Assembly: GCA_003833075.1 (NCBI GenBank)
Contig: RIAY01000004.1
Coordinates: 62,001-126,000 of the forward strand
Source: Muribaculaceae bacterium Isolate-036 (Harlan)
Lineage (GTDB): Bacteria > Bacteroidota > Bacteroidia > Bacteroidales > Muribaculaceae
Reading direction: 5' to 3'
DNA: 64,000 bases
The notes beneath the pieces are model-generated. The model made no database searches, was not told the DNA's origin, and saw only the letters and a program-made list of their open reading frames with translations. Position 1 is the first letter of the stretch, and each line of letters opens with the position of its first letter. The position numbers and the translations under genes were made by a program. Shown in pieces: positions 1 through 64,000 of the stretch.

Positions 1-7
1 GCTGGCG

Positions 8-3000
8 ATGCTCTGCATTGTCTTGGCTTTCTGCATGCCTGTCGGCGGGGTCAACTTCTACCCCCCTGTGCGCCTCGGTGTCAACCAGGGACTCGCCACA
101 ACATACGTGACACATGTAGCGCAGGATAACCGGGGATTCATATGGGTAGGTTCCGACAACGGTCTGTATCGTTTCGACGGGCACTCGTTCGTGCTTTACA
201 CAAGAGAGAATTCCGAACTTCCGGGAAACACCATATCTTCGTTGTTTCACGATGATGCTTCCGACCGGCTTTTTGTTGGAACAAAAAGCGGACTCGGAAT
301 GATAGACTGCAATACCGGAAAGCCGGAGAAGATAGTGTTGGGACATGACGCTCAGATCTTCAATGTGACGGATATTCTCCCTGCCTATGACGGAGGTGTG
401 TGGATTGCCAATCATTATCGCACGATTGTCCACATATCGCCTGACGGCAAGGAAACGGTATATCCGACAAAAGACTTCAAGGGTCTTCCCGAATCCGTCA
501 TATCTCTTGCAGACGACGGCAAGGGGCATCTGATAATAGCACACAGCACGGAGGGAGTCTCTGTGGTTGACATAGCCTCGCGCAAGGTTAAGACCTATAG
601 CCATGAACGTGGAAATGCCAATGGCATACCGCAAGGTATAATACATACAATCCATATAGATTCCCATAAGAATATATGGCTTGGCTCGAATCATGGTCTA
701 TCACTGTTTATTCCCGAACGCGAAATTTTTCATACTTTCCTTCACAATCCGGATTCATCCGGATCAATAGCTGGAAACCATGTCTACTCTATAATGGAAG
801 ATGCCGACGGTCTCATCTGGGTCGGTTGTGACATGGGAAGGGTGAGTGTCTTCAATCCTACGGATCTTACAGCCGGAAGTCCTGAGAATCTGAGGTTTCG
901 AAATTATAATGTGAGCCAGCAGAGCGGGCGGGGAATCGCCAACGGAAACATACGTTACATTTTCGAGGATTCATTCGGAAACATGTGGATATGCAATTAC
1001 GGCACCGGACTTGAATTCATGAGTCATCACCGTTCTCCATTCAGGCAGCTTCCTTATTTCGACACACCTACAGAGGGGTTCGACAACCGTGTGATATGGT
1101 CGACATATACCGATGCCGATGGCTCGATATTGCTTGGCGGCACTAATTCCATAGGAGTCTTCCGCAACGGTGTGATATCCGATGTGATGGGTTTCGCAAC
1201 CGACATGTCGCATCCCTATTCGCGGGTAACGACACTCGGACGCGGTGACGGAGACCTGCTGGTTGGTCTTTATGACGACGGTCTTCTTCGTCTTGACAGG
1301 GAACGCAGACATTTCGAAAGAATTGATCTGGGACGTCCGGACATAGGAATCAACGTCATTTTCAATGATTCACAGAAAGGAACGTTTATAGGATGCTCCG
1401 AGGGTATTCTGAGATATTCCGGAGGTAAGGCGGAGTTCATGGAGGCTCCGGGGAAGGCGATGGGACATCTCTCGGTGACCGGGATTGTAAGGGATAAACG
1501 CGGACGGTTCTGGGTCGGCACATTCGGCAACGGCATATTTGTATTTGACGAAAAGTTCTCAAGAGTCATGCATGTTCATCCGCGCTATATGAACGGAGGT
1601 ACTGTGAAAAGCCTGTATGTGGATTCCAAAGGATGGATATGGATTCTCACGCACGGCACATTATGTGTGGTGGAAGATGCCTCGCAGGAAAAAATAACGA
1701 TAAGACGTGTCCGTCATCACACTGTCAAAAATATCGAGAATCTTCGCGCCATCACGGAAGACCGCGAGGGCAACATCTGGTTCTCGTCTGATACCGGACT
1801 GCACGTGTGGATAAGGAAGAGCGGAGAATATCGTAATTTTCAGTCTGATTTCGTGCTTCCGAATTTCAATGACCGTGCGGTGACGTGTGATGCCGGCGGC
1901 AATCTGATTTTCGGAGGAGGTCACGGCGCCAGTATGTTTTCTCCCGATTTCATCTCTTCGGAATGGAAGGCAGGCAAAGTGCAGATTGTGGAATGCATGA
2001 GTCTTGACCACAACGGGGCTGTAGGTGACCGCGAGCCTGTGTATACGCCCGGAAATGAGGTGGGAATAAACCATGACTCGTCAATCCGGATTGTATTCTC
2101 GGTTGCGGATTATGCCCAGTCCCCTCTTATAGAATATGCCGTGATGCTCGATGGCATCGATTCCGACTGGAGCATGCCTATGCGTGAGAATCATGTCAAC
2201 TACAGGAACCTGCCTCCCGGTAATTATACATTCAAGGTGCGGGCGCGTCTCCCCAATGAGAAATGGAGCGATGTAAACATGGCGTCGATGGGAATCAAAG
2301 TGAATCCGCCGTTGTGGAACACATGGTGGGCGCGGATTATTTATCTGATGCTTTTCATTGTCGGAATCTGGATATGGGTCAAATATTATAAAAGAAAAGT
2401 AAACAGACGCTCCGCACTTGAAATCGAAACGAAAAAGGGCGCCGATGAGAAGGAACTTAATGAGGAACGTCTCAGATTCTACACTAATGTCACCCATGAG
2501 CTCCGCACGCCTCTCACCCTGATTCTCGGACCCCTCGAAGACCTCGTGACGGATAACGGGACTCCGCAGAATGTGAGGGAGAAAATCAGAATAATTCATG
2601 CCAGCACATTGCGTCTGCTCAATCTTATCAACCAGATCCTCGAGTTCCGCAAGACGGAGACGCAGAACCGTAAGCTATGTGTCAGCCGACGGAATCTTGC
2701 GGAACATATCATGGAAATCGGATTGAGGTATAAGGAGCTTAACCGCAACGGAAAGGTGGACTATGTCCTGGATGTGCCGTCGGAAGACCGCGACATCTAT
2801 TTTGATCCGGAGGTCATATCTACAATCATGAACAATCTCCTCAGCAACGCTGTGAAATACACTCCCGACGGGAAGATCGAGATTTCATTGCGTCATGTCG
2901 AGGACAACGGTATCCGTTATGCCTGCATCTCTGTGGCGGATACCGGATATGGTATCGAGCCGGAAGCTCTGCCGCATATTTTCGACAGGTATTATCAGGC

Positions 3001-4090
3001 AAAAGGGAAGCACCAGGCATCTGGAACAGGAATTGGTCTGGCACTTGTCAAATCGCTTTCGGACCTTCACGGTGCGATACTTGAGGTTGAAAGTATGCCG
3101 GGCAAGGGAACAGTCTTCACTCTCAGGCTTGTGGAAGACAACACATATCCTGATGCTCTCCACAATGACTCCGAAAGTGCGTCTGACGAGAATGCCCTTC
3201 CGGAAGTTGAACTGCCTCTGGCTGATTCCAGGGAGCTGGTGCTTGTGGTCGAAGACAATGCCGACATCCGGGAATACATCGTCGGCGCGCTTGGAAAGAC
3301 ATACAGGGTTATCGAGGCGGAAAACGGCAAGGAGGGTTATGATGCCGCGGTCAGCAATAATCCCGACATTATAATCACAGACCTTATGATGCCTGTGATG
3401 GACGGTCTTGAACTTCTCTCAAGAATAAAAGGAGACATAAGCACGAGCCATATTCCGGTAGTGCTGCTCACTGCAAGGGATTCCTTGCACGACAAAGAGC
3501 GCGGTTACGAATGCGGGGCAGACTCTTATCTCACCAAACCATTCTCCGCAAAGATGCTTAACAGCCGCATCCACAATATACTCACCATGCGGAGGCAGCT
3601 TGCCGAAAGGCTGACTGTATCATCCTCCATCGTGAAATCGGACACGGATATTGCTCCCCGGATTTCTTCCGAATCACCGACTCTTCCGGAAATGAAGCTT
3701 GGCAAATTCGACAAGGCTTTTCTGGAGAAATTCACCGCGCTTGTCGAGGACAATCTGACGGCGCCGGATCTGGATATGACCTTCATGCAGGAGAATCTCA
3801 ATATGAGTCATTCCACATTGTATCGCAAGATCAAAGGGCTTACCGGAATGTCTGGAAATGAGTTTATACGGAAACTGCGGTTGAAGCATGTGGTGGGTAT
3901 GCTTGCGGAGGGAGCTTCGGTTTCAGATGCTGCCTATGAAAGCGGCTTCAACGATATCGGATATTTCAGAAATTGCTTCAAAGACGAATATGGCGTTTCA
4001 CCTTCGGTTTATGCCAAAAGATTGAAAAGCAAAAGTGAGAATTCGGGTAATACTCCTCCTGTTAAGGGCTATGACTCCGATTATAAATAA
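8..4090 (+). CDS. Hybrid two-component system sensor/regulator (HTCS), 5' end probably cut
   Basis: One-protein signalling system of the kind that switches on polysaccharide-utilisation loci in Bacteroidota. Order of parts: hydrophobic leader; two-bladed-propeller type Reg_prop repeats from about residue 30 to 690; Y_Y_Y domain about 690-765; membrane helix about 773-793; HisKA with phospho-acceptor H830 in THELRTP; HATPase with N-box near 942 and the DTGYG box at D978; receiver with E1082/D1083, phosphorylated D1125 and K1177; AraC-type DNA-binding domain about 1240-1345. The frame is open to the left edge and the first Met lacks the usual positive n-region, so the real start may lie upstream. 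It sits just before the GH105-DUF2264 gene, so the likely ligand is a periplasmic pectin or uronate oligosaccharide (inference). Confidence 0.95.
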   Translation: MLCIVLAFCMPVGGVNFYPPVRLGVNQGLATTYVTHVAQDNRGFIWVGSDNGLYRFDGHSFVLYTRENSELPGNTISSLFHDDASDRLFVGTKSGLGMIDCNTGKPEKIVLGHDAQIFNVTDILPAYDGGVWIANHYRTIVHISPDGKETVYPTKDFKGLPESVISLADDGKGHLIIAHSTEGVSVVDIASRKVKTYSHERGNANGIPQGIIHTIHIDSHKNIWLGSNHGLSLFIPEREIFHTFLHNPDSSGSIAGNHVYSIMEDADGLIWVGCDMGRVSVFNPTDLTAGSPENLRFRNYNVSQQSGRGIANGNIRYIFEDSFGNMWICNYGTGLEFMSHHRSPFRQLPYFDTPTEGFDNRVIWSTYTDADGSILLGGTNSIGVFRNGVISDVMGFATDMSHPYSRVTTLGRGDGDLLVGLYDDGLLRLDRERRHFERIDLGRPDIGINVIFNDSQKGTFIGCSEGILRYSGGKAEFMEAPGKAMGHLSVTGIVRDKRGRFWVGTFGNGIFVFDEKFSRVMHVHPRYMNGGTVKSLYVDSKGWIWILTHGTLCVVEDASQEKITIRRVRHHTVKNIENLRAITEDREGNIWFSSDTGLHVWIRKSGEYRNFQSDFVLPNFNDRAVTCDAGGNLIFGGGHGASMFSPDFISSEWKAGKVQIVECMSLDHNGAVGDREPVYTPGNEVGINHDSSIRIVFSVADYAQSPLIEYAVMLDGIDSDWSMPMRENHVNYRNLPPGNYTFKVRARLPNEKWSDVNMASMGIKVNPPLWNTWWARIIYLMLFIVGIWIWVKYYKRKVNRRSALEIETKKGADEKELNEERLRFYTNVTHELRTPLTLILGPLEDLVTDNGTPQNVREKIRIIHASTLRLLNLINQILEFRKTETQNRKLCVSRRNLAEHIMEIGLRYKELNRNGKVDYVLDVPSEDRDIYFDPEVISTIMNNLLSNAVKYTPDGKIEISLRHVEDNGIRYACISVADTGYGIEPEALPHIFDRYYQAKGKHQASGTGIGLALVKSLSDLHGAILEVESMPGKGTVFTLRLVEDNTYPDALHNDSESASDENALPEVELPLADSRELVLVVEDNADIREYIVGALGKTYRVIEAENGKEGYDAAVSNNPDIIITDLMMPVMDGLELLSRIKGDISTSHIPVVLLTARDSLHDKERGYECGADSYLTKPFSAKMLNSRIHNILTMRRQLAERLTVSSSIVKSDTDIAPRISSESPTLPEMKLGKFDKAFLEKFTALVEDNLTAPDLDMTFMQENLNMSHSTLYRKIKGLTGMSGNEFIRKLRLKHVVGMLAEGASVSDAAYESGFNDIGYFRNCFKDEYGVSPSVYAKRLKSKSENSGNTPPVKGYDSDYK

Positions 4091-4146
4091 CATATCCGGG
4101 GTAATGATATTGGTAAACAATTTAACTAACAACTATAATAAAACAT

Positions 4147-6465
4147 ATGAATTTAATCTGCAAATCATTGATCGCTGCCGGACTGGTGGCTTTGTCTCCT
4201 GCGGCATCATGGTCGCGCCCTGCTGACGAGGCGAAGGAGGTAAGGGGAATAATAGATAAGGTCAATACCACCTGGCAGAAGTCTAACGATCCCGCCCAGT
4301 GGCCGTTCTGGCATGTGGCGGCGTATCACACCGGAAATATGGAGGCTTACCGCCTTACCGGGAATCAGGACTATCTTGACTATTCCCTCGCCTGGGCAGA
4401 CCATAACGGGTGGCAGGGTGCTAAGTGCAAGGACCGGGGCAAATGGAAATATAATTACGGAGAGACCGACGAGCATGTGCTTTTCGGCGACTGGCAGATA
4501 TGTTTCCAGACATATGCGGATCTTTACAATATTCTTCCCGATGACAGACGTATACGCCGCGCCAGGGAAGTAATGGAATATCAGATGTCCACGCCGCAGA
4601 ATGATTACTGGTGGTGGGCAGACGGATTGTATATGGTGATGCCGGTGATGACAAAAATGTATAAGATTACCGGAAACAGCAAATATCTTGACAAACTTTA
4701 CGATTACGTCCTCGTCAGCGACAGTATCATGCTTGACAACGAGACCGGTCTTTATTTTCGGGATGGCAAATATGTATATCCGAAACATAAGAGTGTCAAC
4801 GGCAAGAAGGATTTCTGGGCACGCGGCGACGGCTGGGTTCTCGCCGGTCTGGCAAAAGTCCTCGGTGACCTGCCGGCGGAATATAAGCATCGTGAATTTT
4901 TCGAGAAGAAATACAGGAAACTTGCCGATGCGGTTGTGGCATGTCAGCAGCCAGAAGGCTACTGGACACGCTCCATGCTTGATCCTGAACACGCTCCGGG
5001 ACCTGAGACAAGCGGCACAGCATTCTTCACTTACGGTCTGCTGTGGGGCATAAACAACGGTTATCTTACCGATTCACGCTATCTTGACGCGGCGCAGAAA
5101 GGATGGAAATACCTTCGAGGAAAGGCACTTCAGAAAAACGGTACGGTAGGCTATGTGCAGCCTATCGGAGAGAAGGCGATTCCGGGGCAGGTGGTCGATG
5201 CCGGATCGACTTCCGATTTCGGAACGGGAGCTTTTTTGCTCGCTGCGTGCGAATATGTCAGACATCTTGAGAAAGGTAAGAATCAGGATAGAAAATACTG
5301 GTCAGACCTTGCATACAAAATCGCTTATCCCGTGCTCAGCAATATGGCTGACGGCAACCTGCAGAAGAATATGCTTGTAGAGGTAAGCCCCAACTGGGAC
5401 GGCCGCGACAAGAAAGTGACGTATATGGAGACATTCGGTCGTCTGATGGCAGGCATAGCTCCATGGCTCTCGCTGCCCGATGACGGCACGGAAGAGGGTA
5501 AGATGCGTTCTGAACTCAGGGAGATGGCTCTTAAAAGTTACGCTCATGCCGTGAATCCCGACAGCCCTGATTATCTCGGCTGGCGCGGTCATGGTCAGGC
5601 TCTGGTGGATGCCGCATATGTGGCAGAGAGTTTCATACGCGGTTACGATGCGCTTTGGGTTCCTCTCGACGATGTCACAAAGCAGCGTTACATAACTGAA
5701 TTCACACAGCTCAGAAAAGTCGATCCTCCTTATACAAACTGGTTGCTTTTCTCTTCCACGATAGAGAGCTTTCTTGCAAAAGTAGGCGCTCCTTATGACC
5801 AATACCGCGTGAACTCGGCAATACGCAAGACCGAGGAGTGGTATACCGGCGACGGCTGGTATGCCGACGGTCCAGACTTCGCATTCGACTATTACAGCAG
5901 TTATGTTTTCCACCCCATGTATCTGGAGACGCTTCAGAACATGAAAGACGCCAAGGCATATACCCGCATACATTATCCGCGTTATTACGAGCAGGCTCTG
6001 AGAAGAACGCAGAAGTATGCTGTGGTTCTCGAACGTCTCATATCACCGGAAGGGACATTCCCTGTGTTCGGACGTTCGATACCCTACCGCATGGCTACCA
6101 TGCAGCCTCTTGCTCTGATGGCATGGTATGACAAGCTCCCTGCCGGAATGACCCCCGGACAGGTTCGTGCTGCTCTTACGGCAGTCATGCACAATATGTT
6201 TGACGGTAAAGAGAATTTCAACGAGAAGGATTTTCTTACAATCGGATTCTGCGGCCGTCAGCCTAATGTCGCCGACTGGTATACGAACAATGGCTCGCTT
6301 TATATGACCACACTTGCATTCATGCCTCTCGGTCTGCCTGCCACTCATCCGTTCTGGAGTGACGCTCCGCTCGACTGGACAAGCCGCAAGGCATGGTCGG
6401 GCAAACCATTCCCCAAAGACCATCACTGGAGAGGCGACAAGCAGAGAATGGGTGATTTGTTCTGA
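4147..6465 (+). CDS. Secreted GH105-type unsaturated glycuronyl hydrolase fused to DUF2264
   Basis: Signal peptide of about 23 residues, then an alpha/alpha-barrel GH88/GH105 domain to about residue 375. The WWADGLYM segment carries D159, in the position of the family's catalytic Asp. From about residue 395 to 750 there is a second helical domain of the DUF2264 type, starting around TYMETFGRLMAG (near residue 425). GH105 enzymes hydrate the double bond of delta-4,5-unsaturated uronic acids left by polysaccharide lyases, releasing the unsaturated sugar. DUF2264 has no settled function but is often linked to polysaccharide breakdown. At 772 residues the protein is about the sum of two normal single-domain proteins, so this looks like a true fusion. 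It lies 56 bp after the HTCS and leads a cluster of uronate genes. The GH105 and DUF2264 calls are firm; the substrate is inferred. Confidence 0.9.
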   Translation: MNLICKSLIAAGLVALSPAASWSRPADEAKEVRGIIDKVNTTWQKSNDPAQWPFWHVAAYHTGNMEAYRLTGNQDYLDYSLAWADHNGWQGAKCKDRGKWKYNYGETDEHVLFGDWQICFQTYADLYNILPDDRRIRRAREVMEYQMSTPQNDYWWWADGLYMVMPVMTKMYKITGNSKYLDKLYDYVLVSDSIMLDNETGLYFRDGKYVYPKHKSVNGKKDFWARGDGWVLAGLAKVLGDLPAEYKHREFFEKKYRKLADAVVACQQPEGYWTRSMLDPEHAPGPETSGTAFFTYGLLWGINNGYLTDSRYLDAAQKGWKYLRGKALQKNGTVGYVQPIGEKAIPGQVVDAGSTSDFGTGAFLLAACEYVRHLEKGKNQDRKYWSDLAYKIAYPVLSNMADGNLQKNMLVEVSPNWDGRDKKVTYMETFGRLMAGIAPWLSLPDDGTEEGKMRSELREMALKSYAHAVNPDSPDYLGWRGHGQALVDAAYVAESFIRGYDALWVPLDDVTKQRYITEFTQLRKVDPPYTNWLLFSSTIESFLAKVGAPYDQYRVNSAIRKTEEWYTGDGWYADGPDFAFDYYSSYVFHPMYLETLQNMKDAKAYTRIHYPRYYEQALRRTQKYAVVLERLISPEGTFPVFGRSIPYRMATMQPLALMAWYDKLPAGMTPGQVRAALTAVMHNMFDGKENFNEKDFLTIGFCGRQPNVADWYTNNGSLYMTTLAFMPLGLPATHPFWSDAPLDWTSRKAWSGKPFPKDHHWRGDKQRMGDLF

Positions 6466-6561
6466 AAAAACGTATATATTATAAGTGAGTTAAAATTAAG
6501 CTCACGAAATAAATTCGTGTTACAACGAAATATACTCTAAAAACTATAACATCAAGGTATA

Positions 6562-7356
6562 ATGGAAAATATGTTCTCCCTTGAAGGGAAAGTGGCTCTG
6601 GTCACAGGTGGTGTGTATGGTATAGGATTCGCGATTGGAAAGGCACTTCACGATGCCGGCGCGAAAGTGATATATAATGCTCATACAGAGGAGTCGATGA
6701 ATATCGGCGCTGAGAATTACAAGGCTGCCGGGATTGATGCCAAAGGATATTTCTGCGATGTGACGGATGAAAAAAGCGTGCAGGAAATGATTGCCGACAT
6801 AGAGAAAAACTACGGCGGTGTGGACATTCTTGTAAACAATGCCGGCATAATCAAGCGCACACCGATGACGGAAATGGCAGTTGAGGATTTCCGTCTCGTT
6901 GTGGATATCGACCTTATCGCGCCGTTTATATGCGCCAAGGCTGTGATTCCCGGCATGATAAAGAAAGGTCACGGAAAGATTATTAACATATGTTCGATGA
7001 TGAGCGAATTGGGCAGGGAGACTGTGTCTGCCTATGCCGCAGCCAAAGGAGGCCTCAAGATGCTTACCCGCAACATCTGTTCCGAATATGGTGATGCCAA
7101 CATACAGTGCAACGGTATCGGTCCGGGTTACATCGCTACCCCGCAGACAGCTCCGTTGCGCGAGCGTCAGCCCGACGGAAGCCGTCACCCGTTCGATCAG
7201 TTCATCATCGCCAAAACACCGGTAGGTCGCTGGGGCACTCCTGAAGACCTCATGGGCCCGGCGGTGTTCCTTGCCTCCGATGCCTCCAACTTTGTCAACG
7301 GCCATGTGCTTTACGTAGACGGAGGTATTCTTGCCTATATCGGTAAACAACCATGA
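6562..7356 (+). CDS. Short-chain dehydrogenase, gluconate 5-dehydrogenase / KduD type
   Basis: Classical SDR of 264 residues: NAD(P)-binding motif TGGVYGIG (residues 15-22), NNAG, catalytic S145, Y158 and K162 (YxxxK), and the C-terminal VDGG. The closest named enzymes are gluconate 5-dehydrogenase and 2-deoxy-D-gluconate 3-dehydrogenase (KduD). KduD reduces 2,5-diketo-3-deoxygluconate to 2-keto-3-deoxygluconate, the step after KduI. There is no signal peptide, so it acts in the cytoplasm, unlike the exported proteins around it. The kduI-like gene three genes downstream supports the uronate role. The exact substrate (5-ketogluconate or the diketo-deoxy acid) cannot be told from sequence. Confidence 0.9.
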   Translation: MENMFSLEGKVALVTGGVYGIGFAIGKALHDAGAKVIYNAHTEESMNIGAENYKAAGIDAKGYFCDVTDEKSVQEMIADIEKNYGGVDILVNNAGIIKRTPMTEMAVEDFRLVVDIDLIAPFICAKAVIPGMIKKGHGKIINICSMMSELGRETVSAYAAAKGGLKMLTRNICSEYGDANIQCNGIGPGYIATPQTAPLRERQPDGSRHPFDQFIIAKTPVGRWGTPEDLMGPAVFLASDASNFVNGHVLYVDGGILAYIGKQP

Positions 7357-7380
7357 TAATTATAATCTAACCTATCATAA

Positions 7381-8544
7381 GTGATGATGAATCGCATGAT
7401 GTTGTTGTCTGCGGTGTTCGCCTGCGCCCTGTCGGCGCGGGCGGAGTCCGTGGAAATCATGATTTATAACCCTGCCGGATTCGCGAGGGAAAACGAGATT
7501 GCGGAGATTGACGAGAGCGCGGTGAAATCGCGTCTCGGTTCTCCTTTCTTCGTTCTTACGGATTCGGAAGGTAAGGAGATTCCATGGCAGAAGACACATG
7601 ACGGGAAAATATTGTTTCCGGTAAATGTCGCTGCCGGCGGCTCGGCGGTATATGTGGCGGCTCCCGGAGTGCCGCAACCTGTGACACCTCTTGTCTACGG
7701 TCGCCTCTTCCCGGAGCGTGCCGATGACATGACATGGGAGAACGACAATGGCGCGTATCGCGCTTATGGTCCGGGACAGCAGAAGAACGGAGACCGCACG
7801 TTCGGTTACGACATCTGGACAAAGTCAGTGCCGGACCTTGTGCTTGAAAAGAGATATATCGGCAACAACCGTCAGGGAAAGACGTTTCATCGTGACTATG
7901 GTGAGGGGATGGACGTGTATACTGTCGGTCCCACGCTCGGCGGAGGCACAAACGCATTGCTTGATGACTCCGGTGAAATCATTTATCCGTGGTGTTTCTC
8001 GGAATATGAGATTATCGAACACGGACCGCTGCGGTTTCAGGTCAGGCTGGTTTATCCCCCTGCGACAGCGGAGAAAGGGATACCTGCAGCCGAGCAGCGT
8101 GTGATCACCCTTGATGCCGGAGACTGGTTCAACAGAACGGATGTGACATATTACGGACTCGATTCCGTAAGGGATATGGTTGCCGGCCAGGTTGTGCACA
8201 TCCAGAATCCCGAAGGTTATGTGCTCGACAAGGAGAACAATGCCGTGGCATATGCGGATCTCACTGAAAATGCGGAAGCCGGAAACGGGACTATATATCT
8301 CGGTATGCTGTCTGTTTCTGATTCCGAACCGTTGTATATGCCCCTTCCCGCTCCTGCGGGTGATGCCGTTGGGCACGTGGTTCTCAAAGGTAAGGTGGAG
8401 AATGCGAAGCCGTTCACATATTACTGGGGCGCGGGCTGGAGCAAAGGGGGAGTGCCGTCGATGGATGCATGGCGTGATAAGATAGAGCGCAAAAGGATGT
8501 GTCTTGACAACCCGCTTCGGATAAAAGTAATATCAAGAAAGTAA
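7381..8544 (+). CDS. Secreted DUF4861 protein
   Basis: About 385 residues with a signal peptide (hydrophobic stretch ending in SARA, cleavage near residue 20) and a beta-rich body. The early segment IMIYNPAGFAREN and the later GRLFPERADDMTWENDNGA region match what I know of DUF4861 proteins, which occur in pectin and ulvan clusters of Bacteroidota. No biochemical role is established; a carbohydrate lyase or isomerase-like function is only a guess. GTG at 7381 and ATG at 7384 or 7387 are all possible starts; ATG is more likely. It lies 24 bp after the dehydrogenase and 8 bp before the EIIC gene, so it is surely co-transcribed. Confidence 0.85.
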   Translation: MMMNRMMLLSAVFACALSARAESVEIMIYNPAGFARENEIAEIDESAVKSRLGSPFFVLTDSEGKEIPWQKTHDGKILFPVNVAAGGSAVYVAAPGVPQPVTPLVYGRLFPERADDMTWENDNGAYRAYGPGQQKNGDRTFGYDIWTKSVPDLVLEKRYIGNNRQGKTFHRDYGEGMDVYTVGPTLGGGTNALLDDSGEIIYPWCFSEYEIIEHGPLRFQVRLVYPPATAEKGIPAAEQRVITLDAGDWFNRTDVTYYGLDSVRDMVAGQVVHIQNPEGYVLDKENNAVAYADLTENAEAGNGTIYLGMLSVSDSEPLYMPLPAPAGDAVGHVVLKGKVENAKPFTYYWGAGWSKGGVPSMDAWRDKIERKRMCLDNPLRIKVISRK

Positions 8545-8552
8545 TAAAGGAG

Positions 8553-9974
8553 ATGGAAGAAGTTTTTAAATACATAATCGGTCTCGGCGCCGCTGTAATG
8601 ATGCCGGTGATTTTTACTGTGCTCGGGCTCTGCATAGGCATAAGGTTCGGGGATGCGTTGAAATCCGGACTGAAGGTCGGTGTCGGTTTCGTGGGGCTTT
8701 CTATCGTGACGGCGTTGCTGACTTCGGCACTTGGACCGGCGCTTAACAAAGTAGTGGAAATCTATGACCTCCAGCTTAAAGTGTTTGATATGGGCTGGCC
8801 GGCGGCTGCATCCGTGGCATATAATACTGCTGTCGGTGCATTTGTGATTCCGGTATGTCTTGGTGTCAACCTGCTGATGCTTTTCACCAAAACTACCCGC
8901 ACCGTAAATATCGACCTGTGGAATTACTGGCATTTCGCATTTATAGGGGCTGTGGTATATTTCGCATCCGATTCACTGGTCTGGGGATTTTTCGCGGCAA
9001 TAGTGTGCTACGTTATTACTCTTGTCATCGCAGACATGACGGCACGCAAATTCCAGAATTTCTATGAAGGAATGGACGGAATTTCAATTCCACAGCCGTT
9101 TTGCGCAGGTTTCGTGCCTTTTGCAATCGGAGTGAACTGGCTTTTCGACAAAATTCCGGGTGCGAACAAAATAGACGTCGATGCCGAAGGGTTGAAAAAG
9201 AAATTCGGTGTGCTCGGAGAACCGCTTATGCTCGGTGTCATTGTCGGTGTAGGCATCGGTTGCCTGACATGCGAGAGCTGGAAAGAGATAGTTGACAATA
9301 TTCCTTATATACTCGGTCTCGGAATCAAGATGGGAGCCGTGATGGAGCTTATTCCCCGTGTCACGGTGCTCTTTATCGAGGGTCTCAAGCCTATCTCCGA
9401 AGCGACAAGAAGTCTTATCTCCCGGAGATTCAAGGGTGCTGACGGTCTGAACATCGGTATGAGTCCGGCGCTTGTAATCGGTCATCCCGCCACACTCGTG
9501 GCATCTATTCTGCTCATACCTGTGACACTGCTCTTTGCCGTTGTGCTTCCGGGCAACCAGTTCCTTCCCTTGGCTTCATTGGCGGGAATGTTCTATCTGT
9601 TTCCTCTGATGCTGCCGTATACGAAAGGCAATGTGGTCAAGACATTCGTTGCAGGACTTGTGGCGATAGTCGTTGGTCTTTATATGGTTACAAATATGGC
9701 ACCCGCATTTACGATTGCCGCCGCCGATGTGTTCTCGGCAACCGGAGATGCCGCCGTGGCGATTCCGGCAGGGTTTGACGGCGGATCGCTTGATTTCGCT
9801 TCGAGTCCGCTGTCATGGATAATCTATCAGTGTTCATGCAATCTCAAATGGATCGGAGCCGGTCTGCTTGTTGCGGTGGCTCTCGGCATGGCTGTGTTCA
9901 ACCGCATACTGATTGTCCGCAATCAGAAGGCTATGATTGCCGCAGGTTCCGACAGACTCCAGAAAACAGAGTAA
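8553..9974 (+). CDS. PTS galactitol-type permease component EIIC, orphan
   Basis: Integral membrane protein of 473 residues with about ten or more hydrophobic helices. The N-terminal half ([20 protein letters not shown] onward) and the segment [12 protein letters not shown] are typical of EIIC of the galactitol/SgcC family. In a phosphotransferase system EIIC is the sugar channel and needs EIIA, EIIB, HPr and EI. None of these is encoded nearby, and PTS components are scarce in Bacteroidota. Its place between a dehydrogenase, DUF4861 and KduI suggests it carries a uronate-derived acid, perhaps without phosphorylation (inference). The start at 8553 has an AAGGAG-like sequence directly in front. 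Confidence 0.88.
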
Positions 9975-10026
9975 ACAAGTCCTCATTCACACAATCAGGA
10001 ATGTTAATAAACAGAATAACTACAAT

Positions 10027-10947
10027 ATGAAAAGAATAGCATTATCTCTATTTATGCTTGCGGCGTGTGGCGCGATGCAGGCTCAGACCAACTATCAGGT
10101 TCTTCACGCGTGTCATCCCGCAGATGTGAAACATTACGACAACGAGCAGCTCCGTTCCCGTTTTCTGATGGAAAAAGTGATGGAGGCGGATAAGGTTAAC
10201 CTCACATACACTATGTATGACCGTCTCATTTTCGGAGGTGTCATGCCTGTATCGAAGACTGTCGAGCTTGAGACAATAGATCCCCTCAAGGCGGAGTATT
10301 TTCTGGAACGCCGCGAGCTTGGTGTGATCAATACCGGTGGCGACGGCATAGTGAATGTGGACGGCAAGGATTACGAACTGCATTTCAAGGATGCGCTGTA
10401 TGTCGGTCAGGGAAACAAAAAAGTTACCTTCAGAAGCAAGGATGCCGCTAATCCCGCCAAGTTTTACATCAATTCCACACGCGCCCACAAACATTACAAG
10501 ACACAGTTGATCTCGATCGACGGCAGGAAGGGCACAATCAAGGCGAACCAGATCAAAGCCGGCTCTCTTGCCGAAAGCAACGACCGCGTAATCAATCAGC
10601 TGATTGTTAATAACGTTCTTGAGGAAGGTCCGTGTGAGCTTCAGATGGGTCTGACAGAGCTTAAGACAGGTTCTGTCTGGAACACCATGCCGGCCCACAC
10701 CCACGACCGTCGTGTAGAGGCATACTATTACTTCAATGTGCCCGAAGGCAACCGTATCTGTCATCTTATGGGAGAACCAAAGGAGAACCGTCTTATCTGG
10801 ATGAATCCCGAGCAGGCGGTGATTTCACCCGAATGGAGCATCCATTGCGCGGCAGGCACAAGCAATTACATGTTTATCTGGGGCATGGGCGGCGAAAACC
10901 TCGACTATACCGACCAGGACCGCTTCCCCTACACAGAGATGCGCTAA
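10027..10947 (+). CDS. kduI: 5-keto-4-deoxyuronate isomerase (KduI) with an export signal
   Basis: KduI converts 5-keto-4-deoxyuronate to 2,5-diketo-3-deoxygluconate in uronate breakdown. The metal ligands are present: HTHDRRVE gives His-x-His-x4-Glu, and a later His lies in WSIHCAAG. The C-terminal FIWGMGGEN segment is also conserved. The start chosen is ATG 10027; an in-frame ATG at 9937 lies inside the upstream gene. From 10027 the protein begins [20 protein letters not shown]: positive end, hydrophobic core, then either a lipobox (LAAC, C14) or a signal-peptidase I site near residue 19. Known KduI proteins lack such a leader and are cytoplasmic, so this copy is probably periplasmic or lipid-anchored. 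The family call is firm; the location is inferred. Confidence 0.9.
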
Positions 10948-10986
10948 CCCCGGTCTTCTCTTTTGACTCACAGCTGTGAGTCCGGA

Positions 10987-11018
10987 AGTGTGCCCGATCT
11001 GATCGGGCACACTTTTTT
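10987..11018 (+). terminator. Rho-independent terminator after kduI
   Basis: A 13-bp perfect inverted repeat (10987-10999 with 11001-11013, core GTGTGCCCGATC) runs into a T tract. It closes the uronate cluster and separates it from the restriction-modification genes. Confidence 0.9.
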
Positions 11019-11050
11019 AAGATACGTGAAATGGCTGGCATAATAAAATA

Positions 11051-11082
11051 TTTGCAATTATGCCATATAAGATTTATCTTTG
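11051..11082 (+). promoter_or_regulatory. Bacteroidota promoter for the restriction gene
   Basis: TTTG at 11051-11054, 20 bp spacer, TATCTTTG at 11075-11082: an exact match to the TTTG / TAnnTTTG pattern. The ATG at 11088 follows after 5 bases, so the transcript would begin at or beside the start codon (leaderless). Confidence 0.8.
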
Positions 11083-11087
11083 TAGTT

Positions 11088-12158
11088 ATGAACGATAAAT
11101 TTATTGACAGACCTGGGCTGTTTGGACAAAGACATTCAAGCAGAGACTATTCATTGGCAAAAAATTGGGGGAAGAATATATTTAATAGTTCTTTCCCGGC
11201 ATCTTTGATAGCATATATGTATTCCAAAAACGTAGATCCGGTGTATATAAAGACAGATATTCATGGACGTATTGATAAAGGTTATATATCAGGGGAAGAT
11301 GTATTTGGTATAAATCCGTTGTCTGACAGAGCATATTATAATTTTGAGGCAGGTTTCTCATCATTTGAAAAATTTTATAGTGGAAATCGTGAGAAAATAG
11401 ATTTAGTGATGATGGATATGGATACCAATGCAAGCCTCATCGGGTTGGAAATTAAGCTCACTGCATTGCCGGATAATACAACAAAGAATGAAGCTGAAGA
11501 TGGATATGGCTGTGAAATAGTGGTCAGACCACCTACGATATGTTTCCTTGCCTGTAGCATTTGCGAGGCTTATAATGACGAAGAGTCAAAAAACAGGCTT
11601 AGGAGGATTTTAAACAAGGTTCCGAAGATATACCATTGGAATGAAACTTCTTCGGTTGTTCCACATTATGAAAAAATAGAAAGTGCAGTAATGGAAGTTG
11701 CCAGAGATATCTGGGACAGACAGCAGCCATTGATTGTCCAGCCTATTTGGAAAATGTCCGGAAACAAATTGGCTGACGATTGTCTGGATGTTTTTGTCTG
11801 GTCCAATCTGGCTGTGTTGCATATGTGCTATGAGAAAGAAGGCAGAAGAAAAGGAGAAATATCAAGATTTCAAAGGGCTTTGATTTGGGTTTATCTCATG
11901 TTAAAGGATTTTGTGGATTATGACACATTTGATTATGTGAGAATAATCAAGGAACATTCGTATGAAAATGCGAATGACAAGGCATTCGCTTTGCCTGGCA
12001 GGTCTTCCAACAGATTGATGAGATCCAAGGAGCTTACTCATCCGAGAATAAGAAAAAAAGAAATAAAGAACATCATATTGGGTGGAGGTCAGAATTTATT
12101 GAGTCCTGAACGTAGGTTTGATGCGGCATTGGTTAATAATCCGGATATATTTGATTGA
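11088..12158 (+). CDS. Type II restriction endonuclease, HindVP family
   Basis: Restriction enzyme of 356 residues. The N-terminal region (PGLFGQRHSSRDYS, then WGKNIFNSSFPASL) is the signature I associate with HindVP-type enzymes. HindVP recognises GRCGYC; that specificity is assumed here by homology. A possible metal-binding pair lies in DLVMMD and GLEIKL (an acidic residue followed by ExK). The start is taken at 11088 because the promoter lies directly before it; an earlier in-frame ATG at 11031 would be upstream of the promoter. The next gene, its methyltransferase, starts 6 bp after the stop. The region is visibly richer in A+T than the genes around it, as expected of acquired DNA. Confidence 0.88.
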   Translation: MNDKFIDRPGLFGQRHSSRDYSLAKNWGKNIFNSSFPASLIAYMYSKNVDPVYIKTDIHGRIDKGYISGEDVFGINPLSDRAYYNFEAGFSSFEKFYSGNREKIDLVMMDMDTNASLIGLEIKLTALPDNTTKNEAEDGYGCEIVVRPPTICFLACSICEAYNDEESKNRLRRILNKVPKIYHWNETSSVVPHYEKIESAVMEVARDIWDRQQPLIVQPIWKMSGNKLADDCLDVFVWSNLAVLHMCYEKEGRRKGEISRFQRALIWVYLMLKDFVDYDTFDYVRIIKEHSYENANDKAFALPGRSSNRLMRSKELTHPRIRKKEIKNIILGGGQNLLSPERRFDAALVNNPDIFD

Positions 12159-12164
12159 AATACA

Positions 12165-13154
12165 ATGAGAACGGTAGATTTGTTTTGTGGTTGCGGGGGG
12201 ATGAGTCTTGGCTTTCAGAATGCAGGTTATGATGTGTTGGCTGCGTTTGACAATTGGGACCGGGCAATAGAAGTTTACAAACATAATTTCAGTCATGATG
12301 TCTATAAGAAGGACTTGTCAGATGAGGAGTGTACTGTTCAGTTGATAAAAAAATATAATCCTCGCATAATCATAGGTGGACCTCCTTGTCAGGATTTTTC
12401 GTCAGCCGGCAAGCGTAATGAAGATAACGGGCGTGGGGATCTGACTATAAATTTTGCAAATATAGTTGCAGCCTGCAATCCTGAATTTTTTGTTATGGAG
12501 AATGTCGCAAGAATTCGTAACACAAGGAAACTGGCTATCGCCAGGTCGATTCTGCAGAATGCCGGATATGGATTGACCGAATGTGTGCTTGATGCAAGTC
12601 TGTGTGGTGTCCCACAATCCAGAAAACGATTCTTCCTGATAGGAAGAGTCGGGGAATCTCATGATTTTCTTTTGCCGTTCATTAAAAACGGACTTTCCCG
12701 TAAACATCTTACGCTGAGGGACTTTTTTGGCGATGAAATAAACTTTGAATACTATTATAGACATCCGAGAAGTTATGCCAGAAGGGGTATATTCAGCATA
12801 GATGAACCGAGTCCTACAATTAGAGGTGTGAACAGGCCGATGCCCAAAGGATATCCCGGTCATCCGGGAGATCCGGTAAAAGACCTGTCTGAAATAAGGG
12901 AACTCTCTACTGAACTTAGAAGTAGAATACAGACATTTCCGGTTTCATTCAATTTTATTGGTAACAAGACGGAAAAAGAGCAGATGATAGGGAATGCCGT
13001 ACCGGTCAATCTTGCAAGATTTGTAGGAGAGATAATAAAAAAGTATCTGGCATATATGGAGAGAGACAATTTTGTTCCTTTTGAAAAAAAGATATATCAT
13101 TATGATGATGTGCAGCCGCTGATGTTGTTCGATGAGAGTGGCAGATATTGTTAA
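12165..13154 (+). CDS. DNA (cytosine-5) methyltransferase, partner of the HindVP enzyme
   Basis: C5-methyltransferase of 329 residues that protects host DNA from the upstream nuclease. Motif I DLFCGCGG (residues 5-12) binds S-adenosylmethionine; motif IV GGPPCQ carries the catalytic C75; motif VI is ENV at 112-114; motif VIII is the PQSRKRFF segment; motifs IX and X (EPSPTIRG, GNAVP) are present, so it looks complete and active. The target domain between VIII and IX is short. It shares the high A+T content of the nuclease gene. The predicted target GRCGYC does occur in this window (for example at 1925-1930 and 9174-9179), so the host has not lost the site. Confidence 0.95.
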   Translation: MRTVDLFCGCGGMSLGFQNAGYDVLAAFDNWDRAIEVYKHNFSHDVYKKDLSDEECTVQLIKKYNPRIIIGGPPCQDFSSAGKRNEDNGRGDLTINFANIVAACNPEFFVMENVARIRNTRKLAIARSILQNAGYGLTECVLDASLCGVPQSRKRFFLIGRVGESHDFLLPFIKNGLSRKHLTLRDFFGDEINFEYYYRHPRSYARRGIFSIDEPSPTIRGVNRPMPKGYPGHPGDPVKDLSEIRELSTELRSRIQTFPVSFNFIGNKTEKEQMIGNAVPVNLARFVGEIIKKYLAYMERDNFVPFEKKIYHYDDVQPLMLFDESGRYC

Positions 13155-13202
13155 GAACGTGCTCACAGAAGGTGCTCTTGGGATTGTTTTGGAAGGTGTG
13201 TT

Positions 13203-13234
13203 TTTGGCAGTTGGGTGGAAATTTGTTAATTTTG
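13203..13234 (+). promoter_or_regulatory. Promoter for the acyl-CoA ligase-prfB operon
   Basis: TTTG at 13203-13206, 20 bp spacer, TAATTTTG at 13227-13234. The predicted transcript start near 13240 leaves a leader of about 60 bases before ATG 13299. Confidence 0.75.
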
Positions 13235-13298
13235 CAGTGAACTATGTGGAACGGCTGTGCCGTTTTAAAAGAGTAATCACATAGTCTGTTGTTTTCAG

Positions 13299-15116
13299 AT
13301 GGCAAATAAACTGGTTGAAATAGTAGCCGAGAATGCCTGCAAGCTGCAAGGACGCGAAGCTTACCGCTTCTGCTGGCGCAAGGACGGTGAATGGCTGTCG
13401 ACATCCTGGGAAGAGTTCGCCGTGCAGGTGGATGTCGCCGCAAAGGCTTTGGCTATGCTCGGTCTTATAGAAAAAGACACTGTCGCCATATGCTCTCCCA
13501 ATACCCCCCAGATTCTGATAACTGAGTTCGGTGCGTTCAAGAACCGGCTTGCCTGCATCCCGATATATTCGAGCAGTTCGCAGGCACAGTATGATTTTAT
13601 CGTGTCGGACGGGGGAGCGTCGGTGCTGTTTGTGGGCGACAGCCATCAGTATCCGCTTGCATATAATCATTGGAAAGCGAATCCCGGCAAGATACGCCGG
13701 ATTGTGATATTTAAGAATGATGGTCTTGATTTGAGGGAAGACGATACGGTCTCTATTTTCTGGGACGACTTTGTGCGTCTCGGCATGAACGCCACGGAAG
13801 AGACAGCCCGAGAGGTAGAAAGGCGGGCATCCGGCGGTCTGCCGGAAGATATGGCTACGCTGATATATACTTCAGGCACGACCGGCGAACCCAAAGGGGT
13901 GGTCATAACCCATGGCAATTATGATGCGGCTATTGAGATGCATCTCGAGATGCTGACAACAATCAGCGATGATGACCTTTCAATGGCGTTCCTCCCGATG
14001 TCTCACATCCTCGAGAAAGCATGGTGCTTCTTCTGTATTTCGCGCGGACTCGCAGTTGCGGTCAATTATGATCCCCGCCTGATTCAGGACACTATCCATG
14101 AGGTGCATCCCAATCTTATGTGCTGTGTGCCGAGGTTCTGGGAGAAGGTATATGCCGGTGTCAAGGAGAAGATCGCGGCGATGAGTCCGATGCAGAGGAC
14201 TTTGGTGAACCGCGCGATAAGCGTGGGACGCAGACGTAATCTCCACTACAGAAGGCGTGGCAAGAGGGCGCCTTGGTATGTCGAGAAGGAGTATAAGTTC
14301 TGGGATAAACGCATATTCTCCAAACTGAAGGGTGCTATAGGCATTCCGAATCCGAATTTCTTCCCTACTGCGGGAGCGCCACTGAGCGACCGTATCTGTG
14401 AATTCATGCATTCAGTGGGAATCGACATAATAATCGGCTACGGTCTTAGCGAGACCACAGCCACAGTAAGCTGCTTTCCTGAAACAGATTACGAGATCGG
14501 AACAGTTGGCTTGCCCTTGCCGGGTGTGAAAGTGCGGATAGACGATAACGGCGAGATTCTGGTAAAGGCACCCTCCGTGACTCCCGGATATTACAATAAT
14601 CCGGAAGCGAACGCAAAAGCCTTTACGGAAGACGGGTATTTCCGCACAGGTGATGCGGGACATTTCACGCCATCAGGCGCGCTTGTGCTCACCGAACGTG
14701 TAAAAGACCTTTTCAAGACTTCAAACGGCAAGTACATAGCCCCGCAGATGCTGGAGAGCCGTCTTGCCGAAAACAAATACATAGACGAAGTGGCTGTGAT
14801 CGGAGACAAACGGAAATATGTCACGGCTCTTGTGGTGCCTAACCTGTCGCAATTGCGGAGATGGGCGGAGAAGGAAGGTATGCAGACCACTGACAGTGTG
14901 GCGTTGTGTGCCGATCCGCGCACCGTGGCGTTCATAATGTCGGAGATAAAACCGGTGCAGGCGGATCTTGCGGAATTCGAGAAGATAAAAAAGATAACTC
15001 TCCTACCACATCATTTCTCGATAATGAACGGAGAGGTGACCAACACCATGAAGGTAAGACGCCCCATCGTAAATGAACGCTATGCGGCAGAGATTGAAAA
15101 AATGTATAACGAATGA
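13299..15116 (+). CDS. Long-chain fatty acid--CoA ligase (AMP-forming)
   Basis: ANL-superfamily enzyme of 605 residues that activates a fatty acid with ATP and joins it to coenzyme A. The P-loop IYTSGTTGEPKG spans residues 189-200; the later GYGLSETTA and YFRTGDAG motifs mark the AMP-binding core, and GKYIAPQMLES leads into the C-terminal lid. No signal peptide or membrane anchor is evident. The full length and the FadD15-like motifs suggest long-chain acyl groups, but the substrate is not fixed by sequence. The stop overlaps the start of prfB by 4 bases, so the two are translationally coupled. Confidence 0.92.
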   Translation: MANKLVEIVAENACKLQGREAYRFCWRKDGEWLSTSWEEFAVQVDVAAKALAMLGLIEKDTVAICSPNTPQILITEFGAFKNRLACIPIYSSSSQAQYDFIVSDGGASVLFVGDSHQYPLAYNHWKANPGKIRRIVIFKNDGLDLREDDTVSIFWDDFVRLGMNATEETAREVERRASGGLPEDMATLIYTSGTTGEPKGVVITHGNYDAAIEMHLEMLTTISDDDLSMAFLPMSHILEKAWCFFCISRGLAVAVNYDPRLIQDTIHEVHPNLMCCVPRFWEKVYAGVKEKIAAMSPMQRTLVNRAISVGRRRNLHYRRRGKRAPWYVEKEYKFWDKRIFSKLKGAIGIPNPNFFPTAGAPLSDRICEFMHSVGIDIIIGYGLSETTATVSCFPETDYEIGTVGLPLPGVKVRIDDNGEILVKAPSVTPGYYNNPEANAKAFTEDGYFRTGDAGHFTPSGALVLTERVKDLFKTSNGKYIAPQMLESRLAENKYIDEVAVIGDKRKYVTALVVPNLSQLRRWAEKEGMQTTDSVALCADPRTVAFIMSEIKPVQADLAEFEKIKKITLLPHHFSIMNGEVTNTMKVRRPIVNERYAAEIEKMYNE

Positions 15117-16228
15117 TAACACTTGAACAACTTAAAGACGCGGAAGAGCGCACTGCCGCGCTCAAAAGGTATCTTGACATAGATTCAAAAAGAATCGAAG
15201 TCGAGGAGGAGGAATTGCGCACGCATGTCGCTGACTTCTGGGACGACAGGGATAAGGCTGAGGCTCAGATGCGCAAGATCAAGGAGCTTCATTTCTGGAT
15301 TGATTCCTACACCGCGCTTGAAAAGCAGGTGGAGGAACTTCAGCTCGCCTTTGATTTTGTGAAGGAGGAACTCGTGACGGAGCAGGAAGTAGACCAGCAG
15401 TATGAGGCTGTGGTCAAGGAACTCGAACGTCTTGAACTCCGCAATATGCTGCGGCGCGAGGAAGACAAGCTCGGCGTGGTGCTCAAAATCAACTCCGGTG
15501 CCGGCGGCACAGAGAGTCAGGACTGGGCGCAGATGCTGATGCGCCTGTATCTGCGTTATGCGGAACGTCACGGCTATAAGACATCCATCGCCCAGATCCT
15601 CGATGGTGACGAGGCGGGAATCAAGTCTGTTACTATTAATGTGGAAGGTGATTATGCCTATGGCTTCCTCAAGAGCGAGAACGGAGTGCACCGTCTCGTG
15701 CGTGTAAGTCCATATAACGCTCAGGGAAAGCGTATGACTTCATTTGCCTCTGTATTTGTAACCCCTCTTGTAGACGATACAATAGAGGTGAATGTGGAGA
15801 CCGCCCGAATATCCTGGGATACCTTCCGTTCCGGAGGAGCAGGAGGTCAGAATGTCAACAAGGTGGAATCGGGAGTGCGTCTGCGTTATCAGTATAAAGA
15901 CCCATACACGGGAGAGGAGGAGGAGATCCTTATCGAGAATACCGAGACCCGTGACCAGCCGAAGAATAAGGAGAACGCGATGCGTCAGCTGCGTTCAATC
16001 CTTTATGACAAGGAGTTGCAGCACCGCATGGAGGAGCAGGCAAAAGTTGAGGCAGGCAAAAAGAAAATCGAATGGGGTAGCCAGATACGCAGTTACGTCT
16101 TTGATGACCGCCGTGTGAAAGATCATCGCACCAACTATCAGACATCCGATGTGAACGGTGTGATGGATGGTGAGATAGATGAGTTCATAAAGGCGTATCT
16201 CATGGAATTCGCCGGTTCCGAATCCTGA
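15113..16228 (+). CDS. prfB: Peptide chain release factor 2
   Basis: RF2 of 371 residues; ends translation at UGA and UAA. The catalytic GGQ is at 244-246. The stop-codon recognition tripeptide, SPF in E. coli RF2, reads SPY here (199-201). E. coli prfB needs a +1 shift at CUU UGA C; here the matching place (15170-15178) reads TAT CTT GAC with the extra T missing, so the frame is continuous and that autoregulation is absent. RF2 identity is clear from the N-terminal coiled coil, the ESQDWAQMLMRLY segment and the C-terminal SQIRSYVFDD. It overlaps the acyl-CoA ligase by 4 bases. Confidence 0.96.
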   Translation: MITLEQLKDAEERTAALKRYLDIDSKRIEVEEEELRTHVADFWDDRDKAEAQMRKIKELHFWIDSYTALEKQVEELQLAFDFVKEELVTEQEVDQQYEAVVKELERLELRNMLRREEDKLGVVLKINSGAGGTESQDWAQMLMRLYLRYAERHGYKTSIAQILDGDEAGIKSVTINVEGDYAYGFLKSENGVHRLVRVSPYNAQGKRMTSFASVFVTPLVDDTIEVNVETARISWDTFRSGGAGGQNVNKVESGVRLRYQYKDPYTGEEEEILIENTETRDQPKNKENAMRQLRSILYDKELQHRMEEQAKVEAGKKKIEWGSQIRSYVFDDRRVKDHRTNYQTSDVNGVMDGEIDEFIKAYLMEFAGSES

Positions 16229-16255
16229 TGATACAGGTTTCGGAGCGGACAGCAT

Positions 16256-17302
16256 TCATATAGACAGCCTCTGGATAATCATCTGGGGAGAGATGCCCCG
16301 GAGACAGTGATAATCGCCGCGCATGCAAGGTTTGTTACCGAATACCGAGCATGGGCGGCATGTCATATCCAGCTGCACGGCGTCTGCGGGGTTTTGTCGC
16401 CAGCCGAGAAAGCCGGTGTAAGGGTGCGTGGCTCCCCATACACTTACCGTGCGCAGACATACGAGAGAGGCGAGATGCATGTTGGCGGAATCCATCGAGA
16501 GCATCGCATCGCAATGGCTCAGCAAAGACAACTCGGCACCAATGCCGAGCGATGCAGAGGCAATGTTGACGATGTCGGGGAATTTCCCGGAAAGCGCGGA
16601 TATCTGCTTCTCTTCCTCTTTTCCGAATCCGAAAACAAATATCTTTGTGTCCGGGCGGACGGCAAAATGCTCAGCAACCTTCTCTACCAGTTCAAACGGA
16701 TAGATTTTACCTTTGTGTTTTGCAAAAGGTGCGATGGCAAGCCAGTATTCACCCTCTTTTTTGGGCGGACTTACTTCCATGAATTCGAGAGGATTCCCTT
16801 TCCCTTCGCCATAAAGAGAGCGGAATGTGTCGGCGAGAGTGATTCCTGCAATGCTGAAAACCTCTTCGTATCGTTTCGGAGTCGGTTTGAGTTGAATAAG
16901 CATCTTGCGGTTGGGACGCGTCAGATTGCGTTTCTCGGCACGTCCCTTGTCGATATGCCGGCACTTCACGCCGCTCATCATAAGAAATTTCCTCAACAGC
17001 TTGGTGCGCAAAACATCATGAAGATCCACATATGTGTCAATATGGAATCTTGACCTCAATGTGCGCGCGAGTCTCCATATTCCTGCCACACCTTTGTAAT
17101 TGTCAAGGTCAATGCCTATCACGCTGAGGTTTTCGGGTTTGTTTATGAATACCTGTGCAGGATGACTACGGGTCAGAAAATAGAAGTTATCGTGCGGGTT
17201 GGCATAACACGCGTTGTAGACCGATGGCAGCGTCATCGCCACATCGCCCAAAGCCGAGAAACGGCTGATGAGAATATTTCGTGATTTATTTTTTCTTTGC
17301 AT
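16256..17302 (-). CDS. Glycosyltransferase family 9 (heptosyltransferase-like)
   Basis: GT9 enzyme of about 348 residues that likely adds a heptose or related sugar to lipopolysaccharide core at the inner face of the inner membrane. Seen: N-terminal NILISRFSALGDVAM, the central DLHDVLRTKLLR, and the C-terminal ALLSMDSANMHLAS-like segment with the VSVWGATHP motif, all typical of GT9. Start taken at 17302 (MQRKNKSRN); it overlaps the end of the DUF4254 gene by 17 bases, indicating coupling. DUF4254 and GT9 are neighbours in other Bacteroidota as well, as far as I recall. Confidence 0.9.
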   Translation of the reverse strand: MQRKNKSRNILISRFSALGDVAMTLPSVYNACYANPHDNFYFLTRSHPAQVFINKPENLSVIGIDLDNYKGVAGIWRLARTLRSRFHIDTYVDLHDVLRTKLLRKFLMMSGVKCRHIDKGRAEKRNLTRPNRKMLIQLKPTPKRYEEVFSIAGITLADTFRSLYGEGKGNPLEFMEVSPPKKEGEYWLAIAPFAKHKGKIYPFELVEKVAEHFAVRPDTKIFVFGFGKEEEKQISALSGKFPDIVNIASASLGIGAELSLLSHCDAMLSMDSANMHLASLVCLRTVSVWGATHPYTGFLGWRQNPADAVQLDMTCRPCSVFGNKPCMRGDYHCLRGISPQMIIQRLSI

Positions 17303-17897
17303 AAAGCACCGGATTTGTCGCCGGGTCATTGTATAGTTTCATCTGACGGTATACTTTCATATATTTCCGTCCGGCATTGATGTCTTCAAGCAGAGTGTCT
17401 ATTGCAGCTGTCAGATCTTCGCGTTGTTCCAAAAGGACCGCGAGTTTCGCACGGCTCTTGGCGAGATGCTCTTCGGATGCATCGGTGCGTTCAGCCTGCT
17501 CGCGCATGTGCCAGATCTTCAATGCGAGAATCGACAGACGGTCAAGCGCCCATGCCGGTGATTCTGTGTTGATGGTTGCGTCTTCACGAGGCGTTACATC
17601 CTTATACTTATCTCTGAACCAGGTGTCGATATCCTCCACCATGTCGGTGCGGACCTGATTCGAGCGGTCTATGCGGCGTTTCAGGGCAACTGCCTCTACG
17701 GGATCTATCTCGGGATCGCGGATGATGTCTTCAAGATGCCACTGCACTGCGTCCACCCAGTTTTTATTGTAGAATATGGCTTCGAGCGTTCCTTCTTCAT
17801 ATGGATTCATGCACGGAGCGTCTACGTTGTCGGTCTTATGATAGTCGGCAACGCTGCGGTCGAATATTTCGTTGGCGGTTTTTGTGTTATTTTTCAT
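17286..17897 (-). CDS. DUF4254 protein
   Basis: Soluble, largely helical protein of 203 residues with no signal peptide. The segments NEIFDRSVADYH and the later LDRLSILALKIWHMREQ match DUF4254, a Bacteroidota family without known activity. Start taken at 17897 (MKNNTKTAN); upstream in-frame codons give an implausible hydrophobic lead. It is first in a two-gene unit with the overlapping GT9 gene, so a role in cell-envelope sugar assembly is plausible but unproven. Confidence 0.85.
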   Translation of the reverse strand: MKNNTKTANEIFDRSVADYHKTDNVDAPCMNPYEEGTLEAIFYNKNWVDAVQWHLEDIIRDPEIDPVEAVALKRRIDRSNQVRTDMVEDIDTWFRDKYKDVTPREDATINTESPAWALDRLSILALKIWHMREQAERTDASEEHLAKSRAKLAVLLEQREDLTAAIDTLLEDINAGRKYMKVYRQMKLYNDPATNPVLYAKKK

Positions 17898-18046
17898 GGG
17901 TTGTAACAGATAAAAACTTTCGATTCTCAAAAATAAGCAAAAATTCGGAAATATAAAAACGAAAAACGGCAAATTCCTGAAACTTCACGACAGGGTATGG
18001 CCAGGGTATGGCGACAAGCCGCAAGTAGATTGCGGACTCTAAAGAA

Positions 18047-18082
18047 AAAATCTCCTCGCATCTCACGATGTGAAGAGATTTT
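18047..18082. terminator. Bidirectional terminator-like hairpin
   Basis: A 16-bp stem (one C/A mismatch, one G-T pair) around a TCAC loop, with an A tract on the left and a T tract on the right. It could stop transcripts from either side, but no gene ends here on either strand. Confidence 0.55.
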
Positions 18083-18386
18083 CCTGCCTTAGTTTCCGGA
18101 ACAAAGGCGTCTCAGGTCAGTGCAATGACCGCGCGCGGACGCTCCGGATTTCGGGCAGACGATAGAAATTACTAATGTATATAACCCAAAATTTAGACAA
18201 TTATGTTTTTCGCCAAGGCATAGTTTAAGGCTTGTTGAAACATATCTAAGTCATGAAAAAAAAGTGTCTTTATGATTGGCTACAGTGTAATTGATTATTA
18301 TTTGATTTCAATTCGCGTTTACGGGATGTCTGGTTCAAGATTCATTATGATGGCATGCATTTCCCTGTGTTTGTAATGCATAAACG

Positions 18387-18420
18387 ACAAAATCGGTTGC
18401 GATATTGCAACCGATTTTGT
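18387..18420 (-). terminator. Terminator after ribH
   Basis: Perfect 14-bp stem (18387-18400 with 18407-18420) around the loop GATATT. It lies about 64 bp downstream of ribH on the - strand and probably ends the long ribH operon. Confidence 0.8.
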
Positions 18421-18483
18421 TAAAACGTATTGTAAAAATGTTAAATTTTCGCAGATGAACGTGTCGCGCCGACAGGGTCTCTT

Positions 18484-19008
18484 TTATTCGCGGAATGGTG
18501 CGAAACGCAGTCCGGCGGCTCGCGAGTGGAGGTTTGCCATTTCAATGGCGGCTACGGCTGCTTCCGAGCCTTTGTTGCCGAGATTTCCTCCCGCACGGTC
18601 GAGAGCCTGCTGCAGATTTTCCACTGTCAGCACTCCGAATATGACCGGCGTGCGCCCTTTGGCATTAAGCTCGGCTGACGCCTGGGCAACAATCTGGCAT
18701 ACATAGTCGAAATGGGGGGTATCGCCGCGGATTACGCATCCTATGATAATGATTGCCGAAAGGTCGGGCATTGAAGTCAGTGCCATACCTGCGGCATTGG
18801 CAAGCTCAACAGTGCCGGGCACATCCTCGATGAAAAGGTTTTTATCTTCAACTCCTGCCTTGTGGAGCACTTCGATGGCACCGTCGCGCAGGGCATGTGT
18901 TACTTCCGGATTCCATTTTGCCGTGAATATGGCGCATTTGAATCCCTCTGCATCAATGATGCGCGGAATCTCAAGTTCCGCGCCGTTGGTGTTCAGTATG
19001 GTTGACAT
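18484..19008 (-). CDS. ribH: 6,7-dimethyl-8-ribityllumazine synthase
   Basis: Lumazine synthase of 174 residues, the penultimate step of riboflavin synthesis: joins a dihydroxybutanone phosphate to a ribityl-amino-pyrimidine. The conserved GCVIRGDTPHFDYVC region holds the catalytic H99, and GNKGSEAA near the C-terminus contacts phosphate. Length is normal. It follows the TPR gene by 8 bp and is the last gene of a run that starts upstream at upp/recF; ribF lies 4 kb away on the same strand. Confidence 0.96.
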   Translation of the reverse strand: MSTILNTNGAELEIPRIIDAEGFKCAIFTAKWNPEVTHALRDGAIEVLHKAGVEDKNLFIEDVPGTVELANAAGMALTSMPDLSAIIIIGCVIRGDTPHFDYVCQIVAQASAELNAKGRTPVIFGVLTVENLQQALDRAGGNLGNKGSEAAVAAIEMANLHSRAAGLRFAPFRE

Positions 19009-19016
19009 TTATACGA

Positions 19017-19895
19017 TCAGATGTTTTCTGTTTTGTCCTTCTTTATTCTGGATATGCGGCTTTTCGCCTCTTTCTGCACTTTATGCAGAAACGCTTTCCA
19101 ACCAGTCTCGTTGCGGTTGTCGGTATCGATTATCTCGATCAGTGCGAGTATGTCTTCTTCAAGCTCTATTGTCTCAAGGGCTATGGCATGAGGCAGCACA
19201 GCCTCAAGAAGGCGTCTTGCGCGAGGGCGCATCTGATTGAGACGCATCATTATCTTTGCCATCTCGATGGTCATCTTCACTTCGCGGCGTGTGACTTTGC
19301 CGGCGCGTTTTTTCGACAGCTTGATTGCTTCGGAATAGAACTTGAGTGCCGCACGGTAGTCGCCGGTGGATGCGAGAAGCTCGCCGACATTGCGTAGAGA
19401 CTCGATAAGCCTGTCGGTGGCAGCGCTTACGCCTGCGTTTACTTTGTCATAAAGGACTCCGGCGTTGATCTGCTGCTTTACGAGAAGCTCCATTGTCTTT
19501 TTGCGAGAGCGGAGTATTCTGGTCGAGAGTTCCATTGCGAGGATATGATATTTGCCGAAGCGTTCGGCATCTTCTTTGATAAGGTTCTCAAGCACCTTGA
19601 AAAGCACTTCGAGTTCTTTTTCGCTTTGCTTATAATCTTTCAGCTGGAAATGAATCTCGGAAAGATCAAACAGCAGCCCGACGAGGAGCGCTCTGAATTC
19701 GTGGTCGCTGTAGCTTGAGAAACCGCGTAATGTTCTCAAACCTTCCACAATACGCTCCATGGAGTCAATATAGCGGTTTTCAGATGCAAGACTTTCTGCT
19801 GTCTTGCGGCACGTGATCACAGCTTCCGCTATCTCGCGGTCTCCCGATTTCTTGTCAACCTTTTTGAGGTCAACGGGTATCTCTATCATTATCAT
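19017..19895 (-). CDS. Tetratricopeptide-like helical protein, function unknown
   Basis: Soluble protein of 290-292 residues, almost entirely helical, with TPR-like helix pairs such as LLASTGDYRAALKFYSEAIK near residue 190 and LSEIHFQLKDYKQSEKELEV near residue 75. No signal peptide or catalytic motif. TPR proteins bind other proteins. A TPR gene beside ribH and recF is a familiar arrangement in Bacteroidales, but its job is not known to me. ATG at 19895 or 19889 are both possible starts. Confidence 0.75.
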   Translation of the reverse strand: MIMIEIPVDLKKVDKKSGDREIAEAVITCRKTAESLASENRYIDSMERIVEGLRTLRGFSSYSDHEFRALLVGLLFDLSEIHFQLKDYKQSEKELEVLFKVLENLIKEDAERFGKYHILAMELSTRILRSRKKTMELLVKQQINAGVLYDKVNAGVSAATDRLIESLRNVGELLASTGDYRAALKFYSEAIKLSKKRAGKVTRREVKMTIEMAKIMMRLNQMRPRARRLLEAVLPHAIALETIELEEDILALIEIIDTDNRNETGWKAFLHKVQKEAKSRISRIKKDKTENI

Positions 19896-19935
19896 ATCCT
19901 TATTCTGAATTTATTGCCTTTGCGGCATTTTGTCC

Positions 19936-20550
19936 TTATGGCTTTATGGCTTCTCTCGATTTATGACCCAGATATCCGCCGTGGTGACGTTTGGCATAAT
20001 CCTCCGTAGAAAATCCGATAGCTTTCATTGTGGATACTACCAGAACGTCGCCGATTACGGTCATCATAGTGGTGGAGGTCGTTGGAGTCAGTCCGAGCGG
20101 ACAGACCTCAGGCGCGCCTCCGGTCCATAATGTGACATCGCCTGTCTGCGCCAGAATGCTGTCGGCATCTCCTGTTATAACGATTATCGGTATCTCAGGG
20201 TTCAAGACTCTTGCAAGTTCTATGAGTTCAAGGATTTCCCTGGTCTTTCCGGAATTGCTGAGAAGCAGAAGCAGGTCATGGCGTTGTATCACACCGAGGT
20301 CGCCGTGCTGGGCTTCGGACGGGTGCATGAATACTGACGGAGTGCCTGTGGAACTGAAGGTAGTGGATATGTTCATGGCTATCTGCCCGGCTTTGCCCAT
20401 GCCAGATGTGATCAGCTTGCCGCCACGGCGGTTCACATGTTCCACTATCAGTTCTACGGCGCGGTCGTAGGCGTCGCTGACCGGGATGTCGAGAATTGCC
20501 TGAGCCTCTTTCCTGAGGATCGAGAGCATATCGTTTTGTATGGTTGTCAT
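19936..20550 (-). CDS. KpsF/GutQ-type sugar isomerase, SIS domain only
   Basis: SIS-domain protein of 204 residues. The segments ITSGMGKAGQIAMNI, STGTPSVFMHPSEAQHGD, LLSNSGKTREI and PLGLTPTTSTT follow the arabinose 5-phosphate isomerase family (KdsD/KpsF), which makes the precursor of Kdo for lipopolysaccharide. E. coli KdsD has two extra CBS domains; here the protein stops after the SIS domain. Single-domain versions exist in other bacteria. It overlaps the thioesterase stop by 4 bases. Most likely KdsD; a hexulose-phosphate isomerase is the alternative. Confidence 0.85.
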   Translation of the reverse strand: MTTIQNDMLSILRKEAQAILDIPVSDAYDRAVELIVEHVNRRGGKLITSGMGKAGQIAMNISTTFSSTGTPSVFMHPSEAQHGDLGVIQRHDLLLLLSNSGKTREILELIELARVLNPEIPIIVITGDADSILAQTGDVTLWTGGAPEVCPLGLTPTTSTTMMTVIGDVLVVSTMKAIGFSTEDYAKRHHGGYLGHKSREAIKP

Positions 20551-20984
20551 TTTGTCATTGATTTTTCGAGTGCGTCACGCCAGTGTGCCGGCATGGGGAT
20601 AGATTGCTGAGTGGCAGGGTCAAAGCATACCATGACAGTCTCGCATGCGGATTTGATTTCTCCCGAATCCTTGAGAGCGATGACCTGCATGAGCTTGAAG
20701 CTGCGGTCCGATATGAATTCGCAACGGGTGTGCACGACTACTTTCTCTCCGAAGAAAATCGGGGCTATATAGCAGCAGTCAACATTGGCTATCACTGTCT
20801 CCACCTTGCTCCATTCTATGGCCCGGTCAAGGATGTTGCTGAAGAACCATGCCTTCCCGGTGTCGTAGAAGGAAAGGTATATGGTGTTGTTGACGTGTCC
20901 GAGTACGTCGACGTCACTGAAACGTATCTGAAGGTCTGTCTGGTATCTGAATTCCGACAGAGGCGGTATATTATGCGGATTCAT
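20547..20984 (-). CDS. Acyl-CoA thioesterase, 4HBT / YbgC type
   Basis: Hotdog-fold thioesterase of 145 residues that hydrolyses acyl-CoA. The active-site region RFSDVDVLGHVNNTIYLSFYD carries the usual Asp and HVNN motif of the 4HBT family (residues about 21-41). Substrate chain length is unknown. It overlaps the SIS-domain gene by 4 bases and follows DUF721 after 30 bp, so it is within the recF operon. Confidence 0.9.
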   Translation of the reverse strand: MNPHNIPPLSEFRYQTDLQIRFSDVDVLGHVNNTIYLSFYDTGKAWFFSNILDRAIEWSKVETVIANVDCCYIAPIFFGEKVVVHTRCEFISDRSFKLMQVIALKDSGEIKSACETVMVCFDPATQQSIPMPAHWRDALEKSMTK

Positions 20985-21014
20985 TGTCCTGTTTTGAAAT
21001 TATTGTCATTTCTT

Positions 21015-21308
21015 TTACCCGACAAATCTAATTTCGGAAATCACATTCTTTCCGAGTTTGCCGTTTATGCATTTTATAATGGAGGTGCGGTTCATGGTCA
21101 ATTCATGACGCAACGGAGGGGAGGAGACAGAAATCGTCATGACTCCGAGTTTCACTGTCGGAGGTCCGCAAAGACGCGCTATGTGGTCTCCCACAACAGG
21201 TTTCCACAGCCCGATTGCCTTTTGCTCATCGAGTCTTGCCGTCATGTTGCACTCCTGGATGGTGAGCCGGAGCACATCTCCTACGGATTGAACTTCATTT
21301 CTTCTCAT
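21015..21308 (-). CDS. DUF721 protein (DciA-like)
   Basis: Small basic protein of 97 residues. The pattern LWKPVVGDHIARL followed by a beta-rich LGVMTISVSSPPLRHEL is typical of DUF721, a family that includes DciA, the loader partner of the replicative helicase in bacteria that lack DnaC. Start taken at 21308 (MRRNEVQSVG), overlapping the recF stop by 14 bases. The pairing with recF fits a role at replication forks; the DciA function is inferred from the family. Confidence 0.85.
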   Translation of the reverse strand: MRRNEVQSVGDVLRLTIQECNMTARLDEQKAIGLWKPVVGDHIARLCGPPTVKLGVMTISVSSPPLRHELTMNRTSIIKCINGKLGKNVISEIRFVG

Positions 21309-22410
21309 TCTGACAGATAAGATTGAAATTTCCGTCTGCGACCTCAAACATTCGGCTCTCCCCTTGGAGAGATGCGATGGTCTCGTCGAGGTGCTCGCGG
21401 TTGGTGTCGGTAATGAAAATTTGTCTGAAACTCCCGCCGGTGCTCACAAGTTCCATTATTCTTCTTACTCTTTCCGAATCAAGTTTGTCGAAAATGTCAT
21501 CAAGGAGAAGCACCGGTGTGACACCGCTTCTCTCCTTGAGATAGTCGAATATGGCGAGACGTAATGCAACGGTGTATGATTTCACCTGTCCCTGGCTTCC
21601 AAGCCGACGCATGGAATATTCGCCCAGACCTGTGTCGAGATCATCTCTGTGAATCCCGCGCGATGTATATCCTAAAGCGAGATCCCGGCTCCTGTCTTCA
21701 TTGAAGACCTGGAGAGGAGTCTTGTCGTTGAGCACACTCTTGTATTTCATAGATGCGGTTTCGGCATCCCCGGAAATCATTGAATAATACTTCCGGAACA
21801 CGGGCGAGATTTCCTCCGTCCATTCTCTGCGCGTGGCGTGGATTGAGAGAGCGGTTTCCGAAAGCTGTGCTTCGATAGCCTCAAACAGCAACTGGTCCGA
21901 AAGTCCGGCACGCAGCATACGGTTGCGTGATTCCAGCGATTTGTTGTAGCGTATCAGCTGAGCCAGATATGTCCGGTCTGCCTGAGAGATGACCATATCC
22001 ATCAGTTTGCGGCGCACTTCCGCCGCGCCGGTCACCAGCTCGCTGTCGGAAGGAGTGACTGTGACCACTGGGAATCTGCCGATATGCTCCGAAATACGGT
22101 CATATTCCTTTCCGTTGCGTTTGAGAGTTTTACCCTTTCCGCGCACAATGCCGCAGCTCACCTCTTCGGAAGCCCCGGTATCCATAGAATATTGCCCTTT
22201 GACCATCAGCATCTCTTCTCCGTGAAGAATCAGTGCGCTTTCCGGAATAGAACTCATGGGACGGCACATGCCAAGGAAATAAATGGCTTCGAGAAGGTTG
22301 CTTTTCCCCATGCCGTTTTTCCCCAGCAGACAATTCACCCCATCGCAGAAATCGAGTCTTGCGTCGCGGATATTCTTGAAATTCAATATGTCGATATGCT
22401 CAAGAATCAA
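21295..22410 (-). CDS. recF: DNA replication and repair protein RecF
   Basis: SMC-like ATPase of 371 residues that helps load RecA at single-strand gaps. Walker A GKNGMGKSN spans 30-38; the signature region LGSQGQVKSYTVALRLA and Walker B PVLLLDDIFDKLD are near the C-terminal third, as in RecF. Length is normal. It lies 14 bp after upp and overlaps DUF721, so it is transcribed with both. It is not next to dnaA/dnaN as in many Gram-negatives. Confidence 0.96.
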   Translation of the reverse strand: MILEHIDILNFKNIRDARLDFCDGVNCLLGKNGMGKSNLLEAIYFLGMCRPMSSIPESALILHGEEMLMVKGQYSMDTGASEEVSCGIVRGKGKTLKRNGKEYDRISEHIGRFPVVTVTPSDSELVTGAAEVRRKLMDMVISQADRTYLAQLIRYNKSLESRNRMLRAGLSDQLLFEAIEAQLSETALSIHATRREWTEEISPVFRKYYSMISGDAETASMKYKSVLNDKTPLQVFNEDRSRDLALGYTSRGIHRDDLDTGLGEYSMRRLGSQGQVKSYTVALRLAIFDYLKERSGVTPVLLLDDIFDKLDSERVRRIMELVSTGGSFRQIFITDTNREHLDETIASLQGESRMFEVADGNFNLICQNEKK

Positions 22411-22424
22411 GGCTCTTTCAATTA

Positions 22425-23090
22425 TTATTCTTTGGTTCCGAAAGCGAGATCACCGGCATCTCCGAGACCCGGCACGATATATGAATGCGCATTGACCTCT
22501 TCATCGATGTCTCCGCACCATAAAGTGGTCTTTTCTGCCGGGAAACGGTCGCAGATATATTTCACACTCTGGCGTGAGGCGATCACTGAAGCGATATGTA
22601 TGCGGGCGGGTTCTCCCTTGGAGAGGAGAGCGCGATAGGCAAGTTCCATCGAGCTGCCTGTCGCCAGCATCGGGTCGACAAGAAGCAGGGTCTTTCCCTC
22701 GATTGACGGAGAGGCGAGATATTCGATAAGCACATCGAAGGTGTCACCCTTCTCTTTATATTTTCTGTATGCGCTGACGAACGCATTCTCGGCTCTGTCG
22801 AAATAATTAAGAAAGCCGTGATGGAACGGAAGTCCGGCCCGGAGGATAGTGGCGAGCACTATATTATCTGACGGCTCGCGGCATACAGACATGCCGAGCG
22901 GAGTCTGCACCTCAGTGTTCTTATAGTTGAGGCGTTTTGAAATCTCGTAAGCCATGATTTCACCTATCCTGTCGAGATTGGTGCGGAACCGTAGCGGGTC
23001 TTTCTGGATATTGATGTCGCGTAGCTCCAGCATGTAACGGTTTACGATACTCGGAGTGTCCGCGAAATTGATAACTTCTATCTCTGCCAT
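22425..23090 (-). CDS. upp: Uracil phosphoribosyltransferase
   Basis: Pyrimidine-salvage enzyme of 221 residues: uracil plus PRPP gives UMP. The PRPP-binding loop is LLVDPMLATGSSME (about residues 135-148), and the C-terminal IVPGLGDAGDLAFGTK is the family's uracil-binding end. A good promoter lies directly upstream (23114-23145). It is the first gene of the unit that runs into recF. Confidence 0.95.
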   Translation of the reverse strand: MAEIEVINFADTPSIVNRYMLELRDINIQKDPLRFRTNLDRIGEIMAYEISKRLNYKNTEVQTPLGMSVCREPSDNIVLATILRAGLPFHHGFLNYFDRAENAFVSAYRKYKEKGDTFDVLIEYLASPSIEGKTLLLVDPMLATGSSMELAYRALLSKGEPARIHIASVIASRQSVKYICDRFPAEKTTLWCGDIDEEVNAHSYIVPGLGDAGDLAFGTKE

Positions 23091-23113
23091 TATGTTTGAT
23101 TTTATAAATCAGA

Positions 23114-23145
23114 CAAAGATAACAAACAAATCTGACTAAATCAAA
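23114..23145 (-). promoter_or_regulatory. Promoter for the upp-recF-ribH operon
   Basis: Reading the - strand: TTTG (23145-23142), 20 bp, TATCTTTG (23121-23114), then ATG at 23090. An exact match to the Bacteroidota consensus at both boxes. Confidence 0.85.
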
Positions 23146-23157
23146 TTTTTGCACAAA

Positions 23158-24057
23158 TCATATGTTTTGTGCATCGGTTATGTCGTTTGCAATTCCGGCT
23201 TTAAGTTCGGATATGTCGCCGAATTTTTTTTCATCGCGAAGGCGACGGAGGAATTCGAGTCTAAGTTCGCTGTCGTAGAGGTTGCCGGAGAAGCCTGTCA
23301 GATGGGCTTCGGTTGTGAGTGGAAGTCCCTGGCTTATGGTCGGGGCTGTGCCGATATTCACTACGGCGCGGTAGCGGCTGCCGTCGCTCAGAATGGCGTC
23401 TGCCGCATATACGCCGGGTGCCGGAAGGAGCAGCGATGCATCAGTCTTTATGTTGGCGGTGGGAAAGCCGAGACTGCGTCCGAGTTCACGCCCGTGTGTT
23501 ACAATGCCGCTGATTGAGAAACGCCTGCCAAGCATCCGTGCCGCCGCTACTGTGTCGCCTTCGGCGAGTGCACGGCGGATGTTTGTGGAACTGACTCCTT
23601 TCACAACAGGTGCCTCCATAACTTCTATGCCGTATTCTTTCCCGATTTCTTCATATTCGCTGATACTCATTGATATGCCGTCGGATCCGAATGTGTTGTC
23701 ATATCCGGCAATAAGAAGTTTTGTATTATATTCTGTGGCAAGTCGTTCAAACCATTGTCTCACGGTCAATTTCCGTAATGATTCGTTAAACTCGATCACT
23801 ATTACTTCCACACCTGTTTTACGCAGGCATTTTTCACGCTCTTCCGGTGTCTCGAGCAGCAGTGGCGCTCTCTCAGGCGCGACTACGGCAAGCGGGTGAG
23901 GTTCGAATGTTATTACCGTAGGAAGCAGACCTTTGGGTTTGCTTTGCTCAGACAGATATTCAACCACTTTGCGGTGTCCGAGGTGGACACCATCGAATGT
24001 GCCGACAGTTACGGCGCGAGGACCGGCGGTGGAGATGCCGGATATATTATGCATCAT
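23158..24057 (-). CDS. ribF: Bifunctional riboflavin kinase / FAD synthetase
   Basis: Makes FMN and then FAD from riboflavin, 299 residues. The N-terminal FAD-synthetase nucleotidyl-transferase domain shows GTFDGVHLGHRKV (about residues 19-31) and STNIRRALAEGD; the C-terminal kinase domain starts near residue 185 with GRELGRSLGFPTANI and ends with the ELRLEFLRRLRDEKKF helix typical of RibF. Length and domain order are normal. Its own promoter overlaps that of the divergent pfkA gene. Confidence 0.96.
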   Translation of the reverse strand: MMHNISGISTAGPRAVTVGTFDGVHLGHRKVVEYLSEQSKPKGLLPTVITFEPHPLAVVAPERAPLLLETPEEREKCLRKTGVEVIVIEFNESLRKLTVRQWFERLATEYNTKLLIAGYDNTFGSDGISMSISEYEEIGKEYGIEVMEAPVVKGVSSTNIRRALAEGDTVAAARMLGRRFSISGIVTHGRELGRSLGFPTANIKTDASLLLPAPGVYAADAILSDGSRYRAVVNIGTAPTISQGLPLTTEAHLTGFSGNLYDSELRLEFLRRLRDEKKFGDISELKAGIANDITDAQNI

Positions 24058-24093
24058 GTAGACTTCTTAAACTTTTTTTGTCAATCAGCGGTG

Positions 24094-24121
24094 CAAATTT
24101 AATAAATAATGACTACTTTTG
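24094..24121. promoter_or_regulatory. Facing promoters of ribF and pfkA
   Basis: Two -7 boxes lie back to back: TAAATTTG for ribF (24101-24094, - strand) and TACTTTTG for pfkA (24114-24121, + strand). Neither has a clear TTTG -33 box at the right spacing. Confidence 0.5.
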
Positions 24122-24227
24122 CGGAAAGATTGTTGTAAAAATGAAGTTTATAGGGTATTACTGGAATTTCAAGCAGGATACACCGGCTTCATAAGGTATA
24201 ATGAAAGAGCTTCTAAGAATCAGGATT

Positions 24228-25208
24228 ATGAATAAGATTAAATCTATAGGTATCCTTACCTCCGGAGGTGACGCTCCCGGAATGAACGCGGCTGTAAGGG
24301 CAGTCACCCGTGCCGCGATTTTCGCAGGTTTTAAAGTGTTTGGAATCTATCGTGGCTATCGCGGACTTATCTACGATGAGATTGAGGAGTTTTCCACGCA
24401 GAATGTTTCCAATATCATACAGCGCGGAGGCACTATCCTCAAGACAGCCCGTTGCAAGGAGTTTCAGACAGAAGAGGGGCGTCAGTGCGCCTATGATGTG
24501 ATGAAGCGTCGCGGCATCGATGCTCTTGTGGTGATCGGAGGAGACGGTTCACTTACCGGTGCGCGTATATTTGCCAACGAGTTCTCAATTCCTATCATAG
24601 GCCTGCCCGGCACGATAGACAATGACCTTTACGGCACCGACACTACTATCGGTTATGACACTGCACTCAACACGATTATGGAATGTGTCGACAAGATACG
24701 CGATACAGCGACTTCCCACGAACGTCTTTTCTTTATCGAGGTGATGGGACGCGATGCCGGTTTCCTTGCGCTCAACGGTGCGATTGCGTCGGGCGCGGAG
24801 GCTGCCATCATTCCCGAGATCTCGACTCAGGTAGACCAGCTTTCTGAACTTATCAAGAATGGCTTCCGCAAATCAAAGAACTCATCTATCGTGCTTGTCG
24901 CTGAGTCTCCGATCACAGGTGGAGCGATGGGGCTTGCACAACGTGTAAAAGAGGAATATCCTGAATATGATGTGCGTGTCTCGATTCTCGGACACCTTCA
25001 GCGTGGCGGCTCCCCCACGGCTCACGACCGTATCCTCGCCTCACGCATGGGTGCAGCCGCTGTAGATGCGTTGCTCGATGACCAGCGCAATGTGATGATC
25101 GGCATCAAGAACGACGAGATTACATATGTTCCTTTCACCAAGGCAATCAAGAACGACAAACCGATAAATCAGGATCTTCTTTCCACATTAAGAAGACTTT
25201 CCATTTAA
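24228..25208 (+). CDS. pfkA: ATP-dependent 6-phosphofructokinase
   Basis: Glycolytic enzyme of 326 residues. ATP/Mg loop [16 protein letters not shown] (about residues 9-24), GGDGS motif, catalytic [14 protein letters not shown] region, and MGRDAGFLA for substrate binding. The Gly after GGDGS fits an ATP-dependent rather than pyrophosphate-dependent enzyme. Start taken at 24228 ([10 protein letters not shown]); the earlier ATG at 24201 adds nine residues not seen in the family. A terminator follows at 25303. Confidence 0.95.
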
Positions 25209-25302
25209 TCTGCGTATACCCAGACAGATGACAAAAGATAGACTATCTGACAATGAAGTGTCCCCCCACGAATTTGGACAGGCTAAACATTGTCAGGTGA
25301 TT

Positions 25303-25338
25303 GAAAGAGTTCGGTATTGTACCGGACTCTTTCCTTTT
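25303..25338 (+). terminator. Terminator after pfkA
   Basis: A 14-bp stem (25303-25316 with 25320-25333, one G-T pair) around TTG, followed by CTTTT. It lies about 95 bp after the pfkA stop. Confidence 0.75.
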
Positions 25339-25415
25339 GACCGTGATTTATCCTTTTGTCCCAATGAATGATTTATAGTGCGTACCTTAAAATTTGGTTT
25401 TTGGGGGAGCGAGCT

Positions 25416-25904
25416 TTAAAGTAATTTCAACGCTATGGCGGCACAAGCCTCGGCATCACAAAGCGCATGATGGTGGTTTTCCATTTCATAACCACAGGCG
25501 GCTGCCGAGAGGTGGAGCTGGTGGCTGGGTATGTCAAGACAGCGGCGTGAAGCTGCAAGTGTGCAATGAAATTCGTAACCGGGATATTCCATGCCATATT
25601 CCTCAAATACAGCCTTTAAGCAGCTTTCGTCAAAAGGTCGGTTGTGGGCTACGAGAGGCAACCCTTTGATTTTATCTGCCACCTGTGCCCATACTTCAGG
25701 GAATGTCGGTTGCCCGTCGGTGTCACGACGGGTTATGCCGTGAACTTTAGTTGTCCAATATGTATAGTAGATGGGGGCAGGCTGAATAAGACTGTAAAAT
25801 TTGTCAACAATCTCACCGCCACGGACAATCACAATGCCGACGCTGCATACGCTGGAACGTCTGCCATTGGCTGTCTCAAAATCTATTGCTACAAAATCCT
25901 GCAT
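25416..25904 (-). CDS. DEDDh 3'-5' exonuclease (DnaQ-like)
   Basis: Stand-alone exonuclease domain of 162 residues. The four acidic ligands and the active His are in place: D8 and E10 (IDFE), D92 (HNRPFDESC), H145 and D150 (H-x4-D). No polymerase or RNase T-specific extras. It begins 2 bases after the WYL regulator stop, so the two are co-transcribed. The setting among RNA ligases suggests RNA end trimming, but a DNA substrate is equally possible from sequence. Confidence 0.9.
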   Translation of the reverse strand: MQDFVAIDFETANGRRSSVCSVGIVIVRGGEIVDKFYSLIQPAPIYYTYWTTKVHGITRRDTDGQPTFPEVWAQVADKIKGLPLVAHNRPFDESCLKAVFEEYGMEYPGYEFHCTLAASRRCLDIPSHQLHLSAAACGYEMENHHHALCDAEACAAIALKLL

Positions 25905-25906
25905 CT

Positions 25907-26809
25907 TCAGTCGTTCTTATAAAGTTCATACATATCCGAAATCCAGCCTTTCATCTCTTTGCGGAGTGATGCCGGACTGATCACTTCCATCATCGAACCG
26001 ACATGGAGCAACTTCATTATGAAATCGTAGGTCGGCGAGAGATACAATTCAAAATCGGCATATTCACCGTAATCCTCAATAAGTCGCTGACTATGATGAA
26101 GAGGGAGTGATTTCAGGTAATGTTTATGGTCTTCGTTGGCTCGGATCACTATTCTCTCAGGCTTGACATCGTATCCGATAACCACACCGAATTTAGTCGC
26201 GAAATACTCTGTAGCATCAAAATCTTTCGGCAACTTGAACAGGGTGTCTGTCGGTTCTACGCTCTCCAGACGGTCAAGACCGTAAATTTTTATCTCATCG
26301 CGGTTGTTGCGGCCAAGCACGTACCAGCGGTTATCAAACAGTTTCACACAATACGGTTCAATGGGGAAACTGTAACCATGCTCCTTCTTGAACGGGCGGT
26401 ATGCAATATTCACTACCCGGTTCTCCTTCATCGCATCCAGGATGGTGGTCAGATGATGACGCCCTGACGGAATTTCATCAATCAATATACGACCTTTCAA
26501 TGAGAGGTTTTCGCCGATTATATTGCCGATGGCAAATGAGTCGAGCATCCACTTTTTGAGCTTGTCCTCGTCAATATCCTCGGGATTGGAGATATAGTAA
26601 AGATAACCGCCGACTTTCTGGCAGTCAATCATGATTCCGAACTGCTCGTAGATCGCGTCACGCCAGCGGTTGAATGTGGCACGGTGAAGTTCGCGTCCGT
26701 CACTGAAATCTTTGTTGCGTGACCAGCGGTCGGAAAGATCCTTGTGTGAAATCTTCCCGGCACGGCGGATTGTGTCAATCAGCCAAGTGTATTTTTGCAG
26801 TTGGTTCAT
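25907..26809 (-). CDS. WYL-domain transcriptional regulator
   Basis: Regulator of 300 residues with an N-terminal helix-turn-helix-like part (LIDTIRRAGKISHKDLSDRW, residues about 9-28) and a central WYL domain (YRPFKKEHGYSFPIEPY followed by DNRWYVLGRN). WYL domains sense ligands, often nucleic acids or nucleotides, and control stress and phage-response genes. Start taken at 26809 (MNQLQKYTW) because the -7 box lies at 26831-26838, upstream of it. It sits 160 bp after rtcB on the same strand and is the only transcription factor in the island, so it is the best candidate for the shared rtcB operators (inference). Confidence 0.9.
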   Translation of the reverse strand: MNQLQKYTWLIDTIRRAGKISHKDLSDRWSRNKDFSDGRELHRATFNRWRDAIYEQFGIMIDCQKVGGYLYYISNPEDIDEDKLKKWMLDSFAIGNIIGENLSLKGRILIDEIPSGRHHLTTILDAMKENRVVNIAYRPFKKEHGYSFPIEPYCVKLFDNRWYVLGRNNRDEIKIYGLDRLESVEPTDTLFKLPKDFDATEYFATKFGVVIGYDVKPERIVIRANEDHKHYLKSLPLHHSQRLIEDYGEYADFELYLSPTYDFIMKLLHVGSMMEVISPASLRKEMKGWISDMYELYKND

Positions 26810-26830
26810 ATCTGTTTGAGTTTTGTACCG

Positions 26831-26838
26831 CAAAGATA
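26831..26838 (-). promoter_or_regulatory. -7 box of the WYL regulator promoter
   Basis: TATCTTTG on the - strand, 21 bp before ATG 26809. Instead of a TTTG -33 box, the upstream bases (26848-26862) are a TGC-rich imperfect repeat that only loosely resembles the rtcB operators. Confidence 0.55.
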
Positions 26839-26969
26839 ATCAAATCCTGCCGCATTCTGCGATACAGGATTAAGATTGAAGTCAAAATATATCCTTCTTC
26901 AAAGTCTATGCCAGCATCGCGCCCTCTTCATTGATATCAAAGATTACGGTCTGAAGTTGCTGCAATTTT

Positions 26970-28307
26970 TCATTTTGACGCCTTGAAATTAAAGATCGGA
27001 CGGATGATAGTGTCGATGTTGACTGTTTCGCCGATGTTGGCAATGATTTCCTCTGCCGGTTTATAGACCATCGGCGACTCGTCGCGGGTAAAGTCGTTGA
27101 CCGACTCCGAATAGATACCCTTCATGGATGCCTTGAAGTCTTCCAGCGTGATTTTATCGTATGCCTGAGTGCGGCTCAAAACACGTCCTGCACCATGAGG
27201 AGCCGACCGGTTCCAGTCAGGATTACCCTTGCCGGTACAAAGCAGCGACCCGTCGCGCATATTAAGAGGAATGATGCATCGTTCCCCTTCTGCGGCTGAG
27301 ATGGCGCCTTTGCGGATGATGTTCTCATCGCTGATGTAATTGTGTACAGATTCAAATTCCTCCTTTACCTCCACGCCGGGGAAGAACCGCATGAGCAAGA
27401 GCGATATGAGTTTGCGGTTAAGAACTGCCCATCGCTGGCAGAGACGCATATCGTGGAGATAGCGCTCGCGCCCTTCGCCCTCGACATAGCAAAGAGCGGC
27501 TGGAAGATTCGGTTCTGCTTCTTGGTGCTCCTTACGCATCTTCTTAATCACGCCCTGCAACTCCGACCGACGACCTGCCGCCTTGTATTCCTCTATGGTG
27601 CGTTTGATTGTGTCTTCAAATTCGTCGGCTCCGTCGGTAAGGTGCTTTACTGCCTTTTCCTGATAGATGTCGGCTACCTGCTTGCCGAGGTTTCGAGAAC
27701 CTGTATGTATCACAAGGTAAACATTGCCCTCATCGTCCTTGTCGAGCTCGATGAAATGGTTGCCGCCGCCGAGCGAGCCGATAGCCTTGTTGATGCGCCC
27801 CGAGTCTTTAATCTCTCGGTAGCAGTAAAGTCCGGTCACGAGTTGCTTTGCCTCCCGATAGATATCCATCTCCTCACCTACAAGAGGCTTGAAACCGAAA
27901 CGGTCTTCTCGCACGATCATACCCGAAGGTACATTGCCACGAATATGTTCATGGAATGCGTGAAAGTCTATATCAGAGAGTTTGCCGAGATTGAGAATAC
28001 GCATACCGCAGCCTATGTCAACGCCCACTATATTGGGAATTACCTTGTCACCAAGGTCTCCTGTGAATCCGATGACACACCCGGCACCGGCGTGTACGTC
28101 TGGCATGATGCGTATCTTCTTGTCAGAAAATACGTCAATCGAAAGCAGTTCCTTGATCTGTTCCAAGGCGGTCTCCTCGATGTTGTCCGTAAATATCTTT
28201 ACGTCATGTCCTTCTATTGCGATTGGTATTGATGGCTTTGCCACTGCGCACAGGCTTTCAGCCGACATGCGCTTCAATCCCACTCGCGAATCTTCAATTG
28301 TATTCAT
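26970..28307 (-). CDS. rtcB: RNA-splicing ligase RtcB, first copy
   Basis: GTP- and Mn-dependent RNA ligase of 445 residues that joins 2',3'-cyclic phosphate or 3'-phosphate ends to 5'-OH ends. Metal ligands D70, H72 and C77 (MPDVHAGAGC), H184 in GGGNHF, H201 in HTGSRN and H322 in HNY are present, and H371 in SAPHGAGR is the guanylylated His. All are intact. A 13-residue N-terminal extension precedes the point (MSAES) where many RtcB proteins begin. The promoter carries paired TGCGCA boxes shared with the second rtcB. The window encodes no archease or RtcA. Confidence 0.95.
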   Translation of the reverse strand: MNTIEDSRVGLKRMSAESLCAVAKPSIPIAIEGHDVKIFTDNIEETALEQIKELLSIDVFSDKKIRIMPDVHAGAGCVIGFTGDLGDKVIPNIVGVDIGCGMRILNLGKLSDIDFHAFHEHIRGNVPSGMIVREDRFGFKPLVGEEMDIYREAKQLVTGLYCYREIKDSGRINKAIGSLGGGNHFIELDKDDEGNVYLVIHTGSRNLGKQVADIYQEKAVKHLTDGADEFEDTIKRTIEEYKAAGRRSELQGVIKKMRKEHQEAEPNLPAALCYVEGEGRERYLHDMRLCQRWAVLNRKLISLLLMRFFPGVEVKEEFESVHNYISDENIIRKGAISAAEGERCIIPLNMRDGSLLCTGKGNPDWNRSAPHGAGRVLSRTQAYDKITLEDFKASMKGIYSESVNDFTRDESPMVYKPAEEIIANIGETVNIDTIIRPIFNFKASK

Positions 28308-28333
28308 ATTCTGATGTTTTTAATATTTCGATG

Positions 28334-28369
28334 CAAAGATAGATTGCCGCTGCGCAGCCATTCTGCGCA
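28334..28369 (-). promoter_or_regulatory. rtcB promoter with paired TGCGCA operator
   Basis: Two TGCGCA palindromes (28351-28356, 28364-28369) are 7 bp apart; the nearer ends exactly 9 bp before TATCTTTG (28341-28334). The leader to ATG 28307 is about 20 bases. The boxes occupy the -33 region, where a TTTG is missing, which favours an activator. The same geometry is found before the second rtcB at 30264. Confidence 0.75.
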
Positions 28370-28547
28370 ATAAAAAGTAATCAATAAATTCTTTCATGAG
28401 CGCAAAATTACACCAGTGGTGACGCATTATGCAAAATCCTTCTTCGTATTAAAGACGAGTACCAACACTAAAATATAAGTATGAAACACTAAGTATTTTT
28501 GCAACGAATTCGCGGATGTAGTATCGAAAACTGAGACATCTTTACGT

Positions 28548-28555
28548 TAACTTTG
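28548..28555 (+). promoter_or_regulatory. -7 box before the FtsZ-like gene
   Basis: TAACTTTG, 26 bp before ATG 28582. No TTTG -33 box and no TGCGCA pair here, so this unit may be controlled differently from the two rtcB genes. Confidence 0.5.
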
Positions 28556-28581
28556 CCGGGAGTAACAACTATATATAGATT

Positions 28582-29103
28582 ATGAGTAAGACAATGATAC
28601 TTGCAATCGGCGGCGCCGGTTGCAATATGGCAGAAACTATAATGTACGTTGCAAATGCGCATTGGGTCAAGGAGGCTGCATATCTTTTTGCAGATTCCGA
28701 TATGGAACGCCTTTCAAAACTGCGCAAAAAAGGATTTGAAACGTTGAGCCTTCAATGTGAGTCCGACTTATTCCCGACAGAGAAACTTAGAGGAGTAGAA
28801 AAGCTTTACATCCTTGCCGGTCTCGGAGGTATGACAGGCGGCAAATTCGCAGAGATTGCAGCAAAGTCTGCAAAATCAGATGGTGTTGGCAATGTTGCGT
28901 TAATCGTAACTCTGCCATTCGTTTTCGAGGGCTCAGGTAAATCGGCAAAGGCAACTGAGGCACTTAAATCTCTTTCGGATTTACCTGTCAAGGTTCTCAA
29001 TAACGAGGAACTTACAGAACGTTATCCGGATATTAACTTCATAAACGCCTTTGAATACTCCGATAAGGAAGCACTCAGCGCAATCGAATCAGGACTTCTT
29101 TAA
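28582..29103 (+). CDS. Small FtsZ/tubulin-like protein, GTPase half only
   Basis: Protein of 173 residues that lines up by eye with the N-terminal half of FtsZ. ILAIGGAGCNMAE (6-18) matches the FtsZ start IGVGGGGGNAV; YLFADSDMERLSK (34-46) matches FFAVNTDAQALRK; AGLGGMTGG (79-87) replaces the tubulin signature GGGTGTG; LPFVFEG (111-117) matches KPFNFEG; and an Asp at 161 stands where FtsZ binds guanine. It ends inside helix H7, so the T7 catalytic loop and whole C-terminal domain are missing. It might bind GTP but could not be activated as FtsZ is by its neighbour in a filament. Its stop overlaps the next start (TAATG). I know of no named family; the fold call is inference. Confidence 0.7.
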   Translation: MSKTMILAIGGAGCNMAETIMYVANAHWVKEAAYLFADSDMERLSKLRKKGFETLSLQCESDLFPTEKLRGVEKLYILAGLGGMTGGKFAEIAAKSAKSDGVGNVALIVTLPFVFEGSGKSAKATEALKSLSDLPVKVLNNEELTERYPDINFINAFEYSDKEALSAIESGLL

Positions 29104-29705
29104 TGAAAATACTACATCTTTCCGACACTCACAACTGCCACCACCGGCTCCGGGATTTGCCTGATGCCGATGTGGTGGTACATTCAGGAGACTTCTGCAT
29201 GGTAGGGACCGAACAGGAAGCCATGGATTTCCTCAACTGGTTTTGTGACTTGCCATACAAACACAAAATCTTTATATGTGGCAACCATGATGATTGCCTC
29301 TATGATGCCAACATTGACGGACTACCTGACAACGTACATCAACTCTCCAACTCGGGAATTGAAATTGATGGTGTCAAGTTTTATGGTGTTCCGATGTTTC
29401 TGGAAGATTGTATAACCGAGCGTCAGAGTCGCAACTATGCTAAAATCCCCGGTGATACTGACGTTTTGATTACTCATTCACCGGCATACGGCATACTTGA
29501 TTATGACGACGGCATCAACTACGGATCAGAAGAGATACTCAAGAAGTTATCCGACCTTCACCTCAAAGCACATCTATTCGGTCATCTCCACGCCCGACAC
29601 GGAATCTTAGAACAAAACGGCATCACATTCTCCAATGGTGCAATTATGAACGCTGATTACACTGTTCCCAACACTCCAAATCTAATAACCCTCGACAATG
29701 CCTAA
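29103..29705 (+). CDS. Calcineurin-like metallophosphoesterase
   Basis: Phosphoesterase of 200 residues with all family motifs: D8 and H10 (SDTH), D30 (SGDF), N61-H62 (GNHDD), H125 (THSP), and GHLHA with H161 and H163. It uses two metal ions. The short size and GHLH ending recall the MPPED group, some of whose members cut 2',3'-cyclic nucleotides. Cyclic phosphate ends are also what RtcB acts on, so RNA end processing is a reasonable guess. It overlaps the FtsZ-like gene by 1 base and the WG gene by 8. Confidence 0.92.
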   Translation: MKILHLSDTHNCHHRLRDLPDADVVVHSGDFCMVGTEQEAMDFLNWFCDLPYKHKIFICGNHDDCLYDANIDGLPDNVHQLSNSGIEIDGVKFYGVPMFLEDCITERQSRNYAKIPGDTDVLITHSPAYGILDYDDGINYGSEEILKKLSDLHLKAHLFGHLHARHGILEQNGITFSNGAIMNADYTVPNTPNLITLDNA

Positions 29706-29997
29706 AAGAAGAAGACGCCAGCCCGGAAAATACAAGCCGAAAGAACCCTTGAAGCCGAATTTCACCGGAACCAAACCGCTAACTCTCTTTCAAGCGGAAA
29801 ATGGTCTGTGGGGAGCAAAGGACGGAGACGGCAACATTGAAATCGAACCTGTCTATCGGAGAGTTGAGCAGACTCAAGAACAAAAGTCGTGTCATGAGGT
29901 ACATCTCGCTTCTAAAGATACCGTCTTGTCTGTCACGCCTGATGATTGGGATATTGTTGTGTGGCTTTCGTCAGAATTCTTTGAAAAGGATGACTAA
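29698..29997 (+). CDS. Small basic protein with one WG repeat
   Basis: Protein of 99 residues. The first 20 are very basic (MPKRRRRQPGKYKPKEP), fitting nucleic-acid binding. Residues about 30-55 form a single WG-type repeat (NGLWGAKDGDGNIEIEPVYR); WG repeats usually come in long tandem sets. The C-terminal third is acidic (SSEFFEKDD). It overlaps the phosphoesterase by 8 bases, so it belongs to the same unit. Function unknown. Confidence 0.7.
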   Translation: MPKRRRRQPGKYKPKEPLKPNFTGTKPLTLFQAENGLWGAKDGDGNIEIEPVYRRVEQTQEQKSCHEVHLASKDTVLSVTPDDWDIVVWLSSEFFEKDD

Positions 29998-30051
29998 GCG
30001 AACGTCATTCTACCGGGTTTTCATAGTGTCGGGCGATGATGTTAAGAGCTT

Positions 30052-30101
30052 GTTCCTTAAAATTTAGGTATCGCAGGGGCAATTTCGAAATTTTAAGGAA
30101 C
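30052..30101 (+). terminator. Long hairpin after the WG gene
   Basis: Perfect 14-bp inverted repeat (30052-30065 with 30088-30101, GTTCCTTAAAATTT) with a 22-base loop. It probably ends the FtsZ-like unit. The rest of the gap 29998-30303 is AT-rich and holds only the rtcB promoter at its right end. Confidence 0.5.
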
Positions 30102-30263
30102 GCGCCTGAATGGTCATGAAGACACTTGTCTATGGCTGATATTCATAAGTAAGTATTGAGAATTAGTTTATAATAGGCTAATTTCCAACGTTTGTTTATA
30201 AGAATTGTTCTGTTGAGAGGCATGACAGATTTTTTTTCAAAAAAATAACAAATTTTCCAATAG

Positions 30264-30299
30264 TGCGCAAATCAGTTGCGCATTCGTGTCTCAACTTTG
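30264..30299 (+). promoter_or_regulatory. Second rtcB promoter with paired TGCGCA operator
   Basis: TGCGCA at 30264-30269 and 30277-30282, 7 bp apart; the second ends 9 bp before CAACTTTG (30292-30299), one base off TAnnTTTG. Spacing is identical to the first rtcB promoter. ATG 30304 follows after 4 bases, so the transcript is probably leaderless. Confidence 0.75.
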
Positions 30300-30303
30300 C
30301 GGC

Positions 30304-31503
30304 ATGATTATAAATGGAAAAGCAACATCGGTTGAGATATTCACCGATAACATAGAGCAGTCGGCTCTCGACTGGATAACCGAACTATGCGACCATCCGG
30401 CAATGGAGGGTGTGCCTATCGTGCAAATGCCCGATGTCCACGCCGGGAACTCATGTAATGTCGGCACCGCCTATCCGATAGGAATCTATGTGAATCCTGA
30501 CCATGTCGGGGTTGACATAGGTTGCACAATTTCGATGCACCGCCTTTCTTGTGGAGTCAATCCTGACGACTTTCCGCTGCTCGATCACCGCATCCGCGAG
30601 ACTATCCCAACGGGTAAGGAGATTTGCCCGAAGAACTCACTCAATGAAAAAGAATTGTTTCGTTTTCTGAACTCGCAATATCAGAAAGCCCGCTCGGTTG
30701 CTCCATACCTTATCAACGAAGCTCCTCGCATAGATGCACGTTTCATCACAGACTTCTGCCACCGCATCAAACTTCAGGAAGGGATGTTCTACAAAAGCAT
30801 CGGCACACTCGGTGGCGGAAATCACTTTATCGAGTATGGCGAAGACATCGAGTCGGGCGACGGATGGCTGACAATACACTGTGGGTCTCGAAATCTTGGA
30901 GTCAAAGTAGCCAATCACTGGCGTAATATTGCGCAGAATCCTAAACGTGCCAAATACATCGGTTATCTTTGGGGCGATGCTTTGCGGGGTTATCTCTCGG
31001 ATATGATAATCGCTCAGACTTACGCACTCTATAATCATCAGATAATCCGTGACCGCATATTCGTTATTCTCAAAAAGCTGTGTAAGGCTAAATGTCTCGA
31101 ATCCATCTTCACTACCCATAATTATATATCCGTAACAGATGAGGTGCCAATGTTAAGAAAGGGCGCAATCGACGCCTCTGAGGGGCGTAAAGTGGCAATT
31201 CCGTTCAATATGCGCGACGGTATCGCCATCTGTATAGGAAATGGAAATGAGCAGTGGCTCAACACTGCGCCGCATGGAGCCGGACGCATCATGAGCCGTG
31301 CCCAAGCCAAGAAACAAATATCACTGAGCGAATTTCAGACTTCAATGACCGGCATCTACTCATCATCTGTCTGCACCGCAACACTTGATGAATCTCCGAT
31401 GGCATACAAACCAACTGGCGAGATACTCGAACTTATCCGTCCGACAGTCGAGGTCGTGGCAATGATAAAACCAAAACTCAACATTAAAGACAACGGAGAA
31501 TGA
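30304..31503 (+). CDS. RtcB-family RNA ligase, PrfH-linked copy (RtcB2)
   Basis: RtcB-type ligase of 399 residues, shorter than the first copy. D44, H46 and C51 (PDVHAGNSC), H174 in GGGNHF, H192 in HCGSRN, H272 in HNY and the guanylylated H324 (APHGAGR) are all present. Start taken at ATG 30304, which aligns with the family start (MIINGKATSVEIFTDN); a GTG at 30286 would lie in the promoter. Its stop overlaps prfH by 4 bases. In E. coli this pairing repairs 16S rRNA cut in the decoding centre after PrfH frees the stalled ribosome. The two RtcB proteins here differ clearly, so this is not a recent duplication. Confidence 0.93.
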   Translation: MIINGKATSVEIFTDNIEQSALDWITELCDHPAMEGVPIVQMPDVHAGNSCNVGTAYPIGIYVNPDHVGVDIGCTISMHRLSCGVNPDDFPLLDHRIRETIPTGKEICPKNSLNEKELFRFLNSQYQKARSVAPYLINEAPRIDARFITDFCHRIKLQEGMFYKSIGTLGGGNHFIEYGEDIESGDGWLTIHCGSRNLGVKVANHWRNIAQNPKRAKYIGYLWGDALRGYLSDMIIAQTYALYNHQIIRDRIFVILKKLCKAKCLESIFTTHNYISVTDEVPMLRKGAIDASEGRKVAIPFNMRDGIAICIGNGNEQWLNTAPHGAGRIMSRAQAKKQISLSEFQTSMTGIYSSSVCTATLDESPMAYKPTGEILELIRPTVEVVAMIKPKLNIKDNGE

Positions 31504-32105
31504 AACACTATATACAAATCACTGCCGGTCGAGGTCCGGTTGAATGTGCAAGAGCTGTCACACTCGTTGCCCGCGAACTGCTAAAGGCAATCCCCAATCT
31601 GGAACTTACAGATAGCGAACCTCACAATCAGGTGGACGGCTGCTTCATGTCAATGACATTCACTACGGCGGAACCAATACCTCTGTCGATTGTAAATGAC
31701 TGGCAAGGCACGATACTTTGGCGGTCAACAAAGAATCCATATCGTCCCGGGCACAAACGCAGCAACTGGTTTGTCGGCATCAACTTCTTTGATGAAGTGG
31801 AACTGCCGCATATTGATGAGTCGGAAATCACTTATGAAACCTGTCGGTCAGGTGGAAAAGGTGGTCAGAATGTCAACAAGGTCGAAACCGCAGTGCGAGC
31901 AACTCATACCCCAACCGGACTATCAGTAAAATGCTCTGATGAACGTTCCCAATCGCAGAACAAGACTCTTGCAAGAGAACGGCTCCTGTTGAAGTTCCAT
32001 AAGCAAAACGACAAAGCCGTAGCCGATTCGCAAACGCGTCAATGGAGCAATCACGACAGTCTTGAACGTGGCAATCCCGTCAAAAAGTTTTCAGGACCAT
32101 TATAA
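31500..32105 (+). CDS. prfH: Peptide chain release factor H
   Basis: Release-factor homologue of 201 residues that keeps the peptidyl-hydrolase domain (SGGKGGQNVNKVE, GGQ at 121-123) but has a reduced N-terminal part and no stop-codon reading domain of RF1/RF2 type. PrfH recognises ribosomes with a cleaved decoding centre and releases the peptide so that RtcB2 can religate the rRNA. The start overlaps rtcB2 (ATGA). A bidirectional terminator follows at 32184. Confidence 0.95.
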   Translation: MKHYIQITAGRGPVECARAVTLVARELLKAIPNLELTDSEPHNQVDGCFMSMTFTTAEPIPLSIVNDWQGTILWRSTKNPYRPGHKRSNWFVGINFFDEVELPHIDESEITYETCRSGGKGGQNVNKVETAVRATHTPTGLSVKCSDERSQSQNKTLARERLLLKFHKQNDKAVADSQTRQWSNHDSLERGNPVKKFSGPL

Positions 32106-32183
32106 ATCCGCTATTAAAAGCTGATGCTCATCGATATAATAAAGTTCTGAGTATATAATGAAGTTCTGGTGAAGTAATAATAG

Positions 32184-32223
32184 AGAAAGAGTCTGTATGA
32201 CATTTGTCATACAGACTCTTTCT
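32184..32223. terminator. Bidirectional terminator between prfH and tRNA-Tyr
   Basis: Perfect 19-bp inverted repeat (32184-32202 with 32205-32223) with a 2-base loop. It serves the + strand prfH and lies one base from the 3' end of the - strand tRNA. Confidence 0.8.
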
Positions 32224-32224
32224 G

Positions 32225-32307
32225 TGGGCGAAGATGGATTCGAACCACCGAAGGTATAAACCAGCAGATTTACAGTCTGCCCCATTTGGCCACTCTGGTA
32301 TTCGCCC
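32225..32307 (-). tRNA. tRNA-Tyr (anticodon GTA)
   Basis: 83-base gene on the - strand. Acceptor stem GGGCGAA pairs with TTCGCCC; anticodon stem-loop CAGACTGTAAATCTG carries GTA; a long variable arm marks a class II tRNA; T-loop GGTTCGAATCC. The CCA end is not encoded. Confidence 0.95.
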
Positions 32308-32318
32308 GATTGCGGATG

Positions 32319-32349
32319 CAAAATTAATCAAATATTCCGAATCTGCAAA
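32319..32349 (-). promoter_or_regulatory. Promoter of tRNA-Tyr
   Basis: Reading the - strand: TTTG (32349-32346), 19 bp, TAATTTTG (32326-32319), 11 bp before the mature tRNA 5' end. Confidence 0.75.
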
Positions 32350-32476
32350 ATAAATTCTGTTTTCAATCTTTTTTAACGCAATCATGACGATTAAAGTGTT
32401 GTTGTGTGAGTAGTGTCAAGGTGCGTATTATTGGACGGAGGGTCAGACTCTTGCGGGATATGTCAACTTTTTTTAT

Positions 32477-32484
32477 TAACTTTG
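32477..32484 (+). promoter_or_regulatory. -7 box of the lysS promoter
   Basis: TAACTTTG, 74 bp before ATG 32559, with a weak -33 (TTGC, about 21 bp upstream). Confidence 0.5.
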
Positions 32485-32558
32485 CAAATAATTGTGTGTA
32501 TAAGTCAGCGGCTTTATGCCGTATGCTTGCAATCGGATTATAATTGATATTACAATAT

Positions 32559-34115
32559 ATGGCAAATCAAGAACTTAGCGAACAGGAGATTGTGCGCCGC
32601 CGTAGCCTTGAGGCTCTGCGTGAGCGTGGAATAGATCCTTATCCCGCAGCTGAATATCCCGTGAGCGGATATTCCCGCGAAATCAAAGAAAACTTCGATG
32701 ACAATCTCACACCTCCGCGCGAGGTTGCAGTGGCAGGACGTATTATGAGCCGCCGCATCATGGGTAAGGCTTCATTTATGGAACTTCAGGATTCGGAAGG
32801 CCGTATCCAGATATATGTGAGCCGCGATGATATATGTCCTGGTGAGGACAAGGAGTTTTATAACGTTGTCTTCAAGAAACTTCTTGACATAGGTGATTTC
32901 ATCGGAGTAAAGGGTTATGTGTTCCGCACGCAAATGGGGGAGATTTCCATTCATGCCCGCGAGATAACAGTGTTGGGCAAGAGCCTTCGTCCCCTTCCTA
33001 TAGTGAAATTGAAAGACGGCAAGGCTTACGATGCCTTCACGGATCCCGAGCAGCGTTACCGTCAGCGTTATGTTGACCTTGTGGTAAATCCCGGCGTGCG
33101 CGACATATTCCTGAAAAGAACACGCATGTTCAATTCAATGCGCGAGTATTTCAATTCGTTCAATTACACAGAGGTCGAGACTCCGATTCTGCAATCGATA
33201 CCCGGCGGTGCCGCCGCGCGTCCCTTCATCACGCATCACAACGCGCTTGATATCCCGTTGTATCTCCGCATTGCCGATGAGCTTTATCTGAAGCGCCTCA
33301 TTGTCGGAGGATTCGAGGGTGTGTATGAATTCTCCAAAAACTTCCGCAACGAAGGCATGGACCGCACTCACAATCCGGAATTCACCTGCATGGAGATTTA
33401 CGTCCCCTATAAGGATTACAACTGGATGATGGATTTTACAGAGAAGATGCTCGAAAAGATCGCGATGGATGTCAACGGCTCGACAAAAGTGCAGGTCGGA
33501 GAACATGAGATCGACTTCAAGCCTCCTTATAAGCGTGTCACCATGACCGAGGCGATACTCGAAAAGACAGGATTCGACATTACCGGCAAAACCGAAGATG
33601 AGCTTCGCGCGTTTTGTAAAGAGGCGGGCATAGAGACAGACCCGTCTATGGGCAAAGGTAAACTGATTGATGAGATCTTCGGTGAAAAATGCGAGGGTTC
33701 TTACATTCAGCCTACTTTCATCACCGATTATCCGATAGAGATGTCGCCTCTGACGAAGCGTCATCGCGAGAATCCTGAGCTCACCGAGCGTTTCGAGCTG
33801 ATGGTAAACGGCAAGGAGCTTGCCAACGCATATTCGGAGCTTAACGATCCGATCGACCAGTATGAGCGTTTCGCCGAGCAGATGCGTCTTGCCGACAAGG
33901 GTGATGACGAGGCGATGATAATAGACGCGGACTTCATCCGCGCCCTTGAATACGGTATGCCTCCGACATCGGGCATGGGTATCGGCATGGATCGTCTTGC
34001 CATGCTCCTTACCGGTCAGACAACCATACAGGAGGTGCTTCTCTTCCCGCAGATGCGTCCGCAAAAGTCAGCTAAGGCGGAGAGTGAGGAGAACGCTGAG
34101 GAAAACAACGACTGA
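32559..34115 (+). CDS. lysS: Lysyl-tRNA synthetase, class II
   Basis: Charges tRNA-Lys; 518 residues. N-terminal OB-fold anticodon-binding domain to about residue 150 ([19 protein letters not shown]), then the class II core with motif 1 near [15 protein letters not shown], motif 2 [15 protein letters not shown] and motif 3 [11 protein letters not shown] near the C-terminus. It ends with a short acidic tail. Start taken at 32559 ([12 protein letters not shown]); the ATG-like codon at 32544 is in the leader. A hairpin lies between it and pgi. Confidence 0.97.
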
Positions 34116-34139
34116 AAGGCTGTTTGCTTTTAAACAGCT
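34116..34139 (+). terminator. Hairpin between lysS and pgi
   Basis: Nine-bp stem (AGGCTGTTT with AAACAGCTT) directly after the lysS stop; no strong T tract, so it may only attenuate. Confidence 0.45.
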
Positions 34140-34170
34140 TCTTAAATAAATTTCAAATTCGATAGAAGTT

Positions 34171-35475
34171 ATGAAAACAATTGAGCTTAACATTCAGGAT
34201 GCAGTTTATTTTGCAGACAAACAATATGAAGCCCTGAAGGATGAGACTGTTCAGGCTCTTGCCACCCTTGAGGAAGGCACGGGCGCGGGCAATGACTTCC
34301 TCGGCTGGCTTGATCTTCCCTCCAAGACACCTGCCGAACTGGTGGAGCGTATCGAGGCTACGGCAGCGCGTCTCCGTGAGAACTGCGATTATGTGGTTTG
34401 TGTAGGTATCGGCGGAAGCTACCTCGGCGCAAAAGCGGTAAATTACGCGCTTGCTGATTCCTTCGCTGATTTCTATGCCCCGAAGCCCAATGAGCCGAAG
34501 GTGATTTACGCAGGTCAGAACATCGGTGAGGAATATCTCGCGGAATTGCAGAATCTGCTTAAGGACAAGAAATTCGGTATTATCGTAATTTCCAAGTCCG
34601 GCACAACTACAGAGCCTGCAATCGCGTTCCGTCTGCTGAAAGACCAGCTTGTCGCCCAGGTCGGTAAAGAAGAGGCAAAGAACCTCATTGTTGCCGTTAC
34701 CGATGCCGCTCGCGGCGCACTCCGCCAGATGAGCGATGAAGAGGGTTACGAGACTTATGTGATTCCGGACAATGTAGGGGGACGCTTCTCAGTGCTCACC
34801 CCGGTAGGTCTTCTTCCTATTGCGGTTGCGGGTCATGACATCAAGAAACTTCTTGCCGGTGCGGCTGAAATGGAGAAATCCACTCTTCACGCATCCGATT
34901 CCAATATCGCCCAGACCTATGCGCGTCTTCGCAATGCCCTTTACCGCAGCGGAAAGAAAATAGAGATTCTTGTCAACTTCGATCCCAAGCTTCATTATGT
35001 TTCCGAATGGTGGAAACAGCTTTATGGAGAAAGCGAAGGTAAGGACGGCAAAGGTATTTTCCCTGCATCGGTAGACTTCACGACAGACCTTCACTCCATG
35101 GGTCAGTGGATTCAGGACGGAGAGCGCACAATCTTCGAGACTGTAATCTCTGTGGCAAAGCCGGCTGTAGAGCATCGTGTGCCTATGGACGCAGCCGACC
35201 TTGACGGTATCAACTATCTCGCAGGCAAGCGCATCGACGAAGTGAACAAGATGGCGGAACTCGGAACCAAGATGGCACATGTGGACGGTGGCGTTCCCAA
35301 CATGCATATCACTCTTCCTGCAATCGACGAGCATTCACTCGGTCAGCTTATCTATTTCTTTGAGAAAGCCTGCGGCATCAGCGGCTATCTTCTCGGTGTG
35401 AATCCGTTCAACCAGCCGGGAGTGGAGGCTTATAAGAAGAATATGTTCAAGCTTCTGAAGAAACCCGGTTATTGA
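34171..35475 (+). CDS. pgi: Glucose-6-phosphate isomerase
   Basis: Interconverts glucose-6-phosphate and fructose-6-phosphate; 434 residues, the shorter form common in Gram-positives and Bacteroidota. Sugar-phosphate site [18 protein letters not shown] signature [15 protein letters not shown], and [15 protein letters not shown] are present; the C-terminal [10 protein letters not shown] carries the catalytic Lys region. It lies 55 bp after lysS and ends at a terminator after a copy of the dispersed repeat. Confidence 0.96.
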
Positions 35476-35502
35476 TATTTCAGCAGATAATCAATAAAGA
35501 TC

Positions 35503-35593
35503 AGAGGATGTGTCATAATAGCCCGTCTGGGTCGTTGGCTGAATGATTCGGACCATTCTGACAGCATCCTCGCCATCCGGCTAAAATAAAGGC
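35503..35593. repeat. Dispersed repeat, short copy (91 bp)
   Basis: Two blocks, 49 bp (35503-35551) and 42 bp (35552-35593), are identical to 52530-52578 and 52639-52680. In the other copy a further 60 bp stand between them. Non-coding, directly after pgi. Confidence 0.85.
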
Positions 35594-35628
35594 GGTGTGT
35601 CAAATTTTATCAATTTTGACACACCGCC
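35591..35628. terminator. Terminator between pgi and the LysR gene
   Basis: Perfect 14-bp stem (35591-35604 with 35615-35628, GGCGGTGTGTCAAA) and a 10-base AT loop; convergent genes end on both sides. Confidence 0.8.
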
Positions 35629-35658
35629 ATTTTGGATATTCCATGATACGGAGAGAAG

Positions 35659-36558
35659 TCAGATCCAGTCGTTCTGGCGTTCCCTGACAGCCATTGACTC
35701 GCTCAGAAGACGGATAAATTCCTGTGCGGCTCGTTTGCGGTATGTTCCGCGAAGAGTGTGTACACAGCCGGCAAGTTCATTTTCAGGGAAATCGAGGTGT
35801 ATGGCTTTTATTCCCGATTCGTTGTGGATGGTGGCTTCTGCAAGCACGGACACAAGCATTGTCTGTCTGATTATCTTAAGCAGTATGTTCACTTCATTCA
35901 GCTCTATCTTTATCCTGAAATCGTAACCTGCGGGCTTGATGAGCTCGAATGCGTTGCGTGCCTGGAGTCCGCGCGAGGGGAGGGCAAGGTCGTATCTTTG
36001 CAGTTCCGACAGAGTTACGCTCTCTTTTTCTGCCAATGGATGACCCTCGGCAACGATGGCTGCGAGGTAATTCTGAAAAAGTATATGGGATTCAACCCCG
36101 TCTTCCGGTTTCCACGGTCTGAAAGCCAGCACGAAATCCACTTCTCTCGATTTAAGCAGTTCCATAAGTTCTGCCATGGGGCGGTAACAGATATTCAGTT
36201 TTATGTCGGGATACATCTTGCGGAACATTATGAGAGTCTCGGTGAGTATCGGGCTGAAAGAATAGGTAACACCGATGTTTAGGGTTCCGGCAGTCATGTT
36301 GTTGAGGTCCGATATGCGTGCGGCGCAAAGCTCCGCGGAGTTGACTGTGTGTCTGGCGTAGGGGAGCATCTCTTCTCCTGCTTCAGTGAGTGAGACGCTG
36401 TGGCTGCTGCGGATAAACAGAGGGGTGCCTAATTCGGTTTCAAGCTGTTTTATCTGTTGCGACAAAGTGCTCTGTGTTATGCATAGAGCTTTTGATGCCT
36501 CCGAGAAACTCAATGTCTCGGCTGTCTTTATGAAATATTTCAGTTGACGCAGTTCCAT
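35659..36558 (-). CDS. LysR-family transcriptional regulator
   Basis: Regulator of 299 residues. N-terminal winged helix (LRQLKYFIKTAETLSFSEAS, residues about 3-22, then ALCITQSTLSQQIKQLE) and a periplasmic-binding-like effector domain from about residue 90. It lies 4 bp after the second exporter gene, at the end of a four-gene - strand unit, so it probably controls amino-acid export; LysR genes are more often divergent from their target. Confidence 0.93.
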   Translation of the reverse strand: MELRQLKYFIKTAETLSFSEASKALCITQSTLSQQIKQLETELGTPLFIRSSHSVSLTEAGEEMLPYARHTVNSAELCAARISDLNNMTAGTLNIGVTYSFSPILTETLIMFRKMYPDIKLNICYRPMAELMELLKSREVDFVLAFRPWKPEDGVESHILFQNYLAAIVAEGHPLAEKESVTLSELQRYDLALPSRGLQARNAFELIKPAGYDFRIKIELNEVNILLKIIRQTMLVSVLAEATIHNESGIKAIHLDFPENELAGCVHTLRGTYRKRAAQEFIRLLSESMAVRERQNDWI

Positions 36559-36562
36559 AATG

Positions 36563-37048
36563 TTATCGTGTGGCTTGGAATGATATCTTTTTCAAGAGAA
36601 AAATAGGTATTGTGGCGCCTACCGCCATTACGAGCAATATGCATACGCAGGTAAATGAGTTTGATGCGAAAAGATAGAAATAGCGGTCGAACTGCTCTTG
36701 ACCGGCGCTGAGCACGCATAGTGCCGCACCTGCAAAAGAACGGTAGGCGTACATGCCCGGAATCATCGGGAGAAGTGCCGGGAAGAGACATGTCTCAGGA
36801 GGAGTCTTCACCACCGGAGAGAAGACTACAGCGATGATGCCGACCATGAACGCGGCGACGAGCGAGGCGGTGACTATGTGCAGTCTCACACCGAATTCAG
36901 GAGTCATCAGCATGAATCTGACGGCATGTCCGATTGCGGCTATAGCCGCGCAATAAAGATATGCCCTTGCCGGGGGACGGCTGATAGCTGCAAAACCGAT
37001 AGCGGCTATCGCTGAAAACAATGCATCCTCTAAAATTTTTTCCAACAT
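36563..37048 (-). CDS. Threonine/serine exporter subunit, ThrE_2 (DUF3815) type
   Basis: Integral membrane protein of 161 residues with about four or five helices. The central LFPALLPMIPGMYAYRSFAGA matches the small half of ThrE-type threonine/serine exporters. In Corynebacterium ThrE is one protein; here the two halves are separate genes. The other half starts 75 bp upstream. Confidence 0.85.
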   Translation of the reverse strand: MLEKILEDALFSAIAAIGFAAISRPPARAYLYCAAIAAIGHAVRFMLMTPEFGVRLHIVTASLVAAFMVGIIAVVFSPVVKTPPETCLFPALLPMIPGMYAYRSFAGAALCVLSAGQEQFDRYFYLFASNSFTCVCILLVMAVGATIPIFLLKKISFQATR

Positions 37049-37123
37049 AATGTCTGAAATCCGTTTGGAATCTGTTTCTAAATCACTTCGTTTATCAATT
37101 TGAAATTCCTTCGATGTTTTCGT

Positions 37124-37918
37124 TCAAAACATTCCGGCGTTCATCATGAACATTGCGGCACACAACCCGATCGACAGGCATCCGGTGATTACCACCGCAT
37201 CGAAGAAACGGCTCATGGAGCAGATGTAATATCGGTAAAGCATGTCGCTGAAAGAATTCAGCAATGGAATCCCCGGAACGAGATATAGAACGCTCGTTCC
37301 CAACGCGATGTCAGGGGTGCTTCCCAGAGCGAAAAGGGAATCGGTGGCACCGAGCACCGCCGAGACAAAAGCGCATATCGCCACAGTGGCGCGGATGTCG
37401 ACTTTTTTTGAAAGCAGTTGGGTTTTAAGCCAGTATCCCGCCATAGTCGCCATAAACACGACCCCCATCGCAGTGATGTCGCCACCAAAAAGCCGGCAGA
37501 AAGAGGCGTTGGCAAGAGACACAAGCAAAAGCACGGTCCAGGGGTTCTGACGGTCGTTGGTGACAATTTCCCTGAACCGCTCTTCCGCCTCTCTGAGACT
37601 GATGCGTTTCTCGGCTATTGCCCAGCTGAGCTCGCTCAGACGTGTATTGATATTGAAACTGATAGGCGTGTGGCGTATTGTGGATACGGAAGTTACGAAG
37701 TCACCACCGTTTTTGTCTCTTACCGAGATATGCACGTGACGCGGCATGATCGTAATGTCTACGGTCTTGCCATATGCGCGGGCAATGCGTGTCACATTCT
37801 TTTCAAGTCGCACGCAAGTTGACCCGCATCCGAGCAGCCATGCGCTGTAGTCAGACAGAAACACGCATACCTTCCTTACATCCGGTTCGCAGGTTTCTTT
37901 AAGTGGAATCTCTGTCAT
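37124..37918 (-). CDS. Threonine/serine exporter subunit, ThrE_1 (DUF1212) type
   Basis: Protein of 264 residues with a soluble N-terminal part (about 1-130, including GCGSTCVRLEKNVTRIARAYG) and about five C-terminal helices; the LYLVPGIPLLNSFSDML segment is typical of the larger ThrE half. It would pair with the DUF3815 protein to export threonine or serine across the inner membrane. It lies 20 bp after a small membrane protein. Confidence 0.87.
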   Translation of the reverse strand: MTEIPLKETCEPDVRKVCVFLSDYSAWLLGCGSTCVRLEKNVTRIARAYGKTVDITIMPRHVHISVRDKNGGDFVTSVSTIRHTPISFNINTRLSELSWAIAEKRISLREAEERFREIVTNDRQNPWTVLLLVSLANASFCRLFGGDITAMGVVFMATMAGYWLKTQLLSKKVDIRATVAICAFVSAVLGATDSLFALGSTPDIALGTSVLYLVPGIPLLNSFSDMLYRYYICSMSRFFDAVVITGCLSIGLCAAMFMMNAGMF

Positions 37919-37938
37919 TTATTTATGGAAGAGAGGTT

Positions 37939-38130
37939 TTAATCAATATCTTCATCGCTGCCTTGCGGGTCTCCCGGTACAAAAAACTCCTCTCTTTCGC
38001 TACCGATCTCGAACGGACGGAAATGGAAGCGTTCCCTGCGGGAGGTGTGTAGAAAAATTATCGTTCTGGTAATAACAGCCAGAATAAGGATTCCGACAAT
38101 CAGCAACCAAGTTAATAACGGCATGTCCAT
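37939..38130 (-). CDS. Small single-helix membrane protein
   Basis: 63 residues: one hydrophobic helix (about 5-27), a basic stretch (HTSRRERFHFRPF) and an acidic tail. No known family. It is first in the exporter unit, so it may assist the transporter. Confidence 0.6.
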   Translation of the reverse strand: MDMPLLTWLLIVGILILAVITRTIIFLHTSRRERFHFRPFEIGSEREEFFVPGDPQGSDEDID

Positions 38131-38707
38131 AGTTTTAGTTTTTTTGAATGTGAGCTCGTCTTGACTTATTCACGAAAGTTAAAATAATGATATCGTTGAT
38201 TCTTTTCTCAGCCTTAGCGGATCTTTCCGGTTGTTTTCACCCCTCGCGTCACCGCCAGCGGTAAGGTTGCCGGCTCTTCGAATGGCGAAAACACCTCGGA
38301 AATATCTCGCTGATGTTAAGAAAAAATAAATCAATCAAGACAAGTTTTGTTTATTGATAGTTTGAGACCAAACAGACGTTTGTCAAAATGATTCTGCAAA
38401 ATAACAATCGGAAACATTCATAAAATATGATTTTCATGCGGAAGTTTCGATAGCGGCGATAGATAGAATCTGTTTGAAAAGAAGCGAGGCGGCATATTTA
38501 TGTTATGTCGCCTCGTAAATGAGTCTCAATTGGATTTGTTATGTGATGCCAATGACAGATACTGTGTGTTGTCTCGCAGTGTCGTTGTGTAAGAGGTATT
38601 TGGATGGATGCTGAGCATATTTTAAAGTAGTTTAATAATATTTTTTATGGAAAGAGGGGAATTTTGATTATTTTTGCAATTTCGAAGGATATTCTCAAAA
38701 TATCAGA
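38131..38707. other. 577-bp non-coding gap before parA
   Basis: No credible gene. It holds a hairpin at 38485-38515 (12-bp stem, CGAGGCGGCATA with TATGTCGCCTCG, one G-T pair) and a likely parA -7 box TATTTTTG at 38669-38676. No clear parS-like palindrome was noticed. Confidence 0.6.
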
Positions 38708-39493
38708 ATGGGTAAAATCATAGCAATAGCAAATCAGAAGGGCGGTGTCGGAAAAACGACCACCGCATTCAATCTCGGTGCGTGTCTGGCTGTGGCAGGC
38801 AAGCGTGTGCTTTTAGTAGATGCCGATCCGCAGGCAAATGCCACTTCGGGCATCGGCATGCAGCCCCAGCCTACAGATGCATCCATCTATGACTGTCTGG
38901 TTGACAATTATCCCGCGGCGGAGGCAATAATGCACTCTACGATTGATAATCTTGATATAATCTGCTCGCGTATTGATCTTGTTGGTGCGGAAGTGGAACT
39001 TATGAGCCGCCGCGACCGGGAGCGCATTCTCCAGAGACTGCTTGAACCGGTCAAAGACGATTACGATTTCATTCTGATTGACTGTTCGCCATCGCTCGGG
39101 GTCATTACCATAAATGCGCTGACCGCCTCAAATTCGGTCCTGATACCCGTACAGGCGGAATATTTCGCATTAGAGGGAATTTCCCAGCTTCTCAACACTG
39201 TGCGTATAATCAAGAGCCGTCTGAGACCGCAACTTGAGATCGAGGGTTTTCTACTGACCATGTATGATGCCCGTCTTCGTCTTGCCAACCAGATTTACGA
39301 GGAATTGCGAGGACACTTCGGAAAGATGGTGTTCGATACTGTAATACCCCGCAATATCAGACTGTCGGAATCTCCGAGTCATGGTCTGCCAGTGATCCTT
39401 TACGACCCCGATTCGCGTGGTGCCATATCCTATGTGCAGCTTGCCAAGGAGTTGCTGATGAGAAATAAAAAGAGTACGAAATCTGAAAACTAA
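38708..39493 (+). CDS. parA: Chromosome-partitioning ATPase ParA (Soj)
   Basis: Deviant-Walker ATPase of 261 residues: KGGVGKTT at 11-18, DADPQANAT at about 39-47, and DCSPSLGV. With ParB it moves the replication-origin region to the cell poles or quarter positions. Length and lack of an N-terminal DNA-binding domain fit a chromosomal ParA. parB starts 6 bp after the stop. Confidence 0.96.
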   Translation: MGKIIAIANQKGGVGKTTTAFNLGACLAVAGKRVLLVDADPQANATSGIGMQPQPTDASIYDCLVDNYPAAEAIMHSTIDNLDIICSRIDLVGAEVELMSRRDRERILQRLLEPVKDDYDFILIDCSPSLGVITINALTASNSVLIPVQAEYFALEGISQLLNTVRIIKSRLRPQLEIEGFLLTMYDARLRLANQIYEELRGHFGKMVFDTVIPRNIRLSESPSHGLPVILYDPDSRGAISYVQLAKELLMRNKKSTKSEN

Positions 39494-39499
39494 GACAAT

Positions 39500-40375
39500 T
39501 TGGCTTTGAAAAGAAATGCATTGGGACGGGGACTTGATTCGCTGATCTCAATGGGAGATATAAGAACTGAGGGCTCTTCGGCAATATCGGAAATAGATAT
39601 CAGCCGCATCGAGCCCAATCCGGACCAGCCCCGTCGCTCGTTCGACGAGACAACTCTTGAAGAGCTTGCCGCGTCTATTCGCGAACTGGGTGTGGTGCAG
39701 CCGCTGACGCTCCGCATGAACGATGAGGGGAATTACCAGATAATTGCCGGCGAGCGGCGGTGGCGCGCTGCACGCAAGGCAGGTCTGACCTCGGTGCCGG
39801 CATATGTGCGGACAGTCTCTGACTCGGAAATGACTGAGATGGCTCTTATAGAGAACATCCAGCGCGAAGATCTGAACGCCATAGAGGTGGCTCTGGGGTT
39901 CAAGAAACTTATCGATTCGTATAATCTGACACAGGAACGCCTTTCCGAACGTCTCGGCAAGAAACGCGCCACGATAGCAAACCACCTGCGTCTGCTCCGG
40001 CTTCCCGCCGAGATTCAGCTTGGCTTGCGCGACAGAAAACTCGATATGGGTCATGCCCGTGCGATTCTGTCGGTGGAAGACCCTAAGATTCAGCTTAAGC
40101 TCTACAAGCAGGTGATAAAGGAGGGATTGTCTGTGCGTGCCGTGGAAGAACTCGGACGTAAGCTCGCGGAGGGTGAGAATCACGACGCTCCGGCAAAGGT
40201 TAAAAGTGAGAAATCCGCCGACATCCGTATGCTTGAGAAAGACTTCACAAGCTATTTCTCGATGCCGGTGAAGGTCTCGCGCTCACAGAGCGGAAAGGGG
40301 TCTGTTACATTCAAGTTCGCTTCTGACGACGAGCTTCATCAGCTTGTTAAAATATTCGAGAGATTAAAACAATGA
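39500..40375 (+). CDS. parB: Chromosome-partitioning protein ParB
   Basis: DNA-binding CTPase of 291 residues. The start MALKRNALGRGLDSLI is the ParB N-terminal box that stimulates ParA; the CTP-binding GERRWRAARKAG and ENIQREDLNAIE follow, then a helix-turn-helix (TQERLSERLGKKRATIANHL) and a C-terminal dimer domain. The start codon is TTG at 39500; no ATG lies nearby that keeps the conserved N-terminus. It overlaps DUF5683 by 4 bases. Confidence 0.95.
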   Translation: MALKRNALGRGLDSLISMGDIRTEGSSAISEIDISRIEPNPDQPRRSFDETTLEELAASIRELGVVQPLTLRMNDEGNYQIIAGERRWRAARKAGLTSVPAYVRTVSDSEMTEMALIENIQREDLNAIEVALGFKKLIDSYNLTQERLSERLGKKRATIANHLRLLRLPAEIQLGLRDRKLDMGHARAILSVEDPKIQLKLYKQVIKEGLSVRAVEELGRKLAEGENHDAPAKVKSEKSADIRMLEKDFTSYFSMPVKVSRSQSGKGSVTFKFASDDELHQLVKIFERLKQ

Positions 40376-41160
40376 GTCAGGAAAATAAGAGGCGCAATAT
40401 CAGGTTATTCGGCAGAAATCTGCAACTTCGTCCCGCGGAGTGCGGTCTGGTGGTGGTGTTGGCGGTTGTGCTCCTTTTTCCGTTCGATTACCTTGTGTTG
40501 CCTGCCAGGGCGCAGAGTGTGGCGCAGCCTCAGTCTCCGGTCCAGCCTGATTCTGTGGTTTATGCCGATGCAGAGATCCTTGTCAAGGCGGACGAAGTGA
40601 CGGATTCGATACCCCCTACGGAAGTCACAGCGGATGACTATCCATATGGGCTTGACGGCAAGATAGCTTTCAACCCCTCTCCGCAGAGGGCGGTGTGGCT
40701 GTCGGCATTGTGTCCTGGTTTAGGACAGATCTATAACAGACGCTACTGGAAACTTCCGATTGTAGTGGGCGGATTCATGGGACTCGGTTACGCCACAAAC
40801 TGGAACAATAACCAATATCAGGATTATGTGCAAGGCTATCGGGATCTTGTCGACAGCGATCCCAATACGAAAAGCTACCTCGATTTCTTTCCGCCAACAG
40901 TGAATGAGAGCGACCTTGACACCGAGTGGCTCACGCGCACGTTCAAGAGCCGCCGCGATTATTTCCGCAGAAACCGGGACCTGTGCATCATCTGCATTGT
41001 GGCGTTGTATCTGGTGTGTATGGTAGATGCGTATATAGATGCTTCTATGGCGCATTTCGACATCTCTCCCGACCTTTCGCTCGATATGAGTCCGACATTG
41101 ATGCTGCAGCCTGCCTCGCGCAAGCCGGCGTTCGGAATCAACTGGGCATTTACTTTTTAA
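40372..41160 (+). CDS. DUF5683 membrane protein
   Basis: Protein of 262 residues with an N-terminal hydrophobic segment (about 24-48, likely anchor or signal) and two more helices around 112-128 and 200-218. The segment AVWLSALCPGLGQIYNRRYWKLPIV is typical of DUF5683. Its place after parB is usual in Bacteroidales, but no function is established. Confidence 0.85.
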   Translation: MSQENKRRNIRLFGRNLQLRPAECGLVVVLAVVLLFPFDYLVLPARAQSVAQPQSPVQPDSVVYADAEILVKADEVTDSIPPTEVTADDYPYGLDGKIAFNPSPQRAVWLSALCPGLGQIYNRRYWKLPIVVGGFMGLGYATNWNNNQYQDYVQGYRDLVDSDPNTKSYLDFFPPTVNESDLDTEWLTRTFKSRRDYFRRNRDLCIICIVALYLVCMVDAYIDASMAHFDISPDLSLDMSPTLMLQPASRKPAFGINWAFTF

Positions 41161-41200
41161 ACAGCTTATAAAACGGCAGTCAGCCTAACGATATAGAATC

Positions 41201-42910
41201 ATGAAGAATAATATACGTCATATACTCCTTGTGTGTGCGGTAGCCGCAACAGCTCTTCCGTCGGTTTCTGCACCGCAGAAAAAAAACACTGTGCTTGATG
41301 TGAAGACAAGCATATCCGACAATAATATAATCTATCCGGAAAGTTTTGAGGCGGACACGCGCAAAATGCTTGAAGGGTGGTATATGAAAAACTACATGGC
41401 GACCGATGACCGCTATAGGAGAGAGGGTGATACCCGCAACGATGACAAGACAATACGCGAGCGTCTCGCACAACTCCCTACGGTGATAGAGATGCCCTAC
41501 AATCAGATTGTAAGGTCTTATATAGACCGATATACGCAGAAAGGCCGCGAGCAGGTAACTGTGCTTCTTGGTCTCAGCCATTATTATCTTCCTATCTTCG
41601 AGCAGGCTCTTGAGGAGAGAGGTCTTCCTCTCGAACTGAAATATCTTCCGGTTATAGAATCGGGCCTTGATCCCAATGCTGTCTCCAGGCATGGCGCCAC
41701 AGGACTGTGGCAGTTTATGATAGCTACGGCAAAAGGGTTGGGTATGGAGGTAAATTCTCTTGTAGATGAGCGTCGCGACCCGTATCTTTCATCTAAAAAG
41801 GCAGCCCAGTATCTCAGCGATCTGTATGCTACCTATGGGGACTGGAGTCTTGCAATCGCTGCCTACAATTGTGGCCCGGGGGCTGTAAACAAAGCCATCC
41901 GTCGTGCCGGAGGCGATCCCAGGCAACATGATTTCTGGTCGATATATAATTACCTTACGCCTGAAACGAGGGGATATGTGCCGATGTTTATAGCTGCGAA
42001 CTATGTGATGAATTATTATCCGCAGCATAACATAAGTCCGGTGATTCCGACTAAACCTCTGATTACCGACACTCTGCAGATTTCAGACCGTGTGCATTTC
42101 AAGCAGATATCGGCAGTTCTTGATATTCCTGTAGATGAGCTTAGAGTCCTCAATCCTCAGTTCCGTGCCGATATTGTTCCCGGTTCTCCTGAACGCTCAT
42201 ATACACTTGTTCTCCCCTCCCAGCAGGTCCATGCATATCTGATGAGCGAAGATGCGATAAAGGCTCACGACGCTACAAAATATGCGCGTCGGGAAAACGT
42301 GCAACCGGGAGAACATCCGATGATCGCAGACAATTCTGTCCCGGAAACCGTTGCCGATACCAATCCTGAAGACAGTAATCTTCCTGTTGCCGCGGCTTCC
42401 GCTTCAAAGGGTGTTAGGACAGTTACCCACAAAGTCAAGCCGGGAGAGTCGCTTGCATCGATAGCAAAGACTTACAATGTGGCTCCCGAGCAGATCAAAT
42501 CGTGGAACAGTCTGCGCAGGAACGCTGTCAGAACAGGACAGCTTTTACGTATCAATACCGCTTCCGGGGAAGGTGAGACGGAACTGCTGACTGCTGAGGC
42601 AACCGAGGTTCCCGCAGGCGGTGAGCGTACGTGGCAATCTGATGCACCGGCTTCGTCTTCCAGGAAATCAGTGCAAGCGGCTGCGGCAAAAAGCAAAACC
42701 AAGGCAAAGGCACCTGCCGCGAAAGTGCATAAGATAAAGAACGGCGAGAGTCTGAGCAGTATCTCCAAGAAATATGGTGTCAGCATTGCTGAACTCAAAA
42801 GGGCGAACGGCATGACCAATGACAAACTGCGTGCCGGAAAGACTTTGAAGATTCCTGCAAAATCAAAGACGGGGTCAAAGAAATCAACTAAAAAACGCCG
42901 CCGAAGATAA
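41201..42910 (+). CDS. mltD: Membrane-bound lytic murein transglycosylase D-like protein
   Basis: Cell-wall enzyme of 569 residues. Signal peptide (about 23 residues), SLT domain with catalytic E153 in LPVIESGLDPNAVS, and GATGLWQFM; then two LysM repeats that bind peptidoglycan, about 406-450 (KPGESLASIAKTYNV) and 508-552 (KNGESLSSISKKYGV), separated by an Ala/Lys-rich linker. It ends in a very basic tail. No lipobox Cys is evident, so it may be soluble in the periplasm rather than lipid-anchored as in E. coli. Confidence 0.93.
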   Translation: MKNNIRHILLVCAVAATALPSVSAPQKKNTVLDVKTSISDNNIIYPESFEADTRKMLEGWYMKNYMATDDRYRREGDTRNDDKTIRERLAQLPTVIEMPYNQIVRSYIDRYTQKGREQVTVLLGLSHYYLPIFEQALEERGLPLELKYLPVIESGLDPNAVSRHGATGLWQFMIATAKGLGMEVNSLVDERRDPYLSSKKAAQYLSDLYATYGDWSLAIAAYNCGPGAVNKAIRRAGGDPRQHDFWSIYNYLTPETRGYVPMFIAANYVMNYYPQHNISPVIPTKPLITDTLQISDRVHFKQISAVLDIPVDELRVLNPQFRADIVPGSPERSYTLVLPSQQVHAYLMSEDAIKAHDATKYARRENVQPGEHPMIADNSVPETVADTNPEDSNLPVAAASASKGVRTVTHKVKPGESLASIAKTYNVAPEQIKSWNSLRRNAVRTGQLLRINTASGEGETELLTAEATEVPAGGERTWQSDAPASSSRKSVQAAAAKSKTKAKAPAAKVHKIKNGESLSSISKKYGVSIAELKRANGMTNDKLRAGKTLKIPAKSKTGSKKSTKKRRRR

Positions 42911-42948
42911 AAGCCCTTTTGCGGAAGGATTGATGCCAAACAAAAAAA

Positions 42949-42989
42949 ACGAAGCCGGAGTTGCATTGCAACTCCGGCTTCGTTTTTTG
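42949..42989. terminator. Bidirectional terminator between mltD and slyD
   Basis: Perfect 16-bp stem (42949-42964 with 42968-42983) with ATT loop, A tract on the left and T tract on the right. Confidence 0.9.
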
Positions 42990-42999
42990 TCCGGTTTAA

Positions 43000-43062
43000 T
43001 GGGGGGGATGGGGCTATATGGGGGGTATAGGGCTATATAGGGCTGTATGGGGCTGTATGGGA
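43000..43062 (+). repeat. G-rich tandem repeat
   Basis: About 60 bp of repeated units such as GGGGCTATAT and GGGCTGTAT, with at least six runs of three or more G on the + strand, directly downstream of slyD. It could fold as a G-quadruplex. Confidence 0.75.
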
Positions 43063-43069
43063 TGTGTTC

Positions 43070-43633
43070 TTAATGGCAGCAACCATCACCACAGCCGTCG
43101 CCACAGCCGCCGTCGCCGCATGAGCCGTGGCTGCCGCAACCGCAGCAACCGCCCTGGGCGGGATGTAGCTCCTCGGGTGTCGCTTCGCGCACTTCTTCCA
43201 CTTCTCCGGCAAATGTCACTGTCAGTCCGGCAAAAGGATGGTTGAAATCCATCTTTACATTGTCGCCTACTTCAATGACCTTGCCCAATACGCGGAAGCC
43301 TTCGGCTGTCATCATGGGGAGCTCGGCTCCAGCTTTCACTTCCTCTGCGAGTTTGCCGTCGCGCATGAATATGTCTTTGTCAAGCTCAATCACATTTTCT
43401 GCATGGCGCACTCCGAATGCCGCCTCGGGAGGAAGGGTGACATCAAATCTGTCGCCTTTCTTGAGGTCTTTGAGTGCTGCGATCAGACCGGGCACAACCT
43501 CCTGTGAAACTCCATATACCATTTCATCCGGCTCTCCTTCGGGAGTCGCGAACAATTCTTTGCCGGAATCGGCGTCGGTAAGTCTGTAAGCATATTTTAC
43601 AAACATTCCGGGTCCTACTTTTATCTCTTCCAT
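43070..43633 (-). CDS. slyD: FKBP-type peptidyl-prolyl isomerase, SlyD type
   Basis: Isomerase and chaperone of 187 residues. FKBP core with the SlyD-type insert (GMFVKYAYRLTDADSGKEL at the start, DFNHPFAGLTVTFAGEV at the end), then a C-terminal tail of about 30 residues made almost wholly of Cys, Gly, His and Asp (CCGCGSHGSCGDGGCGDG region). In E. coli SlyD a similar tail binds nickel. Start taken at 43633 (MEEIKVGPG). The tail is the most metal-rich stretch in the window. Confidence 0.93.
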   Translation of the reverse strand: MEEIKVGPGMFVKYAYRLTDADSGKELFATPEGEPDEMVYGVSQEVVPGLIAALKDLKKGDRFDVTLPPEAAFGVRHAENVIELDKDIFMRDGKLAEEVKAGAELPMMTAEGFRVLGKVIEVGDNVKMDFNHPFAGLTVTFAGEVEEVREATPEELHPAQGGCCGCGSHGSCGDGGCGDGCGDGCCH

Positions 43634-43727
43634 ATTGTATGTTATTAATTTTGTCAGTTTTGTCAGTTTTAAATTGTTTGCCTTGCTTAGTGCTGTTATT
43701 CCGCTTCTGATTTTTTCGAAACACCTG

Positions 43728-44552
43728 TTATTGCGCCGGTATTTCATCGGGATCGGGGTAATAGTCGGGCACGGCAGGCTCCTGTTCCGGGGTGCTGACG
43801 TCTGTCACTTCCTCATCTTCAGGATGCTTGAGCATGTATTGCTGTTGCGGCACAATGATGTTGAAATAGAAACCTTCAGCTGATTTATCACGTTTCGTCT
43901 TGTTGGTTTCGTCAGGACGCACTGACAGATAGTCATATCCGGGTTCTATGAATTTTGCATCTGTTGCCTCATAACCGAGCAGCTGCACCATATCGTATTC
44001 ATGCATCGGATATATTACATACCATGCCTTGTCCATGCTTTCTCCGGTGCCTGTACTTTTGATCGCGCCGAGCAGATGTTCCAGACGATACTCCCATATT
44101 TTTGCACTCATGTCTTTCCTCTTCTCCTTGAGCACATGCACAAGAAATGACATCTGGCGGAGGTCAAACGGATTGTCGGCGAGTGCGAGCTGGGCATATT
44201 TGCGTATCGTGTCTATCTCCTCTTTTGTGTGGCTCGACTTCATGCGGAGGTCATCGGTCACATTGGCGTAAGGAGAGACCCTATACGGGTCAAAATCCTC
44301 CTGAAACATGTATCCGAGATAGAAATGTCGGTATTCATCATTGGTCATTGTCGTGTCGTTGCTCTCGTATTTCTTCATGAGTTTAGGGAAATAATACGGG
44401 CTTGACGGAGTGAGAGTGGAGATGCGGATTTCTTCAAGATCCGGCTTCTCCACGGTTATCTTGCGTTTGTTCTGTGCGATTGCCGTTGAGGAAATCGAGA
44501 ATGAAATCATCAGTGCCGCGGCAGATACAAATATTTTTCTTAAACTTATCAT
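43728..44552 (-). CDS. Secreted DUF4919 protein
   Basis: Protein of 274 residues with a signal peptide (cleavage near SSTAIAQ, residue 26). The motif YFPKLMKKYESNDTTMTNDE, followed by RHFYLGYMFQEDFDPY, marks DUF4919. It has no known activity. Pro/Glu/Asp-rich C-terminus. It ends 94 bases upstream of slyD's start on the same strand. Confidence 0.85.
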   Translation of the reverse strand: MISLRKIFVSAAALMISFSISSTAIAQNKRKITVEKPDLEEIRISTLTPSSPYYFPKLMKKYESNDTTMTNDEYRHFYLGYMFQEDFDPYRVSPYANVTDDLRMKSSHTKEEIDTIRKYAQLALADNPFDLRQMSFLVHVLKEKRKDMSAKIWEYRLEHLLGAIKSTGTGESMDKAWYVIYPMHEYDMVQLLGYEATDAKFIEPGYDYLSVRPDETNKTKRDKSAEGFYFNIIVPQQQYMLKHPEDEEVTDVSTPEQEPAVPDYYPDPDEIPAQ

Positions 44553-44630
44553 AGGGTATTTACAATAAGGGAATTTTAAATTTAACGGGGGTGGGAGCCT
44601 GTCTCACCTATAGATTAAAACGTTTGACAA

Positions 44631-46673
44631 TCATTTTTTGATTTCCGGATATGCCACTCGCGAGTGGTATATGGTGGCGAGACGTTTCTTGAACGTGTCT
44701 TTAACAGTCTCCACATCGCGGTAGCTGATCGGAGAATCGCGGAAAAGTCCTTCTGCCTGCTGTCCGTTTACGATGCGGTCTACCAGATTGTTTATTGATT
44801 CCCGTGAGTAATCCTGAAGACTTCGGGAAGCCGCTTCCACGGCATCCGCCATCATAAGTATCGCCGTTTCCTTCGACTGCGGGTTGGGTCCGGGATAGGT
44901 AAACCGGGATTTGTCTACCTCTGCCTCCGAACTCTGGTTGACTGCTGTGTTGTAGAAGTAACGTGCCATACTCTTGCCATGATGCTCGGTGATGAAGCTG
45001 CGTATCACTTCCGGCAGATTCTCTTTTGCCGCGATTTGCAGTCCGGCTGTGACATGCGATATTATTTTCTGTGCGCTTGTCTCGGGATTCAGACCGGTAT
45101 GCGGATTGATGCCGTGCTGGTTCTCCGTAAAGAATATAGGGCTTTCAAGTTTGCCTATGTCGTGATAAAGCGCTCCGGTCCTGACAAGCTGTGTGTCGGC
45201 TCCGATGGCTCTTGCAGCCTCGGAGGCGAGTGTGGACACCTGCATGGAATGCTGGAATGTGCCGGGAGCCTCTTCCGCGAGGCGGCGCAGCAGCGGACTG
45301 TTAATGTCGGAGAGTTCCACAAGTGTGACAGTCGATGTGAATCCGAATATCTTCTCTACTATGAGAATCATGATGTAGGCGAAAGACAGAATCACGGAGT
45401 TGATGGCGAATATGCCGATCATGCGCCATGCGAAATTGTCAAGATTGCCGTCTGTTATGAGACTCGATACAAAATAAGTCAGACAGTATGCCAGAAAGGT
45501 GAAGGCGGCTGTGCGAAGCAGCTGCGACCGCTGGCTGAGACGATGTATGCTGAATGCCGCCAGCAATCCGGCGGTCAGCTCCATGAAAATGAACTGGTAG
45601 GGGAATACGGCAACCAATGATGATATGAGCACCGTGACAAGCAGGGAGAAAATTGCCGTGCGGGAATCGAAGAATACAAGGATCACTACCGGCACCGAGG
45701 CAAACGGTACAAAATATATGCCGTTGGGAACATATTCGAACATCAGAATCGAGAAGACAACGAAAAGTGTTATGAAACACATCAGAAATGTCATCTTCCG
45801 CAGGGAATTGAAGAAACGTGAGCGGTACAACCCCATGAAGAGATACAGGATGCTGAAGCATATGAGGATGAAAAGGAACTGTCCCGCATAGAAATACCGG
45901 TGGTCGTTCTGCGAGTTGTTGGTCTTGTTAAGCAGTTCCATGTATGTGTTCAGGTTCGTGTAGATCTGAGGTGTTATGATTTCACCCCTGTCGACTATCC
46001 TCTGTCCTTTCTTTATCACCCCCTGCGCGCCGTTGACCTGCAGATATTCCTGATTCCGGAATTTACTGTCGGCGGCACTGTCAGTCATCATGTTTGGGGT
46101 AAGGCATATGTTCAATGCCTTTGCGAGGTCTCCGTCGAGCTGACGGGCGGAGGAGTGTCGCACGTATATCGAATCTATATATTCGAAAGCCCTGGCAGGG
46201 GAGAGCATAGCCGATGCATCGATGGTGGAAACGGTGGTGGCTCCGTTCTCTTTGACCATCATGCGTAGCTGCCGCGGTTTCATTCCCTTGATGTGTTCGT
46301 AGAGTCTGGTGTCGAGCACTCCTCTGGAGTATACATCGCGCAAGAGCTTCTGAAGGTCTGTGATATCAGAGTGTTTGGCTCTGCCCGATACCGTGTTGGA
46401 GAACCGTGTCAGGGAAGCCGTCTCCACATCGGCATCTCTCGCCACAAAAGGTATGAAGTTTGCGTCTATGCTGTCGCGGAGCACGTTTGCCGATGCCGAG
46501 TCTCGGAGTATCGGCATATCGAAGTCAGCGGTAAGAAGCGGATACTTCCAAGGCTGATTGAGTTCATATGTATACGACTGCCTGTCGGAATGGGGCAGCA
46601 GAAAGAGTATCAATGCGGTCGCGCCGAGCAGTATGCCGATACGCGCTATTGCTATCTGACTTAGTTTTCTCAT
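44631..46673 (-). CDS. 7TM-HD phosphodiesterase, PgpH type (c-di-AMP)
   Basis: Membrane protein of 680 residues: N-terminal helix, extracellular 7TMR-HDED region about 40-270, seven helices about 275-470, and a cytoplasmic HD domain with H504-D505 in LYHDIGKLE, plus HITHV-like and HHGKS residues. PgpH proteins cleave c-di-AMP. Start taken at 46673 (MRKLSQIAIARIG); a longer in-frame version reaching 47072 runs into relA and is not credible. It starts 5 bp after the relA stop, so both nucleotide-signal enzymes are made together. Confidence 0.88.
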   Translation of the reverse strand: MRKLSQIAIARIGILLGATALILFLLPHSDRQSYTYELNQPWKYPLLTADFDMPILRDSASANVLRDSIDANFIPFVARDADVETASLTRFSNTVSGRAKHSDITDLQKLLRDVYSRGVLDTRLYEHIKGMKPRQLRMMVKENGATTVSTIDASAMLSPARAFEYIDSIYVRHSSARQLDGDLAKALNICLTPNMMTDSAADSKFRNQEYLQVNGAQGVIKKGQRIVDRGEIITPQIYTNLNTYMELLNKTNNSQNDHRYFYAGQFLFILICFSILYLFMGLYRSRFFNSLRKMTFLMCFITLFVVFSILMFEYVPNGIYFVPFASVPVVILVFFDSRTAIFSLLVTVLISSLVAVFPYQFIFMELTAGLLAAFSIHRLSQRSQLLRTAAFTFLAYCLTYFVSSLITDGNLDNFAWRMIGIFAINSVILSFAYIMILIVEKIFGFTSTVTLVELSDINSPLLRRLAEEAPGTFQHSMQVSTLASEAARAIGADTQLVRTGALYHDIGKLESPIFFTENQHGINPHTGLNPETSAQKIISHVTAGLQIAAKENLPEVIRSFITEHHGKSMARYFYNTAVNQSSEAEVDKSRFTYPGPNPQSKETAILMMADAVEAASRSLQDYSRESINNLVDRIVNGQQAEGLFRDSPISYRDVETVKDTFKKRLATIYHSRVAYPEIKK

Positions 46674-46678
46674 AATGT

Positions 46679-48901
46679 TCAGGAAATCCGTTTTGCGAAT
46701 TTCACACCTTTTATCTTCTCTTTGAGACTGCGGCATATGTTTTCCACGGTCTCCGAGTTGTCTACCTGAAGAGTTATCTCGCAATGAAACACCTCCTGGC
46801 GTGCGTTGATTGTCAGTCCGACCATGTTCACACCTATGTCGCGCGATATGACACCGGTTATTTCCTCCAGGATTCCGCGCCTGTCTATGCCGTCTATGCT
46901 GATTGTTGCGAGGAATCTGTCGGCAACCCCGCCCCATTTCGTAGCCACGAGCCTTGATCCGAACGAGCTTTTCAGGCGCATTGCATTGGGGCAGCTCACT
47001 TTGTGCACCACAACGTCTTCGTTCTCGTCCACGAATCCGAGCACATCGTCGCCCGGTATAGGCTGGCAACATGTGTCAAGCTTATAGTTGGGTTTGTCTT
47101 CATCGGGATGAAGCACATATATCACCTTCCTGTTGACCGGAGTCTTGCGCTCTTCCTGTTTTTTTGAAGAGAAAGGATTGCGCAATATCTTGGAAAGCAA
47201 TGAGGAACGGGTCTTGTTAAGGTCTTTGAGCTGTTTTGCGGAGAGATTTATCTCATCGTTGGCAAGCATGAGGTAGAGGTCTTCCTTATGCGGAAGATGA
47301 AGGTTGCCGAGCAGACGTGTCATCACATCCGGAGTATTTTCCACTCCTTCGCGTTCGAGAAACTCATCGTAGAGTTTCTTACCTCGTTCTGTCAGGTGTC
47401 GTCTGTCCTTGCGCAGAATGGCGCGCAGACGGTTCTGAGCCTTCGCCGAATTGCAGAATTGCATCCATTCGGGCTGGGGAGTCTGCGAGTCGGAAGTTAT
47501 TATCTCTACCTGATCGCCGGAATCGAGCTTGTATGAAATAGGCACGAGACGATGGTTGATTTTTCCGGCGATGCAGTGGGTGCCGAGTTGTGTGTGTATG
47601 GCGAAGGCAAGGTCGAGTACGGTCGAGCCCGCCGGAAGTGTAATAAGGTCGCCTTTAGGGGTGAATACGTAGATTTCTGCGGAAAAAAGATTGAGTTTTA
47701 TTGTGTCGAGAAAATCTATTGCGTTTGGTTCGGGGTTAGCAAGGATGTCCTTTATGGTGTTCATCCATTTGTCAAGCTCGGTGTCATCTTCATGAACACC
47801 TGTCTTGTATTTCCAGTGTGCCGCATAGCCGAGTTCCGCGATTTCATCCATCTTGCGGCTTCTTATCTGCACTTCGATCCATTTGCCGTCAGGTCCCATC
47901 GCAGTGAGGTGAAGGGCACGATAACCGTTTGCCTTCGGGGTGCTTGTCCAGTCGCGGAGGCGTTCCGGGTGCACTTTGTGTCCGTCGGTAAAGAAGGTGT
48001 ATATCTCCCAGCAATGTATTCTTTCGAGAGTATCGTCATCGTTTTCGAATATTACGCGCACTGCATAAATGTCGTAAATCTCTTCAAACGGAATCTTCTT
48101 GGTCTCCATCTTGTTGTAGATGGAATAAGCGCTTTTTACCCTTGCCTTTATTTCGTATTTGAATCCGGCGGCATCGAGTTTTTTTCTTACCGGTCCCACG
48201 AATTCCTCTACAATCTCTTCCCGGTGCTTCTCACTTTCGCTTACCTTGGCTATTATTTCCGCATATTTCTGCGGATGCTCGTATTTGAAGGCGAGGTCTT
48301 CGAGTTCATCCTTTATTTTGTATAGTCCGAGTCTGTGGGCAAGAGGAGCGTAGACATAAAGAGTCTCACCGGCGATCTTGTATTGCTTCTCGGGGCGCAT
48401 GGAGCCGAGGGTGCGCATATTGTGCAGCCTGTCTGCCATTTTTATCAGCACTACCCGGATGTCGGTCGACATCGACAGCAGAAGTTTACGGAAGTTCTCC
48501 GCCTGAAGAGAAGCCTTGTCTCCGAATATACCGCCGGAAATCTTTGTTAGTCCCTCCACAATCGAGGCTATCTTGGAGCCGAAACTCGCTTCGATATCCT
48601 CCTTTGTGAACTCTGTGTCTTCCACAACATCGTGCAGCAATGCCGCGCATATGGATGTGGAACCGAGTCCGAGTTCGGAAATCACAATCTTTGCCACGGC
48701 TATCGGATGAAGTATATATGGCTCGCCGCTACGCCGTCTCACCCCCTTGTGTGCGGATTTGGCAAAGCGGAACGCACGTTCGATAATCTCCACTTTTTTG
48801 CGGTGATTGCTCGCAAGATAGGCATTCAGCACATCCTGATAAGCCTCTTCTATCATCCGGTCTTCCTCTTCGGGCGACATATTTTTATTATATTCAGCCA
48901 T
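46679..48901 (-). CDS. RelA/SpoT bifunctional (p)ppGpp synthetase/hydrolase
   Basis: Long RSH enzyme of 740 residues. HD hydrolase with H90-D91 and E94-D95 (LLHDVVEDTEFT), synthetase around 240-360 (RVKSAYSIYNKMETKKIPF, EVQIRSRKMDEIAELGYAAHW), TGS about 400-460, and C-terminal ACT (ISIDGIDRRGILEEITGVIS). The intact hydrolase box suggests it both makes and destroys the alarmone. It starts the two-gene unit with the PgpH-like gene. Confidence 0.94.
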   Translation of the reverse strand: MAEYNKNMSPEEEDRMIEEAYQDVLNAYLASNHRKKVEIIERAFRFAKSAHKGVRRRSGEPYILHPIAVAKIVISELGLGSTSICAALLHDVVEDTEFTKEDIEASFGSKIASIVEGLTKISGGIFGDKASLQAENFRKLLLSMSTDIRVVLIKMADRLHNMRTLGSMRPEKQYKIAGETLYVYAPLAHRLGLYKIKDELEDLAFKYEHPQKYAEIIAKVSESEKHREEIVEEFVGPVRKKLDAAGFKYEIKARVKSAYSIYNKMETKKIPFEEIYDIYAVRVIFENDDDTLERIHCWEIYTFFTDGHKVHPERLRDWTSTPKANGYRALHLTAMGPDGKWIEVQIRSRKMDEIAELGYAAHWKYKTGVHEDDTELDKWMNTIKDILANPEPNAIDFLDTIKLNLFSAEIYVFTPKGDLITLPAGSTVLDLAFAIHTQLGTHCIAGKINHRLVPISYKLDSGDQVEIITSDSQTPQPEWMQFCNSAKAQNRLRAILRKDRRHLTERGKKLYDEFLEREGVENTPDVMTRLLGNLHLPHKEDLYLMLANDEINLSAKQLKDLNKTRSSLLSKILRNPFSSKKQEERKTPVNRKVIYVLHPDEDKPNYKLDTCCQPIPGDDVLGFVDENEDVVVHKVSCPNAMRLKSSFGSRLVATKWGGVADRFLATISIDGIDRRGILEEITGVISRDIGVNMVGLTINARQEVFHCEITLQVDNSETVENICRSLKEKIKGVKFAKRIS

Positions 48902-48980
48902 AGTCGTGTCTCCTTTTATCTGGCATCAAGCATATTGCCCGGCGGTTTGTCGTGCAGGGCGCACAATGATTCTTAATTTA

Positions 48981-49072
48981 CAAAATTAATAAAAAAACGG
49001 TAGATATGCCATATCACTATAATTTTTAAACAGCTTAACATATGTTCTTAAAAAACTTTTTTTGTAATTTTG
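48981..49072. promoter_or_regulatory. Divergent promoters of relA/spoT and sufB
   Basis: -7 boxes TAATTTTG on the - strand (48988-48981) for relA/spoT and TAATTTTG on the + strand (49065-49072) for sufB. Both lack a clear TTTG -33 box. Confidence 0.55.
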
Positions 49073-49152
49073 CGTAATAAAATTGAAATCATCTCTTTTC
49101 GCGGGTCTGCAAATCAAATGTCCGGTCTGCGGAAATTATCATATCAGTTTCT

Positions 49153-50631
49153 ATGAGTGAGAATACAGAACAGGAAAACGGCAGACGCCAGAGTTCGGAG
49201 AAAACGATTCATGACGCCACCAATTCCGAATATAAATATGGCTTCACATCGGATATAGACACGGAGATTGTGCCTCCTGGTCTCAACGAGGATGTGGTGC
49301 GCTTCATTTCTGAGAAAAAGGGGGAGCCGGAGTGGCTTCTTGACTTTAGGCTGAAGGCTTACCGCTATTGGAAGACATTGACTCCTCCTGAGTGGGCGCA
49401 TCTGAAAATCCCGCCTATAGATTTTCAGGCGATAAGTTATTACGCCGCACCCAGAAAGAAAGAGCTTAAGAAAAGCATGGACGAGGTTGATCCGGAGCTT
49501 GTAAAGACCTTCGACAAGCTTGGCATCTCGCTTGAAGAGCAGAAACAGCTTGCCGGTGTGGCGGTTGATGCCGTGATGGATTCCGTGAGCGTGAAGACAA
49601 CGCATCGTGAGAAACTGGCAGAACTCGGAGTGATCTTCTGTTCCTTCTCGGAAGCCGTTAAAGACTATCCGGATCTGGTGAAGAAGTATCTCGGCACTGT
49701 TGTTCCTTATCGCGACAACTATTATGCGGCGCTTAATTCGGCGGTATTCTCCGACGGCTCGTTTGTGTATATACCCAAGGGTGTGCGCTGTCCGATGGAA
49801 CTCAGCACATATTTCCGTATAAACGCCTCGGGGACAGGACAGTTCGAACGCACTCTCATTGTTGCGGATGATGACGCCTATGTCAGCTATCTGGAAGGAT
49901 GCACAGCACCGATGCGCGATGAAAACCAGCTTCATGCCGCGATAGTGGAGATTATCTGCGAGGAGAGGGCGGAAGTGAAATACAGCACTGTGCAGAACTG
50001 GTATGCCGGTGACAAGGACGGGCGTGGCGGAATCTATAATTTTGTGACAAAACGCGGTCTCTGTCGCGGACATCGCTCCAAGATATCATGGACTCAGGTC
50101 GAGACCGGCTCGGCGATAACATGGAAATATCCCTCTTGCGTTCTCAAGGGAGACGAGTCGGTAGGAGAGTTCTACTCTGTGGCAGTCACGAACAATTGGC
50201 AGCAGGCTGATACGGGTACAAAAATGATACACGTAGGGCGCAACTCGCGTTCCACTATCGTCAGCAAAGGTATCTCGGCGGGCAAGTCCCAGAACTCCTA
50301 TCGCGGTCTGGTGCGCATGTCGAAAGATGCATCGGGGTGTCGGAATTTCACGCAGTGTGACTCTCTGCTGATGGGCGATGAATGCGGGGCGCATACATTC
50401 CCATATATTGACGTACGAAATAATTCATCTACAGTCGAGCATGAAGCCACAACATCGAAAATTAACGAGGAGCAGCTATTCTACTGCATGCAGCGCGGAA
50501 TTCCGATGGAAGAGGCTGTAGGACTGATTGTGGGGGGATACACGAAGGAGGTTATGAACAAGCTTCCGATGGAGTTCGCGGTCGAGGCTCAGAAACTGTT
50601 GCAAATCTCGCTTGAGGGCTCAGTCGGATGA
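49153..50631 (+). CDS. sufB: Fe-S cluster assembly protein SufB
   Basis: Scaffold subunit of the SUF system, 492 residues. Conserved regions: [26 protein letters not shown]-type [12 protein letters not shown], and the C-terminal [20 protein letters not shown] with the conserved Glu/Cys. SufB works with SufC and SufD. Neither follows here; the next gene is phoH. The N-terminus (first 25 residues) is polar and unlike the core family. Confidence 0.94.
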
Positions 50632-50683
50632 TAAAGACCGGTTTACACCATACAGACCGGTTCCTGGTAATAAAGATAGTTTG

Positions 50684-51640
50684 ATGATCGAAAGAATAGT
50701 AATAATCGATAATGTGGATCCCCAGACGTTTTATGGGGTCAACAATGCAAATATAAGCCTTATACGCAATCTTTTCCCGAAGTTGCGGATGGCGGCGCGC
50801 GGCAATGTCATCAAGGTTATAGGAGAAGAGAGCGAGACTGCGGAATTCGAGAAAAAGATACATGCCATAGAAGCCCATGCGTCCAGATACAACCGTCTCG
50901 ACGAAGAGGCGATTATAGATATCGTTCGCGGAGACCCGCCGAAGGAGGTGAATGCGGAAGGTGTAATAATATACGGACAGAACGGCAAACCCATAGCTCC
51001 GCGCAACGCCAACCAGACAAGGATGGTGAGGAGTTTCGCACAGAATGACCTCACGTTCGCGCTCGGTCCGGCGGGAACGGGCAAGACCTATATCGCGATA
51101 GCCCTTGCCGTGCACGCGCTTAAAAACAAGCAGTGCCGCAAGATAATCCTTTCCCGCCCTGCCGTGGAGGCGGGTGAGAAACTCGGTTTCCTTCCCGGCG
51201 ACATGAAAGACAAGATAGACCCGTACCTGCAGCCGCTCTACGATGCGTTGGAGGATATGATTCCACAGCAGAAGCTGAAGGAATATATGGAGGCGCAGAC
51301 AATTCAGATCGCCCCCCTTGCCTTCATGCGCGGGCGCACGCTGAACGATGCAGTCATAATCCTTGACGAGGCGCAGAATACCACGCGCCATCAGATGAAG
51401 ATGTTTCTGACGCGTCTCGGAATGAACGGCAAGATGATAATCACTGGCGACACAACACAGATCGACCTTCCGCGAACCGTGCAGAGCGGTTTGCTTCAGG
51501 CTCTCAGAATACTCAAAGGTGTGAAGGGCATCGGAGTCATAGAATATGAAAAAAAGGATATCGTAAGACATCCTTTGGTTCAGCGCATCGTCGATGCCTA
51601 CGAGCATCGCGAGCGTGAGGACTCCGAAGAGGAGGGCTAA
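50684..51640 (+). CDS. PhoH-family ATPase
   Basis: RNA-linked P-loop ATPase of 318 residues. N-terminal KH-like region about 1-100, Walker A GPAGTGKT at 128-135, Walker B VIILDEAQN near 215, and the ITGDTTQIDLP motif typical of PhoH/YbeZ. YbeZ works with the RNase YbeY in rRNA maturation. Start taken at 50684 (MIERIVIID). Its last bases overlap the convergent S1/P1 nuclease gene by 4. Confidence 0.93.
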   Translation: MIERIVIIDNVDPQTFYGVNNANISLIRNLFPKLRMAARGNVIKVIGEESETAEFEKKIHAIEAHASRYNRLDEEAIIDIVRGDPPKEVNAEGVIIYGQNGKPIAPRNANQTRMVRSFAQNDLTFALGPAGTGKTYIAIALAVHALKNKQCRKIILSRPAVEAGEKLGFLPGDMKDKIDPYLQPLYDALEDMIPQQKLKEYMEAQTIQIAPLAFMRGRTLNDAVIILDEAQNTTRHQMKMFLTRLGMNGKMIITGDTTQIDLPRTVQSGLLQALRILKGVKGIGVIEYEKKDIVRHPLVQRIVDAYEHREREDSEEEG

Positions 51641-52422
51641 TAGTCGAAGACTTCGTTCAGCAGGCGTGCAAGGCGGTATCCGGCGCGCACAATGCGTTCG
51701 TGGGCGATCTTTTCTCCGGCAAGGATTCTGCTGTAAGTCTCGGCTTTGTCGTAATCCCTTCCGTTTTCAAACCAGCCATAGGTTCCGGATATCGCTTTAC
51801 CTGATTCGGTCGCCCATTCCTCGGGTGTCCCTTTCTGCATTTCCGCAATCTGGCTGTTATCGAATCTGTCGAGTTGCTCTACATATTCCTTATATTGCCA
51901 GGGATGCTGGTCAAGCACCCAGTTGTCCCAAAAATCATGAACCTGGGCTTTTTTACCGTTTAGCTTGAAATAGATATTCTTCTGGTCATAGCCGGTATAG
52001 AACGCATGTCCGGGGCAGTGCATGTCACCGACTATGTGCACAAACAGTTTTATATTGTCGGCAACGGCGGAATCAGTCATCTCCTTGTGGCGTCGCAGAT
52101 TCTCGAAAGTCTTTCTGCATCCTTCAACGGCATCGCGTCTTTGGCTCGGGTAATAAACGCCCAGAGAATCGACATTTGAGGCGTGCCAGCGGCTTGAATG
52201 GCTGTAATGTGGCATCTGCCTGACCCAGTCCATCCATGATGCGTAATAAACGATTGAATGATTCCCCAGATAGCGTTCGATATTTGCCTTTGCCCGGGGT
52301 GTGAGATGTTTTTCAGCGATTCCTGCCACTGCGTCGTGTCCGAGACGCCCCCATGCCGAAGCCGACAGTGCGGACATCGCGATAATGCACAGGACTGCAT
52401 ACAATTTAATCTTGCATTTCAT
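51637..52422 (-). CDS. Secreted S1/P1-type nuclease
   Basis: Zinc nuclease of 261 residues for RNA and single-stranded DNA. Signal peptide ends at ASA, giving mature N-terminal W24; the S1/P1 family binds zinc with its N-terminal Trp and H29 (WGRLGHD). HIVGDMHCPGHA and VHDFWDNWVL supply other ligands. It most likely acts outside the cytoplasm in nutrient recovery. Confidence 0.92.
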   Translation of the reverse strand: MKCKIKLYAVLCIIAMSALSASAWGRLGHDAVAGIAEKHLTPRAKANIERYLGNHSIVYYASWMDWVRQMPHYSHSSRWHASNVDSLGVYYPSQRRDAVEGCRKTFENLRRHKEMTDSAVADNIKLFVHIVGDMHCPGHAFYTGYDQKNIYFKLNGKKAQVHDFWDNWVLDQHPWQYKEYVEQLDRFDNSQIAEMQKGTPEEWATESGKAISGTYGWFENGRDYDKAETYSRILAGEKIAHERIVRAGYRLARLLNEVFDY

Positions 52423-52529
52423 AAGTTCAATTAGTTTAGGGTTATGGATTCGACTCCAAAATTATACAAACTTACGGAATATTGCAAATCCTGTCCCGGA
52501 TAAAAACAACATAAAAGGTGTCATGACAA

Positions 52530-52680
52530 AGAGGATGTGTCATAATAGCCCGTCTGGGTCGTTGGCTGAATGATTCGGCTTCGGTCATTGACGAAAGTCA
52601 ACTCCCTTCAGCCTCACATTCAGCCGCCTACCATCCGGACCATTCTGACAGCATCCTCGCCATCCGGCTAAAATAAAGGC
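52530..52680. repeat. Dispersed repeat, long copy
   Basis: Blocks 52530-52578 and 52639-52680 are identical to the repeat after pgi. The 60 bp in between (52579-52638) is present only here; its ends share TTCGG/TCCGG, which could explain loss by slippage or recombination in the short copy. Confidence 0.85.
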
Positions 52681-52699
52681 TGTGTCGGTTTTCTGAACG

Positions 52700-54145
52700 C
52701 TATTTGCGCACGAAGACCTTCTTGCCGTCGATAATGTAGATTCCGGTAGATGAGATGCGGTTGATCCGTATTCCCTGAAGGGTGTATATCTTTCCATCCG
52801 GTATCAAGTCCGCGTCTATCTCCGTCACGGCGGAACTTCCGGTGATGTCAGTGCTGTAGCTGAAGCTGATTCCTTCTGCTGTTTCCTCGACATCGGTGAT
52901 GCAGAAGTAAGCGCGGGTGCCGTCACTGTAGAATGGATAATCGTTGTCATCGATATGCCCGAAGCTTGTGCGGCGGGTATCCGTTCCGAGAGTGGCTCGC
53001 TTTATGAGACCCGCGCTTGTGCCGGCGTTGCTGTTGGGACGGAACACATACAATTCGAAATCTTTTCCAAGATTGCCTGTTTGCGTGACAAGCGGATTTA
53101 CGCGATACACCAGCATTCCCCCCGCAGGCAGCGAGGAGTCCCACATGTCGTTACGGTCGCGGTATTCAACCATAAAATACTCCGCACGTGTTCTGTCGGG
53201 TCTTATGATGAACGCCACATCATCATGCGTTTCAGAGGATAGCGGACGCAATGTGTATCTGCCGTTCTGCGAAATCTCCTTTATGTCGGTTCGGGGAAGC
53301 CACCCGCCGAAAGGAGAGCCATATTGCATGCGCATGTATGCTGTCAATCCCTGGGGAACGGTCTGGTTGTCGCTCATGAGATCCCATACGTTTACCGGTT
53401 CAAGTGTGGAATTGGCATTCCCCTTGGTGGTATAAAGGTCGTAAGCCCCGAGTGTATGAGTCATCTCGTGACAGAGCACACCTGTATTTATTTTCTGGGG
53501 AACCATCGATTTGTAGCCGTTGGCTCCGTCGAACACCTTGAGATAGTTGCCCACTTTCACACCGCCGAGATAAGCTGTAGCACCCCGGTTGTTGGACGGC
53601 CACAGCATCCTTGCCGCGCTTATGTCGCTGTCGCCGCATATTATCATGACAATATTGTCTACTTCCCCGTCTCCGTTTGCATCGAAGACGATCTTGTCAT
53701 TTTCATCAATAAACCCGTCGCCATTGAAATCATATGAAGCTAACTTCTCATCCAGAAACAGGCACATATCCTTCACGAGAGTCTTGATCCTTAAGTCAAG
53801 CATCAGATCAAGATCCGTATATCCATCCGGATTGGAATTTCCTTTAGGCAAAAAATACCCTACAGGATGAGAATCCACATATTCGAACGGAAGGATAGTG
53901 GATTCCCAGTCCATAGAGCCGTAACTCATATCGGAGAAGAAGTTGCGCACTGAGTTCGCGCCCTCCTCCGTAGAGTTAAACATATTGTCGTAATAATCGA
54001 AATCGTGTTCCCAAGCCTTGTCCGCTTCATCGGCAAACTTCACAAAACAGACAATGTTCGCCATCTTGTAAGACCCTGCAAAAACAGACATCGATGTTAA
54101 AACGACAACCAGTGTAGTGATAAACAATCTAATCATAAGCCACAC
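52700..54145 (-). CDS. Secreted M6-family metalloprotease
   Basis: Protease of 481 residues with a signal peptide (about 23 residues), M6/immune-inhibitor-A-like domain and zinc motif HEMTHTLGAYD at 226-236. Two Asp-rich loops of EF-hand type lie at about 139-150 and 155-163 (DFNGDGFID, DANGDGEVD), likely binding calcium. The C-terminal ~35 residues (GKIYTLQGIRINR... GIYIIDGKKVFVRK) form a short tail seen, in variant form, in two other secreted proteins here. Start could be ATG 54145 or 54136. Confidence 0.9.
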   Translation of the reverse strand: MWLMIRLFITTLVVVLTSMSVFAGSYKMANIVCFVKFADEADKAWEHDFDYYDNMFNSTEEGANSVRNFFSDMSYGSMDWESTILPFEYVDSHPVGYFLPKGNSNPDGYTDLDLMLDLRIKTLVKDMCLFLDEKLASYDFNGDGFIDENDKIVFDANGDGEVDNIVMIICGDSDISAARMLWPSNNRGATAYLGGVKVGNYLKVFDGANGYKSMVPQKINTGVLCHEMTHTLGAYDLYTTKGNANSTLEPVNVWDLMSDNQTVPQGLTAYMRMQYGSPFGGWLPRTDIKEISQNGRYTLRPLSSETHDDVAFIIRPDRTRAEYFMVEYRDRNDMWDSSLPAGGMLVYRVNPLVTQTGNLGKDFELYVFRPNSNAGTSAGLIKRATLGTDTRRTSFGHIDDNDYPFYSDGTRAYFCITDVEETAEGISFSYSTDITGSSAVTEIDADLIPDGKIYTLQGIRINRISSTGIYIIDGKKVFVRK

Positions 54146-54203
54146 TCATGACTGAACTGAACCCCCAATGTTGGACATGGTTTATATCAGTTCATTATAG
54201 TAT

Positions 54204-55055
54204 TTATTTTATGATCACCTTCTCCACCTTGGAGCCTTGACGACGGATGTAAAGACCCGGCTCATCACCACTCACCTTCACACCCTGCATGTTGAAAAAC
54301 TCAACAGGAGCGTTGGAATCTTCCATGCCGATTTCACCGACACTTGCACCTCCTGCGGGATATTCGGTCTGTGTGTATGTAAAAAGCCTGATACCTTGTA
54401 CCAAAAGTGGATATTTGCTATTGTTCCGCATGGCACTGGTAACGCTCTTGCCTTTAGCGGTAGGAAGCTTAAACGAATTTGTTTTATTTGTCACATTCTG
54501 AATATCATTCCATTTAAATTGTGAAACTTTTGCAAGAGCAGTGTTAATCCAACCCATCTTTGTATATATCTGAATCACAGAGCAGTCGTTTATAGGGACT
54601 ATTCCCTCTGATCCGTATAATCCCAAACAGATAAGATCATTTTCAGTGGATAGCGCAAGAGAATATTCCGCGATATCAGGGAGCTGAAGCATAATACCCC
54701 CTCCAATAGGGTTGTCTCCTCCATAAGAAAGCTTACCATCATTGGGACTGAGGGAAATCGCTCCCGTCCAGGAGCCCTCTTCTCCTTGTTTACCTTCCGC
54801 ATTATATCCTTTGAGATTGCCATCAAGCGTAGGCTCTTCAAAATCTCCGTTTGAATTCTCCCAAACAGCTGATAAAAGGATAACTTTTTTTCCTTCATTT
54901 TCGAAACCGCAATATTTTTCGAGTTTCTCCTGAGTGTCAAACCAGAGCCAACCGTCGGCATCGCAGTCGGCAGGGTCGAAATAGTTATAGGTCTGTTGCG
55001 CGTTGGCAATGGATACTGCGGTCAATGCCGCCAGTGTAAGTAAAACTTTTTTCAT
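54204..55055 (-). CDS. Secreted protein of unknown function with C-terminal tail
   Basis: Protein of 283 residues with a clear signal peptide ending SIANA/Q. The body is beta-rich with acidic loops (DPADCDADGWLWFDTQEK), without catalytic motif I recognise. The last ~35 residues end FNMQGVKVSGDEPGLYIRRQ-type, like the partial protein at 63471. It follows the 9-bp array and precedes the M6 protease on the same strand. Confidence 0.75.
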   Translation of the reverse strand: MKKVLLTLAALTAVSIANAQQTYNYFDPADCDADGWLWFDTQEKLEKYCGFENEGKKVILLSAVWENSNGDFEEPTLDGNLKGYNAEGKQGEEGSWTGAISLSPNDGKLSYGGDNPIGGGIMLQLPDIAEYSLALSTENDLICLGLYGSEGIVPINDCSVIQIYTKMGWINTALAKVSQFKWNDIQNVTNKTNSFKLPTAKGKSVTSAMRNNSKYPLLVQGIRLFTYTQTEYPAGGASVGEIGMEDSNAPVEFFNMQGVKVSGDEPGLYIRRQGSKVEKVIIK

Positions 55056-55077
55056 ATTATTCTAATTAAAGGGTTAA

Positions 55078-55493
55078 AATCTTTAAGTCTTTAGGGTCTT
55101 TAGGGTCTCTAAAGTCTTTAAGGTCGCTGAAGTTTGTGGGTCTTTAGGGTCTCTAAGGTCTTTAAGGTCTTTAGAGTCTTTAAGGTCGCTGGAGTTTTTG
55201 GGTCTTTAGGGTCTCTAAGGTCTCTAAGGTCTTTAAGGTCTTTAGAGTCTTTAAGGTCGCTGGAGTTTTTGGGTCTTTAGGGTCTCTAAGGTCTTTAAGG
55301 TCTTTAAGGTCTTTAGAGTCTTTAAGGCCGCTGAAGTTTCGGGGTCTTTAGGGTCTCTAAGGTCTTTAAGGTCTTTAGAGTCTTTAAAGTCGCTGAAGTT
55401 TTTGGGTCTTTAGGGTCTCTAAGGTCCTTAAAGTCCTTAAAGTCCTTAAAGTCCTTAATGACCCTAAAGACCTTAAAGACCCTAAAGTCCTTA
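55078..55493. repeat. Tandem array built on a 9-bp unit
   Basis: About 415 bp of GGTCTTTAA / GGTCTCTAA units, grouped in five larger repeats of about 62-71 bp, each starting GTCGCTGAAGTTTTT or similar. The last ~40 bp before the susD stop run in the opposite orientation (GACCCTAAAGACC), so the transcript can fold into a long hairpin. It fills the whole gap between susD and the next secreted gene; no gene lies in it. Confidence 0.9.
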
Positions 55494-57269
55494 TTACATT
55501 TCCTTCCATCCAGGATTCTGCTCCAAGCCATGATAGCGCACGTCATCCCAATCGAGAGGGAGATAATACTGCTGTGCTCGGAAATACCTGACCACGGTGT
55601 TGCGACCGTTGACTGTCGGATTGGAAATCTTCTTGCTGCCGTCTTCATTATATACGATCTTCACTCCGAAAAGCGGATTTGTAGAACCGGTCATCTTCTC
55701 TTCGGCAATGTTGTATCTGAGCAAGTCCCAATAGGTGGTTTTCTCAAAAGCGAGTTCCACGCGACGCTCATTCATTATGTCATCCCAGGTCACGGATTCA
55801 AGTTCGGGCATATGCACACGTCGACGTATCCTATTCACTTTCTCAAGAGCATCGCCAGTGCGACCTTTCTTGAAATCAATCTCAGCATAATCAAGAAGAA
55901 GTTCCGCATAACGCCACAGTATACAATTCTGCGATGAGGCATAAGTGTCGTCTGTGTTTATAGCCTGACTTTCACGAAGGAATTTTGCCATATAATATCC
56001 GGTGCGGCTCACGGCTGCAGTCGTGGACGTTCCGTAAGGCGTGAGATCTTCTCCCGCCACTTCCTTACCATCCTGCACAGTGTAGTGAAGATCCATCGTA
56101 TGCCCTTTCCACTGCGCTCCATCATAGAGAATATTGGCATAGAAACGGAAGTCGCGACCTTCATATGGATTATTCTTGTCATATTCAGAACCCGCTTCGT
56201 TGATTCTCTTACCGTTCGCCATACGATATTCGTCCACATGGTTTTGAGTCGGATTGTATGCAGCAGTAGTTCCTCCGAAAGAAGATGCTGCAGCCTCCCT
56301 GTCGAGTTTATGTCCGTTGGCACTGTCAAAATTACCGTCATTGGCATGCTGCACTTCCCATATCGACTCCTTGGAATTTTTTGTAAGGAATATGTTGCGG
56401 TATTCAGCCACCACTCCGTCACGGTCTGTAGCCATGATCGGAATAAGGTCATATTGGTTAGTGGCTATGACACGATCATATTCAGCCGCAGCAAGGTCCA
56501 GAAGCTCCATGGAGCGGTTATCCGGGAAACCGAGAAACCCTTTTTCCTGATTCTGGAAATGGTCGCCTGCAGCCCAGAAATAAGTCTTCGCCTTGAGCAT
56601 ATAACACACACCCTTTGTAGGGCGACCGACATCCGACGCCGAGTTGGACACAGATAAAAGTTTGGATGCCTCCTCCGCCTCTTTGGTTATGAACTCCACC
56701 ATCTCCTCGTATGTGGCACGCGGGAATTTAACATTATCCACCAATGGGTCATAGGGGCGGGTTATTATCATGGTTCCCCCGAAAGAACGGAGCATCAGAT
56801 AATAATAATATGCACGGAAGAAATGCGCTTCGCCAAGAACCCTGTCTTTAACGGAAGGCGAGAGCTTATCCTGATTCTCCAGAAGAATATTTATAGAATT
56901 GATCTGAGTGTAATATCTCAGCCAGTCTGTCTTGCCACGGGTCGTTATATCCTGCGCCATGCTCTTGAGGATGTTGCCGTAGTCACCATTATACCAGTCA
57001 CGCTTGCCCACTGTAAGCTGATCTCCATACCATGGCTCATACTCCGCACCGAGACCTTTCATTATGGTGGTCACATATGTATAGAAACCGCGATCCATAT
57101 TACGGTACCATGGCAACACATATTCGTCAAGCAGCAGGGGGTCTTCCCAGATCACTTCGGCAGGAAGCTTGTCATTGGGGAAGTCACGGAACAAGCTGTC
57201 GCAAGATGTGAATCCGGCAACACCCGCAAGTCCAAGACCTAAAGAGAGAAATATATTTTTGATTTTCAT
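55494..57269 (-). CDS. SusD/RagB-family outer-membrane lipoprotein
   Basis: Substrate-binding lid of a SusCD import complex, 591 residues. Lipoprotein signal with lipobox ending at C23 (GFTSC), then SusD TPR-like helices (AEAHFFRAYYYYLMLRSFGG near 150) and the C-terminal SusD_RagB region (WRYAELLLDYAEIDFKKG). It lies 69 bp after susC. The ligand is unknown; the neighbour proteases favour peptides. Confidence 0.95.
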   Translation of the reverse strand: MKIKNIFLSLGLGLAGVAGFTSCDSLFRDFPNDKLPAEVIWEDPLLLDEYVLPWYRNMDRGFYTYVTTIMKGLGAEYEPWYGDQLTVGKRDWYNGDYGNILKSMAQDITTRGKTDWLRYYTQINSINILLENQDKLSPSVKDRVLGEAHFFRAYYYYLMLRSFGGTMIITRPYDPLVDNVKFPRATYEEMVEFITKEAEEASKLLSVSNSASDVGRPTKGVCYMLKAKTYFWAAGDHFQNQEKGFLGFPDNRSMELLDLAAAEYDRVIATNQYDLIPIMATDRDGVVAEYRNIFLTKNSKESIWEVQHANDGNFDSANGHKLDREAAASSFGGTTAAYNPTQNHVDEYRMANGKRINEAGSEYDKNNPYEGRDFRFYANILYDGAQWKGHTMDLHYTVQDGKEVAGEDLTPYGTSTTAAVSRTGYYMAKFLRESQAINTDDTYASSQNCILWRYAELLLDYAEIDFKKGRTGDALEKVNRIRRRVHMPELESVTWDDIMNERRVELAFEKTTYWDLLRYNIAEEKMTGSTNPLFGVKIVYNEDGSKKISNPTVNGRNTVVRYFRAQQYYLPLDWDDVRYHGLEQNPGWKEM

Positions 57270-57338
57270 CTTATCTTAAAGAGATAGGGATTATAATAAT
57301 TATAATAACTGTATAGATTAGGTTATGTTACGCAGATC

Positions 57339-60300
57339 CTACAAACCGAAGTTAAGTGTAACGCCATACGTGCGGGAGAGCGGGTAGCCACGCAATGACT
57401 CCGGATCCATGTTATGGAGCGAAGAAATCGTGAAGAGGTTACCGCCCTGGAGTGCAACATCAAGCGAAGATATCTTTGCGCGCTTCAACCATTTCGAGGG
57501 GAAACGATAACCTATAGTCAGTGCCTTCAGACGCAGGAAGTCGCATTCCTTAACCCAGAATGTGCTCTCTTTACGGTTGTTATCGCTTGACGAAGCAAAT
57601 TTCAGTCTGGGATATTCCGCTCCCGGATTTTCAGGAGTCCAGGTGTTGGTCATATGATAATCCTGGAAGCGCTGGAGCGAACGGCTTTCAAGCGTATACA
57701 GTTCTGTGATCTTCTGGTTATATCCTGCCACTCCTTGGAACTGTGCCGACATATATATACCCTTCCATGATGCCGAAAGGCTGATACCGTAATTCAGGTC
57801 CGGACGCGAAGAATTTTTCACATACACACGGTCGTTTGACGTCAGCACCTTATCTCCATCCTGGTCAACATACTTGATGTCTCCGGGAGCGAGAGTGGCA
57901 TTGCCCATGCCATCCTGATCAACGGGCCAGTTGGCTATCTCCTCATAGCTCTGGAAAAGTCCGGCAGCCTCATAAAGCGACCATACGAGATACGGTTTAC
58001 CGGCACGACGCAAATTGGGCAGCTCCGCAGACTCGTCTCCATAATCGAGCACCTTATTGTTGGATACCGAGAGATTCACGCCCACGCTATATTTGAAATC
58101 ACCCACAGTGTTCAGGTGCTTGACAGAGAAATCCCAACCCTGGAAACGTATCTTACCGATATTTATGTTCGGCACAGAGCCGTCATTACCTACTGACGGC
58201 GGGAACAGATATGACGGTGCGCTTGTCACAAGGTTAGTGCGGTAACGTTGATAGTATTCAACGGTAGCGTTAACACGGTTATTCCAGAAACCGAGGTCAA
58301 TGCCCACGTTCCAGTCTTTAGATTTACCCCACTGAAGATTCTCGTTGGGTATAGTGCCGGTGGAAACCATGATACCGGGGGCGAAATTGCCACCTATAGG
58401 ATAACCTCCGTTCGGACTGAACATATATTGCTTAAGATAGCTGTAATCTCCCACACCGCCGTCATCACCGAGGATACCTACAGAACCGCGCAATTTGGCG
58501 AACGATATCATATCGCCGGGGATACGTTCGAAGAATTTCTCATTTGATATGACCCACGATGCAGAAAGCGTCGGGAAGAAACCCCAGCGATGCTCAGGCG
58601 CGAAACGCGTGGAACCGTCAACACGGAAACTGAACTCGGCGAAATAACGCGACGCGTAACCGTATGTAGCACGACCGACAAGCGAAGCCCTCTGGCTATA
58701 ATATTCCGATCCGACAAGCTGTCCGGTGGAGGTAGATCCGATAATTTCGGGGTATTGACCCGGAAGATTAGGATTTGTGCCGTTGATATACTTATTGTTG
58801 TAATCCTGATAATTCGCTACAAGCAGACCGGTAACATCGTGTTTCTCTGCAAACGTATGATTATAATTCACGCCCAACTCCACAAGCTTGTTGTTGATTG
58901 TCTGCCACCTGTCCTTAAGCGTGATTTTCGCGTTGGGATACACGGTTTTGGAGTCGATGGAAGTTGTTCCCGTAGCTTCGTCATACAGATAGAGAGTAAC
59001 CGGCTTACGATATTCCGAAGAGTTCTGGTGGTTGAGGTCGAGAGTCCCCTTAAGGTAGACCTGCAGACCGTCGACACCGGGAATCTTATAGCGCAACTGG
59101 GCATTGATGGTATGGTAATCCGACTTCACCTTGTTGTAACCGCCGAGACCTTCCACGTTGATAAGGGGATTGGAACCTTCGATGCTGGCAAGATTGCCGT
59201 CAGTGAAGCGGAGCACCTGCAACGGGGAGAAACTATAAGCCGCATCAATAGTAGTGTATGATGAATTTTTATTGGAAGACACATTTCCGGTAAGGTCAAC
59301 CGACATTGAAAGACCTTTGAAGAGGTCTGCGTCAACCTTTGCAGAATAGTTGAACCTGTCCCTGCTCACGTTCGAATACAGACCTTTCGTATTCGTATAA
59401 CCTGCCGACACAAAATAGCGCACGGACTTCACACCACCCGAAACCGAAAGGGTGTAGCGCTGCGAGTGTCCCCACTTGTCGAGATAGTTAAGCAGGTTTT
59501 CGTTTCCATACAGGTTTGGATTGGAACGGATCGCGTCAAGATCATATTTAGTGTAGACATCGCTTCCCGATTCCTCTACCACACGGTTATAAAGCTCCGC
59601 AAACTGGTAGCCGTCAAGGAACTTGGGAAGATACGTAGCCTCCTGGAAGTTGAACTGTCCGCGAAAATTCACACGCGCCCTGCCGCCATCCTTGCCGCGC
59701 TTTGTCTGCACGAGGATAACGCCATTTGCCGCACGCGCTCCGTAAACAGCCGAAGCGGCTGCATCCTTAAGGATAGATATGCTTTCGATATCATCCGGAT
59801 TCAAGTCGGAGAGACGCATTTCCCCGTCGCCTGTATTTGTGCCAAGGCGAGGCACACCGTCTATCACGAGCAGCGGACTTCCGTTGTTACCACGAATAGA
59901 TATTGAAGCCTCTGCATTAGAAGACGGGTCACCGTTATTCGACATGACTCCGAGTCCGGGAATCTGACCGGCAAGAGACTCATCTACGTTCATGGCAGGA
60001 ATCTTGGTCAGTTCTTCACCCGACACCACCTCTACGGAAGAGGTCAGCGAACTCTTCTTGGCTGTGCCATAACCGATAACCACGAGCTCGTCAAGATCTC
60101 CCGTAGTAGGCTCTAACTTAACGGTCCCGATTTTTTGCCCCGAAGCGACATCTACATTCTTCGGACGATATCCGACATAAGAAAATATCAGCGCTCCCTT
60201 TTTACCGGGCATATTTATTGTAAACTTACCGTCAATGTCGGTGGAGGTTCCGATTGTGGTCCCACTCACCTTGACAGTGACTCCGATCAGGGGTTCCCCC

Positions 60301-60395
60301 TTCTCATCCACCACGATGCCGGAGACCGGCGCGGACTGTGCGAAAGCCGCTATAGCCGCGAGGCAGAGAAAAAATATTGACAGGATGGATCTCAT
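57339..60395 (-). CDS. SusC/RagA-family TonB-dependent transporter
   Basis: Outer-membrane porter of 1018 residues: signal peptide (about 20), carboxypeptidase-like fold about 23-100 (VSGIVVDEKGEPLIGVTV), TonB box region DELVVIGYG near 100, plug (SISIRGNNGSPLLVIDGVPR) to about 230, and a 22-strand barrel to the C-terminal Phe-Gly-Leu. It lies 25 bp after the DUF5117 protease and feeds into susD; all three form one unit. Confidence 0.95.
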   Translation of the reverse strand: MRSILSIFFLCLAAIAAFAQSAPVSGIVVDEKGEPLIGVTVKVSGTTIGTSTDIDGKFTINMPGKKGALIFSYVGYRPKNVDVASGQKIGTVKLEPTTGDLDELVVIGYGTAKKSSLTSSVEVVSGEELTKIPAMNVDESLAGQIPGLGVMSNNGDPSSNAEASISIRGNNGSPLLVIDGVPRLGTNTGDGEMRLSDLNPDDIESISILKDAAASAVYGARAANGVILVQTKRGKDGGRARVNFRGQFNFQEATYLPKFLDGYQFAELYNRVVEESGSDVYTKYDLDAIRSNPNLYGNENLLNYLDKWGHSQRYTLSVSGGVKSVRYFVSAGYTNTKGLYSNVSRDRFNYSAKVDADLFKGLSMSVDLTGNVSSNKNSSYTTIDAAYSFSPLQVLRFTDGNLASIEGSNPLINVEGLGGYNKVKSDYHTINAQLRYKIPGVDGLQVYLKGTLDLNHQNSSEYRKPVTLYLYDEATGTTSIDSKTVYPNAKITLKDRWQTINNKLVELGVNYNHTFAEKHDVTGLLVANYQDYNNKYINGTNPNLPGQYPEIIGSTSTGQLVGSEYYSQRASLVGRATYGYASRYFAEFSFRVDGSTRFAPEHRWGFFPTLSASWVISNEKFFERIPGDMISFAKLRGSVGILGDDGGVGDYSYLKQYMFSPNGGYPIGGNFAPGIMVSTGTIPNENLQWGKSKDWNVGIDLGFWNNRVNATVEYYQRYRTNLVTSAPSYLFPPSVGNDGSVPNINIGKIRFQGWDFSVKHLNTVGDFKYSVGVNLSVSNNKVLDYGDESAELPNLRRAGKPYLVWSLYEAAGLFQSYEEIANWPVDQDGMGNATLAPGDIKYVDQDGDKVLTSNDRVYVKNSSRPDLNYGISLSASWKGIYMSAQFQGVAGYNQKITELYTLESRSLQRFQDYHMTNTWTPENPGAEYPRLKFASSSDNNRKESTFWVKECDFLRLKALTIGYRFPSKWLKRAKISSLDVALQGGNLFTISSLHNMDPESLRGYPLSRTYGVTLNFGL

Positions 60396-60420
60396 TTATA
60401 TCTGATTAGTTCTTAATATA

Positions 60421-63045
60421 TTACTTGCCGTTAAGCGTACGCTCTATAGCAAGGATCTGATAGTCGTAGAAGTCACGGGTGGCAGTGTCGGCAACAGATG
60501 CACGACGTGTCTTGTAAAGATTCTGCGTCTTGCGGAGGAGAGAGGTCATCATCGGACGCAATTCCGTTGTGGGAAGCGGTGTCTGGTTGAGAAGGAGACG
60601 GAAGAAAGAGTGATCCCCGTCTTCATGCGCCTGACAAGCCGAAAATCCGCATGGAAATTCCGGAAGGGTGGAAAGAGCCATAAACTCGGCAAATTCATCC
60701 ACTACCGTCATCGAATCCTCTTCTGCAAAGGAACGGGAAGACTTAGCCACCTTAGGTTTGAGACCCGAATATGTGGTCATCACATCGATTGCAGCCTGCT
60801 GCATGTTACGTTCAGTAGCATTGAGAGCCTTGCCTTTCTTTGTTGCCTCGAAAACTCCGTCGTAAGCTTCGGCAATATATTCGGGAAGCGTATAATTCAA
60901 CTTTGGATCAAGTTCGCCACCCTCTTTTATGCGCTGCAGGTTGGTAGAGATAAACAGGCAGGCAACTACATTGCGCTGCATCTTGTCGCGGAACTGATAA
61001 GGCTCCTCGAATTTTGCAATCAGCTTGGCGGGAACCATCCAGTCACATGTGCGCGCCTGATTCAACAGCCATTTCATAGCTTCGCGTTGCTTCGCTTTCG
61101 GAATGAAATTGCGCTGAGCCCCATTATCTTTTGCACCCTGACGTATCTCCTTGAACTCAACTCCTCCTATATATGGATACACATGACCTACATGACGGAG
61201 ATATTGCGAACACATAGCCTTATATTTATCCGAAAGAAGTTCAAAATCCTCTCCAGGCTCTCCCGCCCAGTCTTCAAGATTATTCATGATTATCTTGAGA
61301 TTCGATATCGCCATGTCTCCGGCTTTGATATGGTCGTTCCCGAGATCTTCAGTCTGGTCTGTCGGGTCGACAAGCCCGAGGAACTGCTGCGCTCCGAATT
61401 CATACATGGGGTCATTGGCTTTTTCTGCTATCCAGCGGTCAAGAGTCGGTTTCTCCGCCTCCGGGGTGTCTGCGCCGGGAATAAGGCGATAGCCCCAGTT
61501 GATGGCATAGATGTCATAGACGCCTACCGGAGGGGGGGTGAGTCGAACGCCGCGCTCAAGATCTCCCGGCTGCGCAACGAAATTATTGCGGGCATAGTCC
61601 ATGATGGATGGAGTCGTGCCGTGCTTCTGTGTGAAAGCAGGGTCACGGAGATTGTCAAGAGTGAAGGAGTGCGATGCACCCATGTTGTGCATAAGTCCAA
61701 GACAGTGACCGATTTCATGCGCCGCTACATAAGTGAGCGACTCATGCATCACGTCATCGTCAAACACCGGTTTGCGCACACGAGGATCGACAGCACCTGT
61801 CTGTGTGAAACGCCAGTTGTGCACAAGGTTGAGGATATTATGATACCAAATCACGTCCGCGCCGAGAATCTCGCCCGTGCGTGGGTCGGCATAAGAGGGT
61901 CCCATGGCGTTGGCGGTAGGAGTTACACAATAGCGGATGCAGGAATAACGGATATCGTCCGGATCAAAATCCGGGTCATTCTTGGGATAGTCACGTGCCT
62001 CTATAGCATTCTTAAAACCGGCAGCCTCAAAAGCCGTGTTCCAATATTCGATACCCTCCTTCACGGCAGGACGCCATTTTTCGGGAAAAGCGGAATCCAC
62101 GTAAAATACGATCTTCTTTTTAGGCTCCACAAGCTTTCCTGCAAAATAAGCCTCGCGGTCTTCATCCTTCGGTTCCAGACGATGACGGTTTATGATCTCA
62201 TAAGTCTTGGTACCGTCAAGTTTGGAAGAATAGAGGTTCTTATATTCCGAGAAGAAACCGACACGCTTGTCATGAAAGCGGACAGGCATGGGATCATCGG
62301 GAAGCTGCACAATATTGCGCGACATTGTGACCGTATACGGATTGGCGGCAGTGGGAGTGGTATAAGCCAGACGGCTTTTTATCTCTACATTCTGAGGGAA
62401 CGATTTTGCAGAAATCACTCCTGAACCATCGGCATAATATGTGCCCTTGATGCCATCCTTACCACCGAGAAGTTTAGATAAGGGATTAGCTTCCTTAATC
62501 GGGGAAATCGATTTCTCGTTGCCCGCAAAGAAAGAGGTGACATCGACATATATTTTGCCGTTACTCTTGTGATCTATTTTGAAAGACTTGAGGATAGGCT
62601 CCGCAAAGTTAAGGTCGAAAGAGGCACGGATGGGATCATCATCCTTCACGACACTCGTAGACTGAGGAAGAGTGATGAAAAGATTGTTGTCATTGCGCGA
62701 GAAGCGTATCAACCGGGACGACACCACCTGACCGGCAACCCAGTCATTGGTCTGTGACAACGAATTGACGCGGTTCACGAGCATATAGGTCTTTCCTAAC
62801 ACAGAGTCCGGAATCTCGAAATACAGTTTCCCTTTGTTGTCAAGATAAGTATTGAACATTCCGCGTGTCACCGAGGCATCCTTAAGCTTTTTATGGAATG
62901 CCACGCTGTCTTTTGCCTCTTGCGAAAGCTCTGTCTTGGGGAGTTCCGTTTTTTTCTTCTTCTTTGCCTCTGCAGGTTGAGAGGAGCATAACGCGCCGAT
63001 TGCCAAAAAAGCGGCTATCGCATAATTCGCAGATTTAGGGTTCAT
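60421..63045 (-). CDS. Secreted zinc metalloprotease, DUF5117 family
   Basis: Protease of 874 residues. Signal peptide, Lys-rich mature N-terminus, DUF5118/DUF5117 regions to about residue 400, then the metzincin-like zinc motif HEIGHCLGLMHN at 443-454 (H443, H447, H453), and a C-terminal domain of the same family. It is the first gene of the protease-susC-susD unit, and suggests degradation of proteins before uptake by SusCD. Confidence 0.92.
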   Translation of the reverse strand: MNPKSANYAIAAFLAIGALCSSQPAEAKKKKKTELPKTELSQEAKDSVAFHKKLKDASVTRGMFNTYLDNKGKLYFEIPDSVLGKTYMLVNRVNSLSQTNDWVAGQVVSSRLIRFSRNDNNLFITLPQSTSVVKDDDPIRASFDLNFAEPILKSFKIDHKSNGKIYVDVTSFFAGNEKSISPIKEANPLSKLLGGKDGIKGTYYADGSGVISAKSFPQNVEIKSRLAYTTPTAANPYTVTMSRNIVQLPDDPMPVRFHDKRVGFFSEYKNLYSSKLDGTKTYEIINRHRLEPKDEDREAYFAGKLVEPKKKIVFYVDSAFPEKWRPAVKEGIEYWNTAFEAAGFKNAIEARDYPKNDPDFDPDDIRYSCIRYCVTPTANAMGPSYADPRTGEILGADVIWYHNILNLVHNWRFTQTGAVDPRVRKPVFDDDVMHESLTYVAAHEIGHCLGLMHNMGASHSFTLDNLRDPAFTQKHGTTPSIMDYARNNFVAQPGDLERGVRLTPPPVGVYDIYAINWGYRLIPGADTPEAEKPTLDRWIAEKANDPMYEFGAQQFLGLVDPTDQTEDLGNDHIKAGDMAISNLKIIMNNLEDWAGEPGEDFELLSDKYKAMCSQYLRHVGHVYPYIGGVEFKEIRQGAKDNGAQRNFIPKAKQREAMKWLLNQARTCDWMVPAKLIAKFEEPYQFRDKMQRNVVACLFISTNLQRIKEGGELDPKLNYTLPEYIAEAYDGVFEATKKGKALNATERNMQQAAIDVMTTYSGLKPKVAKSSRSFAEEDSMTVVDEFAEFMALSTLPEFPCGFSACQAHEDGDHSFFRLLLNQTPLPTTELRPMMTSLLRKTQNLYKTRRASVADTATRDFYDYQILAIERTLNGK

Positions 63046-63470
63046 ATACTTTTAGGTTAGAAATATTATGAATAAGAATGATGTGAAAACCGAATTTTGA
63101 AGCCGGAGCATTGTTTCGCGAAAGGATTCGCAAAACGTGACTGGTTCCACGGATTTCGTTATAAGAAGGTAATAACTTATGGCGAAGTTATTATCTTTAT
63201 GACGGCATCCTGCCGGTTATAAGTTTTCTCACACGCAAAGATAACGAAATGATTTCAAATGAAATGTATAATTTACTCGCAAAATCAGATTCTTTAACCA
63301 TTTTTTTCTGAAAGCTTAAATGAATTTGCAAGTTTTTAGTTAAAATATGAATATATTTTTAATATTGCATTCAAATCCCGAATATGTCAGACTAATGTCC
63401 AATTGGCGGAAAATAGAAATGCCTCCGGGCAGACTGACCGGAGGCATTGTCTCGATATTGATTTCAGAAG
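63046..63470. other. 425-bp gap before the DUF5117 protease
   Basis: AT-rich, no credible gene. Holds a TATCTTTG -7 box on the - strand at 63243-63236, about 190 bp before ATG 63045, and the terminator of the neighbouring gene at 63418-63448. Confidence 0.6.
63418..63448 (-). terminator. Terminator of the leucine-rich-repeat gene
   Basis: 11-bp perfect stem (63418-63428 with 63438-63448, AATGCCTCCGG) with a 9-base loop, 22 bp after the stop on the - strand. Confidence 0.8.
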
Positions 63471-64000
63471 TTATTTCACTATGACTTTTGAAGTCTTGTT
63501 GCCTTGACGGCGGATATAAATTCCGGGTTCATTGCCGCTTACCTTAACGCCTTGAAGATTAAAGTATTCAGCCTCACAGTTGTCTGTTGCCTCAATCTCT
63601 TCTACAGCCGATCCCTCGACGGTGATGTCGACCGGCACAGTTGTGAGCGAAAGTTTCGGAAGCATGGCGTTGGTCATCGTGCAGACAGCTTTCTCTGCAG
63701 ACTTTGTGAATGTGAACAAACCGTTCATCACACTGAAGTCTTTGATTTCCTCAGTTCCGGAAGTCCAGACGTACACGGTCTCGACATTGTCCACCATTGC
63801 CTGTGACGAAAGGTCCACCTTACCTTCGGCTGCAGTCACAACCATAGGTTTCTGGTTGTTGTAGGTATAATTTGTCGCTATCGATGTTGACGGAAGTGTT
63901 TCAAAAGTCAGCTTGTTGTTGGATACGTTCAAGGTTGCCAGTTTAGCCGGAAGCACGAGTGAGGAGATCTTGTTGTTCATTGCGAACAGGCGTCCCTTCT
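63471..64000 (-). CDS. Leucine-rich-repeat secreted protein, C-terminal part (cut by window)
   Basis: The frame is open to the right edge, so only about 176 C-terminal residues are seen. ISSLVLPAKLATLNVSNNKL is a leucine-rich repeat of the BspA/internalin sort. The last ~35 residues (EYFNLQGVKVSGNEPGIYI... KVIVK) are the same tail as in the 54204 protein. Likely exported; role unknown. Confidence 0.8.
   Translation of the reverse strand, partial: KGRLFAMNNKISSLVLPAKLATLNVSNNKLTFETLPSTSIATNYTYNNQKPMVVTAAEGKVDLSSQAMVDNVETVYVWTSGTEEIKDFSVMNGLFTFTKSAEKAVCTMTNAMLPKLSLTTVPVDITVEGSAVEEIEATDNCEAEYFNLQGVKVSGNEPGIYIRRQGNKTSKVIVK

Follow-up and report, generated by a model that had tools for sequence, protein, structure and literature searches.

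A single-domain FtsZ relative of Bacteroidales conflict and RNA-repair islands, with the missing half apparently encoded by separate genes

The DNA analysed here, referred to as the window, is a stretch of 64,000 nucleotides of contig RIAY01000004.1 of Muribaculaceae bacterium Isolate-036, whose genome is G000 in our set. On the plus strand, positions 28582–29103 encode a 173-residue protein, here called the N-half, that consists of the FtsZ GTP-binding domain, lacks the T3 loop and ends inside helix H7. The reading frame and the positions of the motifs indicated in an earlier note on this DNA were verified, namely the T1 loop GGAGCN (residues 10–15; 28609–28626), the tubulin-signature-like T4 loop AGLGGMTGG (residues 79–87; 28816–28842), the T5 loop LPFVFEG (residues 111–117; 28912–28932) and Asp161, found with Phe157 at the start of H7 (29050–29064), all on the plus strand. 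Phe157 and Asp161 occupy what we take to be the guanine-contact positions of FtsZ. The frame examined on the strand complementary to 28582–29103 is full of stops. About 30 bases 5′ of the start, TAACTTTG (28548–28555) presumably fits the Bacteroidota −7 element TAnnTTTG, and is a possible promoter. The profile search that had been suggested as a check returned the Tubulin/FtsZ GTPase domain PF00091 above its cut-off (38.9 bits, cut-off 33; E 1.4e-9) and a partial match to the ftsZ model TIGR00065 (54.2 bits, cut-off 295.2; 1.4e-14), so that the motifs are not there by chance. The closest sequence in the PDB is T. maritima FtsZ (9.5e-11), the top solved relatives are FtsZ chains, and a profile of 12 relatives of the N-half reaches 5e-22 against the solved structures. 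No PADLOC family matches the protein.

The genes around the N-half form an island. Divergent from it, on the minus strand, are a gene for an RtcB RNA ligase (26970–28307; PF01139, 3.4e-58), one for a WYL-domain regulator (25907–26833; PF13280, 1.9e-13; PF25583, 5e-7; PADLOC WYL) and one for a DEDDh exonuclease-like protein (25416–25904; PADLOC PDC-S48, 1.6e-30; DEDDh, 1.2e-25). Downstream, on the plus strand, a calcineurin-like metallophosphoesterase gene (29103–29705; PF00149, 1.1e-11; PADLOC PDC-S10, 1.6e-74) has its start overlapping the N-half stop (TAATG), and is followed by a gene for a 99-residue protein with no family match (29698–29997), by another RtcB gene (30286–31503; PF01139, 3.3e-56) and, overlapping the stop of the latter, by the gene for the peptide-release factor PrfH (31500–32105; TIGR03072, 185.5 bits, cut-off 166.65). 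The adjacent and coupled rtcB and prfH genes that define an RtcB-PrfH module are therefore present, as a property of the island and not of the N-half; on TIGR03073 the window RtcB scores 76 bits, far below the cut-off of 271.8. The right edge is marked by a tRNA-Tyr gene on the minus strand (32224–32307) before a lysyl-tRNA synthetase-like gene; from their sequences, we take the two flanks to be pfkA-like and lysS-like. No MoxR-type gene was seen in the window island. Upstream of lysS no island genes were found in 10 same-genus loci (taken from the 14 other genomes in which lysS was matched), gene order there being generally variable and several contigs ending within a few kilobases.

The phosphoesterase, whose nearest solved relative is MPPED2 (2.6e-19), overlaps the N-half stop in 9 of 16 distinct N-half loci (the window, L001–L006, L071 and L073), counted by taking into account that L007 is identical to L006 over the 5952 bases of the latter and that L011 and L069 are the contig stretch of L001. 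A 63% relative of the 99-residue protein is found directly 3′ of the phosphoesterase in L004. Relatives of the island also carry a metallo-beta-lactamase-type hydrolase with an RNA-specificity domain, a DprA-like protein and a PD-(D/E)XK-type nuclease. The term PDC has 0 occurrences in the text of a PADLOC paper.

The predicted structure of the N-half has the fold of the FtsZ/tubulin N-terminal domain and aligns to residues 11–197 of E. coli FtsZ, which is the outcome of the structure prediction and fold search also proposed in the earlier note. Loops T1, T2, T4, T5 and T6 and the first half of H7 (helix 156–170 in the model) can be recognized in the alignment to FtsZ, while about 20 residues holding T3 are missing, as in every aligned half that covers this region. 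Alignments and structure prediction also agree on the absence of T7, of the C-terminal domain and of the tail. Thus, the proposal that only the GTP-binding domain is present is borne out by profile, fold and conservation, and the chain does stop before T7, within H7. In FtsZ, T3 is the loop that detects the gamma-phosphate, and the catalytic residue of T7 is its last Asp. The deletion of T3 therefore makes gamma-phosphate sensing and a normal hydrolytic site doubtful in the N-half, and argues against an ordinary GTPase site; binding of a guanine nucleotide is its predicted function.

Among 12 relatives at 26–90% identity, 13 columns are invariant and 10 nearly so, mostly in the loops of the nucleotide pocket, as named from the alignment to FtsZ: Gly10, Gly13 and Asn15 of T1, Gly82 of T4 (with Gly83, Thr85 and Gly86 nearly invariant), Pro112, Phe113, Phe115, Glu116 and Gly117 of T5, and Phe157 of H7, with Asp161 nearly invariant. 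The dN/dS values (Nei-Gojobori) are 0.10–0.15 for the window gene against L001–L004 and 0.15–0.28 in four other pairs, the comparison with L005 being saturated, and length and end point are near-constant across several genera. Nine window-type halves form a clade separate from canonical FtsZ (support 99/97). The more distant halves of L075–L077 cluster with N-types of about 226 residues (support 95/90), so that the N-halves are not a single clade; some branches of the tree are long and its deeper order is unsure. An ordinary FtsZ, in a 464-codon frame, is encoded on another contig of G000. The N-half is a real, actively maintained gene.

Profile searches showed that the half of FtsZ missing from the N-half is, as judged from alignments, encoded by separate genes in genomes that carry the N-half. 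Two N-half loci also hold a short open reading frame that matches the profile of the FtsZ C-terminal domain and not that of the N-terminal domain. Pfam FtsZ_C detected only ordinary FtsZ in G000, so that alignments of our own were needed: the profile built from the short frames of these two loci (A2; sources G009 and G102) detected further proteins of this type, here C-types. They are of two kinds. The short C-halves start in H7 and continue across T7; the pseudo-FtsZ proteins, about 240 residues long, have an N-terminal domain that has lost its nucleotide loops. N-half and C-half jointly span the FtsZ core except T3, with a complementary split point inside H7. In 16 aligned C-types, chosen from those fetched by leaving out the broken L129, the truncated L090 and L142, 15 have the last (second) Asp of T7, 12 the first acidic position and 3 the Asn. 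Against the PDB, a profile of nine C-types (A4) matches FtsZ at 3.7e-14, with most of the match in the C-terminal domain. On contig C68, G000 itself has an intact C-half of 169 residues, whose T7 reads NVDIID, and on contig C67 a truncated C-type, beside paralogues of the WYL and exonuclease genes of the window. This second WYL-exonuclease cassette (L090:7048–9099) is 90–94% identical to that of the window and adjoins the truncated C-type, after which protein-kinase-like and vWA-like frames were recognized by eye. Neighbouring N-type and C-type genes are found in G034, G097, G140 and G181 (L124, L126, L127 and L129). No hit was obtained among the called frames of L137 and L142, which had been fetched for profile matches.

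Co-occurrence was evaluated in 198 genomes of the family, of which at least 20 have more than one match among the matches listed. Ten of these 20 carry an N-half (G000, G002, G009, G082, G093, G098, G102, G113, G125 and G177), six an N-type of 226–232 residues (G026, G034, G097, G140, G166 and G181; G140 has a further 248-codon frame at C8:13216) and one a 728-residue fusion (G058); the remaining three (G017, G095 and G187) have only FtsZ paralogues of the full type, intact or broken. With A4, separate C-types were detected in 10/10 genomes with an N-half, 4/6 with an N-type and 0/1 with the fusion, so that none was found in 3 of the 17 N-carrying genomes (G026, G166 and G058), against 15/83 family genomes without any N (6/39 and 9/44). 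The corresponding Fisher p values, which ignore kinship, are 4e-7 for 10/10 and 7e-7 for 14/17, each against 15/83. Frames of at least 400 codons and the 270-codon FtsZ piece of G166 were not counted, with the exception of the 674-codon FtsK fusion of G093, which stands beside a separate C-half of 149 codons; G034 was taken out of the controls because it carries an N-type, and control counts include weak matches down to 7.8e-5.

The value of 10/10 is partly by construction, because 8 of the 10 N-half genomes contributed C-types to A4; since A4 derives from such genomes, the control test was repeated with A2 (E 1e-3). Leaving out its sources, G009 and G102, a C-type is found in 6/8 N-half genomes, none being detected in G098 and G125, and in 4/6 N-type genomes, against 9/83 controls (4/39 and 5/44). 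The p values against 9/83, which ignore kinship and shared island membership, are about 1.7e-4 for the halves and 5e-6 for halves and N-types together. Thus, the p value is weaker and the direction unchanged. N-half and C-type are on one contig in 3 of 10 genomes (G002, G009 and G102), the C-types of G000 being on contigs other than that of the N-half, and the co-occurrence may reflect only the membership of both in islands of one type.

Other families (L131–L136) and a single genome from a different order (L138) have short N-type FtsZ frames as well, and no window-type half outside the family is among the matches listed for 393 genomes of the order and 345 of the class, one of the lists having used E 1e-12 and the multi-match genomes having also been inspected. 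WYL genes occur in the islands of both C-types and N-types. Near the pseudo-FtsZ of G002 (L091) are a bpMoxR protein (PF20030, 9e-56), a protein that weakly matches vWA and, separated from the pseudo-FtsZ by one small frame, an FtsK/SpoIIIE ATPase (3e-39).

Several unusual relatives were encountered. In G093 an FtsZ C-half is joined to an FtsK alpha-ATPase-gamma protein (L092:5383–7398), which puts two cell-division proteins in one chain, and in G098 an N-half forms the C-terminus of a hexapeptide/beta-solenoid repeat protein (L077:1681–3093). In L008 (2366–3421) an N-half is in frame with what by eye is a GNAT-like acetyltransferase, for which L007 has a gene of its own farther 3′; this looks like a deletion fusion that took out the phosphoesterase. 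The N-type half of L138 (6236–6895) begins with a motif that, by eye, we take to be a putative twin-arginine export signal, which, if true, would place an FtsZ-like domain outside the cytoplasm. A 206-codon N-type frame with an intact T3 loop lies at the edge of a viral contig (L161:1–618). In other Bacteroidales families, three FtsZ frames of 418–482 codons are close together on one contig (G227:C11, G340:C114, G434:C37 and G265:C83).

The N-half is, therefore, a single-domain FtsZ relative and part of a split-FtsZ theme in variable Bacteroidales conflict and RNA-repair islands, which suggests that FtsZ was divided in two during evolution to serve some function in stress or defence. The full proposal, to which we assign a probability of about 0.45, is that the N-half is the nucleotide-binding half of a split FtsZ-derived module that would block division during RNA repair or stress. 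The trigger would be a stress sensed through the WYL protein, for example cleaved RNA or phage attack. Loaded with a guanine nucleotide, the N-half would then use the longitudinal interface of the FtsZ type to dock onto a surface that carries T7, presumably the T7 side of a C-type partner and possibly that of the resident FtsZ. Filament growth and septation would be blocked in this way, while RtcB and PrfH mend the damaged RNA. We advance more tentatively a wider scheme, which may well prove wrong, in which the two halves of a naturally split FtsZ meet in trans to form a guanine-nucleotide-controlled dimer rather than a long filament; such a dimer would be a switch in WYL-linked RNA-repair or anti-phage islands, with FtsZ and FtsK pieces as the missing effectors of MoxR-vWA-type conflict systems of Bacteroidota, acting to stop division.

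The N-half could possibly cap filaments or bind GTP as a signal, as the earlier note had it. In one alternative reading, the N-half is a division inhibitor acting on the resident FtsZ alone, with the C-types as unrelated companions: an FtsZ top face without a bottom would sit on the T7 side of the terminal FtsZ subunit and cap the filament. We consider this rather unlikely, since it leaves unexplained both the excess of C-types in N-half genomes and the neighbouring N and C genes; moreover, T3, which is part of the FtsZ top face, is deleted in the N-half.

Also unlikely, in our view, is a role of the N-half as the nucleotide-sensing subunit of the coupled metallophosphoesterase, in which the FtsZ domain would bind GTP, GDP or an alarmone and switch the PDC-S10 enzyme, the substrate of the latter being a cyclic nucleotide or RNA ends that RtcB would use. 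The frequent overlap of the two genes and the kinship of the enzyme with MPPED2 are in line with such coupling, and the phosphoesterase is as constrained as the N-half (dN/dS 0.06–0.13 in four pairs). However, the two genes are apart in L072 and L074, no phosphoesterase is found in the stretch examined of L008, L070, L075, L076 and L077, and L140 has a phosphoesterase and a C-half with no N-half.

Phages often block host division, and the N-half could in principle be an FtsZ decoy, so that a phage inhibitor binding to it would trigger the island. The defence-type neighbours (WYL, PDC-S10 and PDC-S48) and the absence of the island upstream of the lysS-like gene in the 10 same-genus loci would fit, but no trigger or toxic effector was identified and the conserved positions are mostly those of the nucleotide pocket, which makes this reading improbable. 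That the N-half is what remains of a disrupted FtsZ gene, or a product of faulty assembly, is hardly credible: some relatives are indeed broken (in-frame stop in L070, split C-type in L129, truncated C-type on G000:C67), but the selection test contradicts it, and the near-constant length and end point in several genera, the clade of its own and the intact FtsZ elsewhere in the genome also speak against it.

In FtsZ and tubulin, each built of two domains, the active site is created where subunits meet. With a family that encodes the two FtsZ domains in different genes, one could ask directly whether the composite GTPase site is able to serve as a switch when no polymer is formed, and the finding would connect RNA-repair and defence-type islands to cell-division control. 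New with respect to the earlier note are the separate genes for the other half within the same genomes, the deletion of T3, and the RtcB/PrfH/WYL island with the gene beside a defence-candidate metallophosphoesterase.

Among known proteins, FtsZ (TIGR00065; PF00091 and PF12327) shares with the N-half the N-terminal GTP-binding fold, T1, T2, T4, T5, T6 and the start of H7, but the N-half, with 173 residues, is without T3, T7, the C-terminal domain and the tail, and belongs to a clade apart. FtsZ proper is recognized by a full TIGR00065 score with T7 and the C-terminal domain in one chain, which the N-half does not have. Plant ARC3 has an FtsZ-like domain without a C-half. Makarova and Koonin (2010; PMC2875224) described, in the part of their paper considered here, FtsZl1 and FtsZl2 as long FtsZ-like proteins without the standard C-terminal domain. 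FtsZl1 thus resembles the N-half in having an FtsZ-like N-terminal domain without the canonical C-terminal one; however, the FtsZl proteins continue, by the same account, into coiled-coil and helical regions or a C-terminal region of about 300 residues, whereas the N-half stands alone, with the C-terminal domains in separate genes. The coiled coil and helical C-terminal region that follow the N-terminal domain of FtsZl1 have no counterpart in a protein of 173 residues in total. The remark in the earlier note that known FtsZ-like families are full length or longer agrees with these long added regions (PMC2875224). In the literature searched, with most subscription journals outside its scope, no title or abstract opening deals with a split or half FtsZ.

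For the island, the overlapping rtcB-prfH pair is the same as that of RtcB2-PrfH ribosome rescue and repair, as far as the relevant parts of PMC9223846 and PMC1586002 go; in the full-text literature searched, RtcB, PrfH and FtsZ together brought up one paper, on diplonemid mitochondria. In the passages covered of their survey, Kaur et al. (2020; PMC7159879) list cell-division-type effectors of MoxR-vWA systems, including MinD/ParA, FtsK and rare FtsZ/tubulin, and state (section 22) that the beta-propeller systems show no conventional effector modules, for which the proteins described here would be candidate effectors. FtsZ has 3 occurrences in that text and RtcB none, with no two-gene FtsZ in those passages. 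By comparison with the systems as portrayed there, the relatives described here have bpMoxR, FtsK-like proteins and a weak vWA match in their vicinity, whereas the window island has RtcB/PrfH and no MoxR. The FtsZ inhibitors SulA (PDB 1ofu) and MciZ (PDB 4u39), small proteins acting at FtsZ filament interfaces without being FtsZ homologues, are possible functional analogues of the N-half. Finally, the title of the entry for the domain-swapped T. maritima FtsZ (PDB 1w5f) suggests that the N- and C-terminal domains of FtsZ can pair between chains; that protein, according to the entry, is a T7-mutated FtsZ from a single gene, whereas here two genes are involved.
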